Positions 1 to 64,000 of a stretch of 64,000 nt of DNA are shown here, one piece after another (within the stretch, counting starts at the first letter, position 1; each line of letters begins with the position of its first letter). Source of the DNA: a virus; IMG/VR virus record IMGVR_UViG_3300005563_000004, positions 1-64,000 of that record. The stretch is one strand, 5' to 3'. The position numbers and the translations under genes were made by a program. The notes beneath the pieces were generated by a model. It made no database searches. It was not told where the DNA came from and was given only the letters and a program-made list of their open reading frames with translations.

Positions 1-93
1 CTGATCACAGCGCCAGCACACCCAGCCGCGCGTGTCAGTGTAGCGTAGCAGGTCGCGACATTTGGGACATCTAGCATTTGGATCAATCAGCAT
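1..93 (-). CDS. Zinc-ribbon protein, C-terminus cut by window edge
   Basis: The leftward frame opens with ATG at 93 and is still open at base 1. The visible 31 residues carry two CxxC pairs (CPKC at residues 9-12 and CWRC at 26-29), the layout of a small zinc ribbon of the kind phages use in DNA- or RNA-binding accessory proteins. A GAGGAAA ribosome-binding sequence lies about 8 bases upstream. It follows the gene at 120-332 with a 26-base gap, so the two are probably one leftward transcript. Function unknown; the family cannot be named from so short a piece. Confidence 0.6.
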   Translation of the reverse strand, partial: MLIDPNARCPKCRDLLRYTDTRGWVCWRCDQ

Positions 94-119
94 GGCTGGG
101 TTTCCTCAATCGGGGTTGA

Positions 120-332
120 CTATGCTGCTCTGTCGATGCGCTCGACACGCACGATTTCGACCTTCTTCCATCGAAGCTCTTTGGCGAAGGCCAACACCTT
201 AGCAGCAGCCTCGTCTGTGCCCGGCGCCCACATAGCGTCGAAGTAGAGCTTGCCGCTTCGGCGGTAGAACACCTTGAATTGCGCGGGCTTTCCAGCGATC
301 TGCTCGACTTCTGTTTGCATCGGCTTGGCCAT
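120..332 (-). CDS. Small hypothetical protein (70 aa)
   Basis: A 70-residue soluble, mixed-charge protein with no motif I recognise; residues 18-55 (KVFYRRSGKLYFDAMW onward) look like a compact alpha/beta fold. The ATG at 332 has GAGG about 5 bases upstream. It reads away from the recombinase at 404, and a 17-bp palindrome lies in the shared upstream spacer. Probably co-transcribed with the zinc-ribbon gene at 1-93. Confidence 0.6.
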   Translation of the reverse strand: MAKPMQTEVEQIAGKPAQFKVFYRRSGKLYFDAMWAPGTDEAAAKVLAFAKELRWKKVEIVRVERIDRAA

Positions 333-359
333 CTCGTCCTCTACCGGGGTTTCGTTGCT

Positions 360-376
360 ACCAAACGGCGTTTGGT
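360..376. promoter_or_regulatory. 17-bp palindrome between divergent genes
   Basis: ACCAAACGGCGTTTGGT is a perfect inverted repeat around one central base. It lies 27 bases before the recombinase ATG at 404 and 28 bases before the leftward gene starting at 332. Its position fits an operator, or a recombinase binding subsite. Which protein binds is not known. Confidence 0.4.
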
Positions 377-403
377 TTCTATTTCCTGATTGACAAAGTA
401 GCC

Positions 404-1102
404 ATGAACGAATATGGTGTCAATAGGAAAGTTTCAGGGTTTGTAAACCGCGTGCCACGCAAGCCAAAAGCCAAGGTTTCCGCCCCTTCTGAGCCGCAGG
501 AACCGCACAAAATGGGCTATGCCCGCGTCTCCACGTCCGACCAGGACTTGAGGATGCAGCGGGATGCTCTGATCGCGGTCGGTGTCGATCCCCGAGATAT
601 CTGGGAGGAGACGGCCAGCGGCGCCAGCCTCGCAAAGCGTAAGCAGTTCCACTTCATGATGAAGGACGTGCGCGCGGGCGACATCGTTTACGTCTGGAAA
701 CTGGATCGCCTCGCCCGCAACGTCATGGACCTTTTTGAGACGTGGAAAGCGATTGAGGAGCGTGGCGCCCAGCTCGTGGTAATCACACAGCCTGGGCTGG
801 ATACGCGGACCCCTATGGGGCGGGCCATGTTCGGGATGCTGGCGGTGTTTGCCGACTTCGAGCGGGCGCTGGCCTATGAGCGCACCATGGAGGGCCTGAA
901 GGCAGCCAGGGCACGCGGGCGCTGGGGAGGTCGGGAGTCCAAGTTCAAGGACGCGGATGTCCTAGCACTCCAGCACCTCCCGAAGCCGGTAGCGGCTCGC
1001 CAAATAGGAATGACGCCAGCCGGCTATGCGAAGCGGCTAGCCCGAGCGCTGGAAAACCAAGCGAAAGGAACGCCGGATGCGCGATCAAGCAGACACCAAT
1101 AA
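404..1102 (+). CDS. Serine recombinase, resolvase/invertase type
   Basis: A site-specific DNA recombinase of the small serine family (232 aa). The catalytic core starts at residue 37 with MGYARVSTSDQD, where Ser43 matches the nucleophile and Arg41 the first active-site arginine of gamma-delta resolvase; KLDRLARN around residues 100-107 supplies the other conserved arginines. The region FADFERALAYERTMEGL is the long E helix, and a short C-terminal HTH follows (residues about 185-215). The 36 residues before the core are extra; an internal ATG at 512 would remove them. The length suits a resolvase or invertase (dimer resolution, tail-fibre inversion) rather than a large phage serine integrase. 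No flanking inverted gene segment is visible. Confidence 0.9.
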   Translation: MNEYGVNRKVSGFVNRVPRKPKAKVSAPSEPQEPHKMGYARVSTSDQDLRMQRDALIAVGVDPRDIWEETASGASLAKRKQFHFMMKDVRAGDIVYVWKLDRLARNVMDLFETWKAIEERGAQLVVITQPGLDTRTPMGRAMFGMLAVFADFERALAYERTMEGLKAARARGRWGGRESKFKDADVLALQHLPKPVAARQIGMTPAGYAKRLARALENQAKGTPDARSSRHQ

Positions 1103-1256
1103 AACGACAGTCCGCTGGCAGCTCTGCGAGTTGTGTCACGGCGTCGCCCATGACCCGGAAGGCTGGGATGAGTCATGCGACAACTGCGCCGGCCACGGCG
1201 GCAAATGGGTTAATGAGAACGGGGAACCTGTAAGCGTGGAAGATCACAATGGCTGA
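1077..1256 (+). CDS. Small CxxC zinc-finger protein (59 aa)
   Basis: A 59-residue ORF starting inside the end of the recombinase gene and ending in an ATGGCTGA overlap with the next ORF. It holds CELCHG at residues 17-22 and CDNCAGHGGKW at 34-44, which resembles the CxxCxGxG units of the DnaJ zinc domain. The gene at 2056 has the same kind of motif. Probably a small phage regulatory or accessory protein; function unknown. The close overlaps at both ends support a real gene in an operon. Confidence 0.65.
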   Translation: MRDQADTNKTTVRWQLCELCHGVAHDPEGWDESCDNCAGHGGKWVNENGEPVSVEDHNG

Positions 1257-1470
1257 ATTCCAGACGACAGTGACCGGCTGGGCTGCCGATGCCTTGTTCA
1301 AGGCAGGGTATGAGGCCGGGAAGGCAGACGCCATTGATCGCTGCCTGATCGAGAGACAGCCAGCGGGCGACGGCGATTACAGAGCCCACAACGTGGCGGT
1401 CAATTTGTGCATCGTGGCTATTCGCGCACTCGACGTTCGCCACGCCTTGCAGCGTTGGAGATCAGAATGA
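1249..1470 (+). CDS. Small hypothetical protein (73 aa)
   Basis: Starts with an ATG that overlaps the stop of the preceding zinc-finger ORF and ends in an ATGA overlap with the next gene. The protein is mostly helical (WAADALFKAGYEAGKADAID) with no recognised domain. The motif A-x-x-AGYEAGKADAI resembles the one in the gene at 1702 (AWNAGYQTCIDTL), so the two may be distant relatives. Function unknown. Confidence 0.65.
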   Translation: MAEFQTTVTGWAADALFKAGYEAGKADAIDRCLIERQPAGDGDYRAHNVAVNLCIVAIRALDVRHALQRWRSE

Positions 1471-1715
1471 GCAAATCCGATACCACGCTCTCAGTCGGCA
1501 GCGAAAGCTATGTCGATGACCGCTTGGGCAATACCCTAGCCGTCGTGATGGGCGAGGAGCATGTCTGGATCGATGTCCTGCTAGCTGGCGTTGAGCCGAG
1601 CGATCCGCGTAATTGGTATCAGGTGGCCACGCTTCTGCCGCATCAGGCACGGTCTCTCATCGAGCTTCTAAGCGCTGGGGTTGCTACGTTGGAGAAGCAG
1701 AATGCCCCAGAATAA
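1467..1715 (+). CDS. Small hypothetical protein (82 aa)
   Basis: ATG at 1467 overlaps the previous stop (ATGA). An in-frame ATG at 1407 exists, but coupling favours 1467. The sequence has a beta-rich N-terminal half (LAVVMGEEHVWIDVLLAG) and a helical end (HQARSLIELLSAGVATLEKQ). No family recognised. The next gene begins inside its last codons. Confidence 0.65.
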   Translation: MSKSDTTLSVGSESYVDDRLGNTLAVVMGEEHVWIDVLLAGVEPSDPRNWYQVATLLPHQARSLIELLSAGVATLEKQNAPE

Positions 1716-1881
1716 TATGACGGCTGACCCAGTGATCCTTGAAGCCGTTCGTGAGGCATGGAACGCGGGTTACCAGACATGCATCGACACCCTGCGTGGC
1801 CTCAAGGACGAAATATCCAATGAGGAAATGTGGAAGGTCATCGACCAGTTCGCCGACACTTTGCAGGACCTAAAGCCATGA
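1702..1881 (+). CDS. Small hypothetical protein (59 aa)
   Basis: An acidic helical protein, VILEAVREAWNAGYQTCIDTLRG near its start. ATG 1702 is inside the end of the previous gene; an upstream ATG at 1681 is possible. It ends in ATGA overlap with the next gene at 1878. Function unknown. Confidence 0.6.
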   Translation: MPQNNMTADPVILEAVREAWNAGYQTCIDTLRGLKDEISNEEMWKVIDQFADTLQDLKP

Positions 1882-2066
1882 ACTCAACGAGTGTTCCGTC
1901 AGGCTATGCTCTAGTCCCACTGGAGCCAACACCTGAGATGCTGGCCGCATGGTATAAAGTGAAGAACGGATTTCACTACCACGACGAACCTACGCCGGCT
2001 GACACCAGTGACGTTGCAGCATATCGCGCCCTGTTGGCTGCATGGAGTGCAAATCATGTCGAGTGA
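1878..2066 (+). CDS. Small hypothetical protein (62 aa)
   Basis: Starts at the ATGA that ends the previous gene. The N-terminal pattern SGYALVPLEPTPEMLAAWYKVK is a motif I know from many short phage proteins (PxxPTxEMxxA near the start), usually found in accessory regions and of unknown function. Residues about 40-60 form a short helix (DVAAYRALLAAW). Confidence 0.7.
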   Translation: MNSTSVPSGYALVPLEPTPEMLAAWYKVKNGFHYHDEPTPADTSDVAAYRALLAAWSANHVE

Positions 2067-2457
2067 ATCCCAGACCACAGTCGAATGTCCGTCATGCGAT
2101 GGAACCGGCCAGTTCTGGCAGAATGGGTCACCGTGGCGCTGCAATGGGTGTCATGGAACCGGACGCTTGCCGATTGAAGATCAGCCCGACAAATCCCAGA
2201 CAACCTCCCAGGCCACCGTCGAAATCAGCTTTCCGATAGACACGATCCTGCGAGACGCCATTGTCAATCTGGGCGACAACATGGGGCAGACGCTAGGAAT
2301 ATATCTGCCAGCAATTGCTCGTTGCTGGAGTGGCGCGCGACGCGCTGCTTCTGGAAGAAGCAAAGAGACTGTTGGATGCTGCGGGGTCGACCTCTTATGC
2401 GTTTCCGTGAATATACATATAGGCGTTGCCATCAACGCTGCCGAACGACACGGCTAG
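2056..2457 (+). CDS. CxxCxGxG zinc-finger protein, possibly frameshifted near its end
   Basis: As read, 133 residues starting at ATG 2056, which overlaps the previous gene. Residues 11-37 contain CPSCDGTG and CNGCHGTG, two DnaJ-like zinc-knuckle units. After about residue 82 the frame turns into Cys/Arg-rich sequence unlike a normal protein, while the +1 frame reads smoothly (QQLLVAGVARDALLLEEAKR onward) and stops at 2410. The real product may therefore end at 2410 after a +1 shift, or the reading may carry a one-base error. It converges on the leftward gene ending at 2395. Function unknown. Confidence 0.65.
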   Translation: MSSESQTTVECPSCDGTGQFWQNGSPWRCNGCHGTGRLPIEDQPDKSQTTSQATVEISFPIDTILRDAIVNLGDNMGQTLGIYLPAIARCWSGARRAASGRSKETVGCCGVDLLCVSVNIHIGVAINAAERHG

Positions 2458-3804
2458 GCGCCCGCCAATGTCAGCGGAGCTGTAGCCGGCCAACGTTAGC
2501 GACGCGGTGGGGCGACCGCCAGCGGTGGCGTGCAGCGTCAGTCCGGTAAAACCAGACGCACCCTGACCATCAGCCCAGTTCAAACTAAAATCTTGTGGCG
2601 TGACGCCCCAAACCGTGGCGGCGTCGCCAGCATGAAAGCCGACAACCGTGCTCCAAATGTCGGCTGAGGCAGCGCGATCATCGACAAAGAAGGTATCCGT
2701 GCCGTTGCCGCCAGTGAGGAAGTTTGAGCCGGTCCCGCCGTCCATTACGTTCGTGCCGCTGTTTGCCGCAATCGCGTCAGTGCCGCTGCCTGAGTGAATG
2801 AACCAGTTGGGCGTGCTCACGCTCATGTTCAGGTTGTCAGAAGTGATGTTGACGTATTGCTCCTGCAAACCAGCCACCGGCCCACTGTAAGGTTGTGCCG
2901 TCGCGGGCATCGCTTGGCCTGTCGTCGTGTCGAGGACACTAAGCTCTGCTGTGGGGGCGACCTGCGGCGACCTGTCTGCTGGCGGCGATGCTGCGGGCGA
3001 CGGCGCCGCGGGCGGATCTGTGGCGATGAAGCCCTGCACAACGCCGTTCGTGGCCGTATCGAAGTAGCCGACCAGCGTGCCGGCGTCGTTCTCACCTGTG
3101 ATCCAGGTGTCGGCCGCACCAGGGGCATCCACGGTCGTCACCTGTCCCGCAGCGTCTACGAAGCCGTGCCAGTGCCCGTCGTAGTAGCTGCCGACGACCG
3201 TGCCGCCGTTGTTTATGTCCATCGGATCGGTGATCTGGCCCAGGTTCAGCAGCCCGAACTGCCCGCCCATCTCGATGAAGCCGTAGTTGTCCGCGGTGCC
3301 GACGATCGTGCCGCCGTTGTTGATGCCGTGCGCCTCGGTAACCCCAGCGCCAGGGACCTGGAAGGTCGACATCGCCCCGTTCTGCCAAACGAACCCGGCG
3401 TGCTGGCCGACAAAATCAGCGCCGACCACCGTGCCGCCATCGTTGATGCCGTAGGCGATATCGTTTGTCTGGTCCTGCACGGTAGCGGCCGGATTGACGA
3501 TTTGCTGCGTCGAGCCATCGGGCGACCGGAGGAAGCCCACGACGCCGATCGGGGGCGTACCGTTCGCTCCTACGACCGTGCCGCCGTTATTGATCCCGTT
3601 GCCAGTCGCCTGATTGTTGCGGCTCGCCAGCGTGATCGGTGAAAACACGCCGTTCGCATAGGTGAAGGCGTGCGGGTAGTGATCCGCGCCGAAACCGCTG
3701 TCGTAGCCGACTACCTCTCCGGCGTTGTTGATGCCGCCCAGCCAGGTACCATCCGATGCGTCGGGCACGGTGACGGTCTGGAACGTGTAGGAACCGATGG
3801 CCAC
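2395..3804 (-). CDS. HAF-repeat protein with RTX-like C-terminal region
   Basis: 469 residues with GTG start at 3804, behind AAGGAGG. Six repeats of the type GINNGGTVVG occur near residues 24, 70, 119, 160, 197 and 238, a spacing of about 40 residues, as in the extracellular HAF family and likely a beta-propeller-like solenoid. A Pro/Ala linker (262-285) leads to a C-terminal part with DGGTGSNFLTGGNGTDTFFV (355-374), resembling calcium-binding RTX turns and the C-terminal ends of type I secreted proteins in Acetobacteraceae. No N-terminal signal peptide is seen. It stands alone and leftward among phage genes, so it may be cargo (a moron) altering the host cell surface. The secretion route is inference. 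Confidence 0.8.
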   Translation of the reverse strand: MAIGSYTFQTVTVPDASDGTWLGGINNAGEVVGYDSGFGADHYPHAFTYANGVFSPITLASRNNQATGNGINNGGTVVGANGTPPIGVVGFLRSPDGSTQQIVNPAATVQDQTNDIAYGINDGGTVVGADFVGQHAGFVWQNGAMSTFQVPGAGVTEAHGINNGGTIVGTADNYGFIEMGGQFGLLNLGQITDPMDINNGGTVVGSYYDGHWHGFVDAAGQVTTVDAPGAADTWITGENDAGTLVGYFDTATNGVVQGFIATDPPAAPSPAASPPADRSPQVAPTAELSVLDTTTGQAMPATAQPYSGPVAGLQEQYVNITSDNLNMSVSTPNWFIHSGSGTDAIAANSGTNVMDGGTGSNFLTGGNGTDTFFVDDRAASADIWSTVVGFHAGDAATVWGVTPQDFSLNWADGQGASGFTGLTLHATAGGRPTASLTLAGYSSADIGGRLAVSFGSVDGNAYMYIHGNA

Positions 3805-3888
3805 GGCGGCTTCCTCCTTCTTATGAACTGGAAGGTAGTGTTAACAGCCAGTTAACGGTAGTCACGCCATGCGGAACGGGGAGGGGAA

Positions 3889-4128
3889 TTAGGGCGGGGA
3901 TTTTTCGACACGAGCCTCGCACGTCGCCCAGCCCTTGTGAGTTCGGCTGAGCGCGGTTGTGACTGCCACCTCGATGTCAGGGCCGTCCATAGCCTGCGGC
4001 CTGAGCAGGGCCACCCAGCCTCCGGTTGTCTCGGCTCGAATGCCGACGACCCAGTAGCCAACTCCCTCATAGTTCACACCCTGGAAGGCGGAGAGCGGCC
4101 AATCGATGTTAACGCCAGCAATTTTCAT
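3889..4128 (-). CDS. Small hypothetical protein (79 aa)
   Basis: The frame is open from 4200 but ATG 4128, directly after the stop of the upstream leftward ORF, gives a compact protein beginning MKIAGVNIDWPLSAFQGVNY. It appears soluble with several beta strands (YWVVGIRAETTGGWVALL). No family recognised. It lies between the HAF-repeat gene and the HNH-like fragment, both leftward. Confidence 0.55.
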   Translation of the reverse strand: MKIAGVNIDWPLSAFQGVNYEGVGYWVVGIRAETTGGWVALLRPQAMDGPDIEVAVTTALSRTHKGWATCEARVEKSPP

Positions 4129-4129
4129 G

Positions 4130-4384
4130 TTAGCGCACTCCCGAAACAGTTTCCCAGGATAGTTCTGCCGCTCGTCTGTCCTCTTGGCGCATGTGCCCAT
4201 TGGCTGAGCGGTATTTCTGGCGCATGTCGTCCATGTTCGGCTGGCTGCACCCGTTTACTGAGATACCCCCATAGCCGTAGCCGTGCCCCGATCCCGTCCA
4301 AAGCCAACACGCCTTGGGATCACTCCGATCCCCGACCTTGATCCAGAATCGGTCTGCGAGTGGGACCGGACGCCTACCTCTCAT
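4130..4384 (-). CDS. HNH-endonuclease-like N-terminal fragment (84 aa)
   Basis: Residues 10-44 (ADRFWIKVGDRSDPKACWLW, then TGSGHGYGYGGISVNG) match the start of many phage HNH homing endonucleases, where RFW-K-V plus CWLWTG precedes the HNH core. The core is missing here: the protein ends 40 residues later without any H-N-H pattern. It may be a decayed remnant or a short protein built from the same DNA-binding front part. It lies just upstream of 4128 in the same direction. Confidence 0.5.
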   Translation of the reverse strand: MRGRRPVPLADRFWIKVGDRSDPKACWLWTGSGHGYGYGGISVNGCSQPNMDDMRQKYRSANGHMRQEDRRAAELSWETVSGVR

Positions 4385-4673
4385 TGCACCATCATTCCGT
4401 TAGTGTGGGGCCGGAACATGTAATCCTTCGCCCCTATATCTAGAATCGAACACCCGTTGCACGAACCTCACGTATCTCAGGCGTTTGACAAACCTATGAT
4501 CTTGTTCATAAATTGAGTCTCAATTATCACGGAATCGTGAAGCCGCATAAGATATAGTATGTTCAATTACTAACAGTGTACTAGCTATAGTAGGTCTCTC
4601 TGTTAGCAATTACAGGGCTGATACTTCGCAAGTATTTGCAGCCCTGTGGATAAGACTGACTCTAACAGGTTAT
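4385..4673. other. AT-rich palindromic spacer with DnaA box, possible origin or terminator
   Basis: No convincing gene lies in these 289 bases, which are much richer in A/T than their surroundings. They hold AATTGAG-T-CTCAATT (4511-4525), CACG-GAAT-CGTG (4528-4539), an inverted pair AATTACTAACAG / CTGTTAGCAATT (4565-4576 and 4600-4611, one mismatch) and a strong hairpin at 4612-4647 with nine paired outer bases (ACAGGGCTG / CAGCCCTGT) and six inner ones. At 4645-4653 TGTGGATAA is the exact complement of the DnaA box TTATCCACA. The hairpin could also end the leftward operon finishing at 4674, though no T run follows. Confidence 0.45.
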
Positions 4674-4985
4674 CTAGTCCAGCGTCCACCTTTTGCTGCT
4701 CAGCTTCTTTCCCAGCACCCGCAGCGTGCTGCCGATCAGGTACAGCCGGCTACGGCCGTCCAGCTTGACCGCCGCCACCCGCAGGTCGTGCACCACGCCC
4801 TCGATCATCGCCAGATGCCGCATCACCAGTTGCGGATCTTTCAGCGGTAGCCGGATATCCACGCGCGCCGGCCCAGCCACGTCACGGTCGAAGCGCGACA
4901 GGCTATCACCGTCCTCCCGCTCCAGCCTCGACTCCTCGTTGATCTGCTTGGCGGCGATCGCCCGCTTGACCGGATCGTTCAGCAC
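4674..4985 (-). CDS. Hypothetical protein (103 aa), last gene of leftward operon
   Basis: The chosen start is GTG at 4985 because AGGAGG lies six bases upstream; ATG 5003 in the same frame has no such site. The protein is charged and helical, with RVDIRLPLKDPQLVMRHLAM and VHDLRVAAVKLDGRSRLYLI as the better ordered parts. No family recognised. It is the promoter-distal gene of the leftward early operon that contains the recombination ATPase, followed by the hairpin at 4612-4647. Confidence 0.6.
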   Translation of the reverse strand: MLNDPVKRAIAAKQINEESRLEREDGDSLSRFDRDVAGPARVDIRLPLKDPQLVMRHLAMIEGVVHDLRVAAVKLDGRSRLYLIGSTLRVLGKKLSSKRWTLD

Positions 4986-5165
4986 TCTCTTCCTCCTCGG
5001 CATGATCGCGGTTGCCAACCTTTCCCCTGTACCTTTGCTGCGAGACTGGGTTTGTGCATCTGGGCAGGGATCTTCGTCAGGTTGCCGGTCCTGACCCAGT
5101 AGCAAGGTTGGCCATGTCGCCTGCGCCGCGTCGCAGTGTTGAAAGATCTCGCACCGGCTATCTCG

Positions 5166-5285
5166 TTACGGCGCTGGCGGCAGAAAGCGATCATCCTCTA
5201 TCCGCGCCGCGAACATCAGCGCCACGGTGGCTACGCCGAGCATCCAGCCGACCACGCAGCCAGCCAAGAAAAAAATCGCAATCAT
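5166..5285 (-). CDS. Very small membrane protein (39 aa)
   Basis: A 39-residue ORF with ATG 5285 behind a strong GAGGAGG site. It is one hydrophobic segment (MIAIFFLAGCVVGWMLGVATV) followed by a short charged tail (RIEDDRFLPP). It would sit in the inner membrane with one span. Position just after the SSB-like gene places it in the early operon. Such one-span proteins in phages can be inhibitors or accessory lysis factors; no specific role can be assigned. Confidence 0.65.
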   Translation of the reverse strand: MIAIFFLAGCVVGWMLGVATVALMFAARIEDDRFLPPAP

Positions 5286-5295
5286 GGCTGCCTCC

Positions 5296-5760
5296 TCAGA
5301 ACGGAATCTCGTCGTCTATGTTGCCAGCTGGCGACTTAGCGCGCGCATTCGCCGGCCGCGACGCCATGGCGGGCTTGCCCTCCTTCGGCATCCAGCGCGT
5401 TACCCTATTCTTCGCTGGGTACGTCCCCTGAGCCGCTTGCGTTCCCACCTCGCACTGCCCGGTACGACCGATCATCTCGCCTTCCATCAGCGATCCAGTC
5501 TCGTAGGCGTCGAGCAGGCCACACGACGCAGCGAACTGGCGAATTTTGAACTGCGCTTTCTCCGTGTTTACGAGGTATTCGTAGAGCATCTTGTAATCGC
5601 CGCTCTGGTCTAAGACGCGAACCTTCAGCTCGGTCATCTCGTTGCCGCTGTTGCTGATCTTTTCCTCAGCCTCCACCACCTCGTAATCGTAAACTCCATC
5701 GACCCAGAGACCGGACTCCTGCTTCGCGGCGTCTTCTGCGGTTACTGGCTTGAACCTCAT
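5296..5760 (-). CDS. DUF669-like protein, probable ssDNA-binding partner of the ATPase
   Basis: 154 residues from ATG 5760, which overlaps the stop of the ATPase gene. The pattern WVDGVYDYEVVEAEEKISNS-GNEMTELKVRV, then DQSGDYKMLYEYLV and FKIRQFAASCGLLDAY is that of phage DUF669 proteins, which accompany recombination ATPases. The last residues DDEIPF closely resemble the acidic DDDIPF tip through which bacterial SSB recruits partner proteins. I therefore infer a single-strand DNA-binding role in phage recombination or replication. Annotation by domain resemblance only; the fold was not modelled. Confidence 0.75.
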   Translation of the reverse strand: MRFKPVTAEDAAKQESGLWVDGVYDYEVVEAEEKISNSGNEMTELKVRVLDQSGDYKMLYEYLVNTEKAQFKIRQFAASCGLLDAYETGSLMEGEMIGRTGQCEVGTQAAQGTYPAKNRVTRWMPKEGKPAMASRPANARAKSPAGNIDDEIPF

Positions 5761-6674
5761 TGCAACTTGCTCCTCAGATGTTCGATGCACTTTTCCAGCT
5801 TGTCCTGCGCCATCTCGTCCCACGTGGAGACGTTGGCCGCGGCCAGCCATTTGTCCGTGGTGCCCTCCTCGAGCTTCACCACCTCGAGCAGCCGGTTCAG
5901 CTCCTCGATCTGCTCCGGCGTAGCGCAGGCGACAGGCGATGACGCTTCCTCGACCACGTCACGGCCGTACAGCTTGGTGAACTCGTCGTAGGTCCAGTCG
6001 AAGGTGGCAGCGTGCGGAAACGCCGCGATGCGCGACTTGCGCACCCGGCCGAAGCGCCGATCGCCCAGCTTCACCACCTGAATTGCCAGGTCCAGCTCAT
6101 ATTCGAGCCGCGGCCAGCAATCGAACGTGCTACCGATCTGCGCCCGCTCGCCCTGGCTGTCTTTCCCCCACTCGGGGATCTCGCCGCAGATCAGGATGAC
6201 GTTCAGGTTCATGCGCGTCAGCCACGAGACCAGCTGGCGCATGTAGTTGACGGCCGGCTTCTTGTCGGCGCCGAACTCGTTCCGTTTGCCTTCGTCGTGC
6301 AGGCGCTCAGCCTCGCGCGCAATCTCGTTGGCGAACAGCTTGGTCATAGAGTCGATAACCAGTGTGCGCCGATCGTGCTCCTGCGTGGCCAGTGCTTGTA
6401 CCTGCTCCATCACCACTTGGAATGAAGCAGCGCCATCGTCAGGACCGAGATACATGCCGTTGGCAGCCTTCAGCCTCTCCCGGTATTCGGGCTGCGTGGC
6501 GCCCCCCTCCACGTCGATGAAGTAGACATCGGGAAAATCTATGGCGAATGAGGTTTTGCCGACGCCAGACGCGCCATAGGCTAGGATCTTCGGTTTGCGG
6601 GCTTTGATCAGCTCCGGCGCAGTGGCCAGCAGCTTCGGCCTTCGCTTGGGTTTGGTTTGCAATCCATCAGGCAT
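5757..6674 (-). CDS. RecA/Sak4-like AAA ATPase for phage recombination
   Basis: 305 residues from ATG 6674 (overlapping the previous stop). Walker A is GASGVGKT at residues 34-41 and Walker B TLVIDSMT at 104-111, with a further beta strand NLNVILICGEIPEW, as in the phage AAA_24 / Sak4 group of RecA-like strand-annealing ATPases. The family is typically paired with an SSB-like or DUF669 protein, exactly the gene downstream here with a four-base overlap. Its likely role is annealing or pairing of single-stranded phage DNA during recombination and replication. The C-terminal 90 residues are helical and not recognised. Confidence 0.82.
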   Translation of the reverse strand: MPDGLQTKPKRRPKLLATAPELIKARKPKILAYGASGVGKTSFAIDFPDVYFIDVEGGATQPEYRERLKAANGMYLGPDDGAASFQVVMEQVQALATQEHDRRTLVIDSMTKLFANEIAREAERLHDEGKRNEFGADKKPAVNYMRQLVSWLTRMNLNVILICGEIPEWGKDSQGERAQIGSTFDCWPRLEYELDLAIQVVKLGDRRFGRVRKSRIAAFPHAATFDWTYDEFTKLYGRDVVEEASSPVACATPEQIEELNRLLEVVKLEEGTTDKWLAAANVSTWDEMAQDKLEKCIEHLRSKLQ

Positions 6675-6945
6675 TCTTGCGTTCCTCCAGGTGCACATGC
6701 GCCCGCCCATCCCGCGTGTAGATCGCCGTAGCGATCAGACCGGGCAGTTCGCGGCGGCGCTGACCGATGATGTCGAGGGCCGCGAAGCTGGCGTGCACCA
6801 ATGTGTTTTCGTTCAGCGTGCCTCTGGCACGCAGCGTCGCGCGCAGCAGATCATCAACGATCGCCTCGCCGCTCTCAGGGAGAGGGGCGCCAGGCAGCGC
6901 CCGCATGTGGATCTCCTGCAGGTACTTTAGCTGCGCTGGCGTCAT
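6667..6945 (-). CDS. Hypothetical protein (92 aa) upstream of the ATPase
   Basis: A soluble protein with helices at its N-terminus (MTPAQLKYLQEIHMRAL) and a beta-rich end (ATAIYTRDGRAHVHLEE). The stop overlaps the ATPase start, indicating translational coupling. No domain recognised; its place suggests a recombination or early function. Confidence 0.65.
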   Translation of the reverse strand: MTPAQLKYLQEIHMRALPGAPLPESGEAIVDDLLRATLRARGTLNENTLVHASFAALDIIGQRRRELPGLIATAIYTRDGRAHVHLEERKNA

Positions 6946-6962
6946 GGCGTCCCTCCTGTTGC

Positions 6963-7346
6963 TTACTGGCTGCCGCCGAACAGATCCCCATAGCTGTTGG
7001 GGTCAGGTGCATTGTAGTACTGCTGCAGGGCGGCGACTGACTGCGCGGCAGCGAACCCGGCAAGCAGGCCGGTGATCGGGCTGCCCGTTCCCACCATCGT
7101 CAGCACACCAGCGCCGACGCCCGCCGTGGGCGGTATGATATATTGCAGGTCTGGACTGACCCCCAGAAACGCATTCGCGCCCGCCGCGCCACTGCTCGAT
7201 GGAGCAAATGGCGCAGGTGTCGGCCAGTTCATGAAGGCTGGCTGTGCGGGCTGGCTCAGCGGAAGGTTCACCACCTGGAACTCACTGAACGGCTGGTTGG
7301 GGCTACCGGCCGGATTCAGCGAAGGCGCAAAGGCAATGTCGGGCAT
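6963..7346 (-). CDS. Hypothetical Pro/Ala/Gly-rich protein (127 aa)
   Basis: Starts at ATG 7346, overlapping the preceding stop. The N-terminal 70 residues are rich in Pro, Ala and Ser (low complexity), followed by a Gly/Ala-rich hydrophobic stretch (AGVGAGVLTMVGTGSPITGL, then LAGFAAAQSVAAL) that could cross a membrane, and a polar tail ending DLFGGSQ. It is a plausible small membrane or membrane-attached protein in an otherwise cytoplasmic early operon. Function unknown. Confidence 0.6.
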   Translation of the reverse strand: MPDIAFAPSLNPAGSPNQPFSEFQVVNLPLSQPAQPAFMNWPTPAPFAPSSSGAAGANAFLGVSPDLQYIIPPTAGVGAGVLTMVGTGSPITGLLAGFAAAQSVAALQQYYNAPDPNSYGDLFGGSQ

Positions 7347-7603
7347 CAAACTCCTCCTCTCGTGTTGAACCGCATCCACTTCGGCATGCGGGGTTTCAGC
7401 GCTTCCAGCTGCTCCTCGAGCCGGCGCGCCTGGGTGATCGGCGCGACCATGGCAATCTCGAAATTCATCAGTTCGCAGCGCAGGTGATCGCCGTTGCGGC
7501 AGCCGCTATCGATCAGCTGGGTCAGGCAGTCGCGCAGGTGGGTCAGCTGCTCGCTGAGCGACTTGCCACCGCGGAAGCATTCGAGGCCGAAGAAGTCAGG
7601 CAT
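7346..7603 (-). CDS. Hypothetical helical protein (85 aa)
   Basis: ATG 7603 lies within the end of the upstream gene; the frame stays open further up but overlap with 7596-7844 argues for this start. The protein is largely helical (LSEQLTHLRDCLTQLIDSGC, then MVAPITQARRLEEQLEAL). Similar in style to the 66-residue protein encoded upstream. No known domain. Confidence 0.6.
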   Translation of the reverse strand: MPDFFGLECFRGGKSLSEQLTHLRDCLTQLIDSGCRNGDHLRCELMNFEIAMVAPITQARRLEEQLEALKPRMPKWMRFNTRGGV

Positions 7604-7844
7604 GGCCTCCTCCGCATCCGTCGCGAAGAAGGCGGAGGGCCAGGACAGCCATTTTGACGCCGCCTCTGCGCCGGTGGGCGATGTGATCTGGCTCGGCTGA
7701 CTCCGCCTCCCAGCCCAGATCGATAACCGTTTCTGCGATGTCATCGAGCGCATCCCCTGTCGTGACTGCTTGGCCGGCAGCTTCCTGACGGCAGACTTCG
7801 GCCATGATCTCCGCCAGCAGCGGTTTGATCGGTGCGCGCGTCAT
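7596..7844 (-). CDS. Hypothetical protein (82 aa)
   Basis: Begins at ATG 7844, inside the last codons of the upstream gene, and ends in a small overlap with the next. An acidic front half (IMAEVCRQEAAGQAVTTGDA, LDDIAETVIDLGWEAE) is followed by a basic, Gly-rich end. No family recognised. Part of the leftward early operon. Confidence 0.6.
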   Translation of the reverse strand: MTRAPIKPLLAEIMAEVCRQEAAGQAVTTGDALDDIAETVIDLGWEAESAEPDHIAHRRRGGVKMAVLALRLLRDGCGGGHA

Positions 7845-8041
7845 GCAGGCCACCGGATGTAGGTCTGGTGGACGCTGACCACGTGCGGCTCCTCGAGCCG
7901 CGCGTTGACCTCCTCAATCATCAGGTCGATCTCCTGCATCGCAGCCTGGAAGTGACTGCTGAGCAGCGAGGCGCAGGTTTTCAGCCCCTTCAGCTGCTCG
8001 CGGGCGGTCAGCAGTTCGTAAGCCAACACTTCAGCGCTCAT
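7841..8041 (-). CDS. Hypothetical coiled-coil-like protein (66 aa)
   Basis: ATG 8041 has an AGGAGG site seven bases upstream, so the start is secure. The 66 residues are almost all helix: EVLAYELLTAREQLKGLKTC and MQEIDLMIEEVNARLEEPHV. It may act as a small oligomerising partner. Function unknown. Confidence 0.65.
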   Translation of the reverse strand: MSAEVLAYELLTAREQLKGLKTCASLLSSHFQAAMQEIDLMIEEVNARLEEPHVVSVHQTYIRWPA

Positions 8042-8063
8042 TGTTTCCTCCTGTTGGTTTGGT

Positions 8064-8561
8064 TCAGCGGGCACCGCGCTTCTCGGGCAATGCGGCTTGG
8101 TCAAGCGCATCGAGCCGATCACGGATGTTTCGGATGCGGCGCAGGTTATCCAGCGCCGCGGTGGCATCACTGCCGGGTAACGGCACACCGCGAGCCACCA
8201 AGCGCAGATGCAGCGCGTAGTAGTCGGACGCCTTGCGCAGCGCGCTTTCGACGTTGCCGCGAATGCTGTCCCGGTCGAACCAGTTCGTCAGGTCGTACCG
8301 TCGGTAGGGCGACATGAAGGGCGCGAACAGCTGAAGGTCAGGATCGTTCGGACAACCGAACGCCGCTTGACGACAATCAATGCCTTCTTCGATTTCCGCA
8401 CCGCAGCCGCGGGGGCACGCAACAAACTTGCGTTCGGGTAAATTAGGTTGTGGTGAGGGTGGCGTGATAGGTTCGTGACGGACTACTGTCCGGTAAGACG
8501 CGCGCCGGGATGGTGCGTCTTCACGAGCAGAAGGTGCCGTCCAAGAATGATCTTCCCTCAT
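8064..8561 (-). CDS. Hypothetical Cys-containing protein, first gene of leftward operon
   Basis: 165 residues from ATG 8561, with GTGAGG just upstream; the frame remains open to 8642. A cysteine group (CPRGCGAEIEEGIDC, then FGCP at about residues 48-72) could bind a metal. The C-terminal half is helical (ESALRKASDYYALHLRLVAR and NLRRIRNIRDRLDALDQAAL). As the first gene after the operator-like repeats at 8618-8666 it should be under repressor control. Not recognised. Confidence 0.6.
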   Translation of the reverse strand: MREDHSWTAPSAREDAPSRRASYRTVVRHEPITPPSPQPNLPERKFVACPRGCGAEIEEGIDCRQAAFGCPNDPDLQLFAPFMSPYRRYDLTNWFDRDSIRGNVESALRKASDYYALHLRLVARGVPLPGSDATAALDNLRRIRNIRDRLDALDQAALPEKRGAR

Positions 8562-8617
8562 CCTCACGCCCTTTCGGTTGTCGCCGCGACTACCATCGTC
8601 CTGATGAATGTCGCTAT

Positions 8618-8666
8618 AGCCGACAATCGCAAGCAAGCGCAATCAAATTTGTCGGCTCAGCCGACA
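8618..8666. promoter_or_regulatory. Left operator-like repeats (GCCGACA / TGTCGGC)
   Basis: AGCCGACAAT at 8618-8627 and the 17-bp palindrome TGTCGGCTCAGCCGACA at 8650-8666 share the GCCGACA core with the repeats overlapping the repressor and Cro starts (9099-9128). They sit between the repressor gene and the first leftward early gene (8561), where a left operator is expected. The palindrome could instead be a terminator hairpin for the repressor gene. Confidence 0.55.
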
Positions 8667-8687
8667 GATATTTCTACCTCTCTGGTG

Positions 8688-9095
8688 TTAGGGGAGACCG
8701 GGGATGCGCAGGAGTCGGACGACGGCCTGACGATCGCTATCGTTGAGGCTTTCCCAAAACCCAACGAGGGCAAGTACGTCGCGGTCTTCCAAGAACTTAC
8801 CGACCAGTGGTCCGCCCGGCGGAACAACACGACACAGTAAATAGTCCATCGGAACGCGGAAATGATCAGCTAGAGCCAGCGCCGCTTGTAATCCGATCTG
8901 CTGCGTGCCGGCTTCAATGTTTGCAATGGTCGAGCGGCTGTAGCCAGTAGCAGCGGCTGTCTGTTCCTGCGTCTCGCCCGCGTTCTCGCGTAGCTGGGCC
9001 AGCCGCACGCCGATCCGTACCCTGATATTGTCCATTAGCCACATTTTCGCATGGGCAATTTCAACGGGTGTCGGCTCCGCCGTATTATTTGGCAT
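8688..9095 (-). CDS. Phage repressor, XRE-type HTH
   Basis: 135 residues from ATG 9095. An XRE helix-turn-helix occupies about residues 28-85 (GVRLAQLRENAGETQEQTAA, then ATGYSRSTIANIEAG with the recognition helix), followed by a 50-residue tail without the Ser/Lys protease signature of LexA/CI. It reads leftward, divergently from a Cro-like gene 35 bases away, with palindromes between and beneath both starts. This is the normal layout of a lysogeny switch, so it is most likely the immunity repressor. No Shine-Dalgarno sequence precedes ATG 9095, and an operator overlaps it, suggesting a leaderless message. An in-frame ATG at 9035 is an alternative. Confidence 0.8.
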   Translation of the reverse strand: MPNNTAEPTPVEIAHAKMWLMDNIRVRIGVRLAQLRENAGETQEQTAAATGYSRSTIANIEAGTQQIGLQAALALADHFRVPMDYLLCRVVPPGGPLVGKFLEDRDVLALVGFWESLNDSDRQAVVRLLRIPGLP

Positions 9096-9098
9096 TGA

Positions 9099-9128
9099 CG
9101 ACAATTGTCGGCATAGGCGACAATGTCG
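9099..9128. promoter_or_regulatory. Right operator pair between repressor and Cro-like gene
   Basis: CGACAATTGTCG (9099-9110) is a perfect palindrome and CGACAATGTCG (9118-9128) is one around a single central base; their centres are about 19 bases apart, roughly two helical turns. Both are followed by GCAT. They occupy nearly all the space between the repressor ATG (9095) and the Cro-like ATG (9131), so bound protein would block both promoters or ribosome entry. The same core recurs at 8618-8666 and 9069-9076. Confidence 0.7.
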
Positions 9129-9130
9129 GC

Positions 9131-9340
9131 ATGGACGTAGAAGGCATCATCGAGAGGGCGGGCGGGGCAGTCGAGTTGGCCAAACGCCTAGGGGTAGCCC
9201 GCACTACGGTGCTGGACTGGCGTCGAGACGGCATGGTGCCCGGCGCTCGCATCGCTCAAATCGCGGACGAGTTCGACATTCCGGCGGCCGAGCTTGCGCG
9301 GATCACTTACCCACCGCGCGGCAGCGGAAAGGCCGCCTGA
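9131..9340 (+). CDS. Cro-like HTH regulator (YdaS type)
   Basis: 69 residues beginning MDVEGIIERAGGAVELAKRL; the HTH continues GVARTTVLDWRRDGMVPGAR and covers residues 3-50, in the style of YdaS/Cro regulators (AGG-x-x-LA-x-xLGV). It is divergent from the repressor and lies directly behind operator palindromes. Expected role: turning off repressor and tuning early transcription in lytic growth. ATG 9131 is only two bases after an operator and has no ribosome-binding site, so it may be read from a leaderless RNA. Confidence 0.78.
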   Translation: MDVEGIIERAGGAVELAKRLGVARTTVLDWRRDGMVPGARIAQIADEFDIPAAELARITYPPRGSGKAA

Positions 9341-9554
9341 TGCCGCCGCACACCACAAAACCAGTTCCACCGCAGCAATGAGGTTCGCCCATGAGTGCCA
9401 AGTGTGTGCTTTTGCGTCCTCATCGTTCCGTCACACGACTTATCACCACGCTATTACATCTTGTTAGCACAAGAGACCGACACGCGACTCAGCCGTTTGT
9501 GACTGGCGGTCTCCCGCACAGTTTACCGGCTTCGCTTCGCTGGGCGCCGATCGT
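9341..9554. other. Spacer between Cro-like and tandem-HTH genes
   Basis: I see no secure gene. A 13-codon ORF (MPPHTTKPVPPQQ) starts in the Cro stop at 9340, and a 55-codon ORF runs from ATG 9391 to a stop overlapping the next gene start at 9555. The latter protein is rich in Leu, Arg and Thr and resembles no family, so it is not called. The middle part (9420-9480) is more A/T-rich and may contain the promoter for the downstream regulator. Confidence 0.35.
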
Positions 9555-10109
9555 ATGAGTGACGAGACGTTTGGCGCGCGGCTGAAGCGGCTGCGCCTGG
9601 CGCGCAAGGCCGGCTCCAACGAATGGGGCGGTCCGGCTTTCTCCCGCAACATGGGCATCGTCCGCAGCACGCTGCACTCCTGGGAAAGCGGCCAGTACAA
9701 GATCGCCGACAAGTACATTCCGCGGCTTGCGCGGCTGCTGGGCTGCACTGAAAAGTACCTGCGGGCGGGGACGGACGAGCCGATTGGCGCCCGCCTGCGT
9801 CGGCTGCGCTCTGCGAAGCAGAGAGAATGGCGCGAGGCGTGGTCGGGCGACGAGATCGCGCGCCAGGTCGAGGTGTCCCGTCTCACGGTCTGGCTGTGGG
9901 AAGCCGGCCACCGCATGCCGAACGACGCGCACATGGCGCGGCTGGCGGAATGGCTGGGCTGTAGCGAACACTATCTGAGGCACGGCACCGAAGACCCTTT
10001 CAATGCGCAGCTAATCGAGCTGCAAGCCAAGGTGCGTGCCTTCCTTACCCATCGCCGGCCCGGCCGCTCCCGCGAGCGTCGCGAGCTGCAGCAGATGGTG
10101 CAGGCATGA
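9555..10109 (+). CDS. Regulator with two tandem XRE-like HTH domains
   Basis: 184 residues containing two similar units: FGARLKRLRLARK to KYLRAGTDEP (residues 6-76) and IGARLRRLRSAKQ to HYLRHGTEDP (77-147). Each ends with the same YLR-x-GT-[DE]-[ED]-P motif after LA-[RE]-x-LGC-[ST]-E. The units differ in their recognition helices (GIVRSTLHSWESG against EVSRLTVWLWEAG). A covalent dimer of this kind would bind an asymmetric site. It follows the Cro-like gene, where a second early activator (as CII in lambda) is common; that role is inference. A basic tail of 37 residues ends the protein. Confidence 0.78.
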   Translation: MSDETFGARLKRLRLARKAGSNEWGGPAFSRNMGIVRSTLHSWESGQYKIADKYIPRLARLLGCTEKYLRAGTDEPIGARLRRLRSAKQREWREAWSGDEIARQVEVSRLTVWLWEAGHRMPNDAHMARLAEWLGCSEHYLRHGTEDPFNAQLIELQAKVRAFLTHRRPGRSRERRELQQMVQA

Positions 10110-10263
10110 AATCGGCCACGACGCGATCGGGAAATCCGCGATCGTGGCCCGATCCGCTGGCGTCGGAGCGGTGCTTTCCACCGACGCATGGTGACTTCCT
10201 CCCAAGACTCGCCCGGCGGCTTCCCGAACCCTTGCCGCCGGGCACCCTTTTGGGCGGAACGCA
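10110..10263. other. Spacer with inverted repeat, no clear gene
   Basis: Directly after the tandem-HTH stop, GCCACGA at about 10117 and TCGTGGC at about 10144 form an imperfect stem that may be a terminator without a T run. Several frames stay open on both strands here, including a leftward Arg-rich ORF from 10264 to 9971 beginning in the stop of the small gene at 10264-10413, but none looks protein-like and it runs into the HTH gene. Confidence 0.3.
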
Positions 10264-10413
10264 TCAGATCAGTCCTTCCAGTCGCAGCAGTTCAATCAGC
10301 CACGCCGGCCAATTCACCAAGACTTCCGGCTCCTCCACTTCCTCACGCTCCGGCGGGCGATCCTCGTGCCAGAGCCACGCCCGCTGGACGTTGTCTCTCT
10401 CAAATCTGCGCAT
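10264..10413 (-). CDS. Small acidic protein on the opposite strand (49 aa)
   Basis: A 49-codon leftward ORF with ATG 10413 behind GGGAGGTGA, a good ribosome-binding site. The product has a basic start (MRRFERDNVQRAWLW), an acidic middle (PEREEVEEPE) and a hydrophobic helix (VLVNWPAWLIELLRLEGLI). It opposes the surrounding rightward genes. Small acidic phage proteins of this sort often inhibit host factors, but nothing specific can be said. Confidence 0.5.
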   Translation of the reverse strand: MRRFERDNVQRAWLWHEDRPPEREEVEEPEVLVNWPAWLIELLRLEGLI

Positions 10414-10458
10414 TGTCTCAATCACCTCCCGCCTTCGACTTTTTTATCGTGATGGAGA

Positions 10459-10839
10459 ATGACGGTGGCGTGTGGGAATAAATCGCTCCCAAATGATGAC
10501 GAAATAGCTATAGAGGCTGTTCGTCTAGGCGTAGCCGCATACCGAAGCGGTGGCCATAAGACACTGAACGCGCTGACTTTGCTGGCGCAGCACATCTCCG
10601 GCATCTCGGCGCGACGCATTCGCGGTTTGTTCTTCCGCGAGCATGGTCGGGACGGTGTCGGGCCGGGCGAGCGGTACACAATCCGCAAGGGTGTAGCTCG
10701 CGCTCTGCGTGCACATGCAGAGCAGCTGGAATGCAAAGCAGCAGAGCTGCGCGTGATCGCCAATGAAATCGAACAAGAGGAGATGCAATGGGGCAGCAGT
10801 CCTTCTCCATCCGCTGCGTTGAAAAGGCTTGCCGCATGA
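10459..10839 (+). CDS. Hypothetical early protein (126 aa)
   Basis: Starts at ATG 10459 with GGAG very close upstream. The N-terminal two thirds (EIAIEAVRLGVAAYRSGGHK, then TLNALTLLAQHISGISARRI) is helical and could hold a DNA-binding fold; a charged helix follows (ARALRAHAEQLECKAAELRV). No family recognised. First gene of the rightward chain that leads to the primase. Confidence 0.65.
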   Translation: MTVACGNKSLPNDDEIAIEAVRLGVAAYRSGGHKTLNALTLLAQHISGISARRIRGLFFREHGRDGVGPGERYTIRKGVARALRAHAEQLECKAAELRVIANEIEQEEMQWGSSPSPSAALKRLAA

Positions 10840-10994
10840 CCGCGCATTCAGCCCGCGTCATCGCCGATCGGCTCGAGCATTCGCGGACGCTGATGGCGTT
10901 CCTCGCGCTGCTCGTGGCTCTCGGAATCGTTTTCCTTATGCAAGAGACGTTCGACGGCGTGTCATTCTTGCTAACGATGTGGCGGCGGCCGTGA
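10788..10994 (+). CDS. Small one-span membrane protein (68 aa)
   Basis: ATG 10788 has AGAGGAG six bases upstream; ATG 10836, coupled to the previous stop by ATGA, would remove the first 16 residues. One transmembrane helix is clear (TLMAFLALLVALGIVFLMQ), preceded by a charged N-terminal part and followed by a short segment ending TMWRRP. It overlaps the next tiny membrane gene. Possibly a holin-like or exclusion protein; early position argues against classic lysis. Function unknown. Confidence 0.6.
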   Translation: MGQQSFSIRCVEKACRMTAHSARVIADRLEHSRTLMAFLALLVALGIVFLMQETFDGVSFLLTMWRRP

Positions 10995-11089
10995 AGCCAG
11001 GCGATGGCGACGCCATTGCCATGATTGTCGTGCTCATCGCGGTGTTGGCGCTCGCTGCCTGGCTGGTGTGGCGTGCGCATTCAGCGTGA
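10991..11089 (+). CDS. Very small membrane protein (32 aa)
   Basis: GTG 10991 overlaps the stop of the previous membrane gene (GTGA). The product is a single helix, MIVVLIAVLALAAWLVWRA, with a short acidic start. Two consecutive one-span proteins overlapping by four bases suggest a paired function in the inner membrane. The end overlaps the nuclease gene start. Confidence 0.5.
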   Translation: MKPGDGDAIAMIVVLIAVLALAAWLVWRAHSA

Positions 11090-11621
11090 GCACGCGCTTC
11101 AGCGGCAGATCCTTCGCTTTGTCGGTGAAGCTGTGCGCGTGCCGCACATGTTCGCCTGCCACGACCGCGGCCGTGCACGCTCTGAATACGAACATATCCA
11201 CGAAGCGGAGCGCGGCATACGTGCCGGCTGGCCCGACACAGAACTGTGCCTCAACGACGGCATTACATTCCGCTGCGAGCTGAAGGACGTAGGCAAGCAT
11301 GTCGTTGCAGGCAGCGCCCAAGACTATGTCCTGGGCAAGCTCAACATGCTGGGCCATCGCTCCACTGTCGCCGACAGCGTCAAGGCGTATGGCGAGGCAT
11401 GCGAGCGTTTCGGCGTGCCGCTCAGAGGCAACTGGCGCACGCTCGCACAGCTGGCTGACGAGCGCGTGGCAGCCGATATCCGCGAGCAGGAAGTGAAAGA
11501 GGCAGCGAAACAAGCCGCGGAGCCGCCGCCGGCCGAAGTCGTGGTGCTGCGGCCGAAGCCGCGGCGCAGACCATCCCCCGCGCAGATCAAGCGCGTGTTT
11601 GGAGCGATGAAACCGCTATGA
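11073..11621 (+). CDS. VRR-NUC family nuclease
   Basis: 182 residues from GTG 11073, within the end of the preceding gene. The PD-(D/E)xK core is visible: WPD at residues 53-55, ELK at 69-71 and a conserved Gln at 83, as in VRR-NUC nucleases (GWPDTELCL, FRCELKDVG, QDYVLGKLNMLG). These act on branched or damaged DNA in phage replication and recombination. The C-terminal 50 residues are a charged linker and a basic RRRPSPAQIKRVFGAMKPL tail. It sits just before the primase gene cluster, consistent with a replication role. Confidence 0.78.
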   Translation: MRIQREHALQRQILRFVGEAVRVPHMFACHDRGRARSEYEHIHEAERGIRAGWPDTELCLNDGITFRCELKDVGKHVVAGSAQDYVLGKLNMLGHRSTVADSVKAYGEACERFGVPLRGNWRTLAQLADERVAADIREQEVKEAAKQAAEPPPAEVVVLRPKPRRRPSPAQIKRVFGAMKPL

Positions 11622-11815
11622 CCCCAGGTTCCCAAGTTCGCCTGCGCGTATCTCTTGGTGCGGTTCCCACCGGCCACGTCTGCAAGGTGCTCGAAACCTA
11701 CGAGTGCGGCGGCGTTGAAAACGCATCGATAGACATCGAATGCGATCTTGGATCGTGGCGCACACGCTACACCGTCTGGGCCAGCGAATTGGAGGCGATC
11801 AGTGAAAACGGTTGA
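11618..11815 (+). CDS. Small hypothetical beta-rich protein (65 aa)
   Basis: Overlaps the nuclease stop by four bases (ATGA). Sequence VRLRVSLGAVPTGHVCKVLE then ASIDIECDLGSWRTRYTVWA suggests a small beta barrel of the SH3/KOW-like type, but this is only a resemblance of pattern. The next gene starts within it. Function unknown. Confidence 0.62.
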   Translation: MTPGSQVRLRVSLGAVPTGHVCKVLETYECGGVENASIDIECDLGSWRTRYTVWASELEAISENG

Positions 11816-11999
11816 GATCCAGCTTCGCCGAGTTGGCACTGATGAAGTTCATCACTTAGGGACAAGCGATGGCAGCCTTGACCCTGGCGATAGGTGGCTG
11901 CCGATTTTAATCCACGACTGGACTTACGTAGAGGTGCTGATCAAGCGAACCTGCGATGACCCTGGCTATTTCTGGCTGGGCGCCGATGCAGATTGCTGA
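11802..11999 (+). CDS. Small hypothetical protein (65 aa)
   Basis: GTG 11802 is preceded by GGAGG at seven bases, which decides this start over an upstream ATG at 11748. The protein (KTVEIQLRRVGTDEVHHLGT, later TYVEVLIKRTCDDPGYFWLG) is beta-rich. No family recognised. It is part of the chain of overlapping genes before the primase. Confidence 0.62.
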   Translation: MKTVEIQLRRVGTDEVHHLGTSDGSLDPGDRWLPILIHDWTYVEVLIKRTCDDPGYFWLGADADC

Positions 12000-12159
12000 C
12001 CTCCGATGCGACGATTGCGGCTCCGATGACCTGGTGTGCATCGCCCCAGGTGACGAGGGAATTTATGAGCTATTCTTGTTAGTGCAGCAAACGCCAACGC
12101 GGGCTTGGTGCATGCAGTGTTGGCGGCGGCGGAGCGGTCTGCGTGACGCAGCAATCTGA
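11986..12159 (+). CDS. Small zinc-ribbon protein (57 aa)
   Basis: Starts at ATG 11986, overlapping the preceding stop; ATG 11956 is an upstream option. CDDCGSDDLVCI at residues 8-19 and CMQC at 42-45 form a two-pair zinc ribbon. Such proteins often bind nucleic acid. The end overlaps the next gene. Confidence 0.6.
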   Translation: MQIADLRCDDCGSDDLVCIAPGDEGIYELFLLVQQTPTRAWCMQCWRRRSGLRDAAI

Positions 12160-12391
12160 AACCGTAGCGGGCCATACGTTCACCCTCTCGCGCGATGCGG
12201 TGTGTGAGTGCGGCATTGCGTGGGCGTGGTTGAAGGAGTTCGGGACGCGCGATCGGGTAGGCGAAAAGGGCTTCGCTCACGTTGAGCAGTACACCAATCA
12301 CGAAGCGAGCCAAGTTGAGGAGCGCCGGGCGCGCGAGCAGGCGGAAGATGAGCGCATGTATGCGGCTATCGCCGCGGTTGCGAAGATCTGA
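12143..12391 (+). CDS. Hypothetical protein (82 aa)
   Basis: GTG 12143 lies within the end of the preceding ORF. Residues 9-30 (GHTFTLSRDAVCECGIAWAW) contain one CxC and look like a small beta hairpin; the rest is a charged helix (EERRAREQAEDERMYAAIAA). Function unknown; it ends six bases before the primase gene. Confidence 0.6.
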   Translation: MTQQSETVAGHTFTLSRDAVCECGIAWAWLKEFGTRDRVGEKGFAHVEQYTNHEASQVEERRAREQAEDERMYAAIAAVAKI

Positions 12392-12397
12392 CGCACC

Positions 12398-14356
12398 ATG
12401 TCCGGGGCGCTGGAAGCCGCACTGCTGCTTGCCGCCCAAGGCTTCCCGGTATTTCCCTGTGGTCGTAGCAAGCGGCCTGCCCTCCAAGGTCGCGGCTTTC
12501 ACGACGCCACCACCGACAGCGATCAAGTCCGCGCCATGTTCGGCAGGGCTGGCGATCTTGTCGGCTGCCCGACCGGCGCCATCACCGGCTTTGACGTTCT
12601 CGACGTTGATCCCCGACACCACGGCGATCTGTGGGAGCAGGCCAACTTTTACCGCCTGCCGGAGACCCGCATCCACCGCACGCCAGGGCTACCGAAGCCC
12701 GGCGATGCCGATCAGCGCGTCATGCCGGGGACGCACTACCTGTTCCGCCACGCGCCAGGCGTCCGCAATACCGCCAGCAAGATAGCGCCCGGCATCGATC
12801 TGCGCGGCGATGGTGGCTACGTCATTATGCCGCCCAGCGCCGGCTACTCGGTACTGAACGAAGCCGACATTGCGGAGTGGCCTGATTGGCTGCTTGATCT
12901 GGTGCTGACAGCACCGCCAGAGCCGAAGCTGAATGGCTACCATCGTGCGCCGGTCAGTTCGCGGCGGCTCGATGGCTTCATACGGTCAGTTTGCGGGCGC
13001 GTAGCTGGCGCAGGAGAGGGCGCCAAGCATTACGCGCTCCGCAATGCCGCCCTCTCGCTCGGCGGTATCCAGGCCGCAGCTGGGCTGTCGGAAAAGGAAG
13101 CCACGGACCTGCTGCTGGCGGCACTGCCGCGCACGGTCAAGGACTGGAAGAACGCCGGGCATACAATCGCTTGGGGTTTGGCGCACGGTCGCAACCGACC
13201 GATCGAGCTGGAAGACCGCGAGCCACCGCGCGCCAACGGCCACGCTGCGCCACCGCCCCCAGAGCCGGAGGAGCCGCGGGAGTTCGACACCAGCCTATTC
13301 GAGCTGGTCTACTTCGAGGATATCCAGCCGAACTTAGACGCCGCCGACTTTGTCGAGGACTTGCTCATCCGCGCCAGCATGGCGGTCGTCTACGGCGAGT
13401 CCAACTGCGGCAAAACATTCTTCATGACCGACCTCGCGCTGCATATCGCCATGGGCAAAACCTGGCGCGGCAGAGAGATTGACGGCGGCGGAGTGATCTA
13501 CTGCGCCCTTGAAGGCAGCCACGGCATCAGCAACCGCGTCGCTGCGTTCCGCAAGCACCACGGCCTCGAGGGCCATCGCCTCCCGTTCGCCATCGTGCCC
13601 AGCGCCATCAATATGCTGGACCCCAAAGCCGACACCGACCGGCTGATTGCCTCCATTCTCGACGCGGCGACCATGATGGGCTGTCCCGTCAAGCTGGTAG
13701 TGATCGACACCCTCTCGCGCGCCATGGCCGGCGGCAACGAAAACGCGCCCGACGACATGGGCGCGCTGGTCATGAATACCGATCGGGTGCGCCAGGCGAC
13801 CGGTGCGGCAGTCGTCTACGTGCACCACTCCGGCAAGGATGCCGCCAAGGGTGCGCGCGGTCACTCGCTGCTGCGCGCTGCTACCGATACGGAAATTGAG
13901 GTGATCGCTGACGGCGCGTTTCGCATGGCCACGGTGGTCAAGCAACGCGAGCTGGAATGCTCCGGCGAGTTTCCTTTCCACCTCGAGGTGGTGGATCTGG
14001 GAACCAATCGCCGCGGCAAGGCCGTGACCTCGTGCGTCGTGACGGAACAGAGCGGCAGCATACCGGCAGCTGCACAGGCGCGCCGCAAGCTTACTGGCCA
14101 CGCACAACGCGCTTACGAGGTGTTAGTCGATTTGTGCGGCTCGCAGGGGCAGTCGGGGCATCCTGGCACCCCTTCCGGCGTGCCGTCCGTCCCCGAGGAT
14201 TGGTGGCGCGAGCGCTTTTATGAACGCACTCCTGGAGACACGCATGAGGCGAAACGACAGGCTTTTCGTCGTGCTTCGGTTGCGCTGGTTAATGATCAGA
14301 TTGTCGGAATGGCTAACAGTCGTGTTTGGATCATCTATCGAGAGCAGGGTGCATGA
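12398..14356 (+). CDS. Primase-polymerase fused to RepA-like AAA helicase
   Basis: 652 residues in two domains. Residues 5-170 are an AEP-type bifunctional primase/polymerase: the front AALLLAAQGFPVFPCGRSKR, the metal-binding DVLDVDP at 66-72 and GIDLRGDGGYVIMPPS at 132-147 are typical. Residues about 305-520 are an AAA_25/RepA-like hexameric helicase with Walker A GESNCGKT (333-340), Walker B LVVIDT (433-438) and VVYVHHSGKDAAKGARG. Together they would prime DNA and unwind it. The iteron array at 14358 begins two bases after its stop, so this is the likely initiator or replisome loader. The linker at 270-296 is Pro-rich. One protein doing both jobs is known from phages and plasmids. Confidence 0.9.
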   Translation: MSGALEAALLLAAQGFPVFPCGRSKRPALQGRGFHDATTDSDQVRAMFGRAGDLVGCPTGAITGFDVLDVDPRHHGDLWEQANFYRLPETRIHRTPGLPKPGDADQRVMPGTHYLFRHAPGVRNTASKIAPGIDLRGDGGYVIMPPSAGYSVLNEADIAEWPDWLLDLVLTAPPEPKLNGYHRAPVSSRRLDGFIRSVCGRVAGAGEGAKHYALRNAALSLGGIQAAAGLSEKEATDLLLAALPRTVKDWKNAGHTIAWGLAHGRNRPIELEDREPPRANGHAAPPPPEPEEPREFDTSLFELVYFEDIQPNLDAADFVEDLLIRASMAVVYGESNCGKTFFMTDLALHIAMGKTWRGREIDGGGVIYCALEGSHGISNRVAAFRKHHGLEGHRLPFAIVPSAINMLDPKADTDRLIASILDAATMMGCPVKLVVIDTLSRAMAGGNENAPDDMGALVMNTDRVRQATGAAVVYVHHSGKDAAKGARGHSLLRAATDTEIEVIADGAFRMATVVKQRELECSGEFPFHLEVVDLGTNRRGKAVTSCVVTEQSGSIPAAAQARRKLTGHAQRAYEVLVDLCGSQGQSGHPGTPSGVPSVPEDWWRERFYERTPGDTHEAKRQAFRRASVALVNDQIVGMANSRVWIIYREQGA

Positions 14357-14357
14357 C

Positions 14358-14525
14358 CCCAGACATTTGCCCAGACATTTACCCAGACATGCCCAGACAG
14401 ACACCCGACGCGACACCCAGACATTTGCCCAGACATTCGGGGATATATATCTTCGATATATCCCGAGTGTCTGGGCAAGTGTGTCCGGCTCGATTTATGT
14501 CTGGTTGGGTGTCTGGTTGTCGGGG
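14358..14525. repeat. Two-armed iteron array with central AT hairpin, likely origin
   Basis: CCCAGACA occurs in direct orientation at 14358, 14370, 14382, 14392, 14416 and 14428, mostly 12 bases apart and often extended to GCCCAGACATTT, with a degraded copy near 14404. The opposite arm has TGTCTGGG at 14468, a variant TGTCCGGC at 14482, TGTCTGGT at 14498 and 14510, and a weaker TGTCGGGG at 14518. Between the arms GGGATATAT (14440-14448) and ATATATCCC (14456-14464) form a perfect nine-pair AT-rich stem. Iterons beside an initiator and an easily melted element are the hallmarks of plasmid and phage origins. The initiator is presumably the upstream Prim-Pol/helicase. Confidence 0.75.
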
Positions 14526-14620
14526 GTGGGTATCTGGTGCGGTTTTGCAACCAATGGACCAGCCCGCGCACCTCGAGGCACGCCCGCAGCAGCAGGACAG
14601 CCGGCGGTGGGATGGTGCGA

Positions 14621-15121
14621 TCAGGCTGATTCCTTCCTGGGTCGTCCCCTCGCGCGCTTCTCACGAGCGGCCTTACCCAAGAGGCTCCACCCAGCGTGGT
14701 TCTTGGAGGCATTTGACCAAGCGGCTTGGCGACTAATCCCAAAGTGCCTCGCTGCCTCCGAAAGGGAGGCAAAAGTCCCTTCGGGCGTATTCACTGCCAC
14801 GCCGTTCTTTACCGTGCCCGCGGCAAAGCCTGGCAGGCCGCGTCCGCTTCTGGTGAGTGAATCTACGTTCCACGGAGGGTCCAGCGCGGTAATGTAGCGG
14901 CGTTCTGTTGCGTCCAGTTCTGCTTTGGAGCAGGGCAGCCAAGCCCAAGCGTCATAGTCGTGATTGTGCCACGACTTTTCGCGTGTTTTGAGCACGCGGG
15001 CTTCGACGTGCGTCGATTGGCCAACGTACATAACCTCGCCGTTCTTGATCAGGAAGTAGACTCCGATTTTGCGCTCGCCGAGTGGTCTCGCGAGAGTAAG
15101 GATTTCAGCTTTATTGAGCAT
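14621..15121 (-). CDS. GIY-YIG endonuclease, homing-type
   Basis: 166 residues from ATG 15121. The GIY-YIG core runs from GVY (20-22) through YVGQS (32-36) with ARVLKTRE behind it and a later Glu in KAELDATERRYITALDPPWN. The C-terminal part (VNTPEGTFASLSEAARHFGI, SRQAAWSNASKN) is a NUMOD-like DNA-binding motif of homing endonucleases. It lies against the direction of its neighbours, as free-standing homing genes often do. A TTGACA at 15148-15153 on the leftward strand and TATATC close to the ATG suggest its own promoter and perhaps a leaderless message. Confidence 0.85.
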   Translation of the reverse strand: MLNKAEILTLARPLGERKIGVYFLIKNGEVMYVGQSTHVEARVLKTREKSWHNHDYDAWAWLPCSKAELDATERRYITALDPPWNVDSLTRSGRGLPGFAAGTVKNGVAVNTPEGTFASLSEAARHFGISRQAAWSNASKNHAGWSLLGKAAREKRARGRPRKESA

Positions 15122-15138
15122 GTTGCGGGATATATTGC

Positions 15139-15158
15139 TTGACAAGAATGTGTGTCAA
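15139..15158. promoter_or_regulatory. TTGACA inverted repeat in divergent spacer
   Basis: TTGACAAGAATGTGTGTCAA carries TTGACA facing both ways, so each strand could use one as a -35 element: leftward for the GIY-YIG gene and rightward for the gene at 15236. The whole spacer 15122-15235 is AT-rich and has no ORF of note. A matching -10 is clearer leftward (TATATC at 15128-15133). Confidence 0.4.
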
Positions 15159-15235
15159 ACAATTATCAGCAAGACTAATGTGTTAACAATCAGTAAACTT
15201 TATTTGATCGATGCTGTCGTGTTACTGCGCTGCGC

Positions 15236-15607
15236 ATGTCAGACAGTGCGACTAGTGGAACGGCTACTGTGCTGCCTCCGGCTCATGTGCCAAGCCATGG
15301 CTACGGGCGCATTCACCCGTGGCAAAAGGGCCAATCAGGCAATCCCACAGGCAAGCTCGGCGAATATCACGCAGTCAGGCGACTCTGCGCTGACCATTCG
15401 ATTGAGGGCGCGAAGCAACTGATCGCGCTGATGCACGACACCGATACGCGCGTTGCCATTGTGGCAATCAAGGAAGTGCTCGACCGTGGCATTGGCAAGC
15501 CGCGCGATCACAGCAATGAGCAGGGCGGCAAGATTGATCTGTCGGCGCTGAGCGCCGAGGAGCGGGAAGCGATGGCCAAACTGCTGGCAAAGGCGATGGG
15601 GTTATGA
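15236..15607 (+). CDS. DUF5681-like protein, possible terminase small subunit
   Basis: 123 residues. HPWQKGQSGNPTGKLGEY (residues 27-44) is the W-[KQ]-x-GQSGNP-x-G signature of DUF5681 proteins, followed by helices (AKQLIALMHDTDTRVAIVAI) and RGIGKPRDH. Members are found in phages near packaging genes and some are annotated as small terminases, but the function is not settled. Here terminase large subunit is 7 kb downstream, so that role is only a suggestion. It opens the G-rich rightward block and overlaps the next gene by four bases. Confidence 0.7.
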   Translation: MSDSATSGTATVLPPAHVPSHGYGRIHPWQKGQSGNPTGKLGEYHAVRRLCADHSIEGAKQLIALMHDTDTRVAIVAIKEVLDRGIGKPRDHSNEQGGKIDLSALSAEEREAMAKLLAKAMGL

Positions 15608-15828
15608 TTGTCAAAGTGGACCGTGCGGCTTTTGAGGACGCGGTGGCGGCATTTGTCTGCGCCGCGCGCAAGTGCAGCTGTGGCCATGAATGGCAACCGC
15701 TCGATGCGCCTGACAAAGCCCACGATCTGGCGGTAGCTGCGGTGCGTGGCGCGCTGAGCACGGTGTTCAATGCTCCGGTGTTTGTCGAGGACGAGCACGC
15801 GCTGGGGCTGCCAGAGGAGCGGCAGTGA
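15604..15828 (+). CDS. Small hypothetical protein with CxC pair (74 aa)
   Basis: ATG 15604 overlaps the previous stop (ATGA). The middle CAARKCSCGHEWQPL has three close cysteines and a histidine that might bind zinc; helices flank it. It ends in a four-base overlap with the next gene. Function unknown. Confidence 0.62.
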   Translation: MIVKVDRAAFEDAVAAFVCAARKCSCGHEWQPLDAPDKAHDLAVAAVRGALSTVFNAPVFVEDEHALGLPEERQ

Positions 15829-16112
15829 CCGACGCAGAGGTGATGGAGCGGGCGACCGAACTGCAGGAGGATGCTCGCGCTGTCACCCAGGCCATCGTAC
15901 TCCACCTCGACGGTGACGAGGTTGGGCGTGTGCTCGAGCGGTTTGCGGACGTGGTGCGTGACCAGCCGGTAGGCGTGATCATGGTGGCGTTCTCGATGCT
16001 GATCGCGGAGCTTGCAGCCGGCTCGCCGAATGAGCAGATGTTTCAGGCGGTGCTGCTGGAGATGACCACGCACGCGCTGGCGACGCGGCCTGATCGCCCG
16101 GCGGTGCATTGA
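15825..16112 (+). CDS. Hypothetical helical protein (95 aa)
   Basis: GTG 15825 overlaps the previous stop (GTGA). The protein is a run of helices (MERATELQEDARAVTQAIVL, ERFADVVRDQPVGVIMVAFS) with a hydrophobic middle (VGVIMVAFSMLIAELAAG) too polar at its edges to be a sure membrane span. No family recognised. Confidence 0.62.
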   Translation: MTDAEVMERATELQEDARAVTQAIVLHLDGDEVGRVLERFADVVRDQPVGVIMVAFSMLIAELAAGSPNEQMFQAVLLEMTTHALATRPDRPAVH

Positions 16113-16288
16113 TGGCAGAATACACACAATCGCATATACAGCAGCAATCAGTGTCCGTTAGCTGGGCGCTGGTGCTGGGATCAGCTGTTAGTGCGTCGTG
16201 GGTGTTATCACGTCCGCAAACGCAAATTATCGCCCGTAACCCTGAGTTGCATCTGATAACTGGCGAAGTTCGCGAGGATAACGCGTGA
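16112..16288 (+). CDS. Small protein with one hydrophobic segment (58 aa)
   Basis: ATG 16112 shares its A with the preceding stop; the ORF ends in GTGA shared with the endonuclease start at 16285. Residues 16-33 (SWALVLGSAVSASWVLS) are hydrophobic and could cross the membrane or form a signal anchor. Base composition is more AT-rich than the flanking genes. Unknown function. Confidence 0.55.
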   Translation: MAEYTQSHIQQQSVSVSWALVLGSAVSASWVLSRPQTQIIARNPELHLITGEVREDNA

Positions 16289-16800
16289 AGCAGTCTCGCT
16301 CCAAGCTGACGTTGTTTCCTGATACGCCGCGTGGCTGCTCGTCGTGCAAGCGGCTGTTGCACCCATCGTGGTTTGTGCGCTGCCAGGGCAACAAGGACGG
16401 ATTACACTCGCAGTGCATCGAGTGCCGCGCGGTCGCGAGGAGGGCGGACTATGCGAACCGTCGCGAGGAGTTCGCGGCTAAGCATCGTATCAAGACCTAT
16501 GGCCTGGACCCAGCGACATTCGCGAGGCTGGTCGAGAGACAGCAGAACCATTGCGCGATCTGCGATGAAGACTTTGATTTCTGCATTCGCCATATCGATC
16601 ATGACCACGAGACTGGCCAGGTAAGGGGTCTGCTCTGCCCTCGATGCAATACGACTATTGGCCGCGCCAATGATGATCCGGCGCTGTTGCGGGCGATGGC
16701 GGCTTACATTGAGCGGCATCGTGCACGGCAGGCGATTGAGCAACGGATCGGACGGAACACAGAAGGCGAACAACTAACGCCGGATGTGAGCGAGCCATGA
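16285..16800 (+). CDS. Recombination endonuclease VII-like HNH protein
   Basis: 171 residues from GTG 16285. Two zinc pairs early (C18, C21, C44, C47) precede the endonuclease VII core: HCAIC at 89-93, the HIDHDHETGQVRGLLC stretch (103-118) with catalytic His/Asp residues, and CPRCN (118-122). This is the family of T4 gp49, which cuts branched DNA before packaging, although many phage members are simply HNH nucleases. The first Cys group (GCSSCKRLLHPSWFVRC) is common in phage EndoVII variants. Overlaps both neighbours, so it is operonic and not an inserted homing gene. Confidence 0.85.
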   Translation: MKQSRSKLTLFPDTPRGCSSCKRLLHPSWFVRCQGNKDGLHSQCIECRAVARRADYANRREEFAAKHRIKTYGLDPATFARLVERQQNHCAICDEDFDFCIRHIDHDHETGQVRGLLCPRCNTTIGRANDDPALLRAMAAYIERHRARQAIEQRIGRNTEGEQLTPDVSEP

Positions 16801-17084
16801 GCTACAGCTACGCGAGGATTGTTGAGATTCGCCGTGAGTGGAATGACCCGGCACTGACCGTCGAGGAGATTGCCGCGGCGCATGGCACGACGCGGACGGC
16901 GCTTTGCAAGCTGCGGGCGCGGCATGGCTGGCCGGCGCGGGCGAAAACGGCGTGCCCGGTTCACACACATCGCGGCGTGTTCGCATCGGTGCGTGCTGCG
17001 GCTCGTGCTTACGGCATGTCGCCGAACTCCGCGCATTACCGCGCATCGCGGCAGATCAATGGCTGGAGGTTCGCGGATGAGTAG
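16797..17084 (+). CDS. HTH protein (95 aa)
   Basis: Overlaps the endonuclease stop. Residues 9-45 (IRREWNDPALTVEEIAAAHG, TTRTALCKLRARHGWPARAK) make a helix-turn-helix of the type seen in small terminase subunits and GcrA-like regulators; the second half (VFASVRAAARAYGMSPNSAH) looks like a NUMOD-type second DNA-binding motif. Either a regulator or a packaging protein; the sequence cannot decide. Confidence 0.65.
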   Translation: MSYSYARIVEIRREWNDPALTVEEIAAAHGTTRTALCKLRARHGWPARAKTACPVHTHRGVFASVRAAARAYGMSPNSAHYRASRQINGWRFADE

Positions 17085-17421
17085 ATGGATCGAGATGCTT
17101 GAGCGTGCCGAGATGCAGGCCCGGCCGGAGCTGCGGTCGCAGGCGTTCGAGGCGGTCAAGCGCTACTATGGCTTGGTTGATGATGGGTCTGCGGCGCATG
17201 AGCCAGCGTCGATGTCCGATTCGCCGCATTCTGAGACCGTGGAGCAGACACCGACCGATGTGGAAGTGCAGCGCCACGTTGACCGTGTGTGCGATCACCT
17301 GATTGCCGGTCGCACCACGCCGGCACAGCGATCCGGGCTGAGCACGGCGGTAGAGAGGGCGGGGCGTGTGCCTAGCGGTTCTGACGCGGCTGTGGGGCGA
17401 ATTGCGAGGCTGGTGCGGTGA
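17077..17421 (+). CDS. Hypothetical protein (114 aa)
   Basis: ATG 17077 overlaps the previous gene. The N-terminal 30 residues are a charged helix (MSRWIEMLERAEMQARPELR, SQAFEAVKRYYG), then a disordered acidic stretch, then EVQRHVDRVCDHLIAGRTTP. No family recognised. Confidence 0.6.
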   Translation: MSRWIEMLERAEMQARPELRSQAFEAVKRYYGLVDDGSAAHEPASMSDSPHSETVEQTPTDVEVQRHVDRVCDHLIAGRTTPAQRSGLSTAVERAGRVPSGSDAAVGRIARLVR

Positions 17422-17633
17422 CGCGGCATTGCCAGCGCGGCCACGAACTGTCCGCCGATAACGTCGCGCTATGGAATAGCGGTGCTGGCCATCCCATTGC
17501 GTGCTGTCGCGAGTGCAATCGCGAGCGCGCGAAGCGGTGGCGCAAGGCGAATGCGCGTTGGCTGACGCGGCGTAAGCAGACGCGGCGTAAGCAGACGGAC
17601 TATGGGCATTCGGGGGCGATGTTGGCGCGATGA
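17418..17633 (+). CDS. Small Cys/His zinc protein (71 aa)
   Basis: GTG 17418 overlaps the previous stop. CQRGHELSADNV (5-16) and CCRECNRERAKRWRKAN (30-46) form a known phage pattern (C-x-x-GH ... C-x-x-C followed by basic residues), the zinc half of many HNH proteins, but there is no nuclease core. Near the end a 15-base unit is duplicated in tandem, giving TRRKQTRRKQ. Probably a nucleic-acid binding protein. Confidence 0.65.
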   Translation: MTRHCQRGHELSADNVALWNSGAGHPIACCRECNRERAKRWRKANARWLTRRKQTRRKQTDYGHSGAMLAR

Positions 17634-18172
17634 GATCCGCGCCGCAGCCATACAGCCACGGCTTCAATGCGTGGTGGGCGTTTAACATGCGACCAGAAAA
17701 TGACGGTCAGGCGGACGACACTGGCTCGCCGAACGATCCACCGACTCGGTGGGGCTTTACGTTTCCCACTTGGCAGGATGCGCGGCGGTGGTGCGGGTAT
17801 GCTGATGCGAGCTTTGCTGCGTTCGTAGCGTCGTCGCAGGACGACATGCAGATGCTGGCCTGGTCGTATTACTGGGAGCGGCTGGGGATGTTGGACGTGC
17901 GGCTCGGTGCGGACATCAGCACGGTGGACTGGTGCTGGACGAGTGGCGGAGCGGCGTTGGAGATACAGAAGATCCTCGATGTGCAACCGCTCGATGGGAT
18001 CATTGGCGACATCACCATAGCGGCTATCAATGCGGACGAGGCGTACATCGATCGGGTGTATGGGGCGCGGGTGGCTTACTACAACGACCTTGGCTTTCAG
18101 GATGTGTTCCCTGGGCTTTACACGCGGGCTGCGGCGTGTCGCGAGCGATCGATGCAGGCGGCGATGCCGTGA
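17630..18172 (+). CDS. Endolysin-like protein (GH108 / peptidoglycan-binding type)
   Basis: 180 residues overlapping the previous gene by four bases. DTGSPNDPPTRWGFTFPTW (residues 30-48) resembles the NDP-x-DxGG-x-TxxGIT segment of GH108 muramidases, and TSGGAALEIQKILDVQPLDG, IIGDITIAAIN (about 104-134) is the peptidoglycan-binding domain 3 repeat found at the C-terminal end of the same family. I infer a cell-wall-degrading enzyme for host lysis. The usual catalytic EGG motif is not evident; E23 in RPEND is the only nearby candidate. No signal peptide is seen, so a holin would be needed. Confidence 0.72.
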   Translation: MRSAPQPYSHGFNAWWAFNMRPENDGQADDTGSPNDPPTRWGFTFPTWQDARRWCGYADASFAAFVASSQDDMQMLAWSYYWERLGMLDVRLGADISTVDWCWTSGGAALEIQKILDVQPLDGIIGDITIAAINADEAYIDRVYGARVAYYNDLGFQDVFPGLYTRAAACRERSMQAAMP

Positions 18173-18606
18173 GCCTTGTCACTCGCCCTGACCGGATTGT
18201 GTGGACGACGCCGGTAAACAAGCAGGCTGCGCTACAGACTTCTGGTGTGAAGGATGTGCCTGTAACGCCGATGCAGGAGCGTCGCAATCTGCAGCGGGCG
18301 TTTAAGGCTTTGAATGAAGCGTATATCCGCGCTGACGATCCGAGAGAGAAGCGGCGTATCGGTAAGCAGATTGAGTTTGTGCAGAGGGAAATCAGCAAGC
18401 GCGGTCGCTGGACGCCTCAAGGCAAGCACGAGTTTGCGAATTGGATTGTGAATGTTGCCAAGGACAAGCTGCCTCGTCCCATATTCGACGAGATCTTGCG
18501 TGAGGCTGGCGTGAGGTACCACGACGCGCAGCGGGGGCGCGCTGCGGTCATGGAGGAGAAGCGGCACCGCTCGATGATCGAGCGTGTGAAAGCGACGGAG
18601 CTATGA
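18169..18606 (+). CDS. Hypothetical protein (145 aa)
   Basis: GTG 18169 overlaps the endolysin stop (GTGA). The protein is charged and helical, with MQERRNLQRAFKALNEAYIR, REKRRIGKQIEFVQREISKR and a C-terminal helix MEEKRHRSMIERVKATEL. No domain recognised. Its position between lysis-type and small Cys genes tells little about function. Confidence 0.65.
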   Translation: MSLVTRPDRIVWTTPVNKQAALQTSGVKDVPVTPMQERRNLQRAFKALNEAYIRADDPREKRRIGKQIEFVQREISKRGRWTPQGKHEFANWIVNVAKDKLPRPIFDEILREAGVRYHDAQRGRAAVMEEKRHRSMIERVKATEL

Positions 18607-18923
18607 CCGAGCACACTGCCCGATGCCAGGAGTGCGGGGCGGACGTTCCGCTGAGTGAGGTGTGGCACCATAGGGGTGTGTGCGGTGCTGCTCGGGAGCA
18701 AGTTATGTCGGGTGTGGTGGAGCATGTGGCTCGCGCGATTGCGATGGAGGAAGGAATTGCACCGGCAAAGTGGCCTGTGTTTCTGGAGGCAGCGAAGACG
18801 GCAATAGCGGCGCTGCGTGATCCGACTGTGGAGATGATTGGCGCGGGTGCGACTGCCGGTGCGGTGTCGAACGATGCTGCGGTGGCGGTCTGGCAGGCGA
18901 TGATTGATTGTGCTGCGTCGTGA
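18603..18923 (+). CDS. Zinc-finger protein with phage ARAI motif (106 aa)
   Basis: Residues 8-27 (CQECGADVPLSEVWHHRGVC) form a C2HC-type zinc knuckle. Residues 39-75 (VVEHVARAIAMEEGIAPAKW, AAKTAIAALRDPT) fit a small phage/prophage pattern (ARA-I ... W ... A-x-AAI-x-ALR-x-PT) of unknown role. The next gene has the same second pattern, so the two look like paralogues. Overlaps both neighbours. Confidence 0.66.
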   Translation: MTEHTARCQECGADVPLSEVWHHRGVCGAAREQVMSGVVEHVARAIAMEEGIAPAKWPVFLEAAKTAIAALRDPTVEMIGAGATAGAVSNDAAVAVWQAMIDCAAS

Positions 18924-19174
18924 TACAAAGTTACAATCCTCGTCGCGAGGCTGTAGCGCGTGCGATTTACTACGCTGCCACGAGCGGTCAGACTTTGTGG
19001 CCACAGGTTCTGGATCGCAGGCGTTGGTATTCGTGTGCTGATGCTGCCATTGCTGCCGCTGACAATCCAAGCATTGAGCCGACCATGGCGGAGGTGATGA
19101 GCACCTATATGCCGGCGCCAACGCCACCGAGTGTCTACCAGCACGTCTACCAGAATGTTGATAGCTCGTCGTAG
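18920..19174 (+). CDS. Small phage protein with ARAI motif (84 aa)
   Basis: GTG 18920 overlaps the previous stop. Residues 7-49 (PRREAVARAIYYAATSGQTL, WYSCADAAIAAADNPSIEPT) repeat the pattern of the preceding gene without its zinc knuckle. The C-terminal end is Pro/Tyr-rich and overlaps the start of the exported glucanase-like gene. Function unknown. Confidence 0.62.
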   Translation: MIQSYNPRREAVARAIYYAATSGQTLWPQVLDRRRWYSCADAAIAAADNPSIEPTMAEVMSTYMPAPTPPSVYQHVYQNVDSSS

Positions 19175-20066
19175 CTTATTGGCGGGGGCTGCGGCTGCGT
19201 TGCCTGGGATGGCGTATGCGGACTGTGGCGAGCAGGAGCGTCGCAAGCTACTGAAGTTTGGCTTGATCCCGCAGGCGTATGCGTGCGGCAACAACCCGAT
19301 CGCTGGTGCGTTCTTCTCGGACGACTTCAACACGCTGAGCCTTTACAACACGCGCAACACAGCGGCGGGCGGGACTTGGCAGCCGGCGGGGACTTTCAGC
19401 ACGTTCGTTGACGGGCAGGACTTCAGCGGCGTGTGGGTGGTCAATCCGTTCAACCCGGCAACGCCGTATAACAATGTGTATACGGTATCGAACTCCATTC
19501 TCTCGATGCGGATCGACAATTCGCCCAACCCGACGAACACGGGCGGGGATGCGTTGATTGGCGGGCAGCTGCACACGTTCAACACGTTCCAGCATGCGGT
19601 ACAGGGGTATTGGGAGGTTCGTGCTGCGGTTCCGGTGTTGCCGGGGAGTAATTTTGTTTTCTGGCTGAATGATCAGACCGGGCGTCAGCAGATCGGGATA
19701 TTCGATTGTGTGACGAACGCTGACAGCAGTCACTTTGCGGGTTTCGATGTTTGGGACCCTGCGACTGACACTGAGACGTTTCAGTGGTTCACGTTCCAGA
19801 TGGCGCAGCCGGTGAATGTGACCGGCTTTCATCAGTATGGCGTGAAGGTCACGAACACACAGGTTTCGCTGCTCATTGATCGTGTGGTGCAGGTGTCGAC
19901 GGCGCTGCCGGCTGGCTACGTCAATCCGATGTTTATCTTCTTGGATTGGTTCAGTGGCGGGACTGCGGGCGGGACGGGATTTATCTCGGCGCCTGTGGCA
20001 TCGCCGTCGTTTGGGCAGGTTGATTACGTGGCGTATTGGCTGCCTGGCACCGGCCCGGTGCCATGA
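19155..20066 (+). CDS. Exported GH16-like (concanavalin-fold) protein lacking the usual catalytic motif
   Basis: 303 residues from ATG 19155. The start MLIARRSLLAGAAAALPGMA is a signal peptide with a twin-arginine pair, followed by a short module CGEQERRKLLKFGLIPQAYA. From residue 48 the sequence (FFSDDFNTLSLYN, GGQLHTFNTFQHAVQGYWEV, PGSNFVFWLNDQTGRQQIG, VTGFHQYGVKVT) is that of GH16 beta-glucanases. The expected E-x-D-x-x-E active site is replaced by IGIFDCVTNAD, so it may bind rather than cut polysaccharide. It could be a host-modifying or envelope-degrading protein exported during infection. It overlaps the next gene, whose N-terminus is clearly related. Confidence 0.72.
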   Translation: MLIARRSLLAGAAAALPGMAYADCGEQERRKLLKFGLIPQAYACGNNPIAGAFFSDDFNTLSLYNTRNTAAGGTWQPAGTFSTFVDGQDFSGVWVVNPFNPATPYNNVYTVSNSILSMRIDNSPNPTNTGGDALIGGQLHTFNTFQHAVQGYWEVRAAVPVLPGSNFVFWLNDQTGRQQIGIFDCVTNADSSHFAGFDVWDPATDTETFQWFTFQMAQPVNVTGFHQYGVKVTNTQVSLLIDRVVQVSTALPAGYVNPMFIFLDWFSGGTAGGTGFISAPVASPSFGQVDYVAYWLPGTGPVP

Positions 20067-21622
20067 TTGGGCGCCGTGCGTTGCTGGGTGGTGGTGCGGC
20101 GATCATTGCTGGGCCGGCGGTGGCGGAACCGTGCGGGGAGGAGGAGCGGCGTCGGCTGCTCAGGTTCGGGGATTTATTCATACCAGAGGCGTATGCGTGT
20201 GGTTCGGGTGGCAATGGCCCAGCGGCGAGCAGTGCGTTTCTGACGGCTGACTTCACGTCAGCGCAGAACTACACGGGCACGGCGACGCAGCAGGTTGTGT
20301 CGCAGCGGATGTATGGCGTTTACATGGGGTATGGCGCCGACGCGACGAACCGTGGCGGGACGAACACGAACAGCTTTGCGGCTTACTCCAATTCGACATT
20401 TACCACGGCGATGGCGACGGCCAATCCTGGTCTGCATGTTGTGACTGGGAACACGGTGGCTGGGGCGACGCCGTTTTGGACGAATGATGGATCGGGCAAT
20501 CCTACTGTGGTGAACCCGACTGCCATGGCGAACTTGGTGAACAATTTTTTCAAAGTCGATCCGCTGGGCATATCTGGCATTTTGTTCGGCTGTAATTTCA
20601 ATGCGTTTCCGCAGTTCTCGAGCACGGCTGTTTATGCGCAGGCTCAAGGGAACATGGCTGCGTGGTGGAACAATGGCGGTGCTGGGCGAGTGATGCCGAA
20701 CGGCAAGTCTGTGCCGTTCATTGGGTGCATTGGGCACAATGAGCCGGACAGCTTCGGGCCGACGACCACGGCGAGCTATTACAGCGCGATGACCTCGGCG
20801 GTGAAGGCGGTCAGCTCGAGCTATGTTGTGTCGGGGCCGGTGTGGTCGTTTTATCAGGGTGCGAACACCAAGAGCTTTTTGACGGCGTGCAGTCCGAAGC
20901 CTGATGGCGTGACGTGGGATGCGTTCAATGACGGGAATGGCAGCAGTACGCCGCTGGGTCCCCCGATGTACACCAGTCCGACGTATGCGCAGCAGTGGAT
21001 GTCGCCGGGGATCAGCAATCTTTTCGCGACTGATATGCCGGCTGGATACACGCCGACATCGGTCATGGTTGCGGGCAATGTGGGGTTTAATGGCAACCGG
21101 CCGGACATGTGGTCGATCGACGCGGTGACGTGGCTGGCGGTCAATCAGTTCAACAATTTGAGTGCTTGCAAGTGCCCGATGTGGCTGGCGATTTGGGATG
21201 ATGGTGGGCAGGCGTTCAATGGCGTGATTGCTGACAACAATGGCAATGGCACTTCGATCCAGACGACGCCGATTGCGTATTACATGGGGGCTGGCGTTCG
21301 GAATGTGTTTGGGTCGCGGTGGAGTGTTCCGACCAATCCGAATGGGTTGAAGGTGATTGCGACGACGCCTGCGTCGGGGCGGTTTGGCATGACGATCGTC
21401 AATCCTGGGCTGGGCGCCAAGAGCGGGACGGTGGCGTTGAGCCATGTTCCGCTTGGGGCGTCGCTGAATGCGCAGGGGAATGGGACGGTAAACATGTGGC
21501 AGATGACCTCCTCGGTGCAGACGCCTGGTGTGGATGGGACGCGCACGACGGTCAATGTGACGGGTGGGGTTACGACGAGCATCAGCTTTCCTGATCCGTC
21601 GGTTACGATCTTGTACACGTAG
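20063..21622 (+). CDS. Exported glycoside-hydrolase-like protein (clan A type)
   Basis: 519 residues from ATG 20063 (ATGA overlap). A signal peptide with RR (MIGRRALLGGGAAIIAGPAV) is followed by CGEEERRRLLRFGDLFIPEA-YACG, the same module as in the previous protein. The body contains IGCIGHNEPDSFGP near residue 230, which resembles the N-E-P acid/base motif of clan GH-A hydrolases (as in GH39), and CPMWLAIWDDGG near 375. The C-terminal 110 residues form a beta domain. I infer an exported polysaccharide hydrolase; the second catalytic residue was not identified, so activity is uncertain. Confidence 0.65.
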   Translation: MIGRRALLGGGAAIIAGPAVAEPCGEEERRRLLRFGDLFIPEAYACGSGGNGPAASSAFLTADFTSAQNYTGTATQQVVSQRMYGVYMGYGADATNRGGTNTNSFAAYSNSTFTTAMATANPGLHVVTGNTVAGATPFWTNDGSGNPTVVNPTAMANLVNNFFKVDPLGISGILFGCNFNAFPQFSSTAVYAQAQGNMAAWWNNGGAGRVMPNGKSVPFIGCIGHNEPDSFGPTTTASYYSAMTSAVKAVSSSYVVSGPVWSFYQGANTKSFLTACSPKPDGVTWDAFNDGNGSSTPLGPPMYTSPTYAQQWMSPGISNLFATDMPAGYTPTSVMVAGNVGFNGNRPDMWSIDAVTWLAVNQFNNLSACKCPMWLAIWDDGGQAFNGVIADNNGNGTSIQTTPIAYYMGAGVRNVFGSRWSVPTNPNGLKVIATTPASGRFGMTIVNPGLGAKSGTVALSHVPLGASLNAQGNGTVNMWQMTSSVQTPGVDGTRTTVNVTGGVTTSISFPDPSVTILYT

Positions 21623-21629
21623 GGGTGTG

Positions 21630-21857
21630 ATGACAGACGAACAGGCTGACGCGATGCCGGACGTGCCGAATGTTCCGCCTTCGCCGGACGCGGAGCCGCC
21701 GCTGACGGAGCACGAGCAGCGGATGGGCGAGGCATATGTTTATGGCAAGCGGGCGGGGCTGCAGGGCGCTCCGCTGCGAAATCCATATTTTGCCAAGGCG
21801 GATGAGGGATACGCCTATCGGTCAGGACATGTAGACGGAATGACACAGCGGCGCTAG
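21630..21857 (+). CDS. Hypothetical protein (75 aa)
   Basis: ATG 21630 follows the glycosidase stop by seven bases. Pro/Asp-rich N-terminal part, then EHEQRMGEAYVYGKRAGLQG and a Tyr-rich end (EGYAYRSGHVDGMTQRR). No family recognised. The following 25 bases hold the ribosome-binding site of the lipoprotein gene. Confidence 0.6.
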   Translation: MTDEQADAMPDVPNVPPSPDAEPPLTEHEQRMGEAYVYGKRAGLQGAPLRNPYFAKADEGYAYRSGHVDGMTQRR

Positions 21858-21882
21858 AAGGACAAAAAATTGGAGGCTTTCA

Positions 21883-22122
21883 ATGCCTGCGCGCGCGATG
21901 CTGTTACTTGCGGTTCTTCTGTCGGGATGCACACCTTATGCACAGAGGGTTTCTAGCTTCTGCCGTCAGTTGGGAGCCACGCCTGGATCGCAGCACTACT
22001 GGGATTGCGTTCATCAGCAGATGGCGATTGACCAGCGGGACCGGGCGATGTGGGCGGGCACGACTGCGGTGGGGGCGCAGTTAATGCAGGGGCCGCCCAA
22101 TGTTTACGTATATGGCCGGTAG
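21883..22122 (+). CDS. Small lipoprotein, spanin-like candidate
   Basis: 79 residues with GGAGG upstream of ATG 21883. The leader MPARAMLLLAVLLSGC ends in a lipobox (LLSGC), so Cys16 should be lipidated. The mature part is short and helical (SSFCRQLGATPGSQHYWDCV, HQQMAIDQRDRAMWA). Phage outer-membrane spanins are small lipoproteins, but many are Pro-rich and accompany an inner-membrane partner; no partner overlaps here. Lysis function is therefore only possible. Confidence 0.65.
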   Translation: MPARAMLLLAVLLSGCTPYAQRVSSFCRQLGATPGSQHYWDCVHQQMAIDQRDRAMWAGTTAVGAQLMQGPPNVYVYGR

Positions 22123-22126
22123 ACCG

Positions 22127-22339
22127 ATGTGCGACAAAATTTCCATGGCGCTGGCGTCGCAGGCTTTGTCTGCGCTGTCGATCAACGATTTCAAGGGCGC
22201 GTGGCGCCTGGCGGACGAGCTGAAGCGTCGGTGGGCGCGTGAGCTAGTGGAACCAGATCCGAAGCAGCTCGACCACAAGGGTGACGACGAAGCCGATGGC
22301 GGCGACGCCCCCAAGAAGCTGCGCTTTCAGGCTGTTTAG
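22127..22339 (+). CDS. Hypothetical protein (70 aa)
   Basis: ATG 22127; ATG 22112 and 22100 in frame are alternatives overlapping the lipoprotein gene. Residues 1-35 (CDKISMALASQALSALSIND, FKGAWRLADELKRRW) are helical; the C-terminal end is charged. Its last 96 bases overlap a leftward gene ending at 22244, so one of the two could be spurious; the leftward gene has the better ribosome-binding site. Confidence 0.5.
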   Translation: MCDKISMALASQALSALSINDFKGAWRLADELKRRWARELVEPDPKQLDHKGDDEADGGDAPKKLRFQAV

Positions 22340-22543
22340 CTTCTCCACCTTGGCGTCTAATTTTTCCAACTTCGCGTTGGTTTCCGTTTGCTCCTTCACC
22401 ATCCGCGTGACATGCGTATCGTTGACGGCCACCTGCAGCGCCATGGTGTCGACTTTGTCGTCTACTTTCTCCACGTGCTCATGTAGGCGAGCCACGTCGT
22501 CGCGCAGGCTGACGGCCATCTGGTGTTGCATAGAGCCAGACAT
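22244..22543 (-). CDS. Coiled-coil membrane protein, holin-like (XhlA pattern)
   Basis: 99 residues from ATG 22543, with AAGGAGA about nine bases upstream. A long heptad-type coiled coil (VARLHEHVEKVDDKVDTMAL to EQTETNAKLEKLDAKVEKL) is followed by a C-terminal transmembrane helix LLGGVAAIGFVVTLVVELLR. This order matches XhlA-type haemolysin/holin-associated proteins of phages. It faces left, between rightward late genes, so it needs its own promoter. A role in lysis, or as a signal-arrest membrane tether, is plausible but unproven. Confidence 0.68.
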   Translation of the reverse strand: MSGSMQHQMAVSLRDDVARLHEHVEKVDDKVDTMALQVAVNDTHVTRMVKEQTETNAKLEKLDAKVEKLNSLKAQLLGGVAAIGFVVTLVVELLRIWFH

Positions 22544-22626
22544 GGCCAACTCTCCTTAAGTCATCTTGGTGCCCCGCTCGGTTGTATCAGTTGCGGATGG
22601 TATCGGGGTAGGGATAAGACCGGAGG

Positions 22627-24372
22627 GTGATCGACCTCCAATTCCTGGTTGATGCCATTCGGGACGGCGAACTGGACGAAGACTTAGGGCGCTCGCTGCA
22701 CGAGAGCCTGACCCAGTGCCGGTTGGACGATGAGCGGGCGATCTGCGAGGGATCGCTTTACGAGTATCTGGTGCGGGCCTGGCCGGCGTTTGACCCGGCG
22801 CCGTTTGTTGGTGGCCGGCATGTGCAGGCGCTGTGCGAGCATTTGGAGGCGGTGAGCAGGGGCGAGATCCGCCGGCTGATTGCCAATGTGCCGCCAAGAC
22901 ATTGCAAGACCAGTATTGTTGCGATCGCCTGGGCGACGTGGACATGGGCGCTGGCGCCGGACGCGGAGTATCCGCTGATGGGGCCTGGCGTGCGGTTTTT
23001 GTGCGCGAGCTACGGGGCGAAGAAAGCGGAGGAGGATGCGGTCACCGCGCGGCGGTTGATTGCGTCGCCCTGGTATCAGCGGCTGTGGGGCGATCGGTTG
23101 GTGATCGCCAAGGACCGCGACAATTCCGGGCAGTATGACACGACGGCCGGCGGCTCGCGGATCAGCACTGGTATTCCTGAGAGCTTGGGGAAGGGCGGGA
23201 TCATCAAGATCCTGGACGATCCGCACAAGACGACTGAGGTGGAGAGTCAGGCGGTCGTTGAGAGCCAGGTGCGGGCTTACAACGAGGTGTGGCGGACGCG
23301 GTCGAACGATCCGACGAAGGGCGCCGAGGTTCTGATCATGCAGCGCCAGGCGGAGGGTGATCTGTCGGGATATCTGCTGGACAACGACGGGGCGGAGATC
23401 GTGCATCTTTGCTTGCCGGCGCTGTTCGAGGAGGACCGGCGGTGTGTGACGGCGACGGGTGGCTGGTGGATCAATGCGTGGGGCCAGCGGCTTGCGCGCA
23501 CGCGATATGAGTTTGCGGACTGGCGCGAGGAGGATGGCGAGCCGCTGTGGCCGGAGCGGTTTTCGGTCGAGTGGTATGAGACGCAGGCGAAGTCGGTCGG
23601 CGAGTTTGGATTTGCCGGGCAGTATCAGCAGCGGCCTGCGCCGCGCGGCGGCGGCATTGTGCGGCGGGAATGGTGGCAGCTGTGGCCGCCGACTGGCGAG
23701 GAGGACAAGTGGCGCCGGCTGGTGGTCGATGAGGAGACCGGGCGGCAGTACTACATCGCCACTTGGCCGTCATGGGAGTTAACCATCGGTTATATAGATA
23801 CGGCGTTCACCGAGAAGGAGGAGAACGCTTACTGCGCGATGACGACTTGGGGCGTGTTTGCGGACAGTGGCGGGCGGCCGAAGGTAGCGATGACGGGTGC
23901 GTGGCGTGACCGGCCGACGCTGAAGGCGTTGGCGACGCGGATCTTGGACACGGCGCGGCGGCGGAAGCTGGACATTGTGGTGCTGGAGAACAAGGCGGGC
24001 GCCAACTGGGTGCAGTTGGAGCTGCAGCGGCTGATGAATCCGGGGGAATTTCGGATCGATCTGGACAATCAGACCGGGTTTGCGAAGGGATCGCGCGACA
24101 AGGTGTCGCGGCTGCATTCGGTGTCGGCGTTGTTCGAGGGTGGCGTGATCCATGCGCCGGACACGACCTGGTCGGAGATGGTGATCGCCGAGGTGTCGCA
24201 GTTTCCCAAGGGGCGGTGGAAGGATCTGACGGACACAGTGAGTGGCGCGCTCGGGTATTTGCGGCAGTTCGGGCTGATCAAGTTGGCGGATGAGCACGAG
24301 CGCGACGAATTTGAGTTGCGCAAGTTCCGCGGCCGGCGGATTTCGGTAGCAGAGCGGTACGGCGTCGGCTAG
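22627..24372 (+). CDS. Terminase large subunit
   Basis: 581 residues from GTG 22627, which has GGAGG directly before it. The packaging ATPase has a Walker A of the PPRHxKT type (PPRHCKTS, residues 89-96) and Walker B-like GIIKILDDPHKT. The C-terminal nuclease domain begins near IGYIDTAFTEKEENAYCAMT and ends with DTVSGALGYLR, with acidic residues typical of the RNase H-like fold. It cuts and pumps phage DNA into the prohead. It starts the packaging/head block. Length and motifs are normal for the family. Confidence 0.92.
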   Translation: MIDLQFLVDAIRDGELDEDLGRSLHESLTQCRLDDERAICEGSLYEYLVRAWPAFDPAPFVGGRHVQALCEHLEAVSRGEIRRLIANVPPRHCKTSIVAIAWATWTWALAPDAEYPLMGPGVRFLCASYGAKKAEEDAVTARRLIASPWYQRLWGDRLVIAKDRDNSGQYDTTAGGSRISTGIPESLGKGGIIKILDDPHKTTEVESQAVVESQVRAYNEVWRTRSNDPTKGAEVLIMQRQAEGDLSGYLLDNDGAEIVHLCLPALFEEDRRCVTATGGWWINAWGQRLARTRYEFADWREEDGEPLWPERFSVEWYETQAKSVGEFGFAGQYQQRPAPRGGGIVRREWWQLWPPTGEEDKWRRLVVDEETGRQYYIATWPSWELTIGYIDTAFTEKEENAYCAMTTWGVFADSGGRPKVAMTGAWRDRPTLKALATRILDTARRRKLDIVVLENKAGANWVQLELQRLMNPGEFRIDLDNQTGFAKGSRDKVSRLHSVSALFEGGVIHAPDTTWSEMVIAEVSQFPKGRWKDLTDTVSGALGYLRQFGLIKLADEHERDEFELRKFRGRRISVAERYGVG

Positions 24373-24381
24373 AAGCCGCGC

Positions 24382-24750
24382 GTGTCTCGCGCGTTGCGGA
24401 TCTTTGTTCTTTGCCTGCTGCCGGTGTCTGCAATAGCTGCTCCGCCGCCGGGCACCGATCTTTCCAGTCCCACACACCAATGGTTCGAGCGGCAGACCGC
24501 GCATCAAGGCAGCGTGCCGTGCTGCAGTGAAGCAGATGGCGTCGTGCTGAACGAAGAAGAATGGCGCACCTACAATGGTGTTTACCAGGTGTTAATAGAA
24601 AATAGATGGTGGGACGTTCCTCGGGGAGCGATCGTTGATCCAGGGAACGGCGCCAATCCGATCGGCAAGCCGATTGTCTGGTATCGGCACCTCGATGGCT
24701 ATGAAGGCGCCCCCACAATCGACTGCTTTGCGTCGGGCACAATGGGCTAA
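24382..24750 (+). CDS. Exported hypothetical protein (122 aa)
   Basis: GTG 24382 nine bases after the terminase. MSRALRIFVLCLLPVSAIAA is a Sec signal peptide. The mature protein has HQWFERQTAHQGSVPCCSEA (residues 32-51), WWDVP and WYRHLDGYEG; this pattern occurs in periplasmic proteins of unknown function in alphaproteobacteria (a CC-motif near a Trp). Possibly acts in the periplasm on the envelope. An exported gene directly after terminase is unusual. Confidence 0.7.
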   Translation: MSRALRIFVLCLLPVSAIAAPPPGTDLSSPTHQWFERQTAHQGSVPCCSEADGVVLNEEEWRTYNGVYQVLIENRWWDVPRGAIVDPGNGANPIGKPIVWYRHLDGYEGAPTIDCFASGTMG

Positions 24751-24765
24751 CAGGTTGTTAGAATC

Positions 24766-25383
24766 ATGAGTAGTAAAATGCTTCACGTGAAACTTGTTGC
24801 TGCTGCACTGATCGTGCTTCCTGCGACGGCGTTCGCCTGGAACCAAGATCAGTCACAGAACGCGGTGGCGAAGCAGAACCAAGCACAAATGCAGCATCAG
24901 GTGCAGCGCCAGGGCCAGAAACTGGTGAATGCGCCTACCACAAACGTCACCGTCACTGCGCCCGGCGGTGGCGTGGGCGGTGCAGCGCCTCCCGCTGCAC
25001 CGTCCGTCAATTTCGCAGCGCCGGCATGGTCGCTGCCTTCGGTCGGTGCGTCCGGCATGGACTGTCCGACTGTGGGGTTAAGTGCCGGCGGCAGCGGGCC
25101 GATTGGTGGTGGCGGAATTGGGCCGTCGTGGATCAGCCCCGACTGCAACGCGCGCAAGCTGGCGGAGCTGCTTTACAACATGGGCCATCCCGACATCGCC
25201 ATGAAGGTGCTGGCAGATCAGTACCCGGTGGTGCGCGCAGCGGTGCCGGATGCGGCACCAGTATCGCCACCGCCAAAGCCGCTCACTGCGAATTTTAGTG
25301 ACCGAGCCGCGTGGTGCAGTGCTACAGCTTTCAACAGATGGAGCCGCGCTGAGCAAGCGCGCCATCCCGAATGCAGGAACTAA
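24766..25383 (+). CDS. Exported hypothetical protein (205 aa)
   Basis: ATG 24766 (or 24778). Signal peptide MLHVKLVAAALIVLPATAFA, cleaved after AFA. The mature part has a Gln/Asn-rich stretch (QNAVAKQNQAQMQHQVQRQG), a Gly/Pro-rich middle and a Cys-containing end (CNARKLAELLYNMGHPDIAM; WCSATAFNRW). The last segment could form disulphides in the periplasm. Function unknown. Confidence 0.68.
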   Translation: MSSKMLHVKLVAAALIVLPATAFAWNQDQSQNAVAKQNQAQMQHQVQRQGQKLVNAPTTNVTVTAPGGGVGGAAPPAAPSVNFAAPAWSLPSVGASGMDCPTVGLSAGGSGPIGGGGIGPSWISPDCNARKLAELLYNMGHPDIAMKVLADQYPVVRAAVPDAAPVSPPPKPLTANFSDRAAWCSATAFNRWSRAEQARHPECRN

Positions 25384-25398
25384 GGGGAGTTCGGGCAA

Positions 25399-25782
25399 AT
25401 GGCCGATGATATCAATGCCGCGCGGCGCACTGAGCTGAACAATCAGATGACGATCATCGCGCCGCAGATCCGTGGTCTCGACGACTTGGCGAGGACTTCG
25501 GTCTCTCCCGATCTGGCGGCCAAGTTGACGGCGCAGAGCGATATTATTAAGCGACGCCGCGACCTGATCCAGGCCGAACTGACCGGCATGGACAATGTAA
25601 ACTCGCTGCATGCGTCGCTCGTGTCTGACGGATATCCCGATCTGCCGCCAGCATCGGTGATCGATTCGCTGCTTGCTGAGCTGCGCGAGGAGCTGTCCGA
25701 TATTCAGTCGGCCGTTGCCGTCTTCCAGACTGAGGCGACCAGTTTGAAGATCGCCCTCGGCACACCCACATCGAAGTCGTAA
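25399..25782 (+). CDS. Hypothetical helical protein (127 aa)
   Basis: A soluble, long-helix protein (INAARRTELNNQMTIIAPQI, LTAQSDIIKRRRDLIQAELT, LAELREELSDIQSAVAVFQT) that probably forms a bundle or coiled coil. GGGGAG precedes the start. It lies between an exported protein and an Ig-like protein before the portal gene. Could be a head accessory protein; not recognised. Confidence 0.66.
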   Translation: MADDINAARRTELNNQMTIIAPQIRGLDDLARTSVSPDLAAKLTAQSDIIKRRRDLIQAELTGMDNVNSLHASLVSDGYPDLPPASVIDSLLAELREELSDIQSAVAVFQTEATSLKIALGTPTSKS

Positions 25783-25837
25783 GAGTAACGACCGTGGCTC
25801 CTTCGGGTTAAGGGGCGCTTTCCTAAGAGGATCACAC

Positions 25838-26173
25838 ATGGCTGACCTGCTAACCTCTCAAGAGTTTCCTTCGGTCACTCTTTCCATCACCAACGCCGCA
25901 GGCCAGCCGGCGCCGGTTGATGGCGTCCCCGTATGGGCAACATCTGACGCGACGATCGTTTCCGTCGTTGCTGCGGCTGATGGCATGAGTGCTGTTGTCG
26001 CTGCTGTTGCGCCCGGCGGCCCGGCCCGCATCACCGTCACGGCCGATGCCGATCTTGGCGCCGGGACGCTGACAATTACTGGCGTGTCGGAAGACATCAA
26101 CGTTACTCAGGACCCGAACCAGCAAGCATCGGTGATGACGCTGACCCTCGGCACTCCTGCGCCGAAGGCATAG
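25838..26173 (+). CDS. Ig-like (Big_2 type) domain protein (111 aa)
   Basis: Good ribosome-binding site AAGAGGAT before ATG 25838. One immunoglobulin-like beta sandwich is evident: PVWATSDATIVSVVAAADGM, VVAAVAPGGPARITVTADAD, LGAGTLTITGVSEDINV. Such domains decorate phage capsids and tails and bind cell surfaces weakly. A small virion decoration protein is the simplest reading. Confidence 0.7.
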   Translation: MADLLTSQEFPSVTLSITNAAGQPAPVDGVPVWATSDATIVSVVAAADGMSAVVAAVAPGGPARITVTADADLGAGTLTITGVSEDINVTQDPNQQASVMTLTLGTPAPKA

Positions 26174-26180
26174 GACGCTT

Positions 26181-26208
26181 CCCTCCCTGCGCTTCGGCGC
26201 GGGGAGGG
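26181..26208 (+). promoter_or_regulatory. 12-bp hairpin with TTCG loop covering the next gene's ribosome-binding site
   Basis: CCCTCCCTGCGC (26181-26192) pairs with GCGCGGGGAGGG (26197-26208) through 11 Watson-Crick pairs and one G-U, closed by the stable loop TTCG. The 3' arm is the purine-rich Shine-Dalgarno region of the membrane-protein gene at 26215. The stem would hide it in RNA. It can also be seen as a terminator-like stem after 26173, but no T tract follows. Confidence 0.6.
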
Positions 26209-26214
26209 CGCACC

Positions 26215-26337
26215 ATGATCCAGATCACTCCCGGCGGAGTTGCGTTCCTCGCGCTGTATCAGCTGAGCGGCGTGCTGTTCTATTTCGGGGTGGTGTCTGT
26301 TTCGCTGCTGGCCGTGGTGGTGCTAGCGCCACGATGA
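26215..26337 (+). CDS. Very small membrane protein (40 aa)
   Basis: ATG 26215 lies seven bases after GGGGAGGG. The product MIQITPGGVAFLALYQLSGV, LFYFGVVSVSLLAVVVLAPR is nearly all hydrophobic, either one long span or a hairpin of two short ones. It sits alone just before the portal gene. Its ribosome-binding site is inside a strong hairpin, so translation is probably limited or conditional. A holin or membrane-active function is possible. Confidence 0.58.
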   Translation: MIQITPGGVAFLALYQLSGVLFYFGVVSVSLLAVVVLAPR

Positions 26338-26394
26338 ACGGCTGTGTAATAAAGTGCCGCCCAGCGTCTGGGTCTTCCTCCTGACAGGAGACCT

Positions 26395-28683
26395 ATGCCG
26401 CCGCTCGACTCCATGTCCGATGGGACCATTCGCCAGCCAGGCCCACCGCCCGAGCCGGGTGTTGCGCCGTGGGTTGGGTGGATGGAGCAAAGCAAGCCGC
26501 CACCAGGCTCCACGATTGTCGAGGTAGACGACGACGGCGGTGTGCGCGTTGTCGAGATAGGGGCCGATCCGGCGCCGTCGCGCGACGAGGGGTTCGATGA
26601 GAACCTGGCCGAGCGGGAGGAACTGGACGGCCGGCTTTACGAGATCGCACACGACATTCTGGAAGGCATCGAGGCCGATCTGAAGTCTCGCGAGCAGTTC
26701 GTCGCGAACTATACGCGCGGGCTGGAACTACTCGGCCTGACCGTGGAGATGCCCGGTCAGTCGAAAGCGGAAGGCAAAAAGTCGGGGCAGAGTGTTTCGA
26801 CGCTGCGCGATTCCACGATGCTGGAGAGTATCGTCAAGGCGCAGTCGCAGGCGCGCGGCGAACTGCTGCCGGCGAACGGCCCGGCCAAGATTGTGCAGAC
26901 CGCGGATGCCGGCGAGGACGAAGACAATCTGGCGGCGGATTTCGAAGAGGACTTCAACCTCGCGCTGACCAAGGGCATGCCGGAATACGTGCCCGATCTG
27001 GATCGCGGGCTGTTCGGGCTGTTCTACGGCGGCAACCTGTTCCGCTACGGCTACCACTGCCCGATCAAGCAGCGCCCGCGTGTGGATACGGTGGGCGTCG
27101 AGGATCTGATCGTCAGTGAGGAGGCGACCAGCCTCGACACGGCGACGCGCTGGACGATGCGCGCGGAGGTTTCGCCGAGCGAAGTCAAGCGCAAGATGTT
27201 CTACGGTGTGTGGCGCGACTGCGATCTTGGCGTGTCGATGCCGCAGACTGATCAGATCGAGCAGAAGAAAGACCAGATCGCCGGCATCACGTCGGTGTCG
27301 CAGCGTCCGCAGGATCAGCCGTTCCTGGTCTACTCGACCGTCACTGATCTTGATCTGGCGATGTATGGGCTGAAGGAGCCTGGGGCGCCGAAGGGATTGG
27401 CGCTGCCGTACCGGGTGACGATCGAGCGCTATTCGCGGCAGGTGTTGCGGATCGAGCGGTTCTGGAAGCAGGGCGACAAGCGGTTCGCGCGCAAGCGGCG
27501 CTGCGTGCATTACCAGATGGTGCCGGGCTTCGGCTTCCTGGCGTACGGGTTTCTGCATCTACAGGGCAATTCGGTGCTGACGCTGACTGCCGTTATCCGG
27601 CAGCTGGTCGAAGGCATGATGTTCGCGAACTTCCCCGGCGGCGCGAAGATCAAGGGCACGCGGATGGCGCAGAGCGACATTAACCCTTCGCCTGGGGAAT
27701 GGGTCGACGTTGATGTGCCGGGTGGAACCGACATCAGGCAGTCGATGATGGCGCTGCCGTACAAGGACATAAGCCCGGTCTCGATCCAGCTTTACGAGTT
27801 GGTGCAGCAGGCGTGTCAGCGCGTTGGCGCGGCGGCTTCGCTGGAGGTTGGCGAGGGCAGGGCGAACGTGCCAGTGGGCACGATCATGGCCATGCTCGAG
27901 GAAAAGGCCGTCGTCATGTCAGCCATCCACAAGCGGCTGCATGAGGCGATGAGCCAAGAACTGACCATGATCCGTGAACTGTTCATGGAGCGGCCGGAGG
28001 CGCTGGCGCACGTTATCCCCTCGCCGAAGCGGCAATGGGCGGCGGCGGCGGAGTTCGCGGACCTCGATCTGGTACCGGCGTCAGATCCGAACGTGCCGAG
28101 CCAGGTGCACCGCGTCATGCTGGCAACCGCGCTGGCAACGCTGGCGCAAATGCCGATGTTCACGCCGCGGCTGGATATGGACGATGTGCTGAAGCGCATT
28201 CTGCGCATGATCGGCATCAACGATACGGACAAGGTGGTGGTGCAGCCTCCGCCGCAGCAGCCGGGTGCTGATCCGGGTGCGGCGCAGGCGCAGGCATCGA
28301 TCCAGGTCGCGCAGATGAAGAACCAGCAGGCTGATAAGGAAGGCCAGCGAAAGGCGGCGACTGAGCTGGAGAAATCGGCACAGCAGGACCGCAAGATGCA
28401 GGCGGAGGCGGCGAACGATGCAGCCGACCGGCAGTCCAAAGAGAAGATCGAGCTGATGAACATGGAGATTGAGCGGATGCGTCTGCAGCACGACGCCATG
28501 GCGCGGCAGCAGGAACAGCAGAACGCCCAGATGGAGTTGGCGCAGGCCAATCAGCATCACGCCGAGGACCAGCAGATGCAGCACCACCAGATGCAGCACC
28601 AGGCAGCGCAGCAGCAGGTCCAGCAGGCGCAGAAAGCCGAGCAGGGCGGCGAGTCGCGATCGTTCGGGAGCAAGAGCATATGA
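26395..28683 (+). CDS. Portal protein with Gln-rich C-terminal tail
   Basis: 762 residues. The body (about residues 70-620) follows the pattern of podovirus portals of the P22 class: a long N-terminal helix region, MPEYVPDLDRGLFGLFYGGN, RFWKQGDKRFARKRRCVHYQ, GANVPVGT-type clip and helices with EKAVVMSAIHKRLHEAMSQE. It would form the dodecameric ring for DNA entry and exit at the capsid vertex. The last 110 residues are extremely rich in Gln, Met and His (QQMQHHQMQHQAAQQQVQQA) and probably make the long coiled-coil barrel above the crown. ATG 26395 has AGGAGA in front. Identity rests on sequence style, length and gene order. Confidence 0.85.
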   Translation: MPPLDSMSDGTIRQPGPPPEPGVAPWVGWMEQSKPPPGSTIVEVDDDGGVRVVEIGADPAPSRDEGFDENLAEREELDGRLYEIAHDILEGIEADLKSREQFVANYTRGLELLGLTVEMPGQSKAEGKKSGQSVSTLRDSTMLESIVKAQSQARGELLPANGPAKIVQTADAGEDEDNLAADFEEDFNLALTKGMPEYVPDLDRGLFGLFYGGNLFRYGYHCPIKQRPRVDTVGVEDLIVSEEATSLDTATRWTMRAEVSPSEVKRKMFYGVWRDCDLGVSMPQTDQIEQKKDQIAGITSVSQRPQDQPFLVYSTVTDLDLAMYGLKEPGAPKGLALPYRVTIERYSRQVLRIERFWKQGDKRFARKRRCVHYQMVPGFGFLAYGFLHLQGNSVLTLTAVIRQLVEGMMFANFPGGAKIKGTRMAQSDINPSPGEWVDVDVPGGTDIRQSMMALPYKDISPVSIQLYELVQQACQRVGAAASLEVGEGRANVPVGTIMAMLEEKAVVMSAIHKRLHEAMSQELTMIRELFMERPEALAHVIPSPKRQWAAAAEFADLDLVPASDPNVPSQVHRVMLATALATLAQMPMFTPRLDMDDVLKRILRMIGINDTDKVVVQPPPQQPGADPGAAQAQASIQVAQMKNQQADKEGQRKAATELEKSAQQDRKMQAEAANDAADRQSKEKIELMNMEIERMRLQHDAMARQQEQQNAQMELAQANQHHAEDQQMQHHQMQHQAAQQQVQQAQKAEQGGESRSFGSKSI

Positions 28684-28838
28684 GCGAGACGCAGGAGCGC
28701 CGGGCGATCGTCTGGACGTTGCGCCCCGATGGCACGGCCGATTGCGAGGAGCACGGCCCGTTTCAGCATTATCGCGGTGGCCCGAAGGGCTGCCCAGCCT
28801 GTAAAGCCCAGCATCCGCATGCAGAGGAGCCTGACTGA
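28680..28838 (+). CDS. Small zinc-ribbon protein (52 aa)
   Basis: ATG 28680 overlaps the portal stop (ATGA), and the stop shares a base with the next ATG. CEEHGPFQHYRGGPKGCPAC (22-41) is a compact zinc ribbon (C-x2-H ... C-x2-C). A small virion or assembly accessory protein, translationally coupled to portal. Function unknown. Confidence 0.65.
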   Translation: MSETQERRAIVWTLRPDGTADCEEHGPFQHYRGGPKGCPACKAQHPHAEEPD

Positions 28839-29452
28839 TGGCCCATCCATACCACGAGCACCGCGCAGAGCACGTCGCCAAGGCGAACAAGATCCTCCAC
28901 CGCGCGGGCCACAAGGGCTTTGCGCACGGTGGCCACGTCGATGCCGACGAAGACGCGGGCATGGTCAAGTCCGGCGTGCGCCAGCACGAGAACGACTTGC
29001 ACGGCGGCAAGCATAGCAAGCTGCACCTGAAGGACGGCGGGCACGTCGAGGGCGAGCGCGGCCACCATCACATGGCGCACCGTGCGCGCGGCGGGAAGAC
29101 GCACGGCGGCAAGCACACGAAGGTCAACGTGATCATCGCTCCGCAAGGTGGCGGTGGTGGTGGTGCACCTCCGATGGCAGCACGGCCACCGATGGCTGCC
29201 GCGCCACCGCCGCGGCCACCGATGCCGCCTCCGGGTGGCGCTCCGATGGGTGGGCCGCCTCCAATGCCTCCGCCGGGCATGACGCGGCCAGGCATGGGTA
29301 TGCCGGGTGCGATGCCTCCCGGTGGCATGATGCGTGCGCGCGGCGGCAAGGTGCACATGGAAGCAGGTTCCGGCAGCGGGCCGGGCCGGTTGGAGAAGAT
29401 GCACGATTACGGCAAGGGCGGCTTCAAACCGAAGGAGCGCTGCAAGGCGTGA
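28838..29452 (+). CDS. His/Gly/Pro/Met-rich phage protein (204 aa)
   Basis: Low-complexity protein coupled to the zinc-ribbon gene. The front half has many His-Gly pairs (HGGKHSKLHLKDGGHVEGER, then GHHHMAHRARGG), the middle is Pro/Gly/Met-rich, and the end is RARGGKVHMEAGSGSGPGRL, EKMHDYGKGG. I recognise the last motif as a common ending in podophages of alphaproteobacteria, function unknown. A related His-rich protein is encoded at 35631. Metal binding or capsid-interior packing are possible. Confidence 0.7.
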   Translation: MAHPYHEHRAEHVAKANKILHRAGHKGFAHGGHVDADEDAGMVKSGVRQHENDLHGGKHSKLHLKDGGHVEGERGHHHMAHRARGGKTHGGKHTKVNVIIAPQGGGGGGAPPMAARPPMAAAPPPRPPMPPPGGAPMGGPPPMPPPGMTRPGMGMPGAMPPGGMMRARGGKVHMEAGSGSGPGRLEKMHDYGKGGFKPKERCKA

Positions 29453-29634
29453 ACCGTCTAATAGAGATCGACAAGTGGACTGCTGGTCGCGACAAGATCC
29501 AGCAAGAAATCGACCGCCGCATGATGGGTTTACTTCATGTAAACACCATAGAACAGTTGGAGAGGCAAAAGGGTTACATTGAGGGATTGAAACGCGCTAT
29601 CGACGCGGTCGATTCACCAAATGAGGACCATTGA
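29449..29634 (+). CDS. Small helical protein (61 aa)
   Basis: GTG 29449 overlaps the previous stop (GTGA). A single charged helical hairpin (LIEIDKWTAGRDKIQQEIDR; TIEQLERQKGYIEGLKRAID). Length and place before the GroES-like gene suggest an assembly factor but no family is known to me. Confidence 0.62.
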   Translation: MNRLIEIDKWTAGRDKIQQEIDRRMMGLLHVNTIEQLERQKGYIEGLKRAIDAVDSPNEDH

Positions 29635-30080
29635 TGCCTGCGCCTGTTAGAGTTGTTCACGAAGTCGATCAGAAGGAACTGATCTGGGATCAGTGCGGCA
29701 GCTATCTGAAGGGTCTTCAGCCGCTGGCCGATCGCGTGCTTGTTGTGATGTACGAGCGCACCAACCAGGGCGAGGGTAGGGAAGCGAAGACCGCTGGCGG
29801 CATTATCATGGTCAAGAGCCAGAGCCGCACTGGGGCCGCTGAGCAGGATAAGTATCAGGGCCGGCTGGGGCTGGTCATGGCGCTGGGGCCGCTGGCCTTC
29901 AAGACTGATGCGACCCACGACTGGGGGGGCGTCACGCCCAAGGTCAACGACTGGGTCATGTTCGACTCCATCTCGAATTTCTCGCCGTTCGATCTGCCGA
30001 ATGACAGGCGGGCGCGGTTCATCTTGGATCGTGCCATCGAGGCGCTTGTTCCCGACGAGACGTTCGACGCCATTTGGTAA
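29634..30080 (+). CDS. GroES-like co-chaperonin
   Basis: 148 residues from ATG 29634. LKGLQPLADRVLVVMYER (residues 24-41) matches the PLxDRVLV front of GroES, TAGGIIMV follows the mobile loop, and KYQGRLGLVMALG with VKVNDWVMFD-type strands (here PKVNDWVMFD) gives the beta barrel. Phage co-chaperonins such as T4 gp31 replace GroES so that host GroEL can fold the capsid protein; this one lies 3.4 kb before the capsid gene. The mobile loop has an unusual insertion (NQGEGREAK). No GroEL is seen in the window. Confidence 0.78.
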   Translation: MPAPVRVVHEVDQKELIWDQCGSYLKGLQPLADRVLVVMYERTNQGEGREAKTAGGIIMVKSQSRTGAAEQDKYQGRLGLVMALGPLAFKTDATHDWGGVTPKVNDWVMFDSISNFSPFDLPNDRRARFILDRAIEALVPDETFDAIW

Positions 30081-30092
30081 GGAGGCGGCGCG

Positions 30093-30317
30093 ATGTGCTT
30101 CGGTTTTGGCTGGATTGAGCATTTCCTGATCTGGCTGGTGGTGGTTGGAGCCGTTGTCGCGATCCTGAAGATACTTGTCCCGCTGGCGCTATCGCAGTTG
30201 GGCGTGGCTGGCGACGTGGTGCTTCGGATCATCAGCATCATCGTCTGGGCCATCGTGGTAATCGCGATCATTTACCTAGCGTTTGGGCTGATCACCTGTT
30301 TGCCAGGTTGGCGATAA
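30093..30317 (+). CDS. Membrane protein with two spans (74 aa)
   Basis: AAGGAGG precedes ATG 30093. Hydrophobic segments IEHFLIWLVVVGAVVAILKI and IISIIVWAIVVIAIIYLAFG suggest two transmembrane helices separated by a short loop, with Cys near both ends. The pattern occurs in small phage inner-membrane proteins of unknown role, and fits a holin by size, but its head-operon position is atypical for lysis. Confidence 0.65.
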   Translation: MCFGFGWIEHFLIWLVVVGAVVAILKILVPLALSQLGVAGDVVLRIISIIVWAIVVIAIIYLAFGLITCLPGWR

Positions 30318-30346
30318 AACACCGGGCGTTCCGGCAGGAGAACTAA

Positions 30347-31237
30347 ATGTCAGAGACGACGGCGAGCCAAGTTGGCGAGCCAGCAGACGGCCAAGTTTCC
30401 GATGATGATGTCCGGCGGATGCTGGACGAGTATCGGGACAAGAGTACCAGACTAGAGCAAGAACTAGCCGACGAGCGACGACAGCGACAGACCGTCGAGC
30501 GGGACCGCGATACCCATGCCGCCCGCGTCGTCAGTGAGACCGAGCAGCGCTACAACGCCGAACTGAACGCAGTCTCCACAGCATACACCTCCGCCAGCGA
30601 GGCGGTCGTTTCAGCCAAGGCGGCCTATCGGGCCGCGCTGGCAGACGGCGACCACGACAAGGCGGCCGATCTGCAGGAGGCTATCGCCAAGGCGGTGGGC
30701 CGGCGCGAGCAGGCCGAGGCTTACAAGGCGCAGCTGGAGAAGAACAAAGATCAGATCCTGCGGCCCCAGCAAACCCGGCAGGATGACGAATATGGCGGCC
30801 TGCAGCTGACATCTGAGGAGCGGTCGTGGGTTTCCTCGCGTCCGCAGTTCCGCACCGACGGTAGCTACCGCAACCGCGTGGTTGGCGCGTCGCAGATTGC
30901 CGCGGCAGAGGGTCATGGTCGCGGTTCCGAAGGCTACTTTCGCCGGATCGAGGAGATCATGGGCGAGGGGAAGCGTGCGGATCAGGAGCGTCGCGAGCCG
31001 GATCATGATGAACCAGCACCGCGGCGTCCGTCAGCCGATGTTGCGCCGACGCGGCGCGCGCAGCCTGGCGCGCAGCCGGCGGGCAGGGTGCGCGTGGAAC
31101 TGAGCGCCGATGAGCGGGAGGTGGCCGACGCCATGTATGGCAATCCCACCCATGACGGCTATGTCGCGGATGACGCCGCGCGGTACGAAAAGTACTTCAA
31201 GCACAAGCAGGCCATGCGTGCCTCGGGGAGACTGTAA
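30347..31237 (+). CDS. Candidate scaffolding protein
   Basis: 296 residues, highly charged and mostly coiled coil: EYRDKSTRLEQELADERRQR, AKAAYRAALADGDHDKAADL, ERRREPDH-type disordered linker (about 215-250), and a small C-terminal domain (VELSADEREVADAMYGNPTH, YEKYFKHKQAM) that could bind capsid. Gene order portal, scaffold, capsid and the sequence style support a scaffolding role; no direct homology is claimed. AGGAG precedes ATG 30347. Confidence 0.66.
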   Translation: MSETTASQVGEPADGQVSDDDVRRMLDEYRDKSTRLEQELADERRQRQTVERDRDTHAARVVSETEQRYNAELNAVSTAYTSASEAVVSAKAAYRAALADGDHDKAADLQEAIAKAVGRREQAEAYKAQLEKNKDQILRPQQTRQDDEYGGLQLTSEERSWVSSRPQFRTDGSYRNRVVGASQIAAAEGHGRGSEGYFRRIEEIMGEGKRADQERREPDHDEPAPRRPSADVAPTRRAQPGAQPAGRVRVELSADEREVADAMYGNPTHDGYVADDAARYEKYFKHKQAMRASGRL

Positions 31238-31725
31238 TGGCACATCAGCCGGTCAATCAGGTGCGCGCTGAGCAGCGCCTGCCGCAGCGGGAGAAGATTT
31301 ACAACTCGCTGAACATCTTCGACTACGACGAGACCAAGCGCCCTCGCGGTTATCGATATGAGTGGAAGCGCTGCAAGATCGCCGGGATGGAGGATGAGGA
31401 CAACATGATCATGGCGGAGCAGAACGGCTGGGTGCCGGTTCCTGCCTCTCGCCATCCTGAGCTTTCCGGGAACCGGCGCGCGCAGGAAAATCCCAATTCC
31501 TCGATCGTCAGGCGCGGCCTGATGCTCATGGAGATACCCGAGCATTACTATCAGCAGTCGCAAGAACAGGATCGTTTTGCCGCCGAACACTCGCTGGAGT
31601 CACAGATCCAGCGTCTCGGTCTGCAGGCGCGGCGCAACGGTGCCCGCGGCATCGGTCGCACGCGCGAGCAGGTAGACGTGCCGATATCGCGTCGCCGTAG
31701 CGGCGAGGGAGAACTGGTCGAGTGA
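31237..31725 (+). CDS. Conserved phage head-region protein (162 aa)
   Basis: ATG 31237 overlaps the previous stop. Residues 36-75 (RPRGYRYEWKRCKIAGMEDE, NMIMAEQNGWVPVPASRHPE) carry a pattern seen in phage proteins between scaffold and capsid (RG-x-x-Y-x-W ... NM ... NGW-x-PV ... RHP), function unknown. The C-terminal part is Arg-rich and likely disordered. Probably a minor structural or assembly factor. Confidence 0.7.
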   Translation: MAHQPVNQVRAEQRLPQREKIYNSLNIFDYDETKRPRGYRYEWKRCKIAGMEDEDNMIMAEQNGWVPVPASRHPELSGNRRAQENPNSSIVRRGLMLMEIPEHYYQQSQEQDRFAAEHSLESQIQRLGLQARRNGARGIGRTREQVDVPISRRRSGEGELVE

Positions 31726-31955
31726 CCGGCTCCACATCACCAGGTCTCGACTCGCTGGTGCTGCAATGGAACATGGGCCGGCGTGAGAAGGCGCTGGCCA
31801 TGCTCGAAAGCAATCAGGCGCTGGTCGATCAGCTCAAACAGGAGATCGCCCGGCTGGAAACGCCGGGCACACGCGATCTGCTGAAGACGGACACGCTATC
31901 GCAGCAGCTGCACCGCGTTCTGAAGGCGATTCAGTCGGCTACCACACCGTCATAG
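31722..31955 (+). CDS. Small helical protein (77 aa)
   Basis: GTG 31722 overlaps the previous stop. Mostly helix: REKALAMLESNQALVDQLKQ, QQLHRVLKAIQ. It converges on the glycosyltransferase-like gene, overlapping its end by 17 bases. Function unknown. Confidence 0.62.
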   Translation: MTGSTSPGLDSLVLQWNMGRREKALAMLESNQALVDQLKQEIARLETPGTRDLLKTDTLSQQLHRVLKAIQSATTPS

Positions 31956-32691
31956 TTTCCAGATCGACGTGGCCGACGCGGCATCCGCAGTCGACGGCAC
32001 AGCGGTAGCCTAGCTCAGACGCATTGGCCCAAAAGTCCAGATCGTGCGTTCGCACTCTTGTGGCGGTTGCCTTGGTCTCGAACAGGGGCCGCGGCAGCCT
32101 CTCGTCCTTGAACATCTCGATCCGAAACAGGGTAAAGCCCATGCTGACCGCGTGGCACTCGACCAGCGAACCGTCCGTTGCCGGTGGCTGCGGGCAGAAA
32201 TGGTTCTCGCCCGGCTTGCCCCAGATATGGGCGAAGCCGTTTTCCGCCTTGTTGAAGTAGAGGCCGCTGATCGCCGAGAGGTGCGGATTTTCCTGCATCC
32301 GCGCCAGCAGACGGATCATGCCATCCGGCGGCGGCAGGTTGTCGTGCTCGATCGTGAGCAGGAATTTCCATTTGGATAGCTGTTCGTTCTTCAGAATTAC
32401 CTCATCGATTACCTCAGAGTAAGCGTACCCCACTTCGTGGTCGATCGAGTACAGCCGGGCGACTTGAGTGTTCGGCGGGTGCTGCAGGCTACCCCAAGAG
32501 ACGACTGATAGCGTCGGGACGGCCTTGGTCACGGGCGAGAAGATGACCGTCGTCAGGTTGTCCCAGAGACCCGACTTGTGCAGTCGGGCAGCTACTTGGT
32601 CCAGGTTGTCATTGTTTATGCCGCCATAGGCGGAAATGAAGGTGATGTCTGCCATGCGCGCGTCAGTAGCATAGTCCTTGACGAAAGACAT
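31939..32691 (-). CDS. Glycosyltransferase-like protein (GT-A type)
   Basis: 250 residues from ATG 32691; ATG 32655 (MADITFISAYGGIN) is also reasonable and the frame stays open to 32880. Strand ITFISAYGG opens a GT-A-like fold, KWKFLLTIEHDNLPPPDGMI carries an EHD in place of DxD for metal and nucleotide-sugar, and HDLDFWANASELGYRCAVDC matches the acceptor end of family 2-like enzymes. Such phage genes modify phage DNA, virion proteins or host polysaccharide. It is the only leftward gene in the head block, which suggests a later insertion (moron). Confidence 0.72.
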   Translation of the reverse strand: MSFVKDYATDARMADITFISAYGGINNDNLDQVAARLHKSGLWDNLTTVIFSPVTKAVPTLSVVSWGSLQHPPNTQVARLYSIDHEVGYAYSEVIDEVILKNEQLSKWKFLLTIEHDNLPPPDGMIRLLARMQENPHLSAISGLYFNKAENGFAHIWGKPGENHFCPQPPATDGSLVECHAVSMGFTLFRIEMFKDERLPRPLFETKATATRVRTHDLDFWANASELGYRCAVDCGCRVGHVDLETMTVW

Positions 32692-32864
32692 ACCGATCCC
32701 GTAGCGTCCGGCCAGCCAAGCGCGCCATTCCGCGTCGGAATGTTGATGCGCGGCTGAGCCGAAGCAGGTTTGCGTGTCGTTCGCCTGCCAGCTGGGTGTT
32801 CCAGTCAATCGCAACCAATTCTCCCCGGTCCTTATGGACCGGGGACGTATGGAGTGGACTGGAC
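32692..32864. promoter_or_regulatory. Divergent spacer with 9-bp hairpin
   Basis: Between the leftward glycosyltransferase and the rightward capsid-region gene. CCCCGGTCC (32823-32831) and GGACCGGGG (32836-32844) form a perfect stem with loop TTAT, about 20 bases before GTG 32865. This may end read-through or shape the leader of the capsid message. Frames on the leftward strand remain open here, so part could belong to a longer glycosyltransferase. Confidence 0.45.
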
Positions 32865-33497
32865 GTGGCAGCGAACACATTCGCCCCCAGCGGTTTCCAT
32901 CCGGTGTTCATGTTCGGCGGATCGCCGACCAACTTCGGAATCTGGGACCGGCAGCTTACCTGGAATTACGCCTCCAACATCGCGTTCGGTGATCCGGTCA
33001 AGCAGGACACGAACGGGATGATCAACGTGGTGGCCAACGGTGGCACGACCATCGACGGCATCGCGTTGGGGCTTAATTACTTTGATCCGAACAACATCCT
33101 CGGCGGGCGCTATCACCCGGCGTGGCTGCAGCCGGCTCTGACCTCCAGCGTCGCGGTGTCGGTCAAGGTCATGGCCGATCCACGCATGGTGCTCTACTGC
33201 CAGGCGAAGGGCACGGCGGTCACAGCCACAGCGATCGGCAAGAACGTCGACATCTCGACTGGCACCAGCGCTGCGCCGGTTACCGGCTCCGGTCTGAGCA
33301 CATGTGCTCTGGATGTTGCCAACGCGGCGACCACCAGCACCTTGCCGTTCCGCATCGTCGGCATCGTGGGTGTGACGCCTGGCTTCAGCCCGGCTGCTCC
33401 CTGCATCAGCCCCTCATACGTCGGCACCAACGACAATCAGTGGCTGGCTGTGATGATGAATACGCAAGACCTGACCACACGCAGCGGTCAGGCATAA
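32865..33497 (+). CDS. Head structural protein candidate (210 aa)
   Basis: GTG 32865 with GGAG upstream; the frame is open from 32796. Sequence begins MAANTFAPSGFHPVFMFGGS and is beta-rich with many Thr, Ala and Gly (LTSSVAVSVKVMADPRMVLY), ending MMNTQDLTTRSGQA. It directly precedes the major capsid gene by 12 bases. A decoration or head-stabilising protein is likely from position. Confidence 0.68.
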   Translation: MAANTFAPSGFHPVFMFGGSPTNFGIWDRQLTWNYASNIAFGDPVKQDTNGMINVVANGGTTIDGIALGLNYFDPNNILGGRYHPAWLQPALTSSVAVSVKVMADPRMVLYCQAKGTAVTATAIGKNVDISTGTSAAPVTGSGLSTCALDVANAATTSTLPFRIVGIVGVTPGFSPAAPCISPSYVGTNDNQWLAVMMNTQDLTTRSGQA

Positions 33498-33509
33498 GGA
33501 GCCGCGGGA

Positions 33510-34418
33510 ATGCCTATTAACAGAGCTTCAGCCCGCGACCTTCTCCTCCCAGGTCTTGCGGACATCGAGGGCAAGTATCCTCAGCTGCCGACGCGGTACA
33601 AGGAATGGGCGTCGACCAGCACCTCCAAGATGGCCATGGAGCGCATCGATGAGATGCGGTACACTGGCCTGGCCCAGCTCAAGGGCGAAGGCGCGGCGAC
33701 CACATTCGACAACGCTTCCGGCCAGCGTTTCACCTACGTCGCCAACATGATCAACGTGGGCCTTGGCTTCGCCATCACCCGCGAGATGCTGGACGACAAC
33801 CTCTACAAAGAGCAGTTCGGACCATCCTCGATGGGGCTGGCGGAGTCTTTCGCCCAGTTCAAAGAGGTCTACGTCCACACGCTGCTGAACAACGCCACCA
33901 CCTACAACAGCGAGATCGTCGCTGACGGTGTGGCGCTGGCGTCAACGGCGCATCCTATCGACAACGGCACCTACGCCAACACCTTCTCCACGCAGCTCGA
34001 CTTCAACGAGGCGGCGGTGGAGTCGGCGCTGAACACCATTCGCCTCTGGCCGGATCAGGCCGGACTGCTGGCCATGGTGCGCGCCCGTAAGGTGGTGGTG
34101 CCGGTGGCGCTGTCATGGGCAGCTGAGCGGCTATTCAAGACCGAACTGCGCACCAACACCAACAACAACGACGTGTCGGCGATCATCACCTCTGGCGCCA
34201 TGCCGGAAGGCTACGTGGTCAGCGAATTTCTCACGTCGTCGTTCGCCTGGTTCGTCATGACGAATGTGCGCGGGCTTCGGGTGTTCGACCGCATCCCGTA
34301 CGAGATGGACCTGCAGGTCGATCCGACCACGGGCAACCTGCTGGTTGTCGGGTACGAGCGCTACGGCATCACCTACAGCAATCCGCGCTCCGTATTCGTC
34401 AGCACGCCGACCTCTTAA
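33510..34418 (+). CDS. Major capsid protein
   Basis: 302 residues. A capsid of the HK97-fold class is suggested by the N-terminal arm and long helix (PTRYKEWASTSTSKMAMERI), the FTYVANMINVGLGFAITREM strand-helix, the A-domain strand VVVPVALSWAAERLFKTELR and the closing YERYGITYSNPRSVFVS. The sequence resembles Mu-like head proteins (gpT pattern) in its N-terminal half. No cleaved delta domain is visible, in keeping with a separate scaffold gene. Coding position after scaffold and a GroES-like gene fits. Identity is by pattern and order. Confidence 0.82.
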   Translation: MPINRASARDLLLPGLADIEGKYPQLPTRYKEWASTSTSKMAMERIDEMRYTGLAQLKGEGAATTFDNASGQRFTYVANMINVGLGFAITREMLDDNLYKEQFGPSSMGLAESFAQFKEVYVHTLLNNATTYNSEIVADGVALASTAHPIDNGTYANTFSTQLDFNEAAVESALNTIRLWPDQAGLLAMVRARKVVVPVALSWAAERLFKTELRTNTNNNDVSAIITSGAMPEGYVVSEFLTSSFAWFVMTNVRGLRVFDRIPYEMDLQVDPTTGNLLVVGYERYGITYSNPRSVFVSTPTS

Positions 34419-34430
34419 GGAACCCAGCTA

Positions 34431-34910
34431 ATGCCCGGTCCCGGTAGCACCTCGCTAGGCGGCCCGATCATGGTCGGCACCAAGCTGGCAAATCCTCCGG
34501 CTGGTAACGGCGACATCGGCACGGTCGTTCTGCAGCAGGACGTGACGCTGACGCACAACGGCACGAACACCGTCGATCAGACGCTGCTCCTGCCTGGTGG
34601 CGCGCAGATCATCGACATCATCTCGGACACGACCACCGCCTGGAACTCGGCCACCTCCGACACGTTGTCGGTCGGGCTGACCTCTGGCGGCACGGACTAT
34701 GCGAGCGGTGTCGATGTTAAGGCTGGTGCCGCGCGCATCCGGCCGACATTCACCACGACGCAGCTGACCAACATGCTGAACATCGGCACTGGCTCGCCGC
34801 AGATCACCATCCACGCGACGGTGACGCCGGTTGGTTCGGCTGCTGCTGGCGTAACGACCGTCACGATCCTCTACCTCATGACCGTGCAGTCGACGCTGGG
34901 CACCTCATAG
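34431..34910 (+). CDS. Head structural protein candidate (159 aa)
   Basis: Follows the capsid by 12 bases with AAGGAA in front. A beta-rich, Thr/Gly-rich protein (GTVVLQQDVTLTHNGTNTVD; ITIHATVTPVGSAAAGVTTV) typical of decoration proteins. No charged coiled coil and no signal peptide. Unnamed family; role inferred from position. Confidence 0.66.
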   Translation: MPGPGSTSLGGPIMVGTKLANPPAGNGDIGTVVLQQDVTLTHNGTNTVDQTLLLPGGAQIIDIISDTTTAWNSATSDTLSVGLTSGGTDYASGVDVKAGAARIRPTFTTTQLTNMLNIGTGSPQITIHATVTPVGSAAAGVTTVTILYLMTVQSTLGTS

Positions 34911-34914
34911 TCAA

Positions 34915-35607
34915 ATGCGGCCGGTCTCGCTCACGAAGACGCTGGCGGCGGCCTCCGCCAATAATATCTGCCTTTCGCAAGCGCTTGCGGCTGCCGGCAA
35001 TCTCAATCTGAATGGCAGCACTTCTGTCGCTGCGCAGGGGACTGCCGGCACGTTCGGCTTCATCCCCAAGCAGGCGGTGCTGGATACCCAGCGGCGCATC
35101 CTGTTTACGCCTGCCGGCGCAGAGGCGGGGAAGATAGCGACGATCATCGGCACCAACGACTCTGGTGCGATCATCTCTGAGACCCTGACGATGGTCAGCA
35201 ACCCATCAACGGTTGCCTCGGCGCTGGACTACAAAACCGTTCTGCAGATTTCGTTCGCTGTAGCGCTTGCCTCCACGATCACGGTTGGCACCAACACCAC
35301 CGGTTCGACGGTGTGGGTCATGCCGAACTTCCACCTGACGCCGTTTGCGGTGGACGTGCGAAGCCAGGTCAGCGGATCGGTTACGTTCCAGGGCGAGACC
35401 ACCGACGACGACTTTTTCACCGCGATAAACAACGCCGGCCTCGTGAACCTGACGCCGGCCGTCAACGCGGCGACCATCATCGCCTCTGGGACCACTGCGG
35501 CAGTGACCGCACTGACCAGTCCATTCCGTGGCTTTCGGCTCACGGTAACAACGGGCACCGGAACCGTTACTGCGCAGTTCGAGCAGGCCGGCATCGTGAA
35601 TTACTAA
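34915..35607 (+). CDS. Virion structural protein candidate (230 aa)
   Basis: Starts four bases after the previous stop. Another beta-rich Thr/Ala/Asn-rich protein (GNLNLNGSTSVAAQGTAGTF; SGSVTFQGETTDDDFFTAIN; LTSPFRGFRLTVTTGTGTVT). The last part resembles the beta sandwich of phage surface proteins. Probably a capsid or neck protein. Confidence 0.66.
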   Translation: MRPVSLTKTLAAASANNICLSQALAAAGNLNLNGSTSVAAQGTAGTFGFIPKQAVLDTQRRILFTPAGAEAGKIATIIGTNDSGAIISETLTMVSNPSTVASALDYKTVLQISFAVALASTITVGTNTTGSTVWVMPNFHLTPFAVDVRSQVSGSVTFQGETTDDDFFTAINNAGLVNLTPAVNAATIIASGTTAAVTALTSPFRGFRLTVTTGTGTVTAQFEQAGIVNY

Positions 35608-35630
35608 CGGAAGGCAAAGGAGCTATCCGA

Positions 35631-36017
35631 ATGGCATACAAGAAGCGCAGTGAGCGGAAGGGCCGCTCCTTCGGCGGCAGAGCCGAAAAGAACGAGCACC
35701 AGTACGACGCGCAGGGATCGCCGGAGGAAAAGGCGGAGCACGCCAAAAGCGAGGGCTTCAAGCGCGGCGGATCGCATCACCACCGCAAGCATGGTGGTAA
35801 TGTCGAGGGCGAGCACGCGCATCATCACATGGGCCACCGCAAGCGCGGCGGCGGTGTGCATGAGGAGCATGAGCATCACGCCAAGGGCGGCAAGGTCGGG
35901 CGCATGAGCCACCACGCGGCGGCGCGCGGCGGCTCGCCGTTCAGTTCCGGGCGCGCGAAGTCCGGTCCCAGCAACGGTAAAGGATCGCCTGGAGAGCAAG
36001 CCCCACTGGAACCATGA
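35631..36017 (+). CDS. His-rich phage protein, paralogue of the one at 28838
   Basis: 128 residues with AAAGGAG before ATG 35631. The segment HGGNVEGEHAHHHMGHRKRG-GG matches DGGHVEGERGHHHMAHRARG-GK in the protein at 28838. The N-terminal end is Arg/Lys-rich (MAYKKRSERKGRSFGGRAEK). Strongly basic and His-rich, it could bind metal or DNA inside the head. Function unknown. Overlaps the next gene by four bases. Confidence 0.68.
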   Translation: MAYKKRSERKGRSFGGRAEKNEHQYDAQGSPEEKAEHAKSEGFKRGGSHHHRKHGGNVEGEHAHHHMGHRKRGGGVHEEHEHHAKGGKVGRMSHHAAARGGSPFSSGRAKSGPSNGKGSPGEQAPLEP

Positions 36018-36265
36018 GGGCCGCAGGGGGGCGACTCTCTGCGGCCGACACCGAAAACCGAGTCCAGCCGAAACTTCTGGCGCGCGGTGGCGGCATCCAC
36101 ATCAAGCCGTCGCACCGCGGGCTTCTGACCAAGGAGGTCGGCAAGAGCGGACTGAAGGTGGGCAACCTTCGCAAAGAGATTGCTCACGACAAGGCTGAAG
36201 GGAACACGGCCAAGGAGAAACGCGAGGTTTTTGCGTTGAACGCCAAGACCAAGTTCCACCACTAA
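36014..36265 (+). CDS. Small basic protein (83 aa)
   Basis: ATG 36014 overlaps the previous stop. Residues 17-83 (VQPKLLARGGGIHIKPSHRG, LTKEVGKSGLKVGNLRKEIA) are Lys-rich and end KTKFHH. The motif IHIKPS-[HK]-[RK]-G-LT is a signature I know from short phage proteins near head-tail genes. Likely a small DNA-associated or assembly protein. Confidence 0.68.
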   Translation: MRAAGGRLSAADTENRVQPKLLARGGGIHIKPSHRGLLTKEVGKSGLKVGNLRKEIAHDKAEGNTAKEKREVFALNAKTKFHH

Positions 36266-36275
36266 GGAGGTTCAC

Positions 36276-36530
36276 ATGCGCCGGATAGTTGGAACCAGCT
36301 TTCTGGCGCTCCTCTTGGCAGTGCCGGCCTTCGCACAGACGCCGGCCGTCATTGACGGGCCGCTGACGATCAACGGCAATCTTCAGGTGAATGGAGCTGC
36401 CCAGATGCGGCAGCAGACGGTGCTTCAGGGCACTATCCTCAAGGCGCCCAACCTGCCATCTGCGGCACCCGCCCAGCACTGCGCGATCTGGGTCAACAAC
36501 GGGGTGCTGAACAGAACGGTGTGCCCGTGA
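36276..36530 (+). CDS. Exported small beta protein (84 aa)
   Basis: AAGGAGG lies eight bases before ATG 36276. MRRIVGTSFLALLLAVPAFA is a Sec signal peptide. The mature part is beta-helix-like (VIDGPLTINGNLQVNGAAQM, RQQTVLQGTI) with two Cys near the end. An exported protein among head-tail genes is odd; a periplasmic or surface role is possible, or the leader may be used as a membrane anchor for virion assembly. Confidence 0.66.
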   Translation: MRRIVGTSFLALLLAVPAFAQTPAVIDGPLTINGNLQVNGAAQMRQQTVLQGTILKAPNLPSAAPAQHCAIWVNNGVLNRTVCP

Positions 36531-37738
36531 GTGGCACGACCGGCACATATGCGTTCAATCCGGCGCTGAGCGAGATCGCAATCGACGCTTTCGAGCGTTG
36601 CGGAAAGTCGCTGCAAACGTTGACCGACCAGACCGGCTATATCCAGTCCGCGCGCCGGTCGATGAACTTTGTGCTCTCCTCGTGGAGCAACCGCGGCGTG
36701 AACCTCTGGACGGTGCAGGAAGTGCACCAGTTCATGCCGCAGGGCGTGGCGCAGTATTTCGATGACGCAAGCTGTGTCGAGATCCTGCCAGCGAGCGTCG
36801 TGCTGCGGCAGTACCTGATGGGGGCGCCCGTCTCGGTCTCACCCGCCTTCGCCACCACGGCCGGATCGAATGTGGTCACGGTGGCGGGCTTTAACCCGAC
36901 GCCGACTGTCGGAAGCTACGTGAACATTGGCGTCATGGTCAGCGTTGGCGGAGTGATCCTTGATGGCTTTTACCCGGTGCAGTCAGTACCGATTTCTGGC
37001 TCAGCCACGATCTTGGCAAACGCGGCTGCGACGGCGACGACATCGAATGCCGGGTCTGTCCCGGTATTTTCGATGACGGCCGGCTCCAACGTCGTCACCG
37101 TCACCTTCGCCAATCACGGACTGCTGGCCGGCGCGACTTTCACCGTCGAGAGCGCGACGGCGATCGGCGGCGGACAGCTGCTTGGTCCCTATACGGTGCT
37201 GGCGGCAAACCTGACCGCCAACACCTTCCAGATCACTGCCTCGTTCAACGCCGGCTTCAACACGAATATCGGCGAGAACGGCGGGCAGACGCTGCTGACC
37301 AGCCAGGCGATGACGCCGGGCACCGCGGCCAATCCGACAGACATTACGCTCTGGGCGATCAGCCGCGACGAGTACATGGAGATCCCGAACAAGTCGCAGC
37401 AGGCGCGCCCGACCAGCTTTTGGATCGATCGCCAGGTGGTGCCGGTGTTCAACATCTGGCCGGTGCCGGACGAGAACGGCCCATACGAACTGCGCTATCG
37501 CCGCTCGCGGCAGATCCAGGATGCGGATCTGGCCGGCGGCCTGCAGATCCAGACGCCGTATCGCTTCCTCGAGGCGTTCACCGCGGACCTCGCCGCGCAC
37601 CTTGCACTGAAGTTCGCGCCCGATCGGCTCGCGGTGCTGAAGCCGTACGCCACTGAGCAATGGGTGCTGGCGAGCGAGGAAGACCGCGAAGTTGTCAGCA
37701 CATACATCGTGCCTGACTTCGCGGGGTACTACGGATAG
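36527..37738 (+). CDS. Head-tail adaptor (gp4-like) with inserted beta domain
   Basis: 403 residues from GTG 36527 (GTGA overlap). The N-terminal part (ALSEIAIDAFERCGKSLQTL, SARRSMNFVLSSWSNRGVNL, WTVQE) and C-terminal part (RPTSFWIDRQVVPVFNIWPV, FLEAFTADLAAHLALKFAPD) fit P22 gp4-like tail-accessory adaptors that plug onto the portal. Between them, about residues 105-252, is an inserted beta-rich domain (FATTAGSNVVTVAGFNP ... FANHGLLAGATFTVESATAI) that recurs in the protein at 45076. Adaptor assignment is from sequence pattern and place. Confidence 0.76.
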   Translation: MSGTTGTYAFNPALSEIAIDAFERCGKSLQTLTDQTGYIQSARRSMNFVLSSWSNRGVNLWTVQEVHQFMPQGVAQYFDDASCVEILPASVVLRQYLMGAPVSVSPAFATTAGSNVVTVAGFNPTPTVGSYVNIGVMVSVGGVILDGFYPVQSVPISGSATILANAAATATTSNAGSVPVFSMTAGSNVVTVTFANHGLLAGATFTVESATAIGGGQLLGPYTVLAANLTANTFQITASFNAGFNTNIGENGGQTLLTSQAMTPGTAANPTDITLWAISRDEYMEIPNKSQQARPTSFWIDRQVVPVFNIWPVPDENGPYELRYRRSRQIQDADLAGGLQIQTPYRFLEAFTADLAAHLALKFAPDRLAVLKPYATEQWVLASEEDREVVSTYIVPDFAGYYG

Positions 37739-37744
37739 CGCGCG

Positions 37745-38344
37745 ATGGGCATTCAGCAATCCAGTCGCTGTTACGCCGACATCCGCAAGCCGCAGCCGTG
37801 GGCGTTCTGCGACCGCTGCAACAATCGCGTGTTTCATCACGATCTGCGCTGGCAGTTCGACTATCGCGGGCCGAAGCTGGCGAACCTGTGCATTCTCGTG
37901 TGCGATCGCTGCTACGATCAGCCGTACGAATTTAATCGGCCGATTGTCATCGGTCCCGACCCAGTCCCAGTGAAAGATCCGCGGCCTGGCTATCTGGCGC
38001 AGCAGGCGGGGCCGGCGCCGCCGCCGTTCTTTCCGTTCCAGATCCAGCCGGTGCCGCCGGGGCGGTTCGTCTTTCTCACGGATGACCTGGGCAACGTCAT
38101 CACTGATGATCTTGGCCAGCCGATCGAGATTGAGGCCGGCACGGCGCTCGTGCCGCCGATCCCGCCGGTCACGTTCCAGTACCTGACAGACGACCTCGGC
38201 AACGTCATCACCGATGACCTCGGCCAACCGATCGAGTTTGAGGTTGGCGGCGGTGGCCCAACGCCGATCCCACCAACGCCACCGTCAGGCAATCTGGTCT
38301 TCACGGGGCCTGGTTCATCTCAATACGTGCCGGTGGTCCTATGA
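37745..38344 (+). CDS. Zinc-motif protein with repeated linker (199 aa)
   Basis: Residues 22-58 hold CDRCNNRVFHHDLRWQFDYR and CDRCYDQPYEF, two CxxC pairs around a beta hairpin, as in small phage zinc proteins. A Pro-rich region then contains LTDDLGNVITDDLGQPIE twice (about residues 111-128 and 146-163). The end is Gly/Pro-rich. It overlaps the 930-residue gene by four bases. Probably a virion protein; function unknown. Confidence 0.66.
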   Translation: MGIQQSSRCYADIRKPQPWAFCDRCNNRVFHHDLRWQFDYRGPKLANLCILVCDRCYDQPYEFNRPIVIGPDPVPVKDPRPGYLAQQAGPAPPPFFPFQIQPVPPGRFVFLTDDLGNVITDDLGQPIEIEAGTALVPPIPPVTFQYLTDDLGNVITDDLGQPIEFEVGGGGPTPIPPTPPSGNLVFTGPGSSQYVPVVL

Positions 38345-41133
38345 CGCGGTTTCTTGCTCTCCTGCTCCTCTTGTTCGCCGGCCCGGCATCGGCCGCGCAG
38401 CTGACCATTGTCGATGGCAATGGCGTGTCGCAGAAGCTGAACGTCCAGGCTGATGGCAGCGGGGCATTCTCTAATCGCAACATCATCTGTGACGCGACGA
38501 ACCCGGATATCTGCGCCACCGTCAGCGCGACCCTTGGACTCTCTGTGCTGGCCACAGGCAACGGCTCGGCCGGATCACCGGATACCGGCGTTCTGACGGT
38601 CCAGGGCATTTCCTCCATGACGCCGCTGGTGGTCAACAATCCGACCGCGGCGAACCTGTTGACCACGACGACTGGCGCGGGCGTTGCGGGCACTCCGGAT
38701 GCGGGTGTGGTGACGATCCAGGGCGTCACCGGCATGACTCCAGTTCAGACGACGGTGGTTGGTGGATCGAGCGTCACTGCCACGCAGACCACGGCATCGA
38801 ACCTGAAGACCCAGACAACAGGTGCCGGATCGCCAGGCACCGCGGATAGCGGTGTTCTGACAGTGCAGGGCATCAGCAGCATGACGCCGCTTCAGGTGTC
38901 GCAATCTGTGGCGGCTAATCTGAACGCAACGGTCACTGGCACGATCACAGCTATTCAGCCGACCGGCAGCAACCTGCACATGACGTGTGACAGCGGCTGT
39001 TCGCCTTCAACCAATCCTTCGGACGAAAGTGTCTTCACTTTTGGCTCGACGCCAACAGGCACATTCGGCGGTGTCTTTCAGACGACGGCGACAAGCAACG
39101 CTCTGACATCCGGCCAGACTGGTGCGGTCCAGCTGACGGCGCAGCGCGCCTTGTTCGTGAACCTGCGCAACTCCTCCGGCACCGAGATGGCGACCGCGGG
39201 CGCGCCGCTTCAGGTATCGCTGGCCAACACCGGGGCCAATGGCACAGCGGTTACCGTTGGGCAGAGTACTGCCGCGAACCTTAAGGCGACCGTGACCGGC
39301 GCGGGAACGGCCGGCACGGCGGATACCGGCGTCCAGACCATCCAGGGCATTGCCTCGATGACGCCGGTTCAGGTCAGCCAGGCGACCGCTGCGAACCTGA
39401 ATGCGACGGTGGCACAGGCGACCGCTGCGAATTTGAACGCCACTGTCATCGGCTCTGGCGCGGCGGGAACTGCTGCGACGGGTGTTGTGACGGTGCAGGG
39501 TATCGCCTCAATGACTCCAGTCCAGGTGTCGCAGAGCACCGGCACGAACTTGCATATCGTTTGTGACAGTGGCTGCTCATCGACTGGCGCGCCTGCTGAC
39601 GAGTCTGCGTTTACAGCCGGCACAACGTCGCAATCTACGGTCGGCGGCTTCTTTCAGACGACGGCCACCAACAATGCGCTCACGACTGGCCAGATGGGCG
39701 CGTTTCAGGTGACCGCCAATCGTGCGCTGTTCACCAACCTACGCAACGCTTCCGGCACAGAAATCGGCACCTCGTCCAATCCGGTCCAAGTGTCCGTCGC
39801 CAACACTGGCGCGAACGGCACAGCGATCGCCGTGACTGCGGCGCAGGCGACGGCTGCCAATCTGAACGCGACGGTCGTGCAGGGCACGGCGGCAAACCTG
39901 CTGACCCAGGTCTCGCAGCCGACTGCCGCCAATCTGAATGCGACGATCGTCGGTGCAGGAACCGCCGGAACGGCAAATTCCGGCGTGCTGACGATCCAAG
40001 GCATCTCGTCGATGACACCTGTTCAGGTTTCGCAGGCGACCGCCTCTAGCCTCAATGCCACCGTCGTCCAGGCCACCGGCTCCAACCTTCACGTGGTTTG
40101 CGACAGCGGCTGCACCTCAACCAGCATTCCCGCGGACGAGAGCGCTTTCACGGCCGGCACGACTGGCCAAAGCCCAGTGGGCGGCTTCTTCCAGACCACG
40201 GCAACGAACAATGCGCTGACCACGGGCCAGATGGGCGCCTTCCAGGTCACTGCGAACCGCGCACTCTTTACGAACCTGCGGAACGCGGCCGGCACAGAAA
40301 TCGGCACCTCGACCACGCCGGTTCAGGTCTCTCTGGCGAACACAGGCGCGAACGCGACAGCGGTGCTGGTGAACCAGCCGACTGCGGCGAACCTGAATGC
40401 GACCGTCGTCCAGGGCACAGCGACCAACTTGAAGGCGCTGGTCAACATCCAGGGCAATGGTGGGGCGGTGATGGACTTCGCCGGCCAGAACGCGGCAGCG
40501 CCCGCCAACTCGCTGCTGACCGGCTGTGTGTTCAACACCACGCCGACCTCGCTGACCAGCGGAAATGCAACGCAGCGTCAATGCGATTCTGCCGGGAATG
40601 CTTTGGTCAATCTGAAGACCTCGATCCCGCCAGGTGGCAACACGATCGGTGCAGTCACTCAGGCGTCCGGACCTTGGACTGTGCAGGGCACGACGACGAT
40701 GACGCCGGTTTTAGCGGCATCGGCTCCATCTTCAGCGACCGCGGCAGCGATCACTCCGGTGTCCAGCTCGGCCTTGGAAAGCTCTCATGTTCTGAAGGCC
40801 AGCGCCGGCAACCTGTACAGCGTGTATGCGATCAACAGCACCTCCACTTCCGGCTACCTGGTGATCATCAACGCCACATCGGCACCCGCAGATGGAGCGA
40901 TCACGCCGCTTGCCTGTGCGCCACTGCCGGCAAATGGCGGCGGTGCTTTCTCATCAGGCTTCAGCAGTGGATTTTCATCAGCCGTTTCCGCGTCCCCCGG
41001 TCTCGCCGGCATCCAGTTTCACGTTCCAGAATCTTATTCCACGGGGATCACGGCGGTTCTGACGAGTGCGACCAGCTGCTTTACGAAAACAACTGGCGTT
41101 ATCACCGGCTACATCAGCGGGCAGGTCCAGTGA
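38341..41133 (+). CDS. Exported, highly repetitive 930-aa protein
   Basis: ATG 38341 overlaps the previous stop. MTRFLALLLLLFAGPASAAQ is a clear signal peptide, rare for a virion protein. The rest is a beta-rich chain of short units (VLTVQGISSMTPLQVSQSVA, ANLNATV) and of longer ones with a cysteine pair (LHVVCDSGC) followed by GGFFQTTATNNALTTGQMGA. Three copies of the long unit are present. The C-terminal 130 residues form a different, compact beta domain (HVLKASAGNLYSVYAINSTS). Perhaps a surface-displayed fibre; the export leader makes a host-surface role possible. Confidence 0.7.
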   Translation: MTRFLALLLLLFAGPASAAQLTIVDGNGVSQKLNVQADGSGAFSNRNIICDATNPDICATVSATLGLSVLATGNGSAGSPDTGVLTVQGISSMTPLVVNNPTAANLLTTTTGAGVAGTPDAGVVTIQGVTGMTPVQTTVVGGSSVTATQTTASNLKTQTTGAGSPGTADSGVLTVQGISSMTPLQVSQSVAANLNATVTGTITAIQPTGSNLHMTCDSGCSPSTNPSDESVFTFGSTPTGTFGGVFQTTATSNALTSGQTGAVQLTAQRALFVNLRNSSGTEMATAGAPLQVSLANTGANGTAVTVGQSTAANLKATVTGAGTAGTADTGVQTIQGIASMTPVQVSQATAANLNATVAQATAANLNATVIGSGAAGTAATGVVTVQGIASMTPVQVSQSTGTNLHIVCDSGCSSTGAPADESAFTAGTTSQSTVGGFFQTTATNNALTTGQMGAFQVTANRALFTNLRNASGTEIGTSSNPVQVSVANTGANGTAIAVTAAQATAANLNATVVQGTAANLLTQVSQPTAANLNATIVGAGTAGTANSGVLTIQGISSMTPVQVSQATASSLNATVVQATGSNLHVVCDSGCTSTSIPADESAFTAGTTGQSPVGGFFQTTATNNALTTGQMGAFQVTANRALFTNLRNAAGTEIGTSTTPVQVSLANTGANATAVLVNQPTAANLNATVVQGTATNLKALVNIQGNGGAVMDFAGQNAAAPANSLLTGCVFNTTPTSLTSGNATQRQCDSAGNALVNLKTSIPPGGNTIGAVTQASGPWTVQGTTTMTPVLAASAPSSATAAAITPVSSSALESSHVLKASAGNLYSVYAINSTSTSGYLVIINATSAPADGAITPLACAPLPANGGGAFSSGFSSGFSSAVSASPGLAGIQFHVPESYSTGITAVLTSATSCFTKTTGVITGYISGQVQ
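38964..40440 (+). repeat. Three long imperfect coding repeats
   Basis: Units start near 38964, 39540 and 40078, each with coding for LH-x-x-CDSGC, then DES-x-FT-x-GTT, the GGFFQTTAT stretch and RALF-x-NLRN-x-x-GTE. They are about 540-575 bases apart at the start, the last shorter. Similarity is high at protein level and many synonymous differences exist, so the duplication is not recent. Confidence 0.75.
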
Positions 41134-41153
41134 GGCAAGGAGAGTAACTCACA

Positions 41154-41567
41154 ATGTCTGGTACAGTTTCATCGCCGTCGTCCTTGATGACGAACGAGAT
41201 CGTGGACAACACGACTGGCTTGATCACGCCGGCCCGCATCCGGGACGTGGTGGAGAGTTTGGCGGCAATCCCAGAATCGACGCAAACGGCGTCATATACT
41301 GCCGTGTTCGCGGATCGCGGAACTTGCGTCATAATGAACTCAGCGTCGGCGGTGAATTTTACCGTGCCGCCTAACTCATCCGTAGCATTTCCTATCGCTG
41401 CCAGGATCTATGTCTTTCAGTATGGTGCAGGCCAGGTGACGGTTGTTGCTGGCGCAGGCGTCACTTTGCGCAATTCATCGAGCCTCACGACAAGAATACA
41501 GTACTCGCTCATTGGTCTTCTAAAGATCAACACAGACGAGTGGCTGGTGTTTGGAGATGTGACGTGA
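41154..41567 (+). CDS. Tail-fibre-like small protein (137 aa)
   Basis: AAGGAGAG precedes ATG 41154. The segment ITPARIRDVVESLAAIPEST near residue 25 is a recurrent phage motif (ITP-x-x-LR-x-x-x) and the following VNFTVPPNSSVAFPIAARIY, VFQYGAGQVTVVAGAGVTLR is the small beta barrel common to tail-fibre or appendage proteins. Likely a minor tail appendage protein beside the tailspike gene. Overlaps the next gene start. Confidence 0.72.
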   Translation: MSGTVSSPSSLMTNEIVDNTTGLITPARIRDVVESLAAIPESTQTASYTAVFADRGTCVIMNSASAVNFTVPPNSSVAFPIAARIYVFQYGAGQVTVVAGAGVTLRNSSSLTTRIQYSLIGLLKINTDEWLVFGDVT

Positions 41568-43060
41568 CCACATACTACGTCAATAGCGCTACGGGTAGCG
41601 ATGGAAACAATGGCACAAGCCCCGGCACAGCGAAGGCGACGATCAACGCAGCGGCGGCCCTGACCAATGCTGGTGACACGGTCATCATTGCTCCTGGCAA
41701 CGGGTACGGGGGGGGGACAGGAGGGAGTCCGATCGTCACCATCAGCCGCAGCGGCACGTCGGGCAACCCCATTACCTATACAGGTGACACCACCCAAGCG
41801 CGGCCAGTAATTACAACCGGGCGCGGATTTCAGGTAGTTCTCATCAACGCGAACTTTATCAACTGGAACTACACAGAAATATCGGGCCTTGGGAACGGAT
41901 GCACCATTGCCGGTTCATACGATTTAATTTGGACCGGAGGAAGTAGCTCTCAATATGAGAACGTCGGCATAGGCGCTAATGGCGTGGCTGCGACGCCGGC
42001 CCACAATATCAACATCACCAACAACTATGTTCATGATATGCCATCCGATGGCATCTCATCATTGTGGGCTGACTATGTAACCATTGACAGCAACATTGCC
42101 GTCAACAACGCCTTTTATAGCTATGTGGCCGGCAGCGGCATATCTCTCGGATTTTCTAAACCGATTGACGGCTTGACGACGGCGAAATGCTTCATCACAA
42201 AGAATATTTGTTACAACAATAATAATCTTGTCGTTTTCGACACGGGAGCGACCACGACTACGGCGAACGGCACGTCTAATTCCGGGCAGGCGGTATTAAA
42301 CGTCGCCAGCACTGCAGGATTCTCTGCTGGCACCTTTGTTTATAATTCGACGCGCGCCTCGATAACAAATGGGACTTATGTGCTCTCAGTCGGCGCCGGC
42401 TCGCTTACGCTGTCGGCAAACCTTGTTGACCAGTCCTTGAATGGTGATCATATAGTGGGCGGGGACTTCAGCGATGGTGAGGGAATAATTATCGATACAA
42501 ATACCGACACCGGGGGCGTTGGGGCATATACCGGCAGAACTGTCGTCCAAAACAATCTGTGCTTTAACAATGGCAGCGGTGGAGTGTACATAACCAGATC
42601 CTCCCATTGCGACGTAAACTTCAACACGTGCTGGCAGAACCAGCAGGGGTTCTCGCGCAATGACAACACCCACAGCATATTCATCGGATCGATAGGACTA
42701 TTTGTCAGTGCGTCATCAGCGGACAACAACCTATACAATAATCTAGTTGTTTCTCCGAGCTGGGGGCCGTGTATCAAAAATGCCGGCACAACCACCACTT
42801 TCAGCACCAATCTTGGTAACGGCGGCGATGGCACGGCTCTGCCGGGCAGTGGAAACATCACCACAGCCCCTACGTTCTTCAACGCATCGACTAATCCTGC
42901 CGTGATGGATTTCCGCCTAAAGAATAGCTCTGCAGGCGTGAATGCTGCGAGCGCGACCTACACGCGAACGGTGGATATTTCCGGCCGCAAGGGGTCTATC
43001 GGATCAGCTAGTGACATTGGCTGTTACGAAGGTCGGCTGATTTCACTGCCGGCGATGTAG
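41564..43060 (+). CDS. Right-handed beta-helix tailspike-like protein
   Basis: 498 residues from GTG 41564 (overlap GTGA). TTYYVNSATGSDGNNGTSPG and TAKATINAAAAL open a pectate-lyase/beta-helix protein, and Asn/Ile-rich turns (NINITNNYVHDMPSDGISS; VTIDSNIAVNNAF; CFITKNICYNNNN; NVNFNTCWQ) continue the helix. Such phage proteins bind or degrade host surface polysaccharide. Codons are clearly more A/T-rich in 41.8-42.8 kb than in neighbours, suggesting acquisition. No signal peptide. A substrate cannot be named. Confidence 0.8.
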   Translation: MTTYYVNSATGSDGNNGTSPGTAKATINAAAALTNAGDTVIIAPGNGYGGGTGGSPIVTISRSGTSGNPITYTGDTTQARPVITTGRGFQVVLINANFINWNYTEISGLGNGCTIAGSYDLIWTGGSSSQYENVGIGANGVAATPAHNINITNNYVHDMPSDGISSLWADYVTIDSNIAVNNAFYSYVAGSGISLGFSKPIDGLTTAKCFITKNICYNNNNLVVFDTGATTTTANGTSNSGQAVLNVASTAGFSAGTFVYNSTRASITNGTYVLSVGAGSLTLSANLVDQSLNGDHIVGGDFSDGEGIIIDTNTDTGGVGAYTGRTVVQNNLCFNNGSGGVYITRSSHCDVNFNTCWQNQQGFSRNDNTHSIFIGSIGLFVSASSADNNLYNNLVVSPSWGPCIKNAGTTTTFSTNLGNGGDGTALPGSGNITTAPTFFNASTNPAVMDFRLKNSSAGVNAASATYTRTVDISGRKGSIGSASDIGCYEGRLISLPAM

Positions 43061-43822
43061 ATGGCCGCACAGACCTGGACATCGCTGCAACAGTCTTGCG
43101 CAATCGCCATGGGGCGATTGCCGTCTCCTGTGCCTGCGACGCCGGTCTACGACTCGCTGTTCCTCGCGCAGTTCCCGCTGGCGACCAGCTACGCTGAGGC
43201 GCGCATCTACCACGAGATGCCGTTCATCGCGTCCTACGCCGAAGACACGTCAGCTTCGACCACCGCCGGCAGCCGACTGATCAACCTCTCGGCGACGACG
43301 TTGCCGCTGGTGACGCTCGAGCAGATCCGGCTGGTCGTACCAACATCATCGGTCCTGCCGGCCGGGACGATGGTGCCATTCGATCGCGTGACGCTCGACT
43401 TCATCGACCGCTACTGGCCGGTGGAAGGTGCGACGCTCACGCCGTCCCTGACCTCGCAATATGGCCGGTACTGGGCGCTGGTCAGCGATCGCACTGTAGC
43501 CATCGCCCCGACGCCGGATGCTGTCTACCAGGTCAAGGCCGGCGGGCTGTACCAGCCGGCGCCGATCAGCGCGAGCAATCCAAGCACGTATCTCTCGCAG
43601 CAGTATCCCGATCTGCTGCAGGCCGGCATCTGCATGTTCCTGGCCGGCGCACTGAATCGGAACTATGGCGCCCAGTCTGACGAAAGCGGCCAGGCGATGA
43701 GTTGGGAAGCGGTGTTCCAAAAGGAACTGGCACCGGCCCGTGCCGAAGAAATGCGGCGCCGTGGGCTGGCGCCTGACATGCCCATGCCAGCGCCTCCACC
43801 TTCAATAGCGGCACGACGATAG
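43061..43822 (+). CDS. Phage adaptor-like structural protein (253 aa)
   Basis: Starts right after the tailspike stop. Helical N-terminal (TWTSLQQSCAIAMGRLPSPV) and pattern FLAQFPLATSYAEARIYHEM, FDRVTLDFIDRYWP, YPDLLQAGICMFLAGALNRN are typical of the tail-tube adaptor proteins of T7-like and P22-like phages. It would form part of the tail connector. The C-terminal end is Pro/Arg-rich. Assignment by pattern and order. Confidence 0.7.
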   Translation: MAAQTWTSLQQSCAIAMGRLPSPVPATPVYDSLFLAQFPLATSYAEARIYHEMPFIASYAEDTSASTTAGSRLINLSATTLPLVTLEQIRLVVPTSSVLPAGTMVPFDRVTLDFIDRYWPVEGATLTPSLTSQYGRYWALVSDRTVAIAPTPDAVYQVKAGGLYQPAPISASNPSTYLSQQYPDLLQAGICMFLAGALNRNYGAQSDESGQAMSWEAVFQKELAPARAEEMRRRGLAPDMPMPAPPPSIAARR

Positions 43823-45094
43823 ATGGCCACAACCTTTACCGCCTCCAACCGCCTCAATGATCTGCTGCAGGGCGATCCTGGCACACGGGACAACTGGGGC
43901 ACGCCGAACAGCGAGAACATGGTTCTCGTTGACTCTGCGCTGGACGGACTGGCCCAGGTCAACATCGCCGGGCTGACCAACTTCACGCTCTCGGCCAACT
44001 CCGGCCAGCCGGATCAGGCGCGCGAGCGCATGCAGAGCTACACCGGAGCACTGACCGGCGCGTGCACCGTGACGGTGCCGAACGTGCAGAAGTGGGGATA
44101 CGCGCGGAACGTCACGACGGGCGGTCAGAACGTGGTGCTCTCGGCCGGTGCCGGCACGACGATGACACTGCCGCCGGACAGCTTCTGGTATCTCTACTGG
44201 ACCGATGGCGCCACCAATGTCAGCGGCCTCGCACTCGGCCTCGGCAGTTTGTCGGTCGGCAACCTCACGGCAGCCAATGTCTCAGCATCCGGCAACCTGA
44301 CAGCGGCAGGCAACCTGGCCGTCACGGGCACCACGACACTGACCGGAGCGCTGACCGCTCCTACCATCTCGGGGCCGGTCGCCTTCGACAGCACGATCAG
44401 CCTGCCGAACAACGTCAACATTACGATGGCGGACTCGCTCAACGCTCAGCGAAACGTTCTAAATCTGAGCGCGGCGAACATTGTTACGCTGACCAATGCG
44501 GGAAATGCCGGCTGGCAATTGGTCAACAACACGAATACTCGGACGCTGGTCGGCATCGATAGCAACGGGAGCATTACCGTCAATGGCAACGCTTCTGGGC
44601 AAGATTGCACCGTGGCGCTGGAAGCGAATACCAGCGGCAAGGCTGGTGTCACCGTAAACTCTTTGCCGGTTCCGGCACATAATTACACGTCCTTTATCAG
44701 CAACATCGTGAACACCAGTTGCTTTCACGCCATTTGGCAGTTCCAGGGCGCGGTCGCAGGAAGCATAACGGCCGGTGCCGGCCCCTCGACAAGCTACAAT
44801 ACGACCTCAGACGCAACGCTGAAGCTCGATGATGGCGCCATTGACGATCCCGGTCGCATGATCGATCGGCTCAAGCCGCGCTGGTTTCGCTGGAAGGACG
44901 CACCGGATGCTGACTCGCAGCCCGGCTTCTTCGCGCAGCAGGTTCATCGCGTCTTTCCGTGGGCTGTGACGAAGGGCAGCCGCGGCAAGCCGTGGCAAAT
45001 GGATAACTCAAAACTGGTGCCGCTGCTGGTGGCTGAGCTGCAGTCACTACGCCGACGCTTACGGGAGCTGGAGCGGTGCCGTTCCGATCGCTGA
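43823..45094 (+). CDS. Tail fibre with C-terminal S74 autoprotease-chaperone
   Basis: 423 residues. The N-terminal 110 residues (SNRLNDLLQGDPGTRDNWGT; LTNFTLSANSGQPDQARERM) are a phage tail-attachment domain. The middle is beta repeats (NLTAANVSASGNLTAAGNLA). The C-terminal 100 residues are a peptidase S74 intramolecular chaperone: TTSDATLKLD with Ser329 and Lys334 as the expected cleavage dyad, then DRLKPRWFRWKD and a final helix LVPLLVAELQSLRRRLRELE. It trimerises the fibre then cuts itself off. A receptor-binding role is likely. It overlaps the next gene by 19 bases. Confidence 0.82.
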   Translation: MATTFTASNRLNDLLQGDPGTRDNWGTPNSENMVLVDSALDGLAQVNIAGLTNFTLSANSGQPDQARERMQSYTGALTGACTVTVPNVQKWGYARNVTTGGQNVVLSAGAGTTMTLPPDSFWYLYWTDGATNVSGLALGLGSLSVGNLTAANVSASGNLTAAGNLAVTGTTTLTGALTAPTISGPVAFDSTISLPNNVNITMADSLNAQRNVLNLSAANIVTLTNAGNAGWQLVNNTNTRTLVGIDSNGSITVNGNASGQDCTVALEANTSGKAGVTVNSLPVPAHNYTSFISNIVNTSCFHAIWQFQGAVAGSITAGAGPSTSYNTTSDATLKLDDGAIDDPGRMIDRLKPRWFRWKDAPDADSQPGFFAQQVHRVFPWAVTKGSRGKPWQMDNSKLVPLLVAELQSLRRRLRELERCRSDR

Positions 45095-47130
45095 TCCTGA
45101 AGCCTGGCATTGACACCCAGCACACACCTACGCTGGATCAGGCTCAGCTGACGCTGTCGAACCTGATCAGGTTCAGGAATGGCTTGCCGGAGAAGCGCGG
45201 CGGCTGGCAGCAGATGACCAGCACACCGCTCATCGGCACGTGCTCCGGCCTGCACGCTTTCAGCGACCTCGAAAGCAATATCTACCTGGCGGCTGGCACC
45301 GAGCAGCGGCTGGAGATCCTGACGGGTGGCGTCCTGTCAGACATCACGCCACTCTCGGCAACGACCAATCCAGTCGTTGCGTTTTCAACTACCGCCGGCT
45401 CGTCGGTGGTCACTGTTCTTGATCCTGGCGCCGCACCGTCGATTGGCGACTGGGTTTATATCGGGGTGCCGGTTGCGGTCGGCGGGCTGATCGTTTTCGG
45501 TTACCAGCTGGTCAGCGGCGAGCCGGGGGCCAATCAGTTCTCGTTCGATGTGGGCACGCCGGCAACCGCCAGCGTGGCGAATGGCGGTGCTGTTCCGACC
45601 TATACCAGCCAGAACGGCCAACCGACCGTCACCGTGGCGCTGGCGAACCATGGGCTGAACGTCGGCGGCGTCTATAACGCCACCGTCTCAACCACCTTCG
45701 CCGGCCTGACAGTAAGCGGCCCCTACAGTGTGCTGACGGCGCCGGACGCCAACAGCTTCACGATCGCGGCGGCCACGACGGCGAATGCGACCACGACGGT
45801 CGCGGTGAACGGCGGCAATGCGCGGATTGAATATCTGATACCGACGAGTGTTGCGCAGGATACCGTGCTCGTCGGCTATGGTACCGGGCTGTACGGGTCC
45901 GGTCTCTACGGCGTGTCATCCGGCGGCGGAATCGCTGTCACTCCTGCTCGTCAGTGGTCGCTGGATAACTTTGGCCAGGTGCTGATCGCCAGCCCGACGA
46001 ATGGCGGCATTTACCAGTGGACGCCACCTGACATCGCGCCGGCAGTGGTCGTGTCCGGCAGCGCGCCGCTTTACAACACCGCTGTCTTTGTCTTGTCCGA
46101 GGCGCGCATCGTGGTGGCGCTGGGGGCCGAAGTGCTCGGAACGCAGCAGCCGTTGCTGGTGCGCTGGTCGAACGCGGGCGATTTCACCGACTGGACGCCG
46201 ACCGTAAGCAATCAGGCCGGCTCCTACACCATCCCGCAGGGGAACAAGCTGGTCGGCGGCCTGGCTGCTGGTCTCGCCGCAATACTGTGGACGGACGAAG
46301 GCGTTTTCCTGATGACCTATCAGGGACTGCCATTCGTCTTCGGCTTCCAGCCGATCGCGCAGTACGGCTGCGGTCTGATCGGAACGCGCGCTTTCTCGGT
46401 CATCGGCCAGATGGTGTTCTGGGTATCGCCGCATGGCTTCTTTGAGATGAGCATGGGCGGCGGCGCTCCAACGCCGGTCGACTGCGAAGTCTGGGACATT
46501 CTCTATCAGAACTGGGACCTCTCTCAGCCCGGCCTGTTCGTCATGGGCGGCAGCCCGACCAATAACGAGTTCGAGCTGCATTTCCCGCTATCGCAATCCT
46601 CCTCGTTCTACGTCGCGGGATCGGTGACGAAGGGGAGCGTCAAGTTCAACTACGTGGATCGGGCGTGGGACTTCAGCATAACCCCGCAGCTGCAGCGGAC
46701 GGCTTGGCTGCTCGAGAACGTGCAAAGCGGGCCGTCGCCGAACACGCCGGTCGGCGCCGATCCTTCCGGCCTGCTGCAGCAGCACGAGATTGGCTACGAC
46801 GCGAACGGTGTGCCGATATCGTGGTCCTACCGCACCGCCGATTTCTTCATCGGCGACGGCGAGGATATCCAGTTCGTTGACTGGCTGCTGCCGGATTTCA
46901 TCACGCTGAACAACCCGACGATCCAGATTTCTCTGCTGTTCCGCAATCTGCCCAGCGATAGCTACACGACGGTCGGCCCGTTCAGCTGGAGCCAGGCCAA
47001 CGCCTTCATTCCGTTGTTCGCCGGCCGCGGGCGGCAGATGGCGATACAGGTCGAGGGCAACGATCTCGGGACATTCAACCGGATCGGCCGCATCCGCTAT
47101 CGCATCGCGGCTGACGGGCGGGGCTTCTGA
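45076..47130 (+). CDS. Tail hub / DNA-stabilisation protein (gp10-like) with inserted domain
   Basis: 684 residues from GTG 45076. FRNGLPEKRGGWQQMTSTPL, the strand-rich AAGTEQRLEIL, SNAGDFTDWTPTVSNQAGSY, LAAILWTDEGVFLMTYQGLP and FWVSPHGFFEM follow P22 gp10-like (packaged-DNA stabilisation) proteins, a beta-propeller tail hub. Around residues 100-250 it contains the same inserted domain as the adaptor at 36527 (FSTTAGSSVVTV ... ALANHGLNVGGVYNATV). It would form the tail hub or tube below the adaptor. The gp10-like identity is moderate confidence. Confidence 0.72.
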   Translation: MPFRSLILKPGIDTQHTPTLDQAQLTLSNLIRFRNGLPEKRGGWQQMTSTPLIGTCSGLHAFSDLESNIYLAAGTEQRLEILTGGVLSDITPLSATTNPVVAFSTTAGSSVVTVLDPGAAPSIGDWVYIGVPVAVGGLIVFGYQLVSGEPGANQFSFDVGTPATASVANGGAVPTYTSQNGQPTVTVALANHGLNVGGVYNATVSTTFAGLTVSGPYSVLTAPDANSFTIAAATTANATTTVAVNGGNARIEYLIPTSVAQDTVLVGYGTGLYGSGLYGVSSGGGIAVTPARQWSLDNFGQVLIASPTNGGIYQWTPPDIAPAVVVSGSAPLYNTAVFVLSEARIVVALGAEVLGTQQPLLVRWSNAGDFTDWTPTVSNQAGSYTIPQGNKLVGGLAAGLAAILWTDEGVFLMTYQGLPFVFGFQPIAQYGCGLIGTRAFSVIGQMVFWVSPHGFFEMSMGGGAPTPVDCEVWDILYQNWDLSQPGLFVMGGSPTNNEFELHFPLSQSSSFYVAGSVTKGSVKFNYVDRAWDFSITPQLQRTAWLLENVQSGPSPNTPVGADPSGLLQQHEIGYDANGVPISWSYRTADFFIGDGEDIQFVDWLLPDFITLNNPTIQISLLFRNLPSDSYTTVGPFSWSQANAFIPLFAGRGRQMAIQVEGNDLGTFNRIGRIRYRIAADGRGF

Positions 47131-47615
47131 TGTCCGGCAGCAACATCAACCTCGGCCAGATTGTCGCGCAGCAGACGGAAGGCAACCGGCTCCTCGCCGC
47201 GCTGGAGCAGGCCCTGCGTGGCGCAACGGTCGCCGGCAATATTGCCTATTCCCAGCTGCCGGCCGAAGTGCAGCAGCTGCCGATCGCTTTCCCGTTCCAG
47301 GGCAAGCCGGGCAGTGGCGAACTGATGCACCTGGTCTTGCCGTTCGCGATTTCCCTCCCGGCCGGACTGACCGGCGCGGTGGTCTACGACGCGACGCAGG
47401 CGACCGCGAACGCCGTCTTCACCTTCAACCGCATATCGAGCGGCGTGCTGACGCAGCTCGGCACCGTCACGATCACGCCAGCGTCACACAGCAGCTGTGT
47501 GCTAGCTGGTGCTGGCGGAACGCTGATTGCGGGAGACGTGTTGCAACGTGTTGCGCCGACGCAGGACGCAACGCTCGCCGATGGCTGCATAACCCTATTG
47601 GCTATGAGGAACTGA
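47130..47615 (+). CDS. Tail structural protein candidate (161 aa)
   Basis: ATG 47130 shares a base with the previous stop. An N-terminal helix (LGQIVAQQTEGNRLLAALEQ) leads to a beta-rich domain (ALRGATVAGNIAYSQLPAEV; VYDATQATANAVFTFNRIS). Likely a small fibre or baseplate-like protein. No family named. Confidence 0.66.
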   Translation: MSGSNINLGQIVAQQTEGNRLLAALEQALRGATVAGNIAYSQLPAEVQQLPIAFPFQGKPGSGELMHLVLPFAISLPAGLTGAVVYDATQATANAVFTFNRISSGVLTQLGTVTITPASHSSCVLAGAGGTLIAGDVLQRVAPTQDATLADGCITLLAMRN

Positions 47616-47618
47616 CGA

Positions 47619-48074
47619 ATGGCCGCCGGAGCATGGACTGTCTACTCGAATGCGGTCCTTGGGATATCCAAGGGCAGCTTCAACCTGTCGACCGACAACT
47701 ATAATATCATCCTCGTTACAAACTCCTACACGCCAGCGCCGAACACGGACACGACCTACTCGAACGTCAGCGCCAATGAGCTGACGACGGCCGGTGGCTA
47801 CACGGTGGGCGGCATAACGCTGGCCAGCGAGACCGATACGCTAACGACGGCCACGGTGACGTTCACCTCCGCCAATCCGGCGTGGAGTTCGTTCACCGCT
47901 GGTCCGTTCAGGTATGGCGTCATCGTGCGGCGCGCTGGTGGCGGTCTCGTCTCTGGCGATTTGCTGCTGTGTTACTCGGACCTTGGCGGCGGCTCATCAA
48001 TCACCGGAGCGGGCGGCACGCTGACTGTCACCATGAACGCCTCCGGCATCTTCACCATCACACACTCTCCGTAG
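47619..48074 (+). CDS. Tail structural protein candidate (151 aa)
   Basis: Starts four bases after the previous stop. The protein (TVYSNAVLGISKGSFNLSTD, NYNIILVTNSYTPAPNTDTT) is a known kind of phage surface beta protein; the segment YGVIVRRAGGGLVSGDLLLC followed by GGTLTVTMNASGIFTITHSP closes it. Probably a fibre or decoration protein. Confidence 0.68.
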   Translation: MAAGAWTVYSNAVLGISKGSFNLSTDNYNIILVTNSYTPAPNTDTTYSNVSANELTTAGGYTVGGITLASETDTLTTATVTFTSANPAWSSFTAGPFRYGVIVRRAGGGLVSGDLLLCYSDLGGGSSITGAGGTLTVTMNASGIFTITHSP

Positions 48075-48084
48075 GAGCGAGAAC

Positions 48085-48657
48085 ATGGCTTCCGGTTATC
48101 TTGCACCGCTTGCAATCGCCACTGCAGACGGCCCTACGCTGACTGCCGCCTCCGCGGCAACCTGCCTTCCCGTCACGGCGAAGCTGACGTTTCCGCCAAA
48201 CTCGATCCAGGTGGGATCGGTGTTCCGCATTACTGCGCATGGGCGCATCTCGTGTGTGGTGACCACGCCTGGAACGGCTCGCTTCGACATCCGGCTCGGC
48301 AGCACTGTGGTCTTCGACTCCGGCCCAATGAACCTGAACACGACGGCGCAAACGACTGTGCCCTGGCGCCTCGTGATCAACTTGACTTGTCGCGCAAGTG
48401 GCTCATCAGGGAACTTCATTGGCTTCTCGGACTTTACGACGGTCGCTGTCGTTGGTTCTCCATCAGTCACCACGGGGGGCAATGGCGAGTTCATTTCGTC
48501 GGTGTCTGGCGGTCCTGGCAGCGCGCCGGCAGTGGGTGGCAACGTGGACCTGACTGCGAGCAACACGTTCGATATGTTCTTCACGCAGACGGTCGCGACC
48601 GGCAGCATGACGGTTCATGCTTTCCTGCTGGAGTCAGCCGGCCTCGCTCTGATGTAA
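48085..48657 (+). CDS. Virion structural protein candidate (190 aa)
   Basis: Ribosome site GGAGCGAG precedes ATG 48085. A beta-sandwich protein (GSVFRITAHGRISCVVTTPG; RFDIRLGSTVVFDSGPMNLN; STAVVGSPS) resembling small phage tail or decoration proteins. It is followed by the glycine-rich adhesin-like gene. Unnamed family. Confidence 0.66.
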   Translation: MASGYLAPLAIATADGPTLTAASAATCLPVTAKLTFPPNSIQVGSVFRITAHGRISCVVTTPGTARFDIRLGSTVVFDSGPMNLNTTAQTTVPWRLVINLTCRASGSSGNFIGFSDFTTVAVVGSPSVTTGGNGEFISSVSGGPGSAPAVGGNVDLTASNTFDMFFTQTVATGSMTVHAFLLESAGLALM

Positions 48658-48685
48658 GCGGCGTCCGGCCAGAGGGCCGCGCTCT

Positions 48686-50521
48686 GTGACCACGATCTAC
48701 ATTGTCGGCGCTGGCGCCGGGACTTTTACGCCGCCCTCAACGGCCACCGCCACTGTTGACTGTTTCGGCGCCGGTCCCGCAGGCGGCGTAGGGGGGACTG
48801 GTGGCGGCAGCGCGGGATGGGCGCGGAAGAATTCACTTAGCCTAACTCTAGGTGTCGGGGTCAGTTTTAACCTTGGCGCTCCGGGCGTAACGGCATCACA
48901 GGCTGGCGGCAATACTTGGTTCTCTAGCACTGCAACTGTCCTTGCTGCTGGCGGTCTCTCGGGAACGACTCAGGTCGGTGACTCGACCTTTGCTGGCGCA
49001 GGTCAACAAACGAGCGCGCCGGTAGGGAACGCTGGCGGCGCTGGGGCGGCTGGCCCAAACGGCGCAGGTAAGCTGGGTGGTGCCGCCCCCAACACGGGAG
49101 GTGGGGGCGGTGGGGGTAATGGCGGCGGCGCTGTTGGGCAGGATTCTCCTGTCAGCGGCAACGGCGGCAATGGCGGCAATGGCTTTGCGGGCACAGGCGG
49201 CACGGGCGGCGCGGGTGCTGGTGCGCCTGGTGGAAATGGTTCGGGCGGGGCTGGCGCTGGTTCCAGTGGCGGAGCTGGCGGCAACGGCGGTGACGACTTC
49301 GACAATGGAGGCGGTGGTGGTGGTGGCACTCCACCTGGGGCAAACGGAGGCACCACGGGTGGTATTGGTGGTACTCCGGGTGGTGGAGGCGGATCTTCGG
49401 CCGGCGGGCAGTCCGCTGTTCGGGGCGGCTATGGTCTCATCAAGATCACCTATCCTGGGTCTGATCCAGACCGGATAATCTTCGGCGGCGGGATCACTCA
49501 GGCGCAAATCCTGACGAACATTCCGGCCTCGTGGAACGGCACCTATACTGTGGGCGTGATGAACGGCGGCTTCACCGTTCTCACGCAAGGTGCGCCGCTG
49601 GTACTGCCGTCAGTCTATGGCGACAATCCTAAGCTGATCAGGCGCCCAGGTCGGATCGGTGGCAAGCGCATCACACCGCGGCCAATCCGCGATTATTCTA
49701 CGCCAGCCAGTAACATAACGGTCGCACCGGACGTTGGCTCGATTGTCTTTACCGGCCTGGCTCCTTCAGCCGATGAAAGTCTGCTTCCCGGCGTTGGCTC
49801 GATCCTGTTCACAGGACAGGCGCCATCAGCAAACGAAGCTGTACAGCCTGGCGCTGGATCGATCGTCTTCACTGGCCTGGCTCCTTCGGTCGGTGAAAGT
49901 TTAGCTCCCGGCGCCGGCTCGATCCTTTTCACCGGCAATGCTCCGTCAGCCGACGAAAGCCTGTTGCCCGGTGCTGGCTCGATCTTGTTTTCAGGGCAGG
50001 CGCCATCCGCAGATGAAGCGCTGTTGCCCGGCGCCGGATCGGTGCTGTTCACCGGGCTGGCGCCGTCAGTAAACGAAGCGCTTCTGCCTGGTGTCGGCGC
50101 GATCGTCTTTACCGGCAACGCTCCGTCGCTTTTCGCTGAAGCGGTAGCGTCGAGACTTCCGCGTCAGCTGGGTCGTGGCCCGCGACCGCTCATTCCGCAT
50201 CCGCTGCGCGACTACTCCGCCACCGTATCGAGCCTATTCCCAGATGCTGGCTCGATCATATTCACTGGCTTGGCGCCAAGCCTCGATGAGATGCTATCCC
50301 CAGGTGTCGGATCAGTCGTCTTCACGGGGCAGGCTCCATCTGCGGATGAAAGCCTGCTTCCTGGCGTCGGGTCGATCACCTTCACTGGCCTCGCGCCGAC
50401 GCCGCTTTACAACGTGGCTGTCGCGCCCGGTGTTGGCTCGGTGTCGTTCACCGGCTTTGTTCCGACAGTGACAGCACCGCCGACGCGCGCCATCGTTGCA
50501 CAACCAGCGTTCTTGTGGTGA
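48686..50521 (+). CDS. Glycine-rich adhesin-like protein with 20-aa repeats
   Basis: 611 residues from GTG 48686. Residues about 110-235 are extremely Gly-rich (GGGGGGNGGG, GGNGGNGFAGTGGTGG), like the polyglycine-II sandwiches of T-even-type receptor-binding tips, and close in YGLIKITYPG. After a spacer come 11 repeats of VGSIVFTGLAPSADESLLPG (seven, then a 30-residue break, then four). The two linkers before the repeat blocks (RPIRDYSTPAS and HPLRDYSATVS) are alike, so a block was duplicated. Probably a host-binding tail protein. Confidence 0.74.
   Translation: MTTIYIVGAGAGTFTPPSTATATVDCFGAGPAGGVGGTGGGSAGWARKNSLSLTLGVGVSFNLGAPGVTASQAGGNTWFSSTATVLAAGGLSGTTQVGDSTFAGAGQQTSAPVGNAGGAGAAGPNGAGKLGGAAPNTGGGGGGGNGGGAVGQDSPVSGNGGNGGNGFAGTGGTGGAGAGAPGGNGSGGAGAGSSGGAGGNGGDDFDNGGGGGGGTPPGANGGTTGGIGGTPGGGGGSSAGGQSAVRGGYGLIKITYPGSDPDRIIFGGGITQAQILTNIPASWNGTYTVGVMNGGFTVLTQGAPLVLPSVYGDNPKLIRRPGRIGGKRITPRPIRDYSTPASNITVAPDVGSIVFTGLAPSADESLLPGVGSILFTGQAPSANEAVQPGAGSIVFTGLAPSVGESLAPGAGSILFTGNAPSADESLLPGAGSILFSGQAPSADEALLPGAGSVLFTGLAPSVNEALLPGVGAIVFTGNAPSLFAEAVASRLPRQLGRGPRPLIPHPLRDYSATVSSLFPDAGSIIFTGLAPSLDEMLSPGVGSVVFTGQAPSADESLLPGVGSITFTGLAPTPLYNVAVAPGVGSVSFTGFVPTVTAPPTRAIVAQPAFLW
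49733..50500 (+). repeat. 60-base coding tandem repeats in two blocks
   Basis: Units begin at 49733, 49793, 49853, 49913, 49973, 50033 and 50093, exactly 60 bases apart, then at 50246, 50306, 50366 and, six bases late, 50432. Each encodes a 20-residue repeat. Units vary at the third codon position, so they are not identical. A similar lead sequence precedes each block. Confidence 0.85.
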
Positions 50522-50548
50522 AGCGGCGCATTTTGCTACAGGAACGCA

Positions 50549-50884
50549 ATGCCCGTCCTGCCTCGCTTTACATCGGCTCGTGGCCTCGTCCGTCCCAATA
50601 TTGATCAGTATTTAACCGTTCATTTGCCGGGTGAGATCATGCAGGCAGTGGTGGTCCAGGTCGTGGATCGGGACCGCGTGATTGTCGAACTTGACTCCAC
50701 GCCAATGTCGAGGAGCCACACCTATCGCAAGGGCGACCGGCCCGGCGCGCGGCGGCGGCGGGAGCACGGCATAGATATCTGGGAAGTGGTGGACGATCGG
50801 TACTTCATCTCCAACATGAGTCCGAACGAGTTCCGGCCGGCGGAGGAGAAGCCGGCGCCGAAGAAGCGAAGGGCGAAACACTGA
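50549..50884 (+). CDS. Hypothetical protein with Lys-rich end (111 aa)
   Basis: ATG 50549 with AGGAA upstream. Residues 18-55 (IDQYLTVHLPGEIMQAVVVQ, VVDRDRVIVELDSTPMSRSH) suggest a small OB- or SH3-like barrel. It ends EKPAPKKRRAKH. Overlaps the next gene by one base. Function unknown; possibly a nucleic-acid-binding accessory virion protein. Confidence 0.64.
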   Translation: MPVLPRFTSARGLVRPNIDQYLTVHLPGEIMQAVVVQVVDRDRVIVELDSTPMSRSHTYRKGDRPGARRRREHGIDIWEVVDDRYFISNMSPNEFRPAEEKPAPKKRRAKH

Positions 50885-52092
50885 TGCCGTGGTCTGGGCA
50901 GTCCTTTCAAAAGCACAACCACGCACTGCACGGCGCGAAAGCTGAGCACGCAGCACATATTGCTAACGCGGTGTTAAAATCTGGTGTCGATGAAGGCGAA
51001 AGCATCGCCATCGCGAACAAGTGGGCGCAGCATCACGCGGACGGCGGCGCCATCAAGCACAGCAAAGATTCGCCCGAGGTACAGTACGGCCACGGTATGC
51101 CGAGTGCCCACTGCGGGATCTGCTCGCACTTCCGCGCGCCGCATAGCTGCGAGGTGGTGGCGGGCGAAGTCAGTTCGCAGGGCTGGTGCAAGCTGTTCAA
51201 GCATCGCGAGAGCCGCGGCATGGGTGGCCCGATCGGCTACGATGGTGGTGGGATGATCGATCCGACTGCCGGCTCCGTCGCGCTCAATCCGCCGGCACTG
51301 GGCGGCATAACGCCATCGGCATCCACGGCCTCGCCGATGATAGCGCAGACGCTGCAACGTTACGCGCAGATGCCGACCGAGAAGCTGCAGGAAATGGCCA
51401 TGGTGATGGGCAATTCTCCGCAGGGGAAGATGGTCAAGCGGGCGCTGATGCAGAAGCATATGGTGCCACAAGTGCAGCAGGCGGTTCCGCAGCAGCAAGC
51501 ACCGGCCATGGGCCAGGCGGCTGGTGGCCCGGTTGCACACCGCGACATGGGTGGTGGGATGCTCGGCATGGGTTTGTCGCAGGCTGAGCCGTGGTGGACG
51601 CGATCGGAAGCGCGCGGTGCTGACGCGGGACCAATGACCGGCTACCTGCATGGCGCTACCGCCGGCCGTGCCGATGCGCTCAAGGGCACGGCGCTGTCGG
51701 ATAGCTATATCCTGCCGGCGGAGGAGATTGCCGGGCTGGGCGAGGGCAACAGCCTCATGGGCGCTCGTGTGATCAACGCCATGCTGGGAAGTGGTCCGCA
51801 CGGCATTGCGCAGCCCCATGGTCGCGCCGGTCACGGGCCACCGCGTCCGCCGGCTCCGCCACGCGAGTATCAAGCCAAGGGCGGCGGAGTGCAGCAGGGC
51901 GAGCAGCCAACAACCAAAGTCGCACTGAGCCACGGCGAATACTCAATGACACCAGAGCAAGTGATGCAGTTCACAGGAAGGAATGATTTGAAAAGCGCAC
52001 ACCGCGTCATGGACCTGTTCACCATGGAGCTGCGGAAGCGGCACATCAAGGAATTGAAAGGACTCGAACCACCGGTTGGCAGCAAACAATGA
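50884..52092 (+). CDS. Structural/assembly protein with four-Cys HiPIP-like motif
   Basis: 402 residues. Residues 76-107 (HCGICSHFRAPHSCEVVAGE, then VSSQGWCKLFKH) carry Cys77, 80, 89 and 102 in the order of small high-potential iron-sulphur proteins, a motif many phage proteins share; whether it binds a cluster is unknown. The rest is low complexity (Gly/Met/Gln/Pro), with ATAGRADALKGTALSDSYIL and VALSHGEYSMTPEQVMQFTG near the end. The final motif (LSHGEY-[VS]-[MI]-x-P) is common in virion proteins of podophages. Likely a minor virion or assembly protein. Confidence 0.72.
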   Translation: MPWSGQSFQKHNHALHGAKAEHAAHIANAVLKSGVDEGESIAIANKWAQHHADGGAIKHSKDSPEVQYGHGMPSAHCGICSHFRAPHSCEVVAGEVSSQGWCKLFKHRESRGMGGPIGYDGGGMIDPTAGSVALNPPALGGITPSASTASPMIAQTLQRYAQMPTEKLQEMAMVMGNSPQGKMVKRALMQKHMVPQVQQAVPQQQAPAMGQAAGGPVAHRDMGGGMLGMGLSQAEPWWTRSEARGADAGPMTGYLHGATAGRADALKGTALSDSYILPAEEIAGLGEGNSLMGARVINAMLGSGPHGIAQPHGRAGHGPPRPPAPPREYQAKGGGVQQGEQPTTKVALSHGEYSMTPEQVMQFTGRNDLKSAHRVMDLFTMELRKRHIKELKGLEPPVGSKQ

Positions 52093-52643
52093 ACAACCCG
52101 CACGGCGTACGTCGCGCCACCGACGCGGACATTCCCGGTCTCCTGACCCTCGTACCGCAGATCCTCGCCGAGAGCGAAGTGCTGGCACTTTCCGAACCGA
52201 AGATTCGGACGCTGATCGAAAAGTGCTGCCAGCGCCAAGCCGGCGCCATCGCCGGCATCATCGACGGCGCGGCCGGCGTGATCGACGCCAGCATTGGCAT
52301 GACTTTCGCTCAGTCCGAAGTGTCGGACGAGCCGTATATCTCGGTGGTGTGGTTCGGCCTGGCGCCGCACGCGCGCACGTTGCCGCAGGACATTGCCGCG
52401 GTGCCCGACCATCCGCGGGCGCATTACAGCCGGCGCCTGGCAAACTTCGCCAAGTGGACGCATGAGACGGCGGAAGCCGCCGCCGGCCATCGGATCATCA
52501 TGCGGTGGGACGTGCTGACGCTCGAAAGCCTCGGGCCGAAGCTGAACATGTACGGCCGCAACTTCCCCCAGGTCGGCGCCTATTTTGCGCTCGGCGCAGC
52601 CGGCACGTTCAAGCCGCGCGGGCAAAGCGTTGAAGCTGCCTGA
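52089..52643 (+). CDS. GNAT-like acetyltransferase (first of two)
   Basis: 184 residues overlapping the previous stop. The opening NNPHGVRRATDADIPGLLTL matches the R-x-AT-x-x-D-x-x-x-L front of GNAT enzymes, with IAGIIDGAAGVIDASIGM and EPYISVVWFGLAPHART as the central strands. The acetyl-CoA pyrophosphate loop (Q/RxxGxG/A) is not obvious, so it may be a degenerate or virion-associated form. Phage GNAT proteins often lie near the end of the tail block. Substrate unknown. Confidence 0.68.
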   Translation: MNNPHGVRRATDADIPGLLTLVPQILAESEVLALSEPKIRTLIEKCCQRQAGAIAGIIDGAAGVIDASIGMTFAQSEVSDEPYISVVWFGLAPHARTLPQDIAAVPDHPRAHYSRRLANFAKWTHETAEAAAGHRIIMRWDVLTLESLGPKLNMYGRNFPQVGAYFALGAAGTFKPRGQSVEAA

Positions 52644-53133
52644 CAGGGTCCGGCTCGCCCAACCGTCCGACCTGGACCGGCTCTGCGATTTTTGTTGGGT
52701 CGCTGCGGCCGATAATGGCCTTTTCCCGCTGGCGCCGGCCAAGGTCATCGATCTCCTGAAGCGCGCATGCTGGCGGTCGTCTGATCCGCCGGCTGTCATT
52801 GGCTTGATCGATGGGCCGGGCCGGATCGAGGCGGCGGTTTACCTGGATGCCATGACCCACTGGTATTCGAACTACTGGTTATACGTTGATCGCTTTCTCT
52901 ATGTGCATCCTGCCCATCGCCGCAGCCGGCACGCCTTCCGGTTGTTGCAGTTCTGTCGTTTCTGGTATGAAGCCAACGGGGTGCCTGTTGTCCTCACGAT
53001 CGAGACCCTGAAAGAGCGGGAGGGCAAGGAGCGCTTGTATAGCCGTTACGCGCGTCGCGTCGGCGCCAGCTTCGTCATTGGCGAACTGTGTGTGGAGAAC
53101 GCGACGGATGGGCAAGGGATCAAGCGGCAGTAA
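52630..53133 (+). CDS. GNAT-like acetyltransferase (second of two)
   Basis: 167 residues with a TTG start at 52630 inside the previous gene. The pattern VRLAQPSDLDRLCDFCWVAA, EAAVYLDAMTHWYSNYWLYV, DRFLYVHPAHRRSRHAFRLL is a GNAT fold with strand 4 and the cofactor loop region HPAHRRSRHAF. An adjacent GNAT-like gene suggests duplication and divergence. No SD is clear, so the start is uncertain. Substrate unknown. Confidence 0.7.
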   Translation: MKLPDRVRLAQPSDLDRLCDFCWVAAADNGLFPLAPAKVIDLLKRACWRSSDPPAVIGLIDGPGRIEAAVYLDAMTHWYSNYWLYVDRFLYVHPAHRRSRHAFRLLQFCRFWYEANGVPVVLTIETLKEREGKERLYSRYARRVGASFVIGELCVENATDGQGIKRQ

Positions 53134-56122
53134 CACGACCGTCCAGAACAATGCGCCTCCGCAGCAGTTCATGGACGCCTATACCCATGCGGTTCAGAAC
53201 GCTCAGAACCTTGCCGCGCAGCCGTTTCAGCAATACACCGGCAACCTTCAGGCGGGACTATCGCCCGATCAGCTAGGCGCCATCAGCAACATCGAGAGCG
53301 CACAAGGCGTCGCGTCGCCGTACATTAACAGCGCCGCTCAGTACATAAACAACGCGACGGCACCGCTGCAGCCTACGCTGCAGCCGTATCAGAATGCGCA
53401 GGACTGGTGGGCACAGCAGGAGGCCGGCATTGCGCAAAACAATCCGAACCTGCTCAACCAATTCTTCACGCCTGCCAATCAGAACCTGAACAAAGAACAG
53501 GGCATCGCGCAGCAGGCGCTGGGAACGGTATCGCCATTCCAGCAGCTCGGTTCGTCGCAGATCAACCAGTACCTCAACCCGTATCTGAACCAGGTTGTCG
53601 GTGCGACGCAGGCACAGTTCAACAACCAGAACGCGCAGCAGGCGAACCAACTGGCCGGCAACGCCGTATCGGCGGGAGCTTATGGCGGCGATCGTGAGGC
53701 GCTGGCGCAGTCATCGCTGGCCAATCAGCAGCAGCTGGCGCAGGCGCCGGTTATCGCCGGGCTGGAAAGCCAAGGTTACGGCCAGGCAGTGCAGACCGCG
53801 CAGCAGCAGCAGCAAGCGCAGCTCTCGAACCAGCAGGCGCAGCTTCAGGGCCAAGGATTGGCAAGCAACCTGTATCAGAATGCTGCCAATGCCGCGATGC
53901 AGCAGGCCGGGCTTGGCTTGCAGGGATCGCAGATGAACGCCGGCATCTACAACAACATCGCCAACATGCTTGGCCAGCAGGGGCAGATGAGCCTCGGCGC
54001 CAATGAGGCGAATGCATGGCTCAACAGCCAGGCTGGCTACGGCATGGCGAACCTCGGCAACGAAGCGCTCAACTCGACACTGACTGGCGCGAATGCGCTG
54101 CTCGGCGTGGGTGGCCTCGAGCAACAGCAGGCGCAGCAATCGCTGAACATTCCGTACGAGCAGTTCATCGCTCAGCAATCGTGGCCGTTTCAGACGGCTG
54201 GCTGGGAATCGAACATTGCGGAGGGGCTGGGTGCCAACGCGGGCGGCACCGGCACAACGACTGTGCCAGGACCAAGCGTCGGCTCACAGGTTGCCGGCGG
54301 GGCGCTGGCTACGGCGGGACTGCTGGGCCAGACAGGTGCCTTTGGCAACAGCGGGTGGCTGACCGGCGCAGGGGGCGGCGCTGGCGTAGTCGACACAGGA
54401 GCTTTCGATGCCGGCGCTGGCGTAGTCGATGCGGGAGCGTTCGCTGCTCGTGGCGGCTCCATTCCACATCGTGCCTTTGGCGGTGGCATGGGTCAGCCGA
54501 TTGCGCTGCCGCAAGGCATGCCCAACGTGCCCGATGTCAGCATGAGCATCGTCCCTCAAGGATCAGTGTCGCACGGTGGGATGAACGTGCTGAAGAATTA
54601 CGGTTCGACTTCTACCACGACCGGCGGCGGCGGCGGTGGCCAAGAGGCTGCGCAAGCCATTAGTGACGTTATCAAGATCGTCGGCACTATTGCGGCGTTT
54701 GCCAAACGTGGCGGTCACATCCCGCGCCGCGCCGCAGGCGGTTCGGCTCCGGTTTCTGTCACGCTCAAGCCAGGCTCCTATGCCGGATCGCCCCAAGTGC
54801 CAGTGCTGTCGAACGGTGGTGGTGGCATGGGGGCGCCGACCGCCGGAACGCCGCAAGGACTGAGCGACTATCTATCGAGCACCGCCGCGTCGGCGCGCCC
54901 GCCGCCAGCACCCGCCCCTGCAGCATCCGCTCCACCTTCAGCCTCTCCGGCGCCAGCTGCGCAGCCGCCGGGACCAGCAGTCGCAACCGAGGGCATGATG
55001 TCACCCTATGGCTTTGCGCTTCCTACAGGCATGCCGCTCGCGACTGGTCCGTACGGCGACTATCTGAATGCCTTCAACGCAGGCAATTGGCCGGGCATCG
55101 GTGCGCCTGCCAGCTTTGGCGGCCAGCAGGCCAGCGGTGGCCGTGTCGGATTGGACGATGGCGGTGTGCCTGGCATGGGCGACGACGGGCCCCCTCCTCC
55201 GATGGGCGGCATGGGTGCACCAGTTGCTCCGCCATCTGATGGTCGCGACTGGTCGCGTGCGTTGCTGTACGCTGGTCTCGGCATCATGGGCGGCAACTCG
55301 CCGAACGCTGGCGTCAACATTGGCCGCGGTGCGCTACAGGGATTGCAGGCGGCAAGCAAAGAACAGCGCGAAAACGCCTACGAACGGCATCAGGCAGAGA
55401 CCGAACGGCAGGCGGCAATCCGGCTGGCGAACGAGGCTGATTACCACAAGCAGCAACTGCAGCAGCAGGACAAGCATCTGTCAGCTGAGCAGGAGCACTG
55501 GAAGGCACAGGAAGGCCAGTTCCAGCAGATGATGCCTATCCACCAGGGGCAGCTGGATATCGGTCGTGGCAATCTTGCGCTGCATCAAGACGAGTTTGGC
55601 GAGAAGACCGCTAAAGATGCACTGGCAGTGCAGCAGGGGCGCTGGGTGCCGGGCTACGGAAGCGGCGAGAACGGCGACCACATCCCCGGCATGTACTACA
55701 TGCCGAAGACTGGCGGCGAGCCGATATTCCATCCTGGCGTCAACTCAGCGACGACCCAGCGGCTTGACCAGTCGACGGCGAATCAGAACGCGCTGCTCGA
55801 GATGAAGAAGCAGGCGCTTGCTCAGACCAAGGATCTAAAGACTCAGGGGATGATCCAGGGAGCCAGCGGCCAAGTACTGCGGAGCGCTGGCAATATCATC
55901 AACGCAAATCCAGGGATCAAATGGGACAAAGCCATCGAGATGGCGACAAAGTCCCAGAGCAATGTGCAGTCCCAAGTGCAACTGCCACCATCGTCTCAGC
56001 CGGCGTCTCAGCCATCTGCCGCCGCACCGCCGCCGATCCCCAAGCCGGGCGACATTCTCCAAGGCTACGTCTTCAAGGGAGGCGACCCAGGCAACCAGGC
56101 GAACTGGGCGCCGCAACAGTAG
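53108..56122 (+). CDS. Large Gln-rich ejection-type virion protein
   Basis: 1004 residues from ATG 53108, within the end of the previous gene. N-terminal 400 residues are helical and extremely rich in Gln, Asn and Ala (NAQQANQLAGNAVSAGAYGG, QTAQQQQQAQLSNQQAQLQG). Two RGG-x-IP-x-R-A-x-GG motifs (RGGSIPHRAFGGG; RGGHIPRRAAGGS) follow, then a Pro/Ser-rich region, and a coiled coil (NAYERHQAETERQAAIRLAN). Long low-complexity Q-rich proteins before a transglycosylase gene are ejection proteins in P22- and T7-like phages, so an internal virion protein delivered into the host envelope is likely. Confidence 0.74.
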   Translation: MGKGSSGSNTTVQNNAPPQQFMDAYTHAVQNAQNLAAQPFQQYTGNLQAGLSPDQLGAISNIESAQGVASPYINSAAQYINNATAPLQPTLQPYQNAQDWWAQQEAGIAQNNPNLLNQFFTPANQNLNKEQGIAQQALGTVSPFQQLGSSQINQYLNPYLNQVVGATQAQFNNQNAQQANQLAGNAVSAGAYGGDREALAQSSLANQQQLAQAPVIAGLESQGYGQAVQTAQQQQQAQLSNQQAQLQGQGLASNLYQNAANAAMQQAGLGLQGSQMNAGIYNNIANMLGQQGQMSLGANEANAWLNSQAGYGMANLGNEALNSTLTGANALLGVGGLEQQQAQQSLNIPYEQFIAQQSWPFQTAGWESNIAEGLGANAGGTGTTTVPGPSVGSQVAGGALATAGLLGQTGAFGNSGWLTGAGGGAGVVDTGAFDAGAGVVDAGAFAARGGSIPHRAFGGGMGQPIALPQGMPNVPDVSMSIVPQGSVSHGGMNVLKNYGSTSTTTGGGGGGQEAAQAISDVIKIVGTIAAFAKRGGHIPRRAAGGSAPVSVTLKPGSYAGSPQVPVLSNGGGGMGAPTAGTPQGLSDYLSSTAASARPPPAPAPAASAPPSASPAPAAQPPGPAVATEGMMSPYGFALPTGMPLATGPYGDYLNAFNAGNWPGIGAPASFGGQQASGGRVGLDDGGVPGMGDDGPPPPMGGMGAPVAPPSDGRDWSRALLYAGLGIMGGNSPNAGVNIGRGALQGLQAASKEQRENAYERHQAETERQAAIRLANEADYHKQQLQQQDKHLSAEQEHWKAQEGQFQQMMPIHQGQLDIGRGNLALHQDEFGEKTAKDALAVQQGRWVPGYGSGENGDHIPGMYYMPKTGGEPIFHPGVNSATTQRLDQSTANQNALLEMKKQALAQTKDLKTQGMIQGASGQVLRSAGNIINANPGIKWDKAIEMATKSQSNVQSQVQLPPSSQPASQPSAAAPPPIPKPGDILQGYVFKGGDPGNQANWAPQQ

Positions 56123-59100
56123 ATGGCCGGCCCCTGGACAGAGTTTCAGGGCGGCGACCTCGACCGCTTCTACGACGATGCGGGTAAGCAGAACGGTGTC
56201 GATCCCGATCTGCTGCGATCCGTCCACAGCGTAGAAAGCCGCGGCAACGATATGGCCGTGTCGCCGGCCGGGGCGCTGGGCCGCGGCCAGTTCCTGCCTA
56301 GCACCGCGCGCTCCGTTGGAATGACCGACCCGTTCAACGCACGGCAGTCGATCTACGGCACCGCAAAGTACCTCAAGGTGCTGTCGGGCGAACTGGGTGA
56401 CGATCGGCTGGCAGTCGCTGGTTATCACGGTGGCCCGAACACGCAGGAGTGGGGGCCGAAGACCGCACAGTACGTCCAGCACGTCAGCCAGGACTATCAG
56501 CAGCGGAAGGCCGCCGAAGCACCGCCGCCTTCTGGGCCGTGGACGCAGTTTCAGAAGCAGCCGCAACAGACTGGGCCGTGGGCGCTGTTCCAGCAGCAAG
56601 ACGAAGGCCGACCGCTGACGAACGCAGAGGCGGTGAAGCAGCTGCCGATGGCGGAGAGGGACGAGGGCACTGCGCAGCCGCAGATCCAAGTCGGCAACGG
56701 CGCTGATCTGGCGAAGGTGCTTTCGTCGCCCGAAGCGGAGGCTGCCGATATTCCGCAGTCGCAAGCGCCAGCGGACACGTCAGAAATCCAAGAGGCGATG
56801 CGTAAGGCATATGCCTCAACGCCACCGCTGGTTAATCCGCAGTCGGGCACCGGTCAATGGTTGTCGCAGCACGGCATGAGTGGGCTGACGCAGCCGATCG
56901 TGCCGATGGCGGCGATGAATGCCGGCTGGGCCGGGCTGTCGGAAGCAGCGATCGAGGCGACGAAGCGATACGCGGGCGAGGGCGCAGCGAAGACTGTCGG
57001 ACAAGTGATGGAGATGGCCGGCTCCGGTGCATTGGCACCGGAACTGATGGGCGGTGGAATGCGGATGCATGAGGCGCCTGCGGCTCCGGTGTCTCCGCCC
57101 GGAGTAAGACCGGAGCCACAGGCTACGGCGCAGACGCTACCGCAGCGTTCTGCTACCCCAACGCTTGATGCGGTTGCAAGCGAAGCGCGCGCTCGCGCGC
57201 AAACGCCGGAGCAGGCAGCGCTGGACGAACTGCACCAGCAAGCCGCGCCGGCACCGGAGGCGCCCGCTGGATCGGCGATCGAGGCGCTGAAGAAGCAGGC
57301 GGCGACAGACACGCCAGCCGCGCCGATGCAGCAACCTCCGCCATCACCCGCAGGCACACCGGCAACAGAGCCGCCGTTGCCAGCCGCGCGCATGGAGACG
57401 CCACCACCTACACCGCCCGACGTGCGCCAGCGCCTGGCGGAAGTCAGCGCGAAGGAGGCGGAGCTATCGAAGGCGGAGGAAGCGGCAAATGCGCCGGCTC
57501 CTGAAGTCGACAAGGCAACAAACCGACCGGCCGGAAGCTGGGTCGCGGTCAGTAAGGAGACAGGCCAGCCTGTTCTCGAGACATTCGAGAAGCAGACGGC
57601 CGACGCCATCGACAAGTCGAAATACGATGTGCTGCCAGCTGGCGAATATCTCGGCAACCTAAACAAGCAGATACGCGAAGGGCAGGCGCCAGAGGAGACG
57701 CCACCGACGCCACCAGCTCCACCACCGCGCCGCGGTGAGCCGACGCCATTCGAGAAGCTGCCGCGCGAGCCGATGCGGCTAGTGGAATGGCTGAAGCAGA
57801 ACGGCGGCATCAAGGATGAAGGCGGCGATCTGAACGCCATTCTCGGCGGCAGCAAAGGGCGCCCCGGCCTGATCAACAACAAGCGCGGCGCCACACTGGA
57901 CGACGCGGCGCACGCAGCGTGGCAGGCCGGCTATCTACCCGATGCCTCCCGGCCCGACACAAACGCGCTGCTCGACGCCATCCGCGATGACCACACCGGC
58001 ACCAAGCGGTACAGCCAGCAAGACTTCGATCGCGTGCAGGACTACCAGGAAGCGGTCGGGCGCAATGAGGAAGTCGATCGCCTCGCCACGACGCACGAGA
58101 TCGAGACGCGCGGCAAGACGCGCGATCAGTTCTACGACGAGCTGCACGACCGGCTATCGACCGAAGACCGGGCGCGCGAGATCGCGGAGCAGGAAGCAGG
58201 CTTCCTCGACGCGCAGCGCGAACTGGATCGTGGCGCGCGAGAGCACAAGCCGGAGCCGGAAGCAGGACTTGCGCCGTCACCGTGGAACGCGCGAGAGTTC
58301 TACGGCCAGTCGCAGGCGCGGACGCTGGAGGATTTAGAGCGTGAGCATCGCGAGGAGACACATCCTGCAGCAGCGCAGCAACGCGGTGAAGGTGCTGAAC
58401 GACCCGCACCTGCCGCACCACCTGAAGGTGTCGGCCAAGAAGCTGAAGGACCACGCGGACGTGCTGCTGGGGATGCAGGACGCGGCGAAGCGGTCAGCGC
58501 AGAAGCGGGAATCGCAAGGCCGTGGGAGCAAGGCGGCAAGCAGAGGGTCTACTTCAACCTAGGCCGCGGCAAGTCTGGATTCATTGAACAGACTGCTCAC
58601 AACGGTGATTACGACTGGACGATGCGCTATCCGACAGCCAATCGGGGCGGCGAAAAGGTGCGCGACGCAATGCACCAATGGATGGCCGAACGATTCGGCA
58701 ACGAGCGCAATCCACAATGGTCTGAGATATGGGACCGTGCCAACGGCAAGACGCCTGCGGCTGACCTCCTCGGGCGACAAATAGCCGAACCACGCGCCAA
58801 GGCCGGCGCCGAACCGACCATCCGCAACGACCCGAACCAGATCGGCATGCCCGGCATGGAGGCGTCAGCCGTCCAGGCACAGGCCGCACGAGACGCGCAG
58901 GGCCGCGGCGCACTGCAATCTGAAGCACCGCAGAAGCCCGCGAACGAAGGGCTGTTCGCGCCAGACACGACAGGGCAGGGGACGCTGTATAGCTTCCCCG
59001 GAGCGTTGGTTGATCCAGAGGCATGGCGCCGGGCGTTCGGCCCGCTGGCGCCGGCACTGACGCGGCTGCGCGACAGTTCGCGCGCACTGGCCAAGACGAT

Positions 59101-61534
59101 CGCCGATGGCGTTGCACCGATGCAGTCGGGCACGAAACGTTCTCAGGCGTTTGCGGCCGATTTCGCCAATGGATTGCGCCAAATCAACTATCGATTTGGC
59201 GAAATTGACAAGGAAATCGAGGGTGCGTTCCCTCGCCAGGAACGCGATGCGATGGGCCGCGCGCTCGACGCGCAGTCGGTGTTTGAGCAGCAGCTGCGCC
59301 AGATGCCGCCTGAGATGCGGGACGCGGCACGCGCCGAGTTCGACAGCGGCGGCACGGGACTGGCCGGGCTGAACGAACGCCAGCGCCAGGTCATCGACTC
59401 GCTGGACGCCATCTCGCAGGATGTGTGGCGGCGGATGCAGGAGCGCGGCATGGTCGCGCCGCAAGCGCAGGGGCTGCCCTATTACATGCCGCGGCAGATC
59501 CTGATGTGGTCTGAGGAGAACGGCTTTCAGCGGCCAGGCAGCGGAGGTCCCACCGCGAGCATCGGCATCGATGGCCGCGGCGCGAACCTGACCACCGCCG
59601 GCCCGATGAGCCGCGAGCATCTGACGCCGGAGGAGACCGAAGCCGCAGCGCGAGCCAAGCTGGGCGAGGGGGCGCAACTGCTCCGCGACATTCGCTCGCT
59701 GCCGGCGCGGCTGGCATTTTCGGAACGGGCGATCGTCGGCACCGATTTGATGAACCGGATCGATGAAGTCGGCAAGCAAACCGGCGTCAACCTGATGGTG
59801 CGCGGCGACATCCCCGGCCTGCTCAATCCAGGCGACTACTTCACCATGGCTGACCATCCGTCGTTCCGTCGCTGGACCGGCACCGGCTGGCAGGCGCTGC
59901 ACGTCGCCAAGGAGTTCGAGGGGCCGCTGAAAGCGGTACTCAGCAAGAAGTCGCCGGAGTGGTATCGCGCGGCGCAGAACCTCAAAAGCGGCATCATGTC
60001 CGCGATCATGTATTCGCCGCTCATCCACCTTGCCGTGGAACTGGGCCGGTCACTGCCGGTCATGCCGATGCGTGTGCTGACGCTGCAGGTAATACGCGAT
60101 GGTGGCCGCTTGCGTGGTGATCGCAGCTACATGGAACAGGCAGTGCGCGACGGCCTCTCGCCGCTCGGCCGGCGCGGCTGGGTCGACGTAGCCTCGATTG
60201 CCGACCAGGCGCGCGAGCCGCCGGTAGAGAGCGCGCTGCGGCGCACCATCATGGCGATACCGCACGCCTGGGACCAGATGCACCAGCGGCTGCTCTGGGA
60301 TCAGGTGTTCAATCTCCAGGTCGGTCTCTACGACGGCATGCGGTCCAAGTTCATTGCCAAGGGCTTCGAGCCTGACGTGGCCGGCACGATGGCGGCGCAC
60401 CTCGCGAACCGTTACGCGGGCGCATTGCCGCCGGAGCATCTGAGCCGCGAAGCCAACATGATGGCGAACCTGCTGCTGTTCTCGCGGTCCTTCACGCTCG
60501 GCAACCTCGGCGTGATGAAGGACATGTTCAACGGCGCGCCATCGCAGATCCGCGCCCGCATCGAGCAGATGGCTGGGCCGGAGGCAGCGAAGTCGGCGCA
60601 GTCTGCGCTCCGCCGCAAGGCGCTGACCGCCTTCGCCATGGATGTTGGCCTGTTCTATTCGGCGAACGCGCTGCTGCAGGCTGGTCTACAGGTGATGCGC
60701 CAATCGCAAACGTCCGGCCTGCCGCAAGCCGCGCAGGACGTGTTCAACCAGTGGTACGACGAAGCCACATCAGCCGTCGCGCATGCCGGCTCCAACCCGC
60801 TATCGATCTTTGGAGTGCTGCCGCAGCACTGGAACGAGCCGGGCAAGCAAGACCGCGTTTACGCCGGCACCGACTCCACTGGCCGCGGTGTCTACCTGCG
60901 GCTGCCGCCGGGCAAGGTGGGCGAGGAGTTCATGGGCTGGTTCGCCAAGCCTGGCACCATGCTGATGAACAAGGCGTCGCCGCTGGTGCGGCCGATCATC
61001 GAATTGATCATGGGCCACGATAGTCTGGGCCGTGAGCTGCTGCCGCCGAACCCGCGGACGATCGGCGATTACGTCGACACGGCCGGTGCGATCGTGAAGC
61101 ACATCGGCGAGAACCTGGGACCGACATCGACGCTGCAAGGACTGCATGAGATGTACCAGCAGCACATCCAGGGGAAGCCAACGCAAGCCGATCCCGGCAT
61201 CTCAGCGGCGAAAGTGCTCGCCCCACTGACTGGATTGGCACAGGTCAGCCAAGGCTATCCTGGCGGCCCAGCGGCAGGCGAGATTCATGCGCAGGACGAG
61301 CGGCAGAAGTATGCCATTCAGCATGCTCTGCCTGGCGTCCGAGAGAAGATCAGGGCAGGGGACACAGAGGGCGCGGTGGCCGATATGACCAAGCTCGGCG
61401 TTCCGCCCGGCCTTCAGCGATACTACCTGCGGCAGACCATCAATCCGCAACCGTCGAGGCGAGCGCTCCAAAACTTTCAGCGCACCGCTCCGCCGGAGGT
61501 TATGGAGCGTTACCAGCGGCAGGTTTCGCCGTGA
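56123..61534 (+). CDS. Giant ejection protein with N-terminal lytic transglycosylase
   Basis: 1803 residues. Residues 10-130 are a Slt-type transglycosylase: catalytic Glu38 in SVESRGND, then SPAGALGRGQFLPSTA and VAGYHGGPNTQEWGP. The short motif GPW-x-x-FQ recurs at residue 3 and twice near 137-155. A long Pro/Ala/Glu-rich linker follows. The C-terminal half (about 960-1800) is helical with LFARSFT-like LLFSRSFTLGNLGVMKDMFN and looks like a T7 gp16-type internal core protein. The protein would form the channel through the cell wall for DNA entry. Residues 740-790 lie over another ORF (58341) with odd codon composition. Confidence 0.85.
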   Translation: MAGPWTEFQGGDLDRFYDDAGKQNGVDPDLLRSVHSVESRGNDMAVSPAGALGRGQFLPSTARSVGMTDPFNARQSIYGTAKYLKVLSGELGDDRLAVAGYHGGPNTQEWGPKTAQYVQHVSQDYQQRKAAEAPPPSGPWTQFQKQPQQTGPWALFQQQDEGRPLTNAEAVKQLPMAERDEGTAQPQIQVGNGADLAKVLSSPEAEAADIPQSQAPADTSEIQEAMRKAYASTPPLVNPQSGTGQWLSQHGMSGLTQPIVPMAAMNAGWAGLSEAAIEATKRYAGEGAAKTVGQVMEMAGSGALAPELMGGGMRMHEAPAAPVSPPGVRPEPQATAQTLPQRSATPTLDAVASEARARAQTPEQAALDELHQQAAPAPEAPAGSAIEALKKQAATDTPAAPMQQPPPSPAGTPATEPPLPAARMETPPPTPPDVRQRLAEVSAKEAELSKAEEAANAPAPEVDKATNRPAGSWVAVSKETGQPVLETFEKQTADAIDKSKYDVLPAGEYLGNLNKQIREGQAPEETPPTPPAPPPRRGEPTPFEKLPREPMRLVEWLKQNGGIKDEGGDLNAILGGSKGRPGLINNKRGATLDDAAHAAWQAGYLPDASRPDTNALLDAIRDDHTGTKRYSQQDFDRVQDYQEAVGRNEEVDRLATTHEIETRGKTRDQFYDELHDRLSTEDRAREIAEQEAGFLDAQRELDRGAREHKPEPEAGLAPSPWNAREFYGQSQARTLEDLEREHREETHPAAAQQRGEGAERPAPAAPPEGVGQEAEGPRGRAAGDAGRGEAVSAEAGIARPWEQGGKQRVYFNLGRGKSGFIEQTAHNGDYDWTMRYPTANRGGEKVRDAMHQWMAERFGNERNPQWSEIWDRANGKTPAADLLGRQIAEPRAKAGAEPTIRNDPNQIGMPGMEASAVQAQAARDAQGRGALQSEAPQKPANEGLFAPDTTGQGTLYSFPGALVDPEAWRRAFGPLAPALTRLRDSSRALAKTIADGVAPMQSGTKRSQAFAADFANGLRQINYRFGEIDKEIEGAFPRQERDAMGRALDAQSVFEQQLRQMPPEMRDAARAEFDSGGTGLAGLNERQRQVIDSLDAISQDVWRRMQERGMVAPQAQGLPYYMPRQILMWSEENGFQRPGSGGPTASIGIDGRGANLTTAGPMSREHLTPEETEAAARAKLGEGAQLLRDIRSLPARLAFSERAIVGTDLMNRIDEVGKQTGVNLMVRGDIPGLLNPGDYFTMADHPSFRRWTGTGWQALHVAKEFEGPLKAVLSKKSPEWYRAAQNLKSGIMSAIMYSPLIHLAVELGRSLPVMPMRVLTLQVIRDGGRLRGDRSYMEQAVRDGLSPLGRRGWVDVASIADQAREPPVESALRRTIMAIPHAWDQMHQRLLWDQVFNLQVGLYDGMRSKFIAKGFEPDVAGTMAAHLANRYAGALPPEHLSREANMMANLLLFSRSFTLGNLGVMKDMFNGAPSQIRARIEQMAGPEAAKSAQSALRRKALTAFAMDVGLFYSANALLQAGLQVMRQSQTSGLPQAAQDVFNQWYDEATSAVAHAGSNPLSIFGVLPQHWNEPGKQDRVYAGTDSTGRGVYLRLPPGKVGEEFMGWFAKPGTMLMNKASPLVRPIIELIMGHDSLGRELLPPNPRTIGDYVDTAGAIVKHIGENLGPTSTLQGLHEMYQQHIQGKPTQADPGISAAKVLAPLTGLAQVSQGYPGGPAAGEIHAQDERQKYAIQHALPGVREKIRAGDTEGAVADMTKLGVPPGLQRYYLRQTINPQPSRRALQNFQRTAPPEVMERYQRQVSP
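58341..58562 (+). CDS. Candidate overlapping gene inside the transglycosylase (73 aa)
   Basis: GTG 58341, nine bases after GGAGG, opens a 73-codon ORF in the +1 frame of the 1803-residue gene. The first 50 codons have G or C at 49 of 50 third positions; the enclosing frame over the same DNA has 15 of 50, against about 70 percent in the preceding stretch. The protein (MSIARRHILQQRSNAVKVLN, HHLKVSAKKLKDHADVLLGM) is helical and basic; the enclosing frame gives Pro/Ala/Gly/Glu-rich linker. Selection therefore seems to act on this frame. A frameshift pair in the large gene is an alternative. Confidence 0.55.
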   Translation: MSIARRHILQQRSNAVKVLNDPHLPHHLKVSAKKLKDHADVLLGMQDAAKRSAQKRESQGRGSKAASRGSTST

Positions 61535-61590
61535 TCCGCTGGGTGCTCTGGGTCATCTTCCTATGGCACGCCCTCACAATATTGCTATAG
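61531..61590 (+). CDS. Possible 19-aa transmembrane microprotein
   Basis: GTG 61531 overlaps the stop of the transglycosylase gene (GTGA) and opens MIRWVLWVIFLWHALTILL, a single hydrophobic helix. Stop at 61588-61590. There is no independent ribosome-binding site, so translation would depend on coupling. Chance occurrence cannot be ruled out. The remaining spacer to 61644 is unremarkable. Confidence 0.3.
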   Translation: MIRWVLWVIFLWHALTILL

Positions 61591-61643
61591 GTTCTTCAGC
61601 TTTCAGCGTCTGAGAGCGCACACACACTGGCCGAGTGCTGCGC

Positions 61644-63437
61644 ATGCCTGGACGCTATCTGATCGCTCTCCTGATCAATGCTATCCTCTTGGCTCTTTCG
61701 GTGGTGTCGGGCCACGCCCAGCCCGCCTGTCTCACGACCGCGCCGAACGCGGTCGCGTGCCAGCAGAATGGCAACAATCTGCAGCCGACCGATATCATCC
61801 TTGGACAGCAGGCCACCGGCCCGTCACGGTCCAATCAGACGGTCAACTTCTCCATCAGCCAGATCATGTCGGCCGGCGTGCCGGCCAGCGTCGCCTCACT
61901 CTCGGCAAGCGGCAACGCGAACCTGAATGGCACGTTGACTGTCGGCGGCGTGGCCACGCTCAACTCCAGCCTCTCCGTATCCGGCGCCAGCACGCTTCAC
62001 GCCACCACCATCACCGGCAACACCTCGATCAGCGGCACGCTAAGCGCCGGCAGCACGACCCTCACCGGCACACTTGCCGCCTCGGGCAACAGCACAGTCG
62101 GCGGCACGCTCATCGTCACTGGCGCGGTCACCGCACCGTCCATCAGCAGCGCCGGCAACAGCTTCCAGATTGCGCCAAATGCGGCCACCACGACCTTTGG
62201 CGGCGTCACGGTGTTTGATCCGATCAACACAGGTTCTCTGCCCGGCAGCGCCGCACAGGGATCGTTCGCGTGGTCGCCAGACTGCCGCAACGGCAGCGAG
62301 GCAAACGGCGCCGGCACTGGCTGCTTCTCCTATGTCAACGACAACGGCACATGGGTTCAGCTGTCGAATCCATCCACGCTCCAGATCAACGTCGCCGGCC
62401 AGTCGGTCTTTCTCGGGGGTACGGTAGCCGGCCAGGGCAACGGCTCGCGGCTGCTGACTGCCACCGGCACATTCACCGCCGGCAACGCCATTGTCGCATC
62501 AGCCAGCGGCACCGCGATCGACGGCGGTGTTCCGCCAGGCGGCGGTTCAGGCGGCGGCGGCACAGTCGGCAACTGCGTCAGCGCACCAGCCATTGCCTAC
62601 TACTCGACAGCCGGAACGTCTGTCACTTGCTTGGCGCAGGTGAACAACGCGGTGTTGTCGACCAACGGCACAGCCATTCCATCCCTCTCGACCACACTGC
62701 CGGCCGGTTTGACCATTCCATCCGCCACGCTCAGCAGCCCGGTCACCACCGGCCTGGCAACGATGGCTTCGGCAACGCTGACCGGCCCGCTGACGACTGC
62801 GGCCTCCACCACGGGTGGCGCCAACATCTTCTGCCCGCAGGGCACTGCTCCGACATCACCGACCAACGGCAGCATCTGGTGCACGACGCAGGGCATGTTC
62901 GGCCGCTTTAACGGCTTCACGCTTGGCCCGTTCGCGTCGCTGACCAGCTTCAGCGGCACTTCGCCGATCACCTTCAACAGCGGCACGGGCGCCATCGGTT
63001 GCGCCACATGTTTGGTCGGTGCAAGTGGGGGCACGCTATCGGCGACGGCTCCGCTAACCCTTACCGGCAGCACGTTGAGCATGGGCACCGCTATCCAGAC
63101 CGCCACACTCTGGTGGCCTGCCAATGTCACCGTGACAAATGATACTGCCCCAGTCCCGCAAGAGACATGGCCGTGGGCCAGTGGCACAATCGACTCGATC
63201 ACTTACCATACGGGCGGCACCAATGCGCCGTCGTTCGTTGTCACCGCACAGGTGAATGGCTCGCCCGTCACCGGATGCTCCAACATCACTGTCTCGTCGG
63301 CCACCGATACGACGGCGACATGTACCGCCGCCAACACAGTGGCGTCGGGAGGTCATGTTACGCTGGTCACATCGAGCGTGGCCGGCACGCCGTTCTCAGC
63401 GGTGGTACAGGTGAATTATCATCGGTCGTTCCCGTGA
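61644..63437 (+). CDS. Exported fibre-like beta-repeat protein (597 aa)
   Basis: ATG 61644 is preferred to GTG 61635. MPGRYLIALLINAILLALSV with VSGHAQPACL is a signal peptide. The N-terminal 220 residues are short beta repeats (LTVGGVATLNSSLSVSGAST; GTLAASGNSTVGGTLIVTGA) as in the S74 fibre at 43823. The middle and end have tail-like units (GNCVSAPAIAYYSTAGTSVT; FCPQGTAPTSPTNGSIWC) and a final beta domain (SFVVTAQVNGSPVTGCSNIT). Three cysteine pairs could form disulphides after export. A fibre displayed via the periplasm, or a bacterial-surface protein, are both possible. Confidence 0.68.
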   Translation: MPGRYLIALLINAILLALSVVSGHAQPACLTTAPNAVACQQNGNNLQPTDIILGQQATGPSRSNQTVNFSISQIMSAGVPASVASLSASGNANLNGTLTVGGVATLNSSLSVSGASTLHATTITGNTSISGTLSAGSTTLTGTLAASGNSTVGGTLIVTGAVTAPSISSAGNSFQIAPNAATTTFGGVTVFDPINTGSLPGSAAQGSFAWSPDCRNGSEANGAGTGCFSYVNDNGTWVQLSNPSTLQINVAGQSVFLGGTVAGQGNGSRLLTATGTFTAGNAIVASASGTAIDGGVPPGGGSGGGGTVGNCVSAPAIAYYSTAGTSVTCLAQVNNAVLSTNGTAIPSLSTTLPAGLTIPSATLSSPVTTGLATMASATLTGPLTTAASTTGGANIFCPQGTAPTSPTNGSIWCTTQGMFGRFNGFTLGPFASLTSFSGTSPITFNSGTGAIGCATCLVGASGGTLSATAPLTLTGSTLSMGTAIQTATLWWPANVTVTNDTAPVPQETWPWASGTIDSITYHTGGTNAPSFVVTAQVNGSPVTGCSNITVSSATDTTATCTAANTVASGGHVTLVTSSVAGTPFSAVVQVNYHRSFP

Positions 63438-63447
63438 GCGATGCCGG

Positions 63448-64000
63448 ATGAGATCGCTCACAGCGCTGCTCTTTCTGCTGCTCGCCGTTCTGATCGGCGC
63501 CGCTGCCCCATTCAGCAGCGGCTTTAACTCCCAGGCATTCGGCCCGTTTCCGACAACGCCAACCGGCGCGATACTCAGCTCGGGCTATTTCACGGTCAGC
63601 GGCAACCAGTTTCTCGACGGCTCGAATAACCCGCAGCGCTTCGCCTGCACCCAGTTCCTCGGCGCTCCCAACGACGGGACGATGGCGGCGATCCGTCAGC
63701 AAGGCCAGTTCAACTGCGTGGTCATCGACTGGCGCGACAAGTACCTGACTGCGCCCTCTCCACCGAACGGCTGCAATACCTTCGCGCAGATCGACGTGTG
63801 CGTGGCCAACGCCAGCGCCAACAATCTGAAGGTCATCCTTTCGCACCGCGGCAACGAGATCCCGGTCTCTCCGACCAGTCCGTGCTGGTCGCGCCAGGCA
63901 AACGGCCTGCCCTATGATAGCGGCGGCGACTCAGGGAATGACGACGGCTGTAACGACGGCGGCAACGTCACCTATCTGCAGTTTCTGCAAAACACGGTAT
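63448..64000 (+). CDS. Exported GH5-like hydrolase, C-terminus beyond window
   Basis: Opens at ATG 63448 with signal peptide MRSLTALLFLLLAVLIGAAA and is open to base 64000 (184 codons visible). GYFTVSGNQFLDGSNNPQRF, ALIRQQGQFN-type IRQQGQFNCVVIDWRDKYL and CVANASANNLKVILSHRGNE resemble the first strands of clan A cellulase-like (GH5) barrels; in the family the N-E acid/base lies further on and is not visible yet. An exported polysaccharide hydrolase encoded beside tail genes. The start matches the strand direction of the preceding exported fibre gene. Confidence 0.68.
   Translation, partial: MRSLTALLFLLLAVLIGAAAPFSSGFNSQAFGPFPTTPTGAILSSGYFTVSGNQFLDGSNNPQRFACTQFLGAPNDGTMAAIRQQGQFNCVVIDWRDKYLTAPSPPNGCNTFAQIDVCVANASANNLKVILSHRGNEIPVSPTSPCWSRQANGLPYDSGGDSGNDDGCNDGGNVTYLQFLQNTV

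Follow-up and report, generated by a model that had tools for sequence, protein, structure and literature searches.

The window analysed here, 64,000 nucleotides of the viral record IMGVR_UViG_3300005563_000004 (67,331 bases in all), carries a giant gene within which a much smaller open reading frame lies complete, one base out of phase, with both frames open (Table 1). Of the several unlike domains that would mark a polyvalent protein, Pfam recognises only an SLT lytic transglycosylase domain in the enclosing protein of the window; an LPD38 domain is present in the enclosing protein of a relative (L018). The gene directly upstream of the giant gene has a PHROG match to a DNA-ejection protein, and in phage MEP301 a gene remotely similar to the enclosing region adjoins an annotated internal virion protein. 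Ahead of the ejection-type genes, at 52089-53133, are two overlapping reading frames, the second with a weak match to GNAT acetyltransferases, and MW202801 (L103) has an annotated acetyltransferase at a similar position. The window also encodes, at 48686-50521, a Gly-rich protein without a clear Pfam domain, whose second half consists of many repeats of a unit like SADESLLPGAGSILFTGQAPS. Another viral contig, IMGVR_UViG_3300025949_000100, has the identical sequence across the 9,791 bases compared and may derive from the same sample.

Table 1. Features of the giant gene and of the reading frames nested in it (window coordinates, except for the family B example)
Feature	Position	Strand	Remarks
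Enclosing giant gene	56123..61534	+	ORF, 1803 aa; distantly similar by tblastn to structural/virion proteins of phages
SLT lytic transglycosylase domain	56177..56449	+	Residues 19-109 of the enclosing protein; Pfam PF01464, E 7.6e-14
Conserved module of the enclosing protein	57779..58066	+	Residues 553-648, LVEWL...DDAAHAAWQAGYLP; motif served to find relatives
Predicted ribosome-binding site of the nested gene, GGAGG	58327..58331	+	9 bases before GTG; also part of the frame-0 LED codons
TAG in the +1 frame	58335..58337	+	Two codons upstream of the nested GTG
Nested gene, family A	58341..58562	+	GTG start, 73 aa, TAG stop, +1 frame
Frame-0 linker over the nested core	58343..58516	+	Rich in Pro/Ala/Gly/Glu; open, not conserved
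Nested gene, family B example	L072:5746-5934	-	Predicted helical hairpin encoded in the +1 frame of a giant gene of this type

The nested frame had been noticed in a sequence-only reading, which described a GTG-started +1 frame of 73 codons with GGAGG upstream, and both elements are indeed present. Its codon counts were reproduced exactly: 49 of the first 50 nested codons end in G or C, as do 15 of 50 when this stretch is read in the enclosing frame, and the enclosing frame directly before the nested ORF, put at about 70 percent, has 36 of 50. Codon statistics derived from the remaining genes of the phage, applied along the whole 1803-codon gene, put the +1 frame ahead of frame 0 only at about 58313-58550, plus one marginal stretch at 58673; the nested signal weakens about 15 codons 5' of the nested stop, where that of frame 0 returns. 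The encoded protein, which includes the peptide VLNDPHLPHHLK, begins VSIARRHILQQ..., and the TAG shortly upstream means that the nested frame of the window can be entered only at or after that point. If the enclosing residues are kept, 92% of recodings of the window (85% on average over the loci described below) leave 50 codons of the +1 frame without a stop, so that openness alone says little.

Relatives were sought by several routes. A blastn search with the locus found no match among cultured phages, and 8-mer searches with the single protein returned the identical contig only and nothing from the genome contig collection. Because the alignment A1 was too diverged for pattern searching, degenerate DNA patterns were built by hand. 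The pattern for the enclosing-protein motif D[DE]AAxxAWxxGY[FL]P retrieved 43 viral contig stretches, and in five diverged contigs of this set translation and tblastn located the nested peptide, each time shifted by +1 from the long frame. Patterns for nested motifs added L052-L054 and then L080-L082, and a scan for the enclosing-frame motif DKAGNIRLD added L058, L060, L061, L064, L066 and L073. The resulting family A comprises 18 distinct loci, the window and 17 further viral contigs (L069 duplicates L058, and L076 duplicates L073), with a conserved core that corresponds to about the first 53 codons of the nested gene. Profiles exposed as chance the pattern matches in L055 (Ferrimonas), the only one among 84,980 prokaryote species genomes, and in L083; a weak match within the window at 34361-34498 has an internal stop and was not confirmed by the profile.

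In all 18 loci the peptide lies in the +1 frame and the enclosing frame is open throughout the region, the opposite of homologues in which stops interrupt the +1 frame under a conserved long frame. A profile search by record found one copy in 18 of 19 records and none elsewhere in the record, and the profile detected neither an in-frame nor a stand-alone copy in any of the loci examined with it. In 11 of the 18 loci the stop of the nested gene lies right next to the enclosing-protein motif DKAGN(I/L)RLD; the motif is absent from the window. One close relative of the enclosing protein (L046:146-3184, 63% identity downstream) is missing residues 678-954, the nested gene included, owing to either a natural deletion or an assembly gap; if the assembly is sound, at least one relative can do without the gene. 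The distribution in the 18 loci bears directly on an alternative raised in the sequence-only reading, two compensating frameshifts. These, natural or introduced by sequencing, would have occurred in one lineage, and the +1 stretch would be ancestral in-frame sequence of the giant protein. The switch in codon bias, taken alone, would look the same under this scenario, which nevertheless predicts in-frame relatives, and none was found: the peptide is in +1 phase in all 18 diverged contigs, every one of them keeps a start codon at the junction, and the second contig is identical. A sequencing fault, whose correction might have restored a single frame, cannot yield the same arrangement in 18 separate contigs. 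We regard compensating frameshifts as very improbable.

The nested frame is also the better conserved of the two. Mean pairwise amino acid identity over the 153 pairs of family A loci is 41% for the nested frame, 30% for the enclosing frame and 31% for the third frame, so that the enclosing sequence is here no better conserved than an unused frame, and nested identity exceeds enclosing identity in 145 of the 153 pairs. In the 33 closer pairs, third positions of nested codons changed at 0.40, against 0.63 and 0.60 in the flanks, and amino acid identity was 56% against 40% and 39%. A GC-rich linker whose +1 frame is fortuitously open and rich in G or C at third positions would account for the openness, as the recodings indicate, but not for the conservation of one particular protein sequence whose fold is predicted with confidence: real sequences scored 33-85 bits in leave-one-out profiles, whereas 200 synonymous recodings of each enclosing frame gave at most 17.7, and composition or chance is in our judgement barely credible. 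These scores and the differences in the closer pairs point to purifying selection on the nested protein over and above what the enclosing frame would account for. Conversely, when the nested residues are held fixed and recoded, the enclosing frame stays open in 0.4-45% of cases (mean 15%), and it was observed open in 18 of 18; since the loci are of common descent, joint probabilities make the evidence look stronger than it is and are indicative only. As the origin of the nested frame, chance, sequencing error and compensating frameshifts can be all but dismissed, and the overlapping gene under selection proposed in the sequence-only reading is borne out, together with its description of the enclosing protein at this point as Pro/Ala/Gly/Glu linker: the long frame is open, unconserved and of low complexity. 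The sequences compared show a conserved +1 frame and start codon, one copy per record and always this place, and both frames are maintained, the nested one for its sequence and the enclosing one at least for its openness. With conservation in the nested frame and mere low-complexity filler in the long one, the small gene may have been there first and the giant frame extended across it, and not the reverse.

How ribosomes would enter the nested frame is suggested by its start region. An ATG or GTG stands at the junction in 18 of 18 family A loci, within frame-0 codons as varied as CGT, AAT, GAT, CAT, AGT and TAT (Arg, Asn, Asp, His, Ser and Tyr), whose sole common feature is (A/G)T|G, which creates an RTG start. 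The GGAGG of the window, with a duplex energy of -9.3, outranks about 98% of the gene's remaining +1-frame positions in strength, and anti-SD binding at nested starts is stronger than at other +1 positions over the family (Fisher 4.6e-11, for loci that are not independent). In L053, L061, L066, L081 and L082 the spacing between GAGG and start is about 6 bases rather than about 9; two of these loci, L053 and L061, also have their start two codons later, as if start and SD had shifted together. L025 has a weak SD only. Because the GGAGG is partly forced by the Glu-Asp codons of frame 0 (shuffles retaining these residues keep a 4-base SD in 60% of cases on average), it is supporting and not decisive. 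The nested gene thus has conserved start signals of its own, of which the SD is partly confounded by frame-0 residues.

SD-like sequences can also stimulate +1 slippage, as in prfB, and a programmed +1 frameshift near LEDLER would yield a truncated giant protein with the hairpin at its end and no separate small protein. Such an event would likewise conserve the +1 frame and the nested stop, and an SD-like sequence does lie at the junction, where stimulation of the prfB type is conceivable on general grounds. However, there is no conserved slippery codon or stop at the junction, where the frame-0 codons vary and RTG alone is shared, and the start and its SD spacing suit initiation and co-vary between loci. 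We therefore consider a frameshift unlikely. The ORF at 58341-58562 is very probably a genuine protein-coding gene that lies entirely inside, and in +1 phase to, a transglycosylase-containing giant virion gene of an uncultivated tailed phage, and its translation is about as probable. Most likely, ribosomes would initiate internally on the late mRNA of the giant gene at GGAGG-N9-GTG, the product would be a soluble two-helix hairpin of 73 residues, and the same bases in frame 0 would form a tolerant linker that joins two portions of the giant protein.

Family A is not the only peptide nested in this type of gene. The DKAGNIRLD scan ignored the nested frame and can be taken as an unbiased sample; all 27 of its loci carry nested family A, a different +1-frame peptide (family B, MPDLKxLQxKL..ARQEVRNLxVMAMRPDQSPEKxELxxxLERSARAEVKLRxKALxHQ), or both. 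Family B is not present in the 64,000-nucleotide window. A later scan added five contigs, for a total of 25 distinct family B contigs, all with the peptide in +1, L059 and L068 being the least certain members (37 and 35 bits). Identity is 46% for the nested frame of family B, 30% for the enclosing frame and 28% for the third. L043, L054, L058 and L073 have both families, B upstream of A in one giant gene, and together the two families amount to 43 nested genes in 39 contigs, 43 of 43 in the +1 frame and none in-frame or stand-alone. Profile comparison did not show homology between A and B (probability 0.3%); they agree in predicted fold only. In L065, near 7021 (strand coordinates), an unclassified +1 ORF stands directly before DKAGNIRLD, at the place of A, with B about 730 bases upstream; it is possibly a third or a decayed nested gene.

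AlphaFold2 predicts two-helix hairpins for both, with helices at residues 3-19 and 26-61 in family A (mean pLDDT 88.4, core about 97) and at 4-26 and 32-61 in family B (pLDDT 95). The nested protein has no convincing match in Pfam, PHROG or NCBIfam, where the best hits (E 0.0003-0.1) are scattered and not common to members, and Foldseek against PDB and BFVD returned nothing with E below 0.06, only generic hairpins. Family B likewise lacks a convincing counterpart in Pfam and PHROG. Searching 50,697 cultured-phage records by tblastn with the A and B consensus sequences gave no match at E up to 10, and neither family is present in MEP301 or ctQWt234, which are remotely similar to the enclosing region. 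The nested gene was never found away from the giant gene, which suggests, more tentatively than translation itself, that its product could be expressed together with the giant protein and serve as its partner, perhaps as a chaperone in assembly or as a small component of the virion or ejection apparatus. Equally real, the gene might instead encode a late host-directed small effector, or an inhibitor or antidote of a domain of the giant protein, a possibility that we rate slightly lower still (this judgement concerns the role only and is not to be added to the others). LPD38, found on one relative's enclosing protein, is a domain of polyvalent proteins, which are thought to be injected into hosts (PMC5512222), in keeping with an effector; the nested protein, however, has no convincing match in sequence or fold to an effector, antitoxin or anti-defence protein. 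The virion and ejection associations of this gene type (SLT, LPD38, the upstream PHROG match and MEP301) favour a partner over a free host-directed effector or inhibitor.

Gene callers seldom retain embedded genes. Rz1, an outer-membrane lipoprotein, belongs to a lysis cassette. Nested genes are already known, such as Rz1 in lambda (PMC8785237, PMC8227390), and a guide to phage annotation counts Rz1 in Rz among the best examples and embedded genes as rare in Caudoviricetes (PMC8785237). The present case is alike in that a small gene occupies another frame of a larger tailed-phage gene, but its product is a predicted soluble hairpin without a lipoprotein signal, the N terminus has no hydrophobic lipobox sequence that would mark an o-spannin, and the host gene is a virion gene and not part of a lysis cassette. 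The sgl genes of leviviruses (PMC7693330) are likewise small, embedded in other genes and overlooked by annotation; unlike family A, which is predicted soluble, conserved in sequence and found in dsDNA phages, they encode RNA-phage lysis proteins without mutual similarity. The enclosing gene itself, giant and linker-rich, with SLT here and LPD38 in a relative, resembles those of polyvalent and internal virion proteins, and a word search for 'overlapping' in the polyvalent-protein paper (PMC5512222) gave no hit. No description of the nested arrangement was found in the part of the literature covered. What sets the finding apart is a pair of conserved, predicted-soluble families that sit inside a virion gene and have no counterpart in Pfam, in PHROGs or among cultured phages.

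Two unannotated families in one gene type, spread over 39 viral contigs and missing by tblastn from cultured phages, illustrate that codon bias alone can expose hidden conserved genes. The locus is a natural case of dual coding, with a linker as its unconserved reading, and it raises the question of why partner genes should be locked within a virion gene. We lean towards the view that there is a widespread group of uncultivated phages whose giant virion or ejection gene regularly hosts, in its linkers, one or two +1 genes for small hairpin proteins (A and B), so that the same DNA would specify a linker and an independent partner. If this is true, the presence of two sequence-unrelated families at equivalent sites would mean that the arrangement itself is selected.
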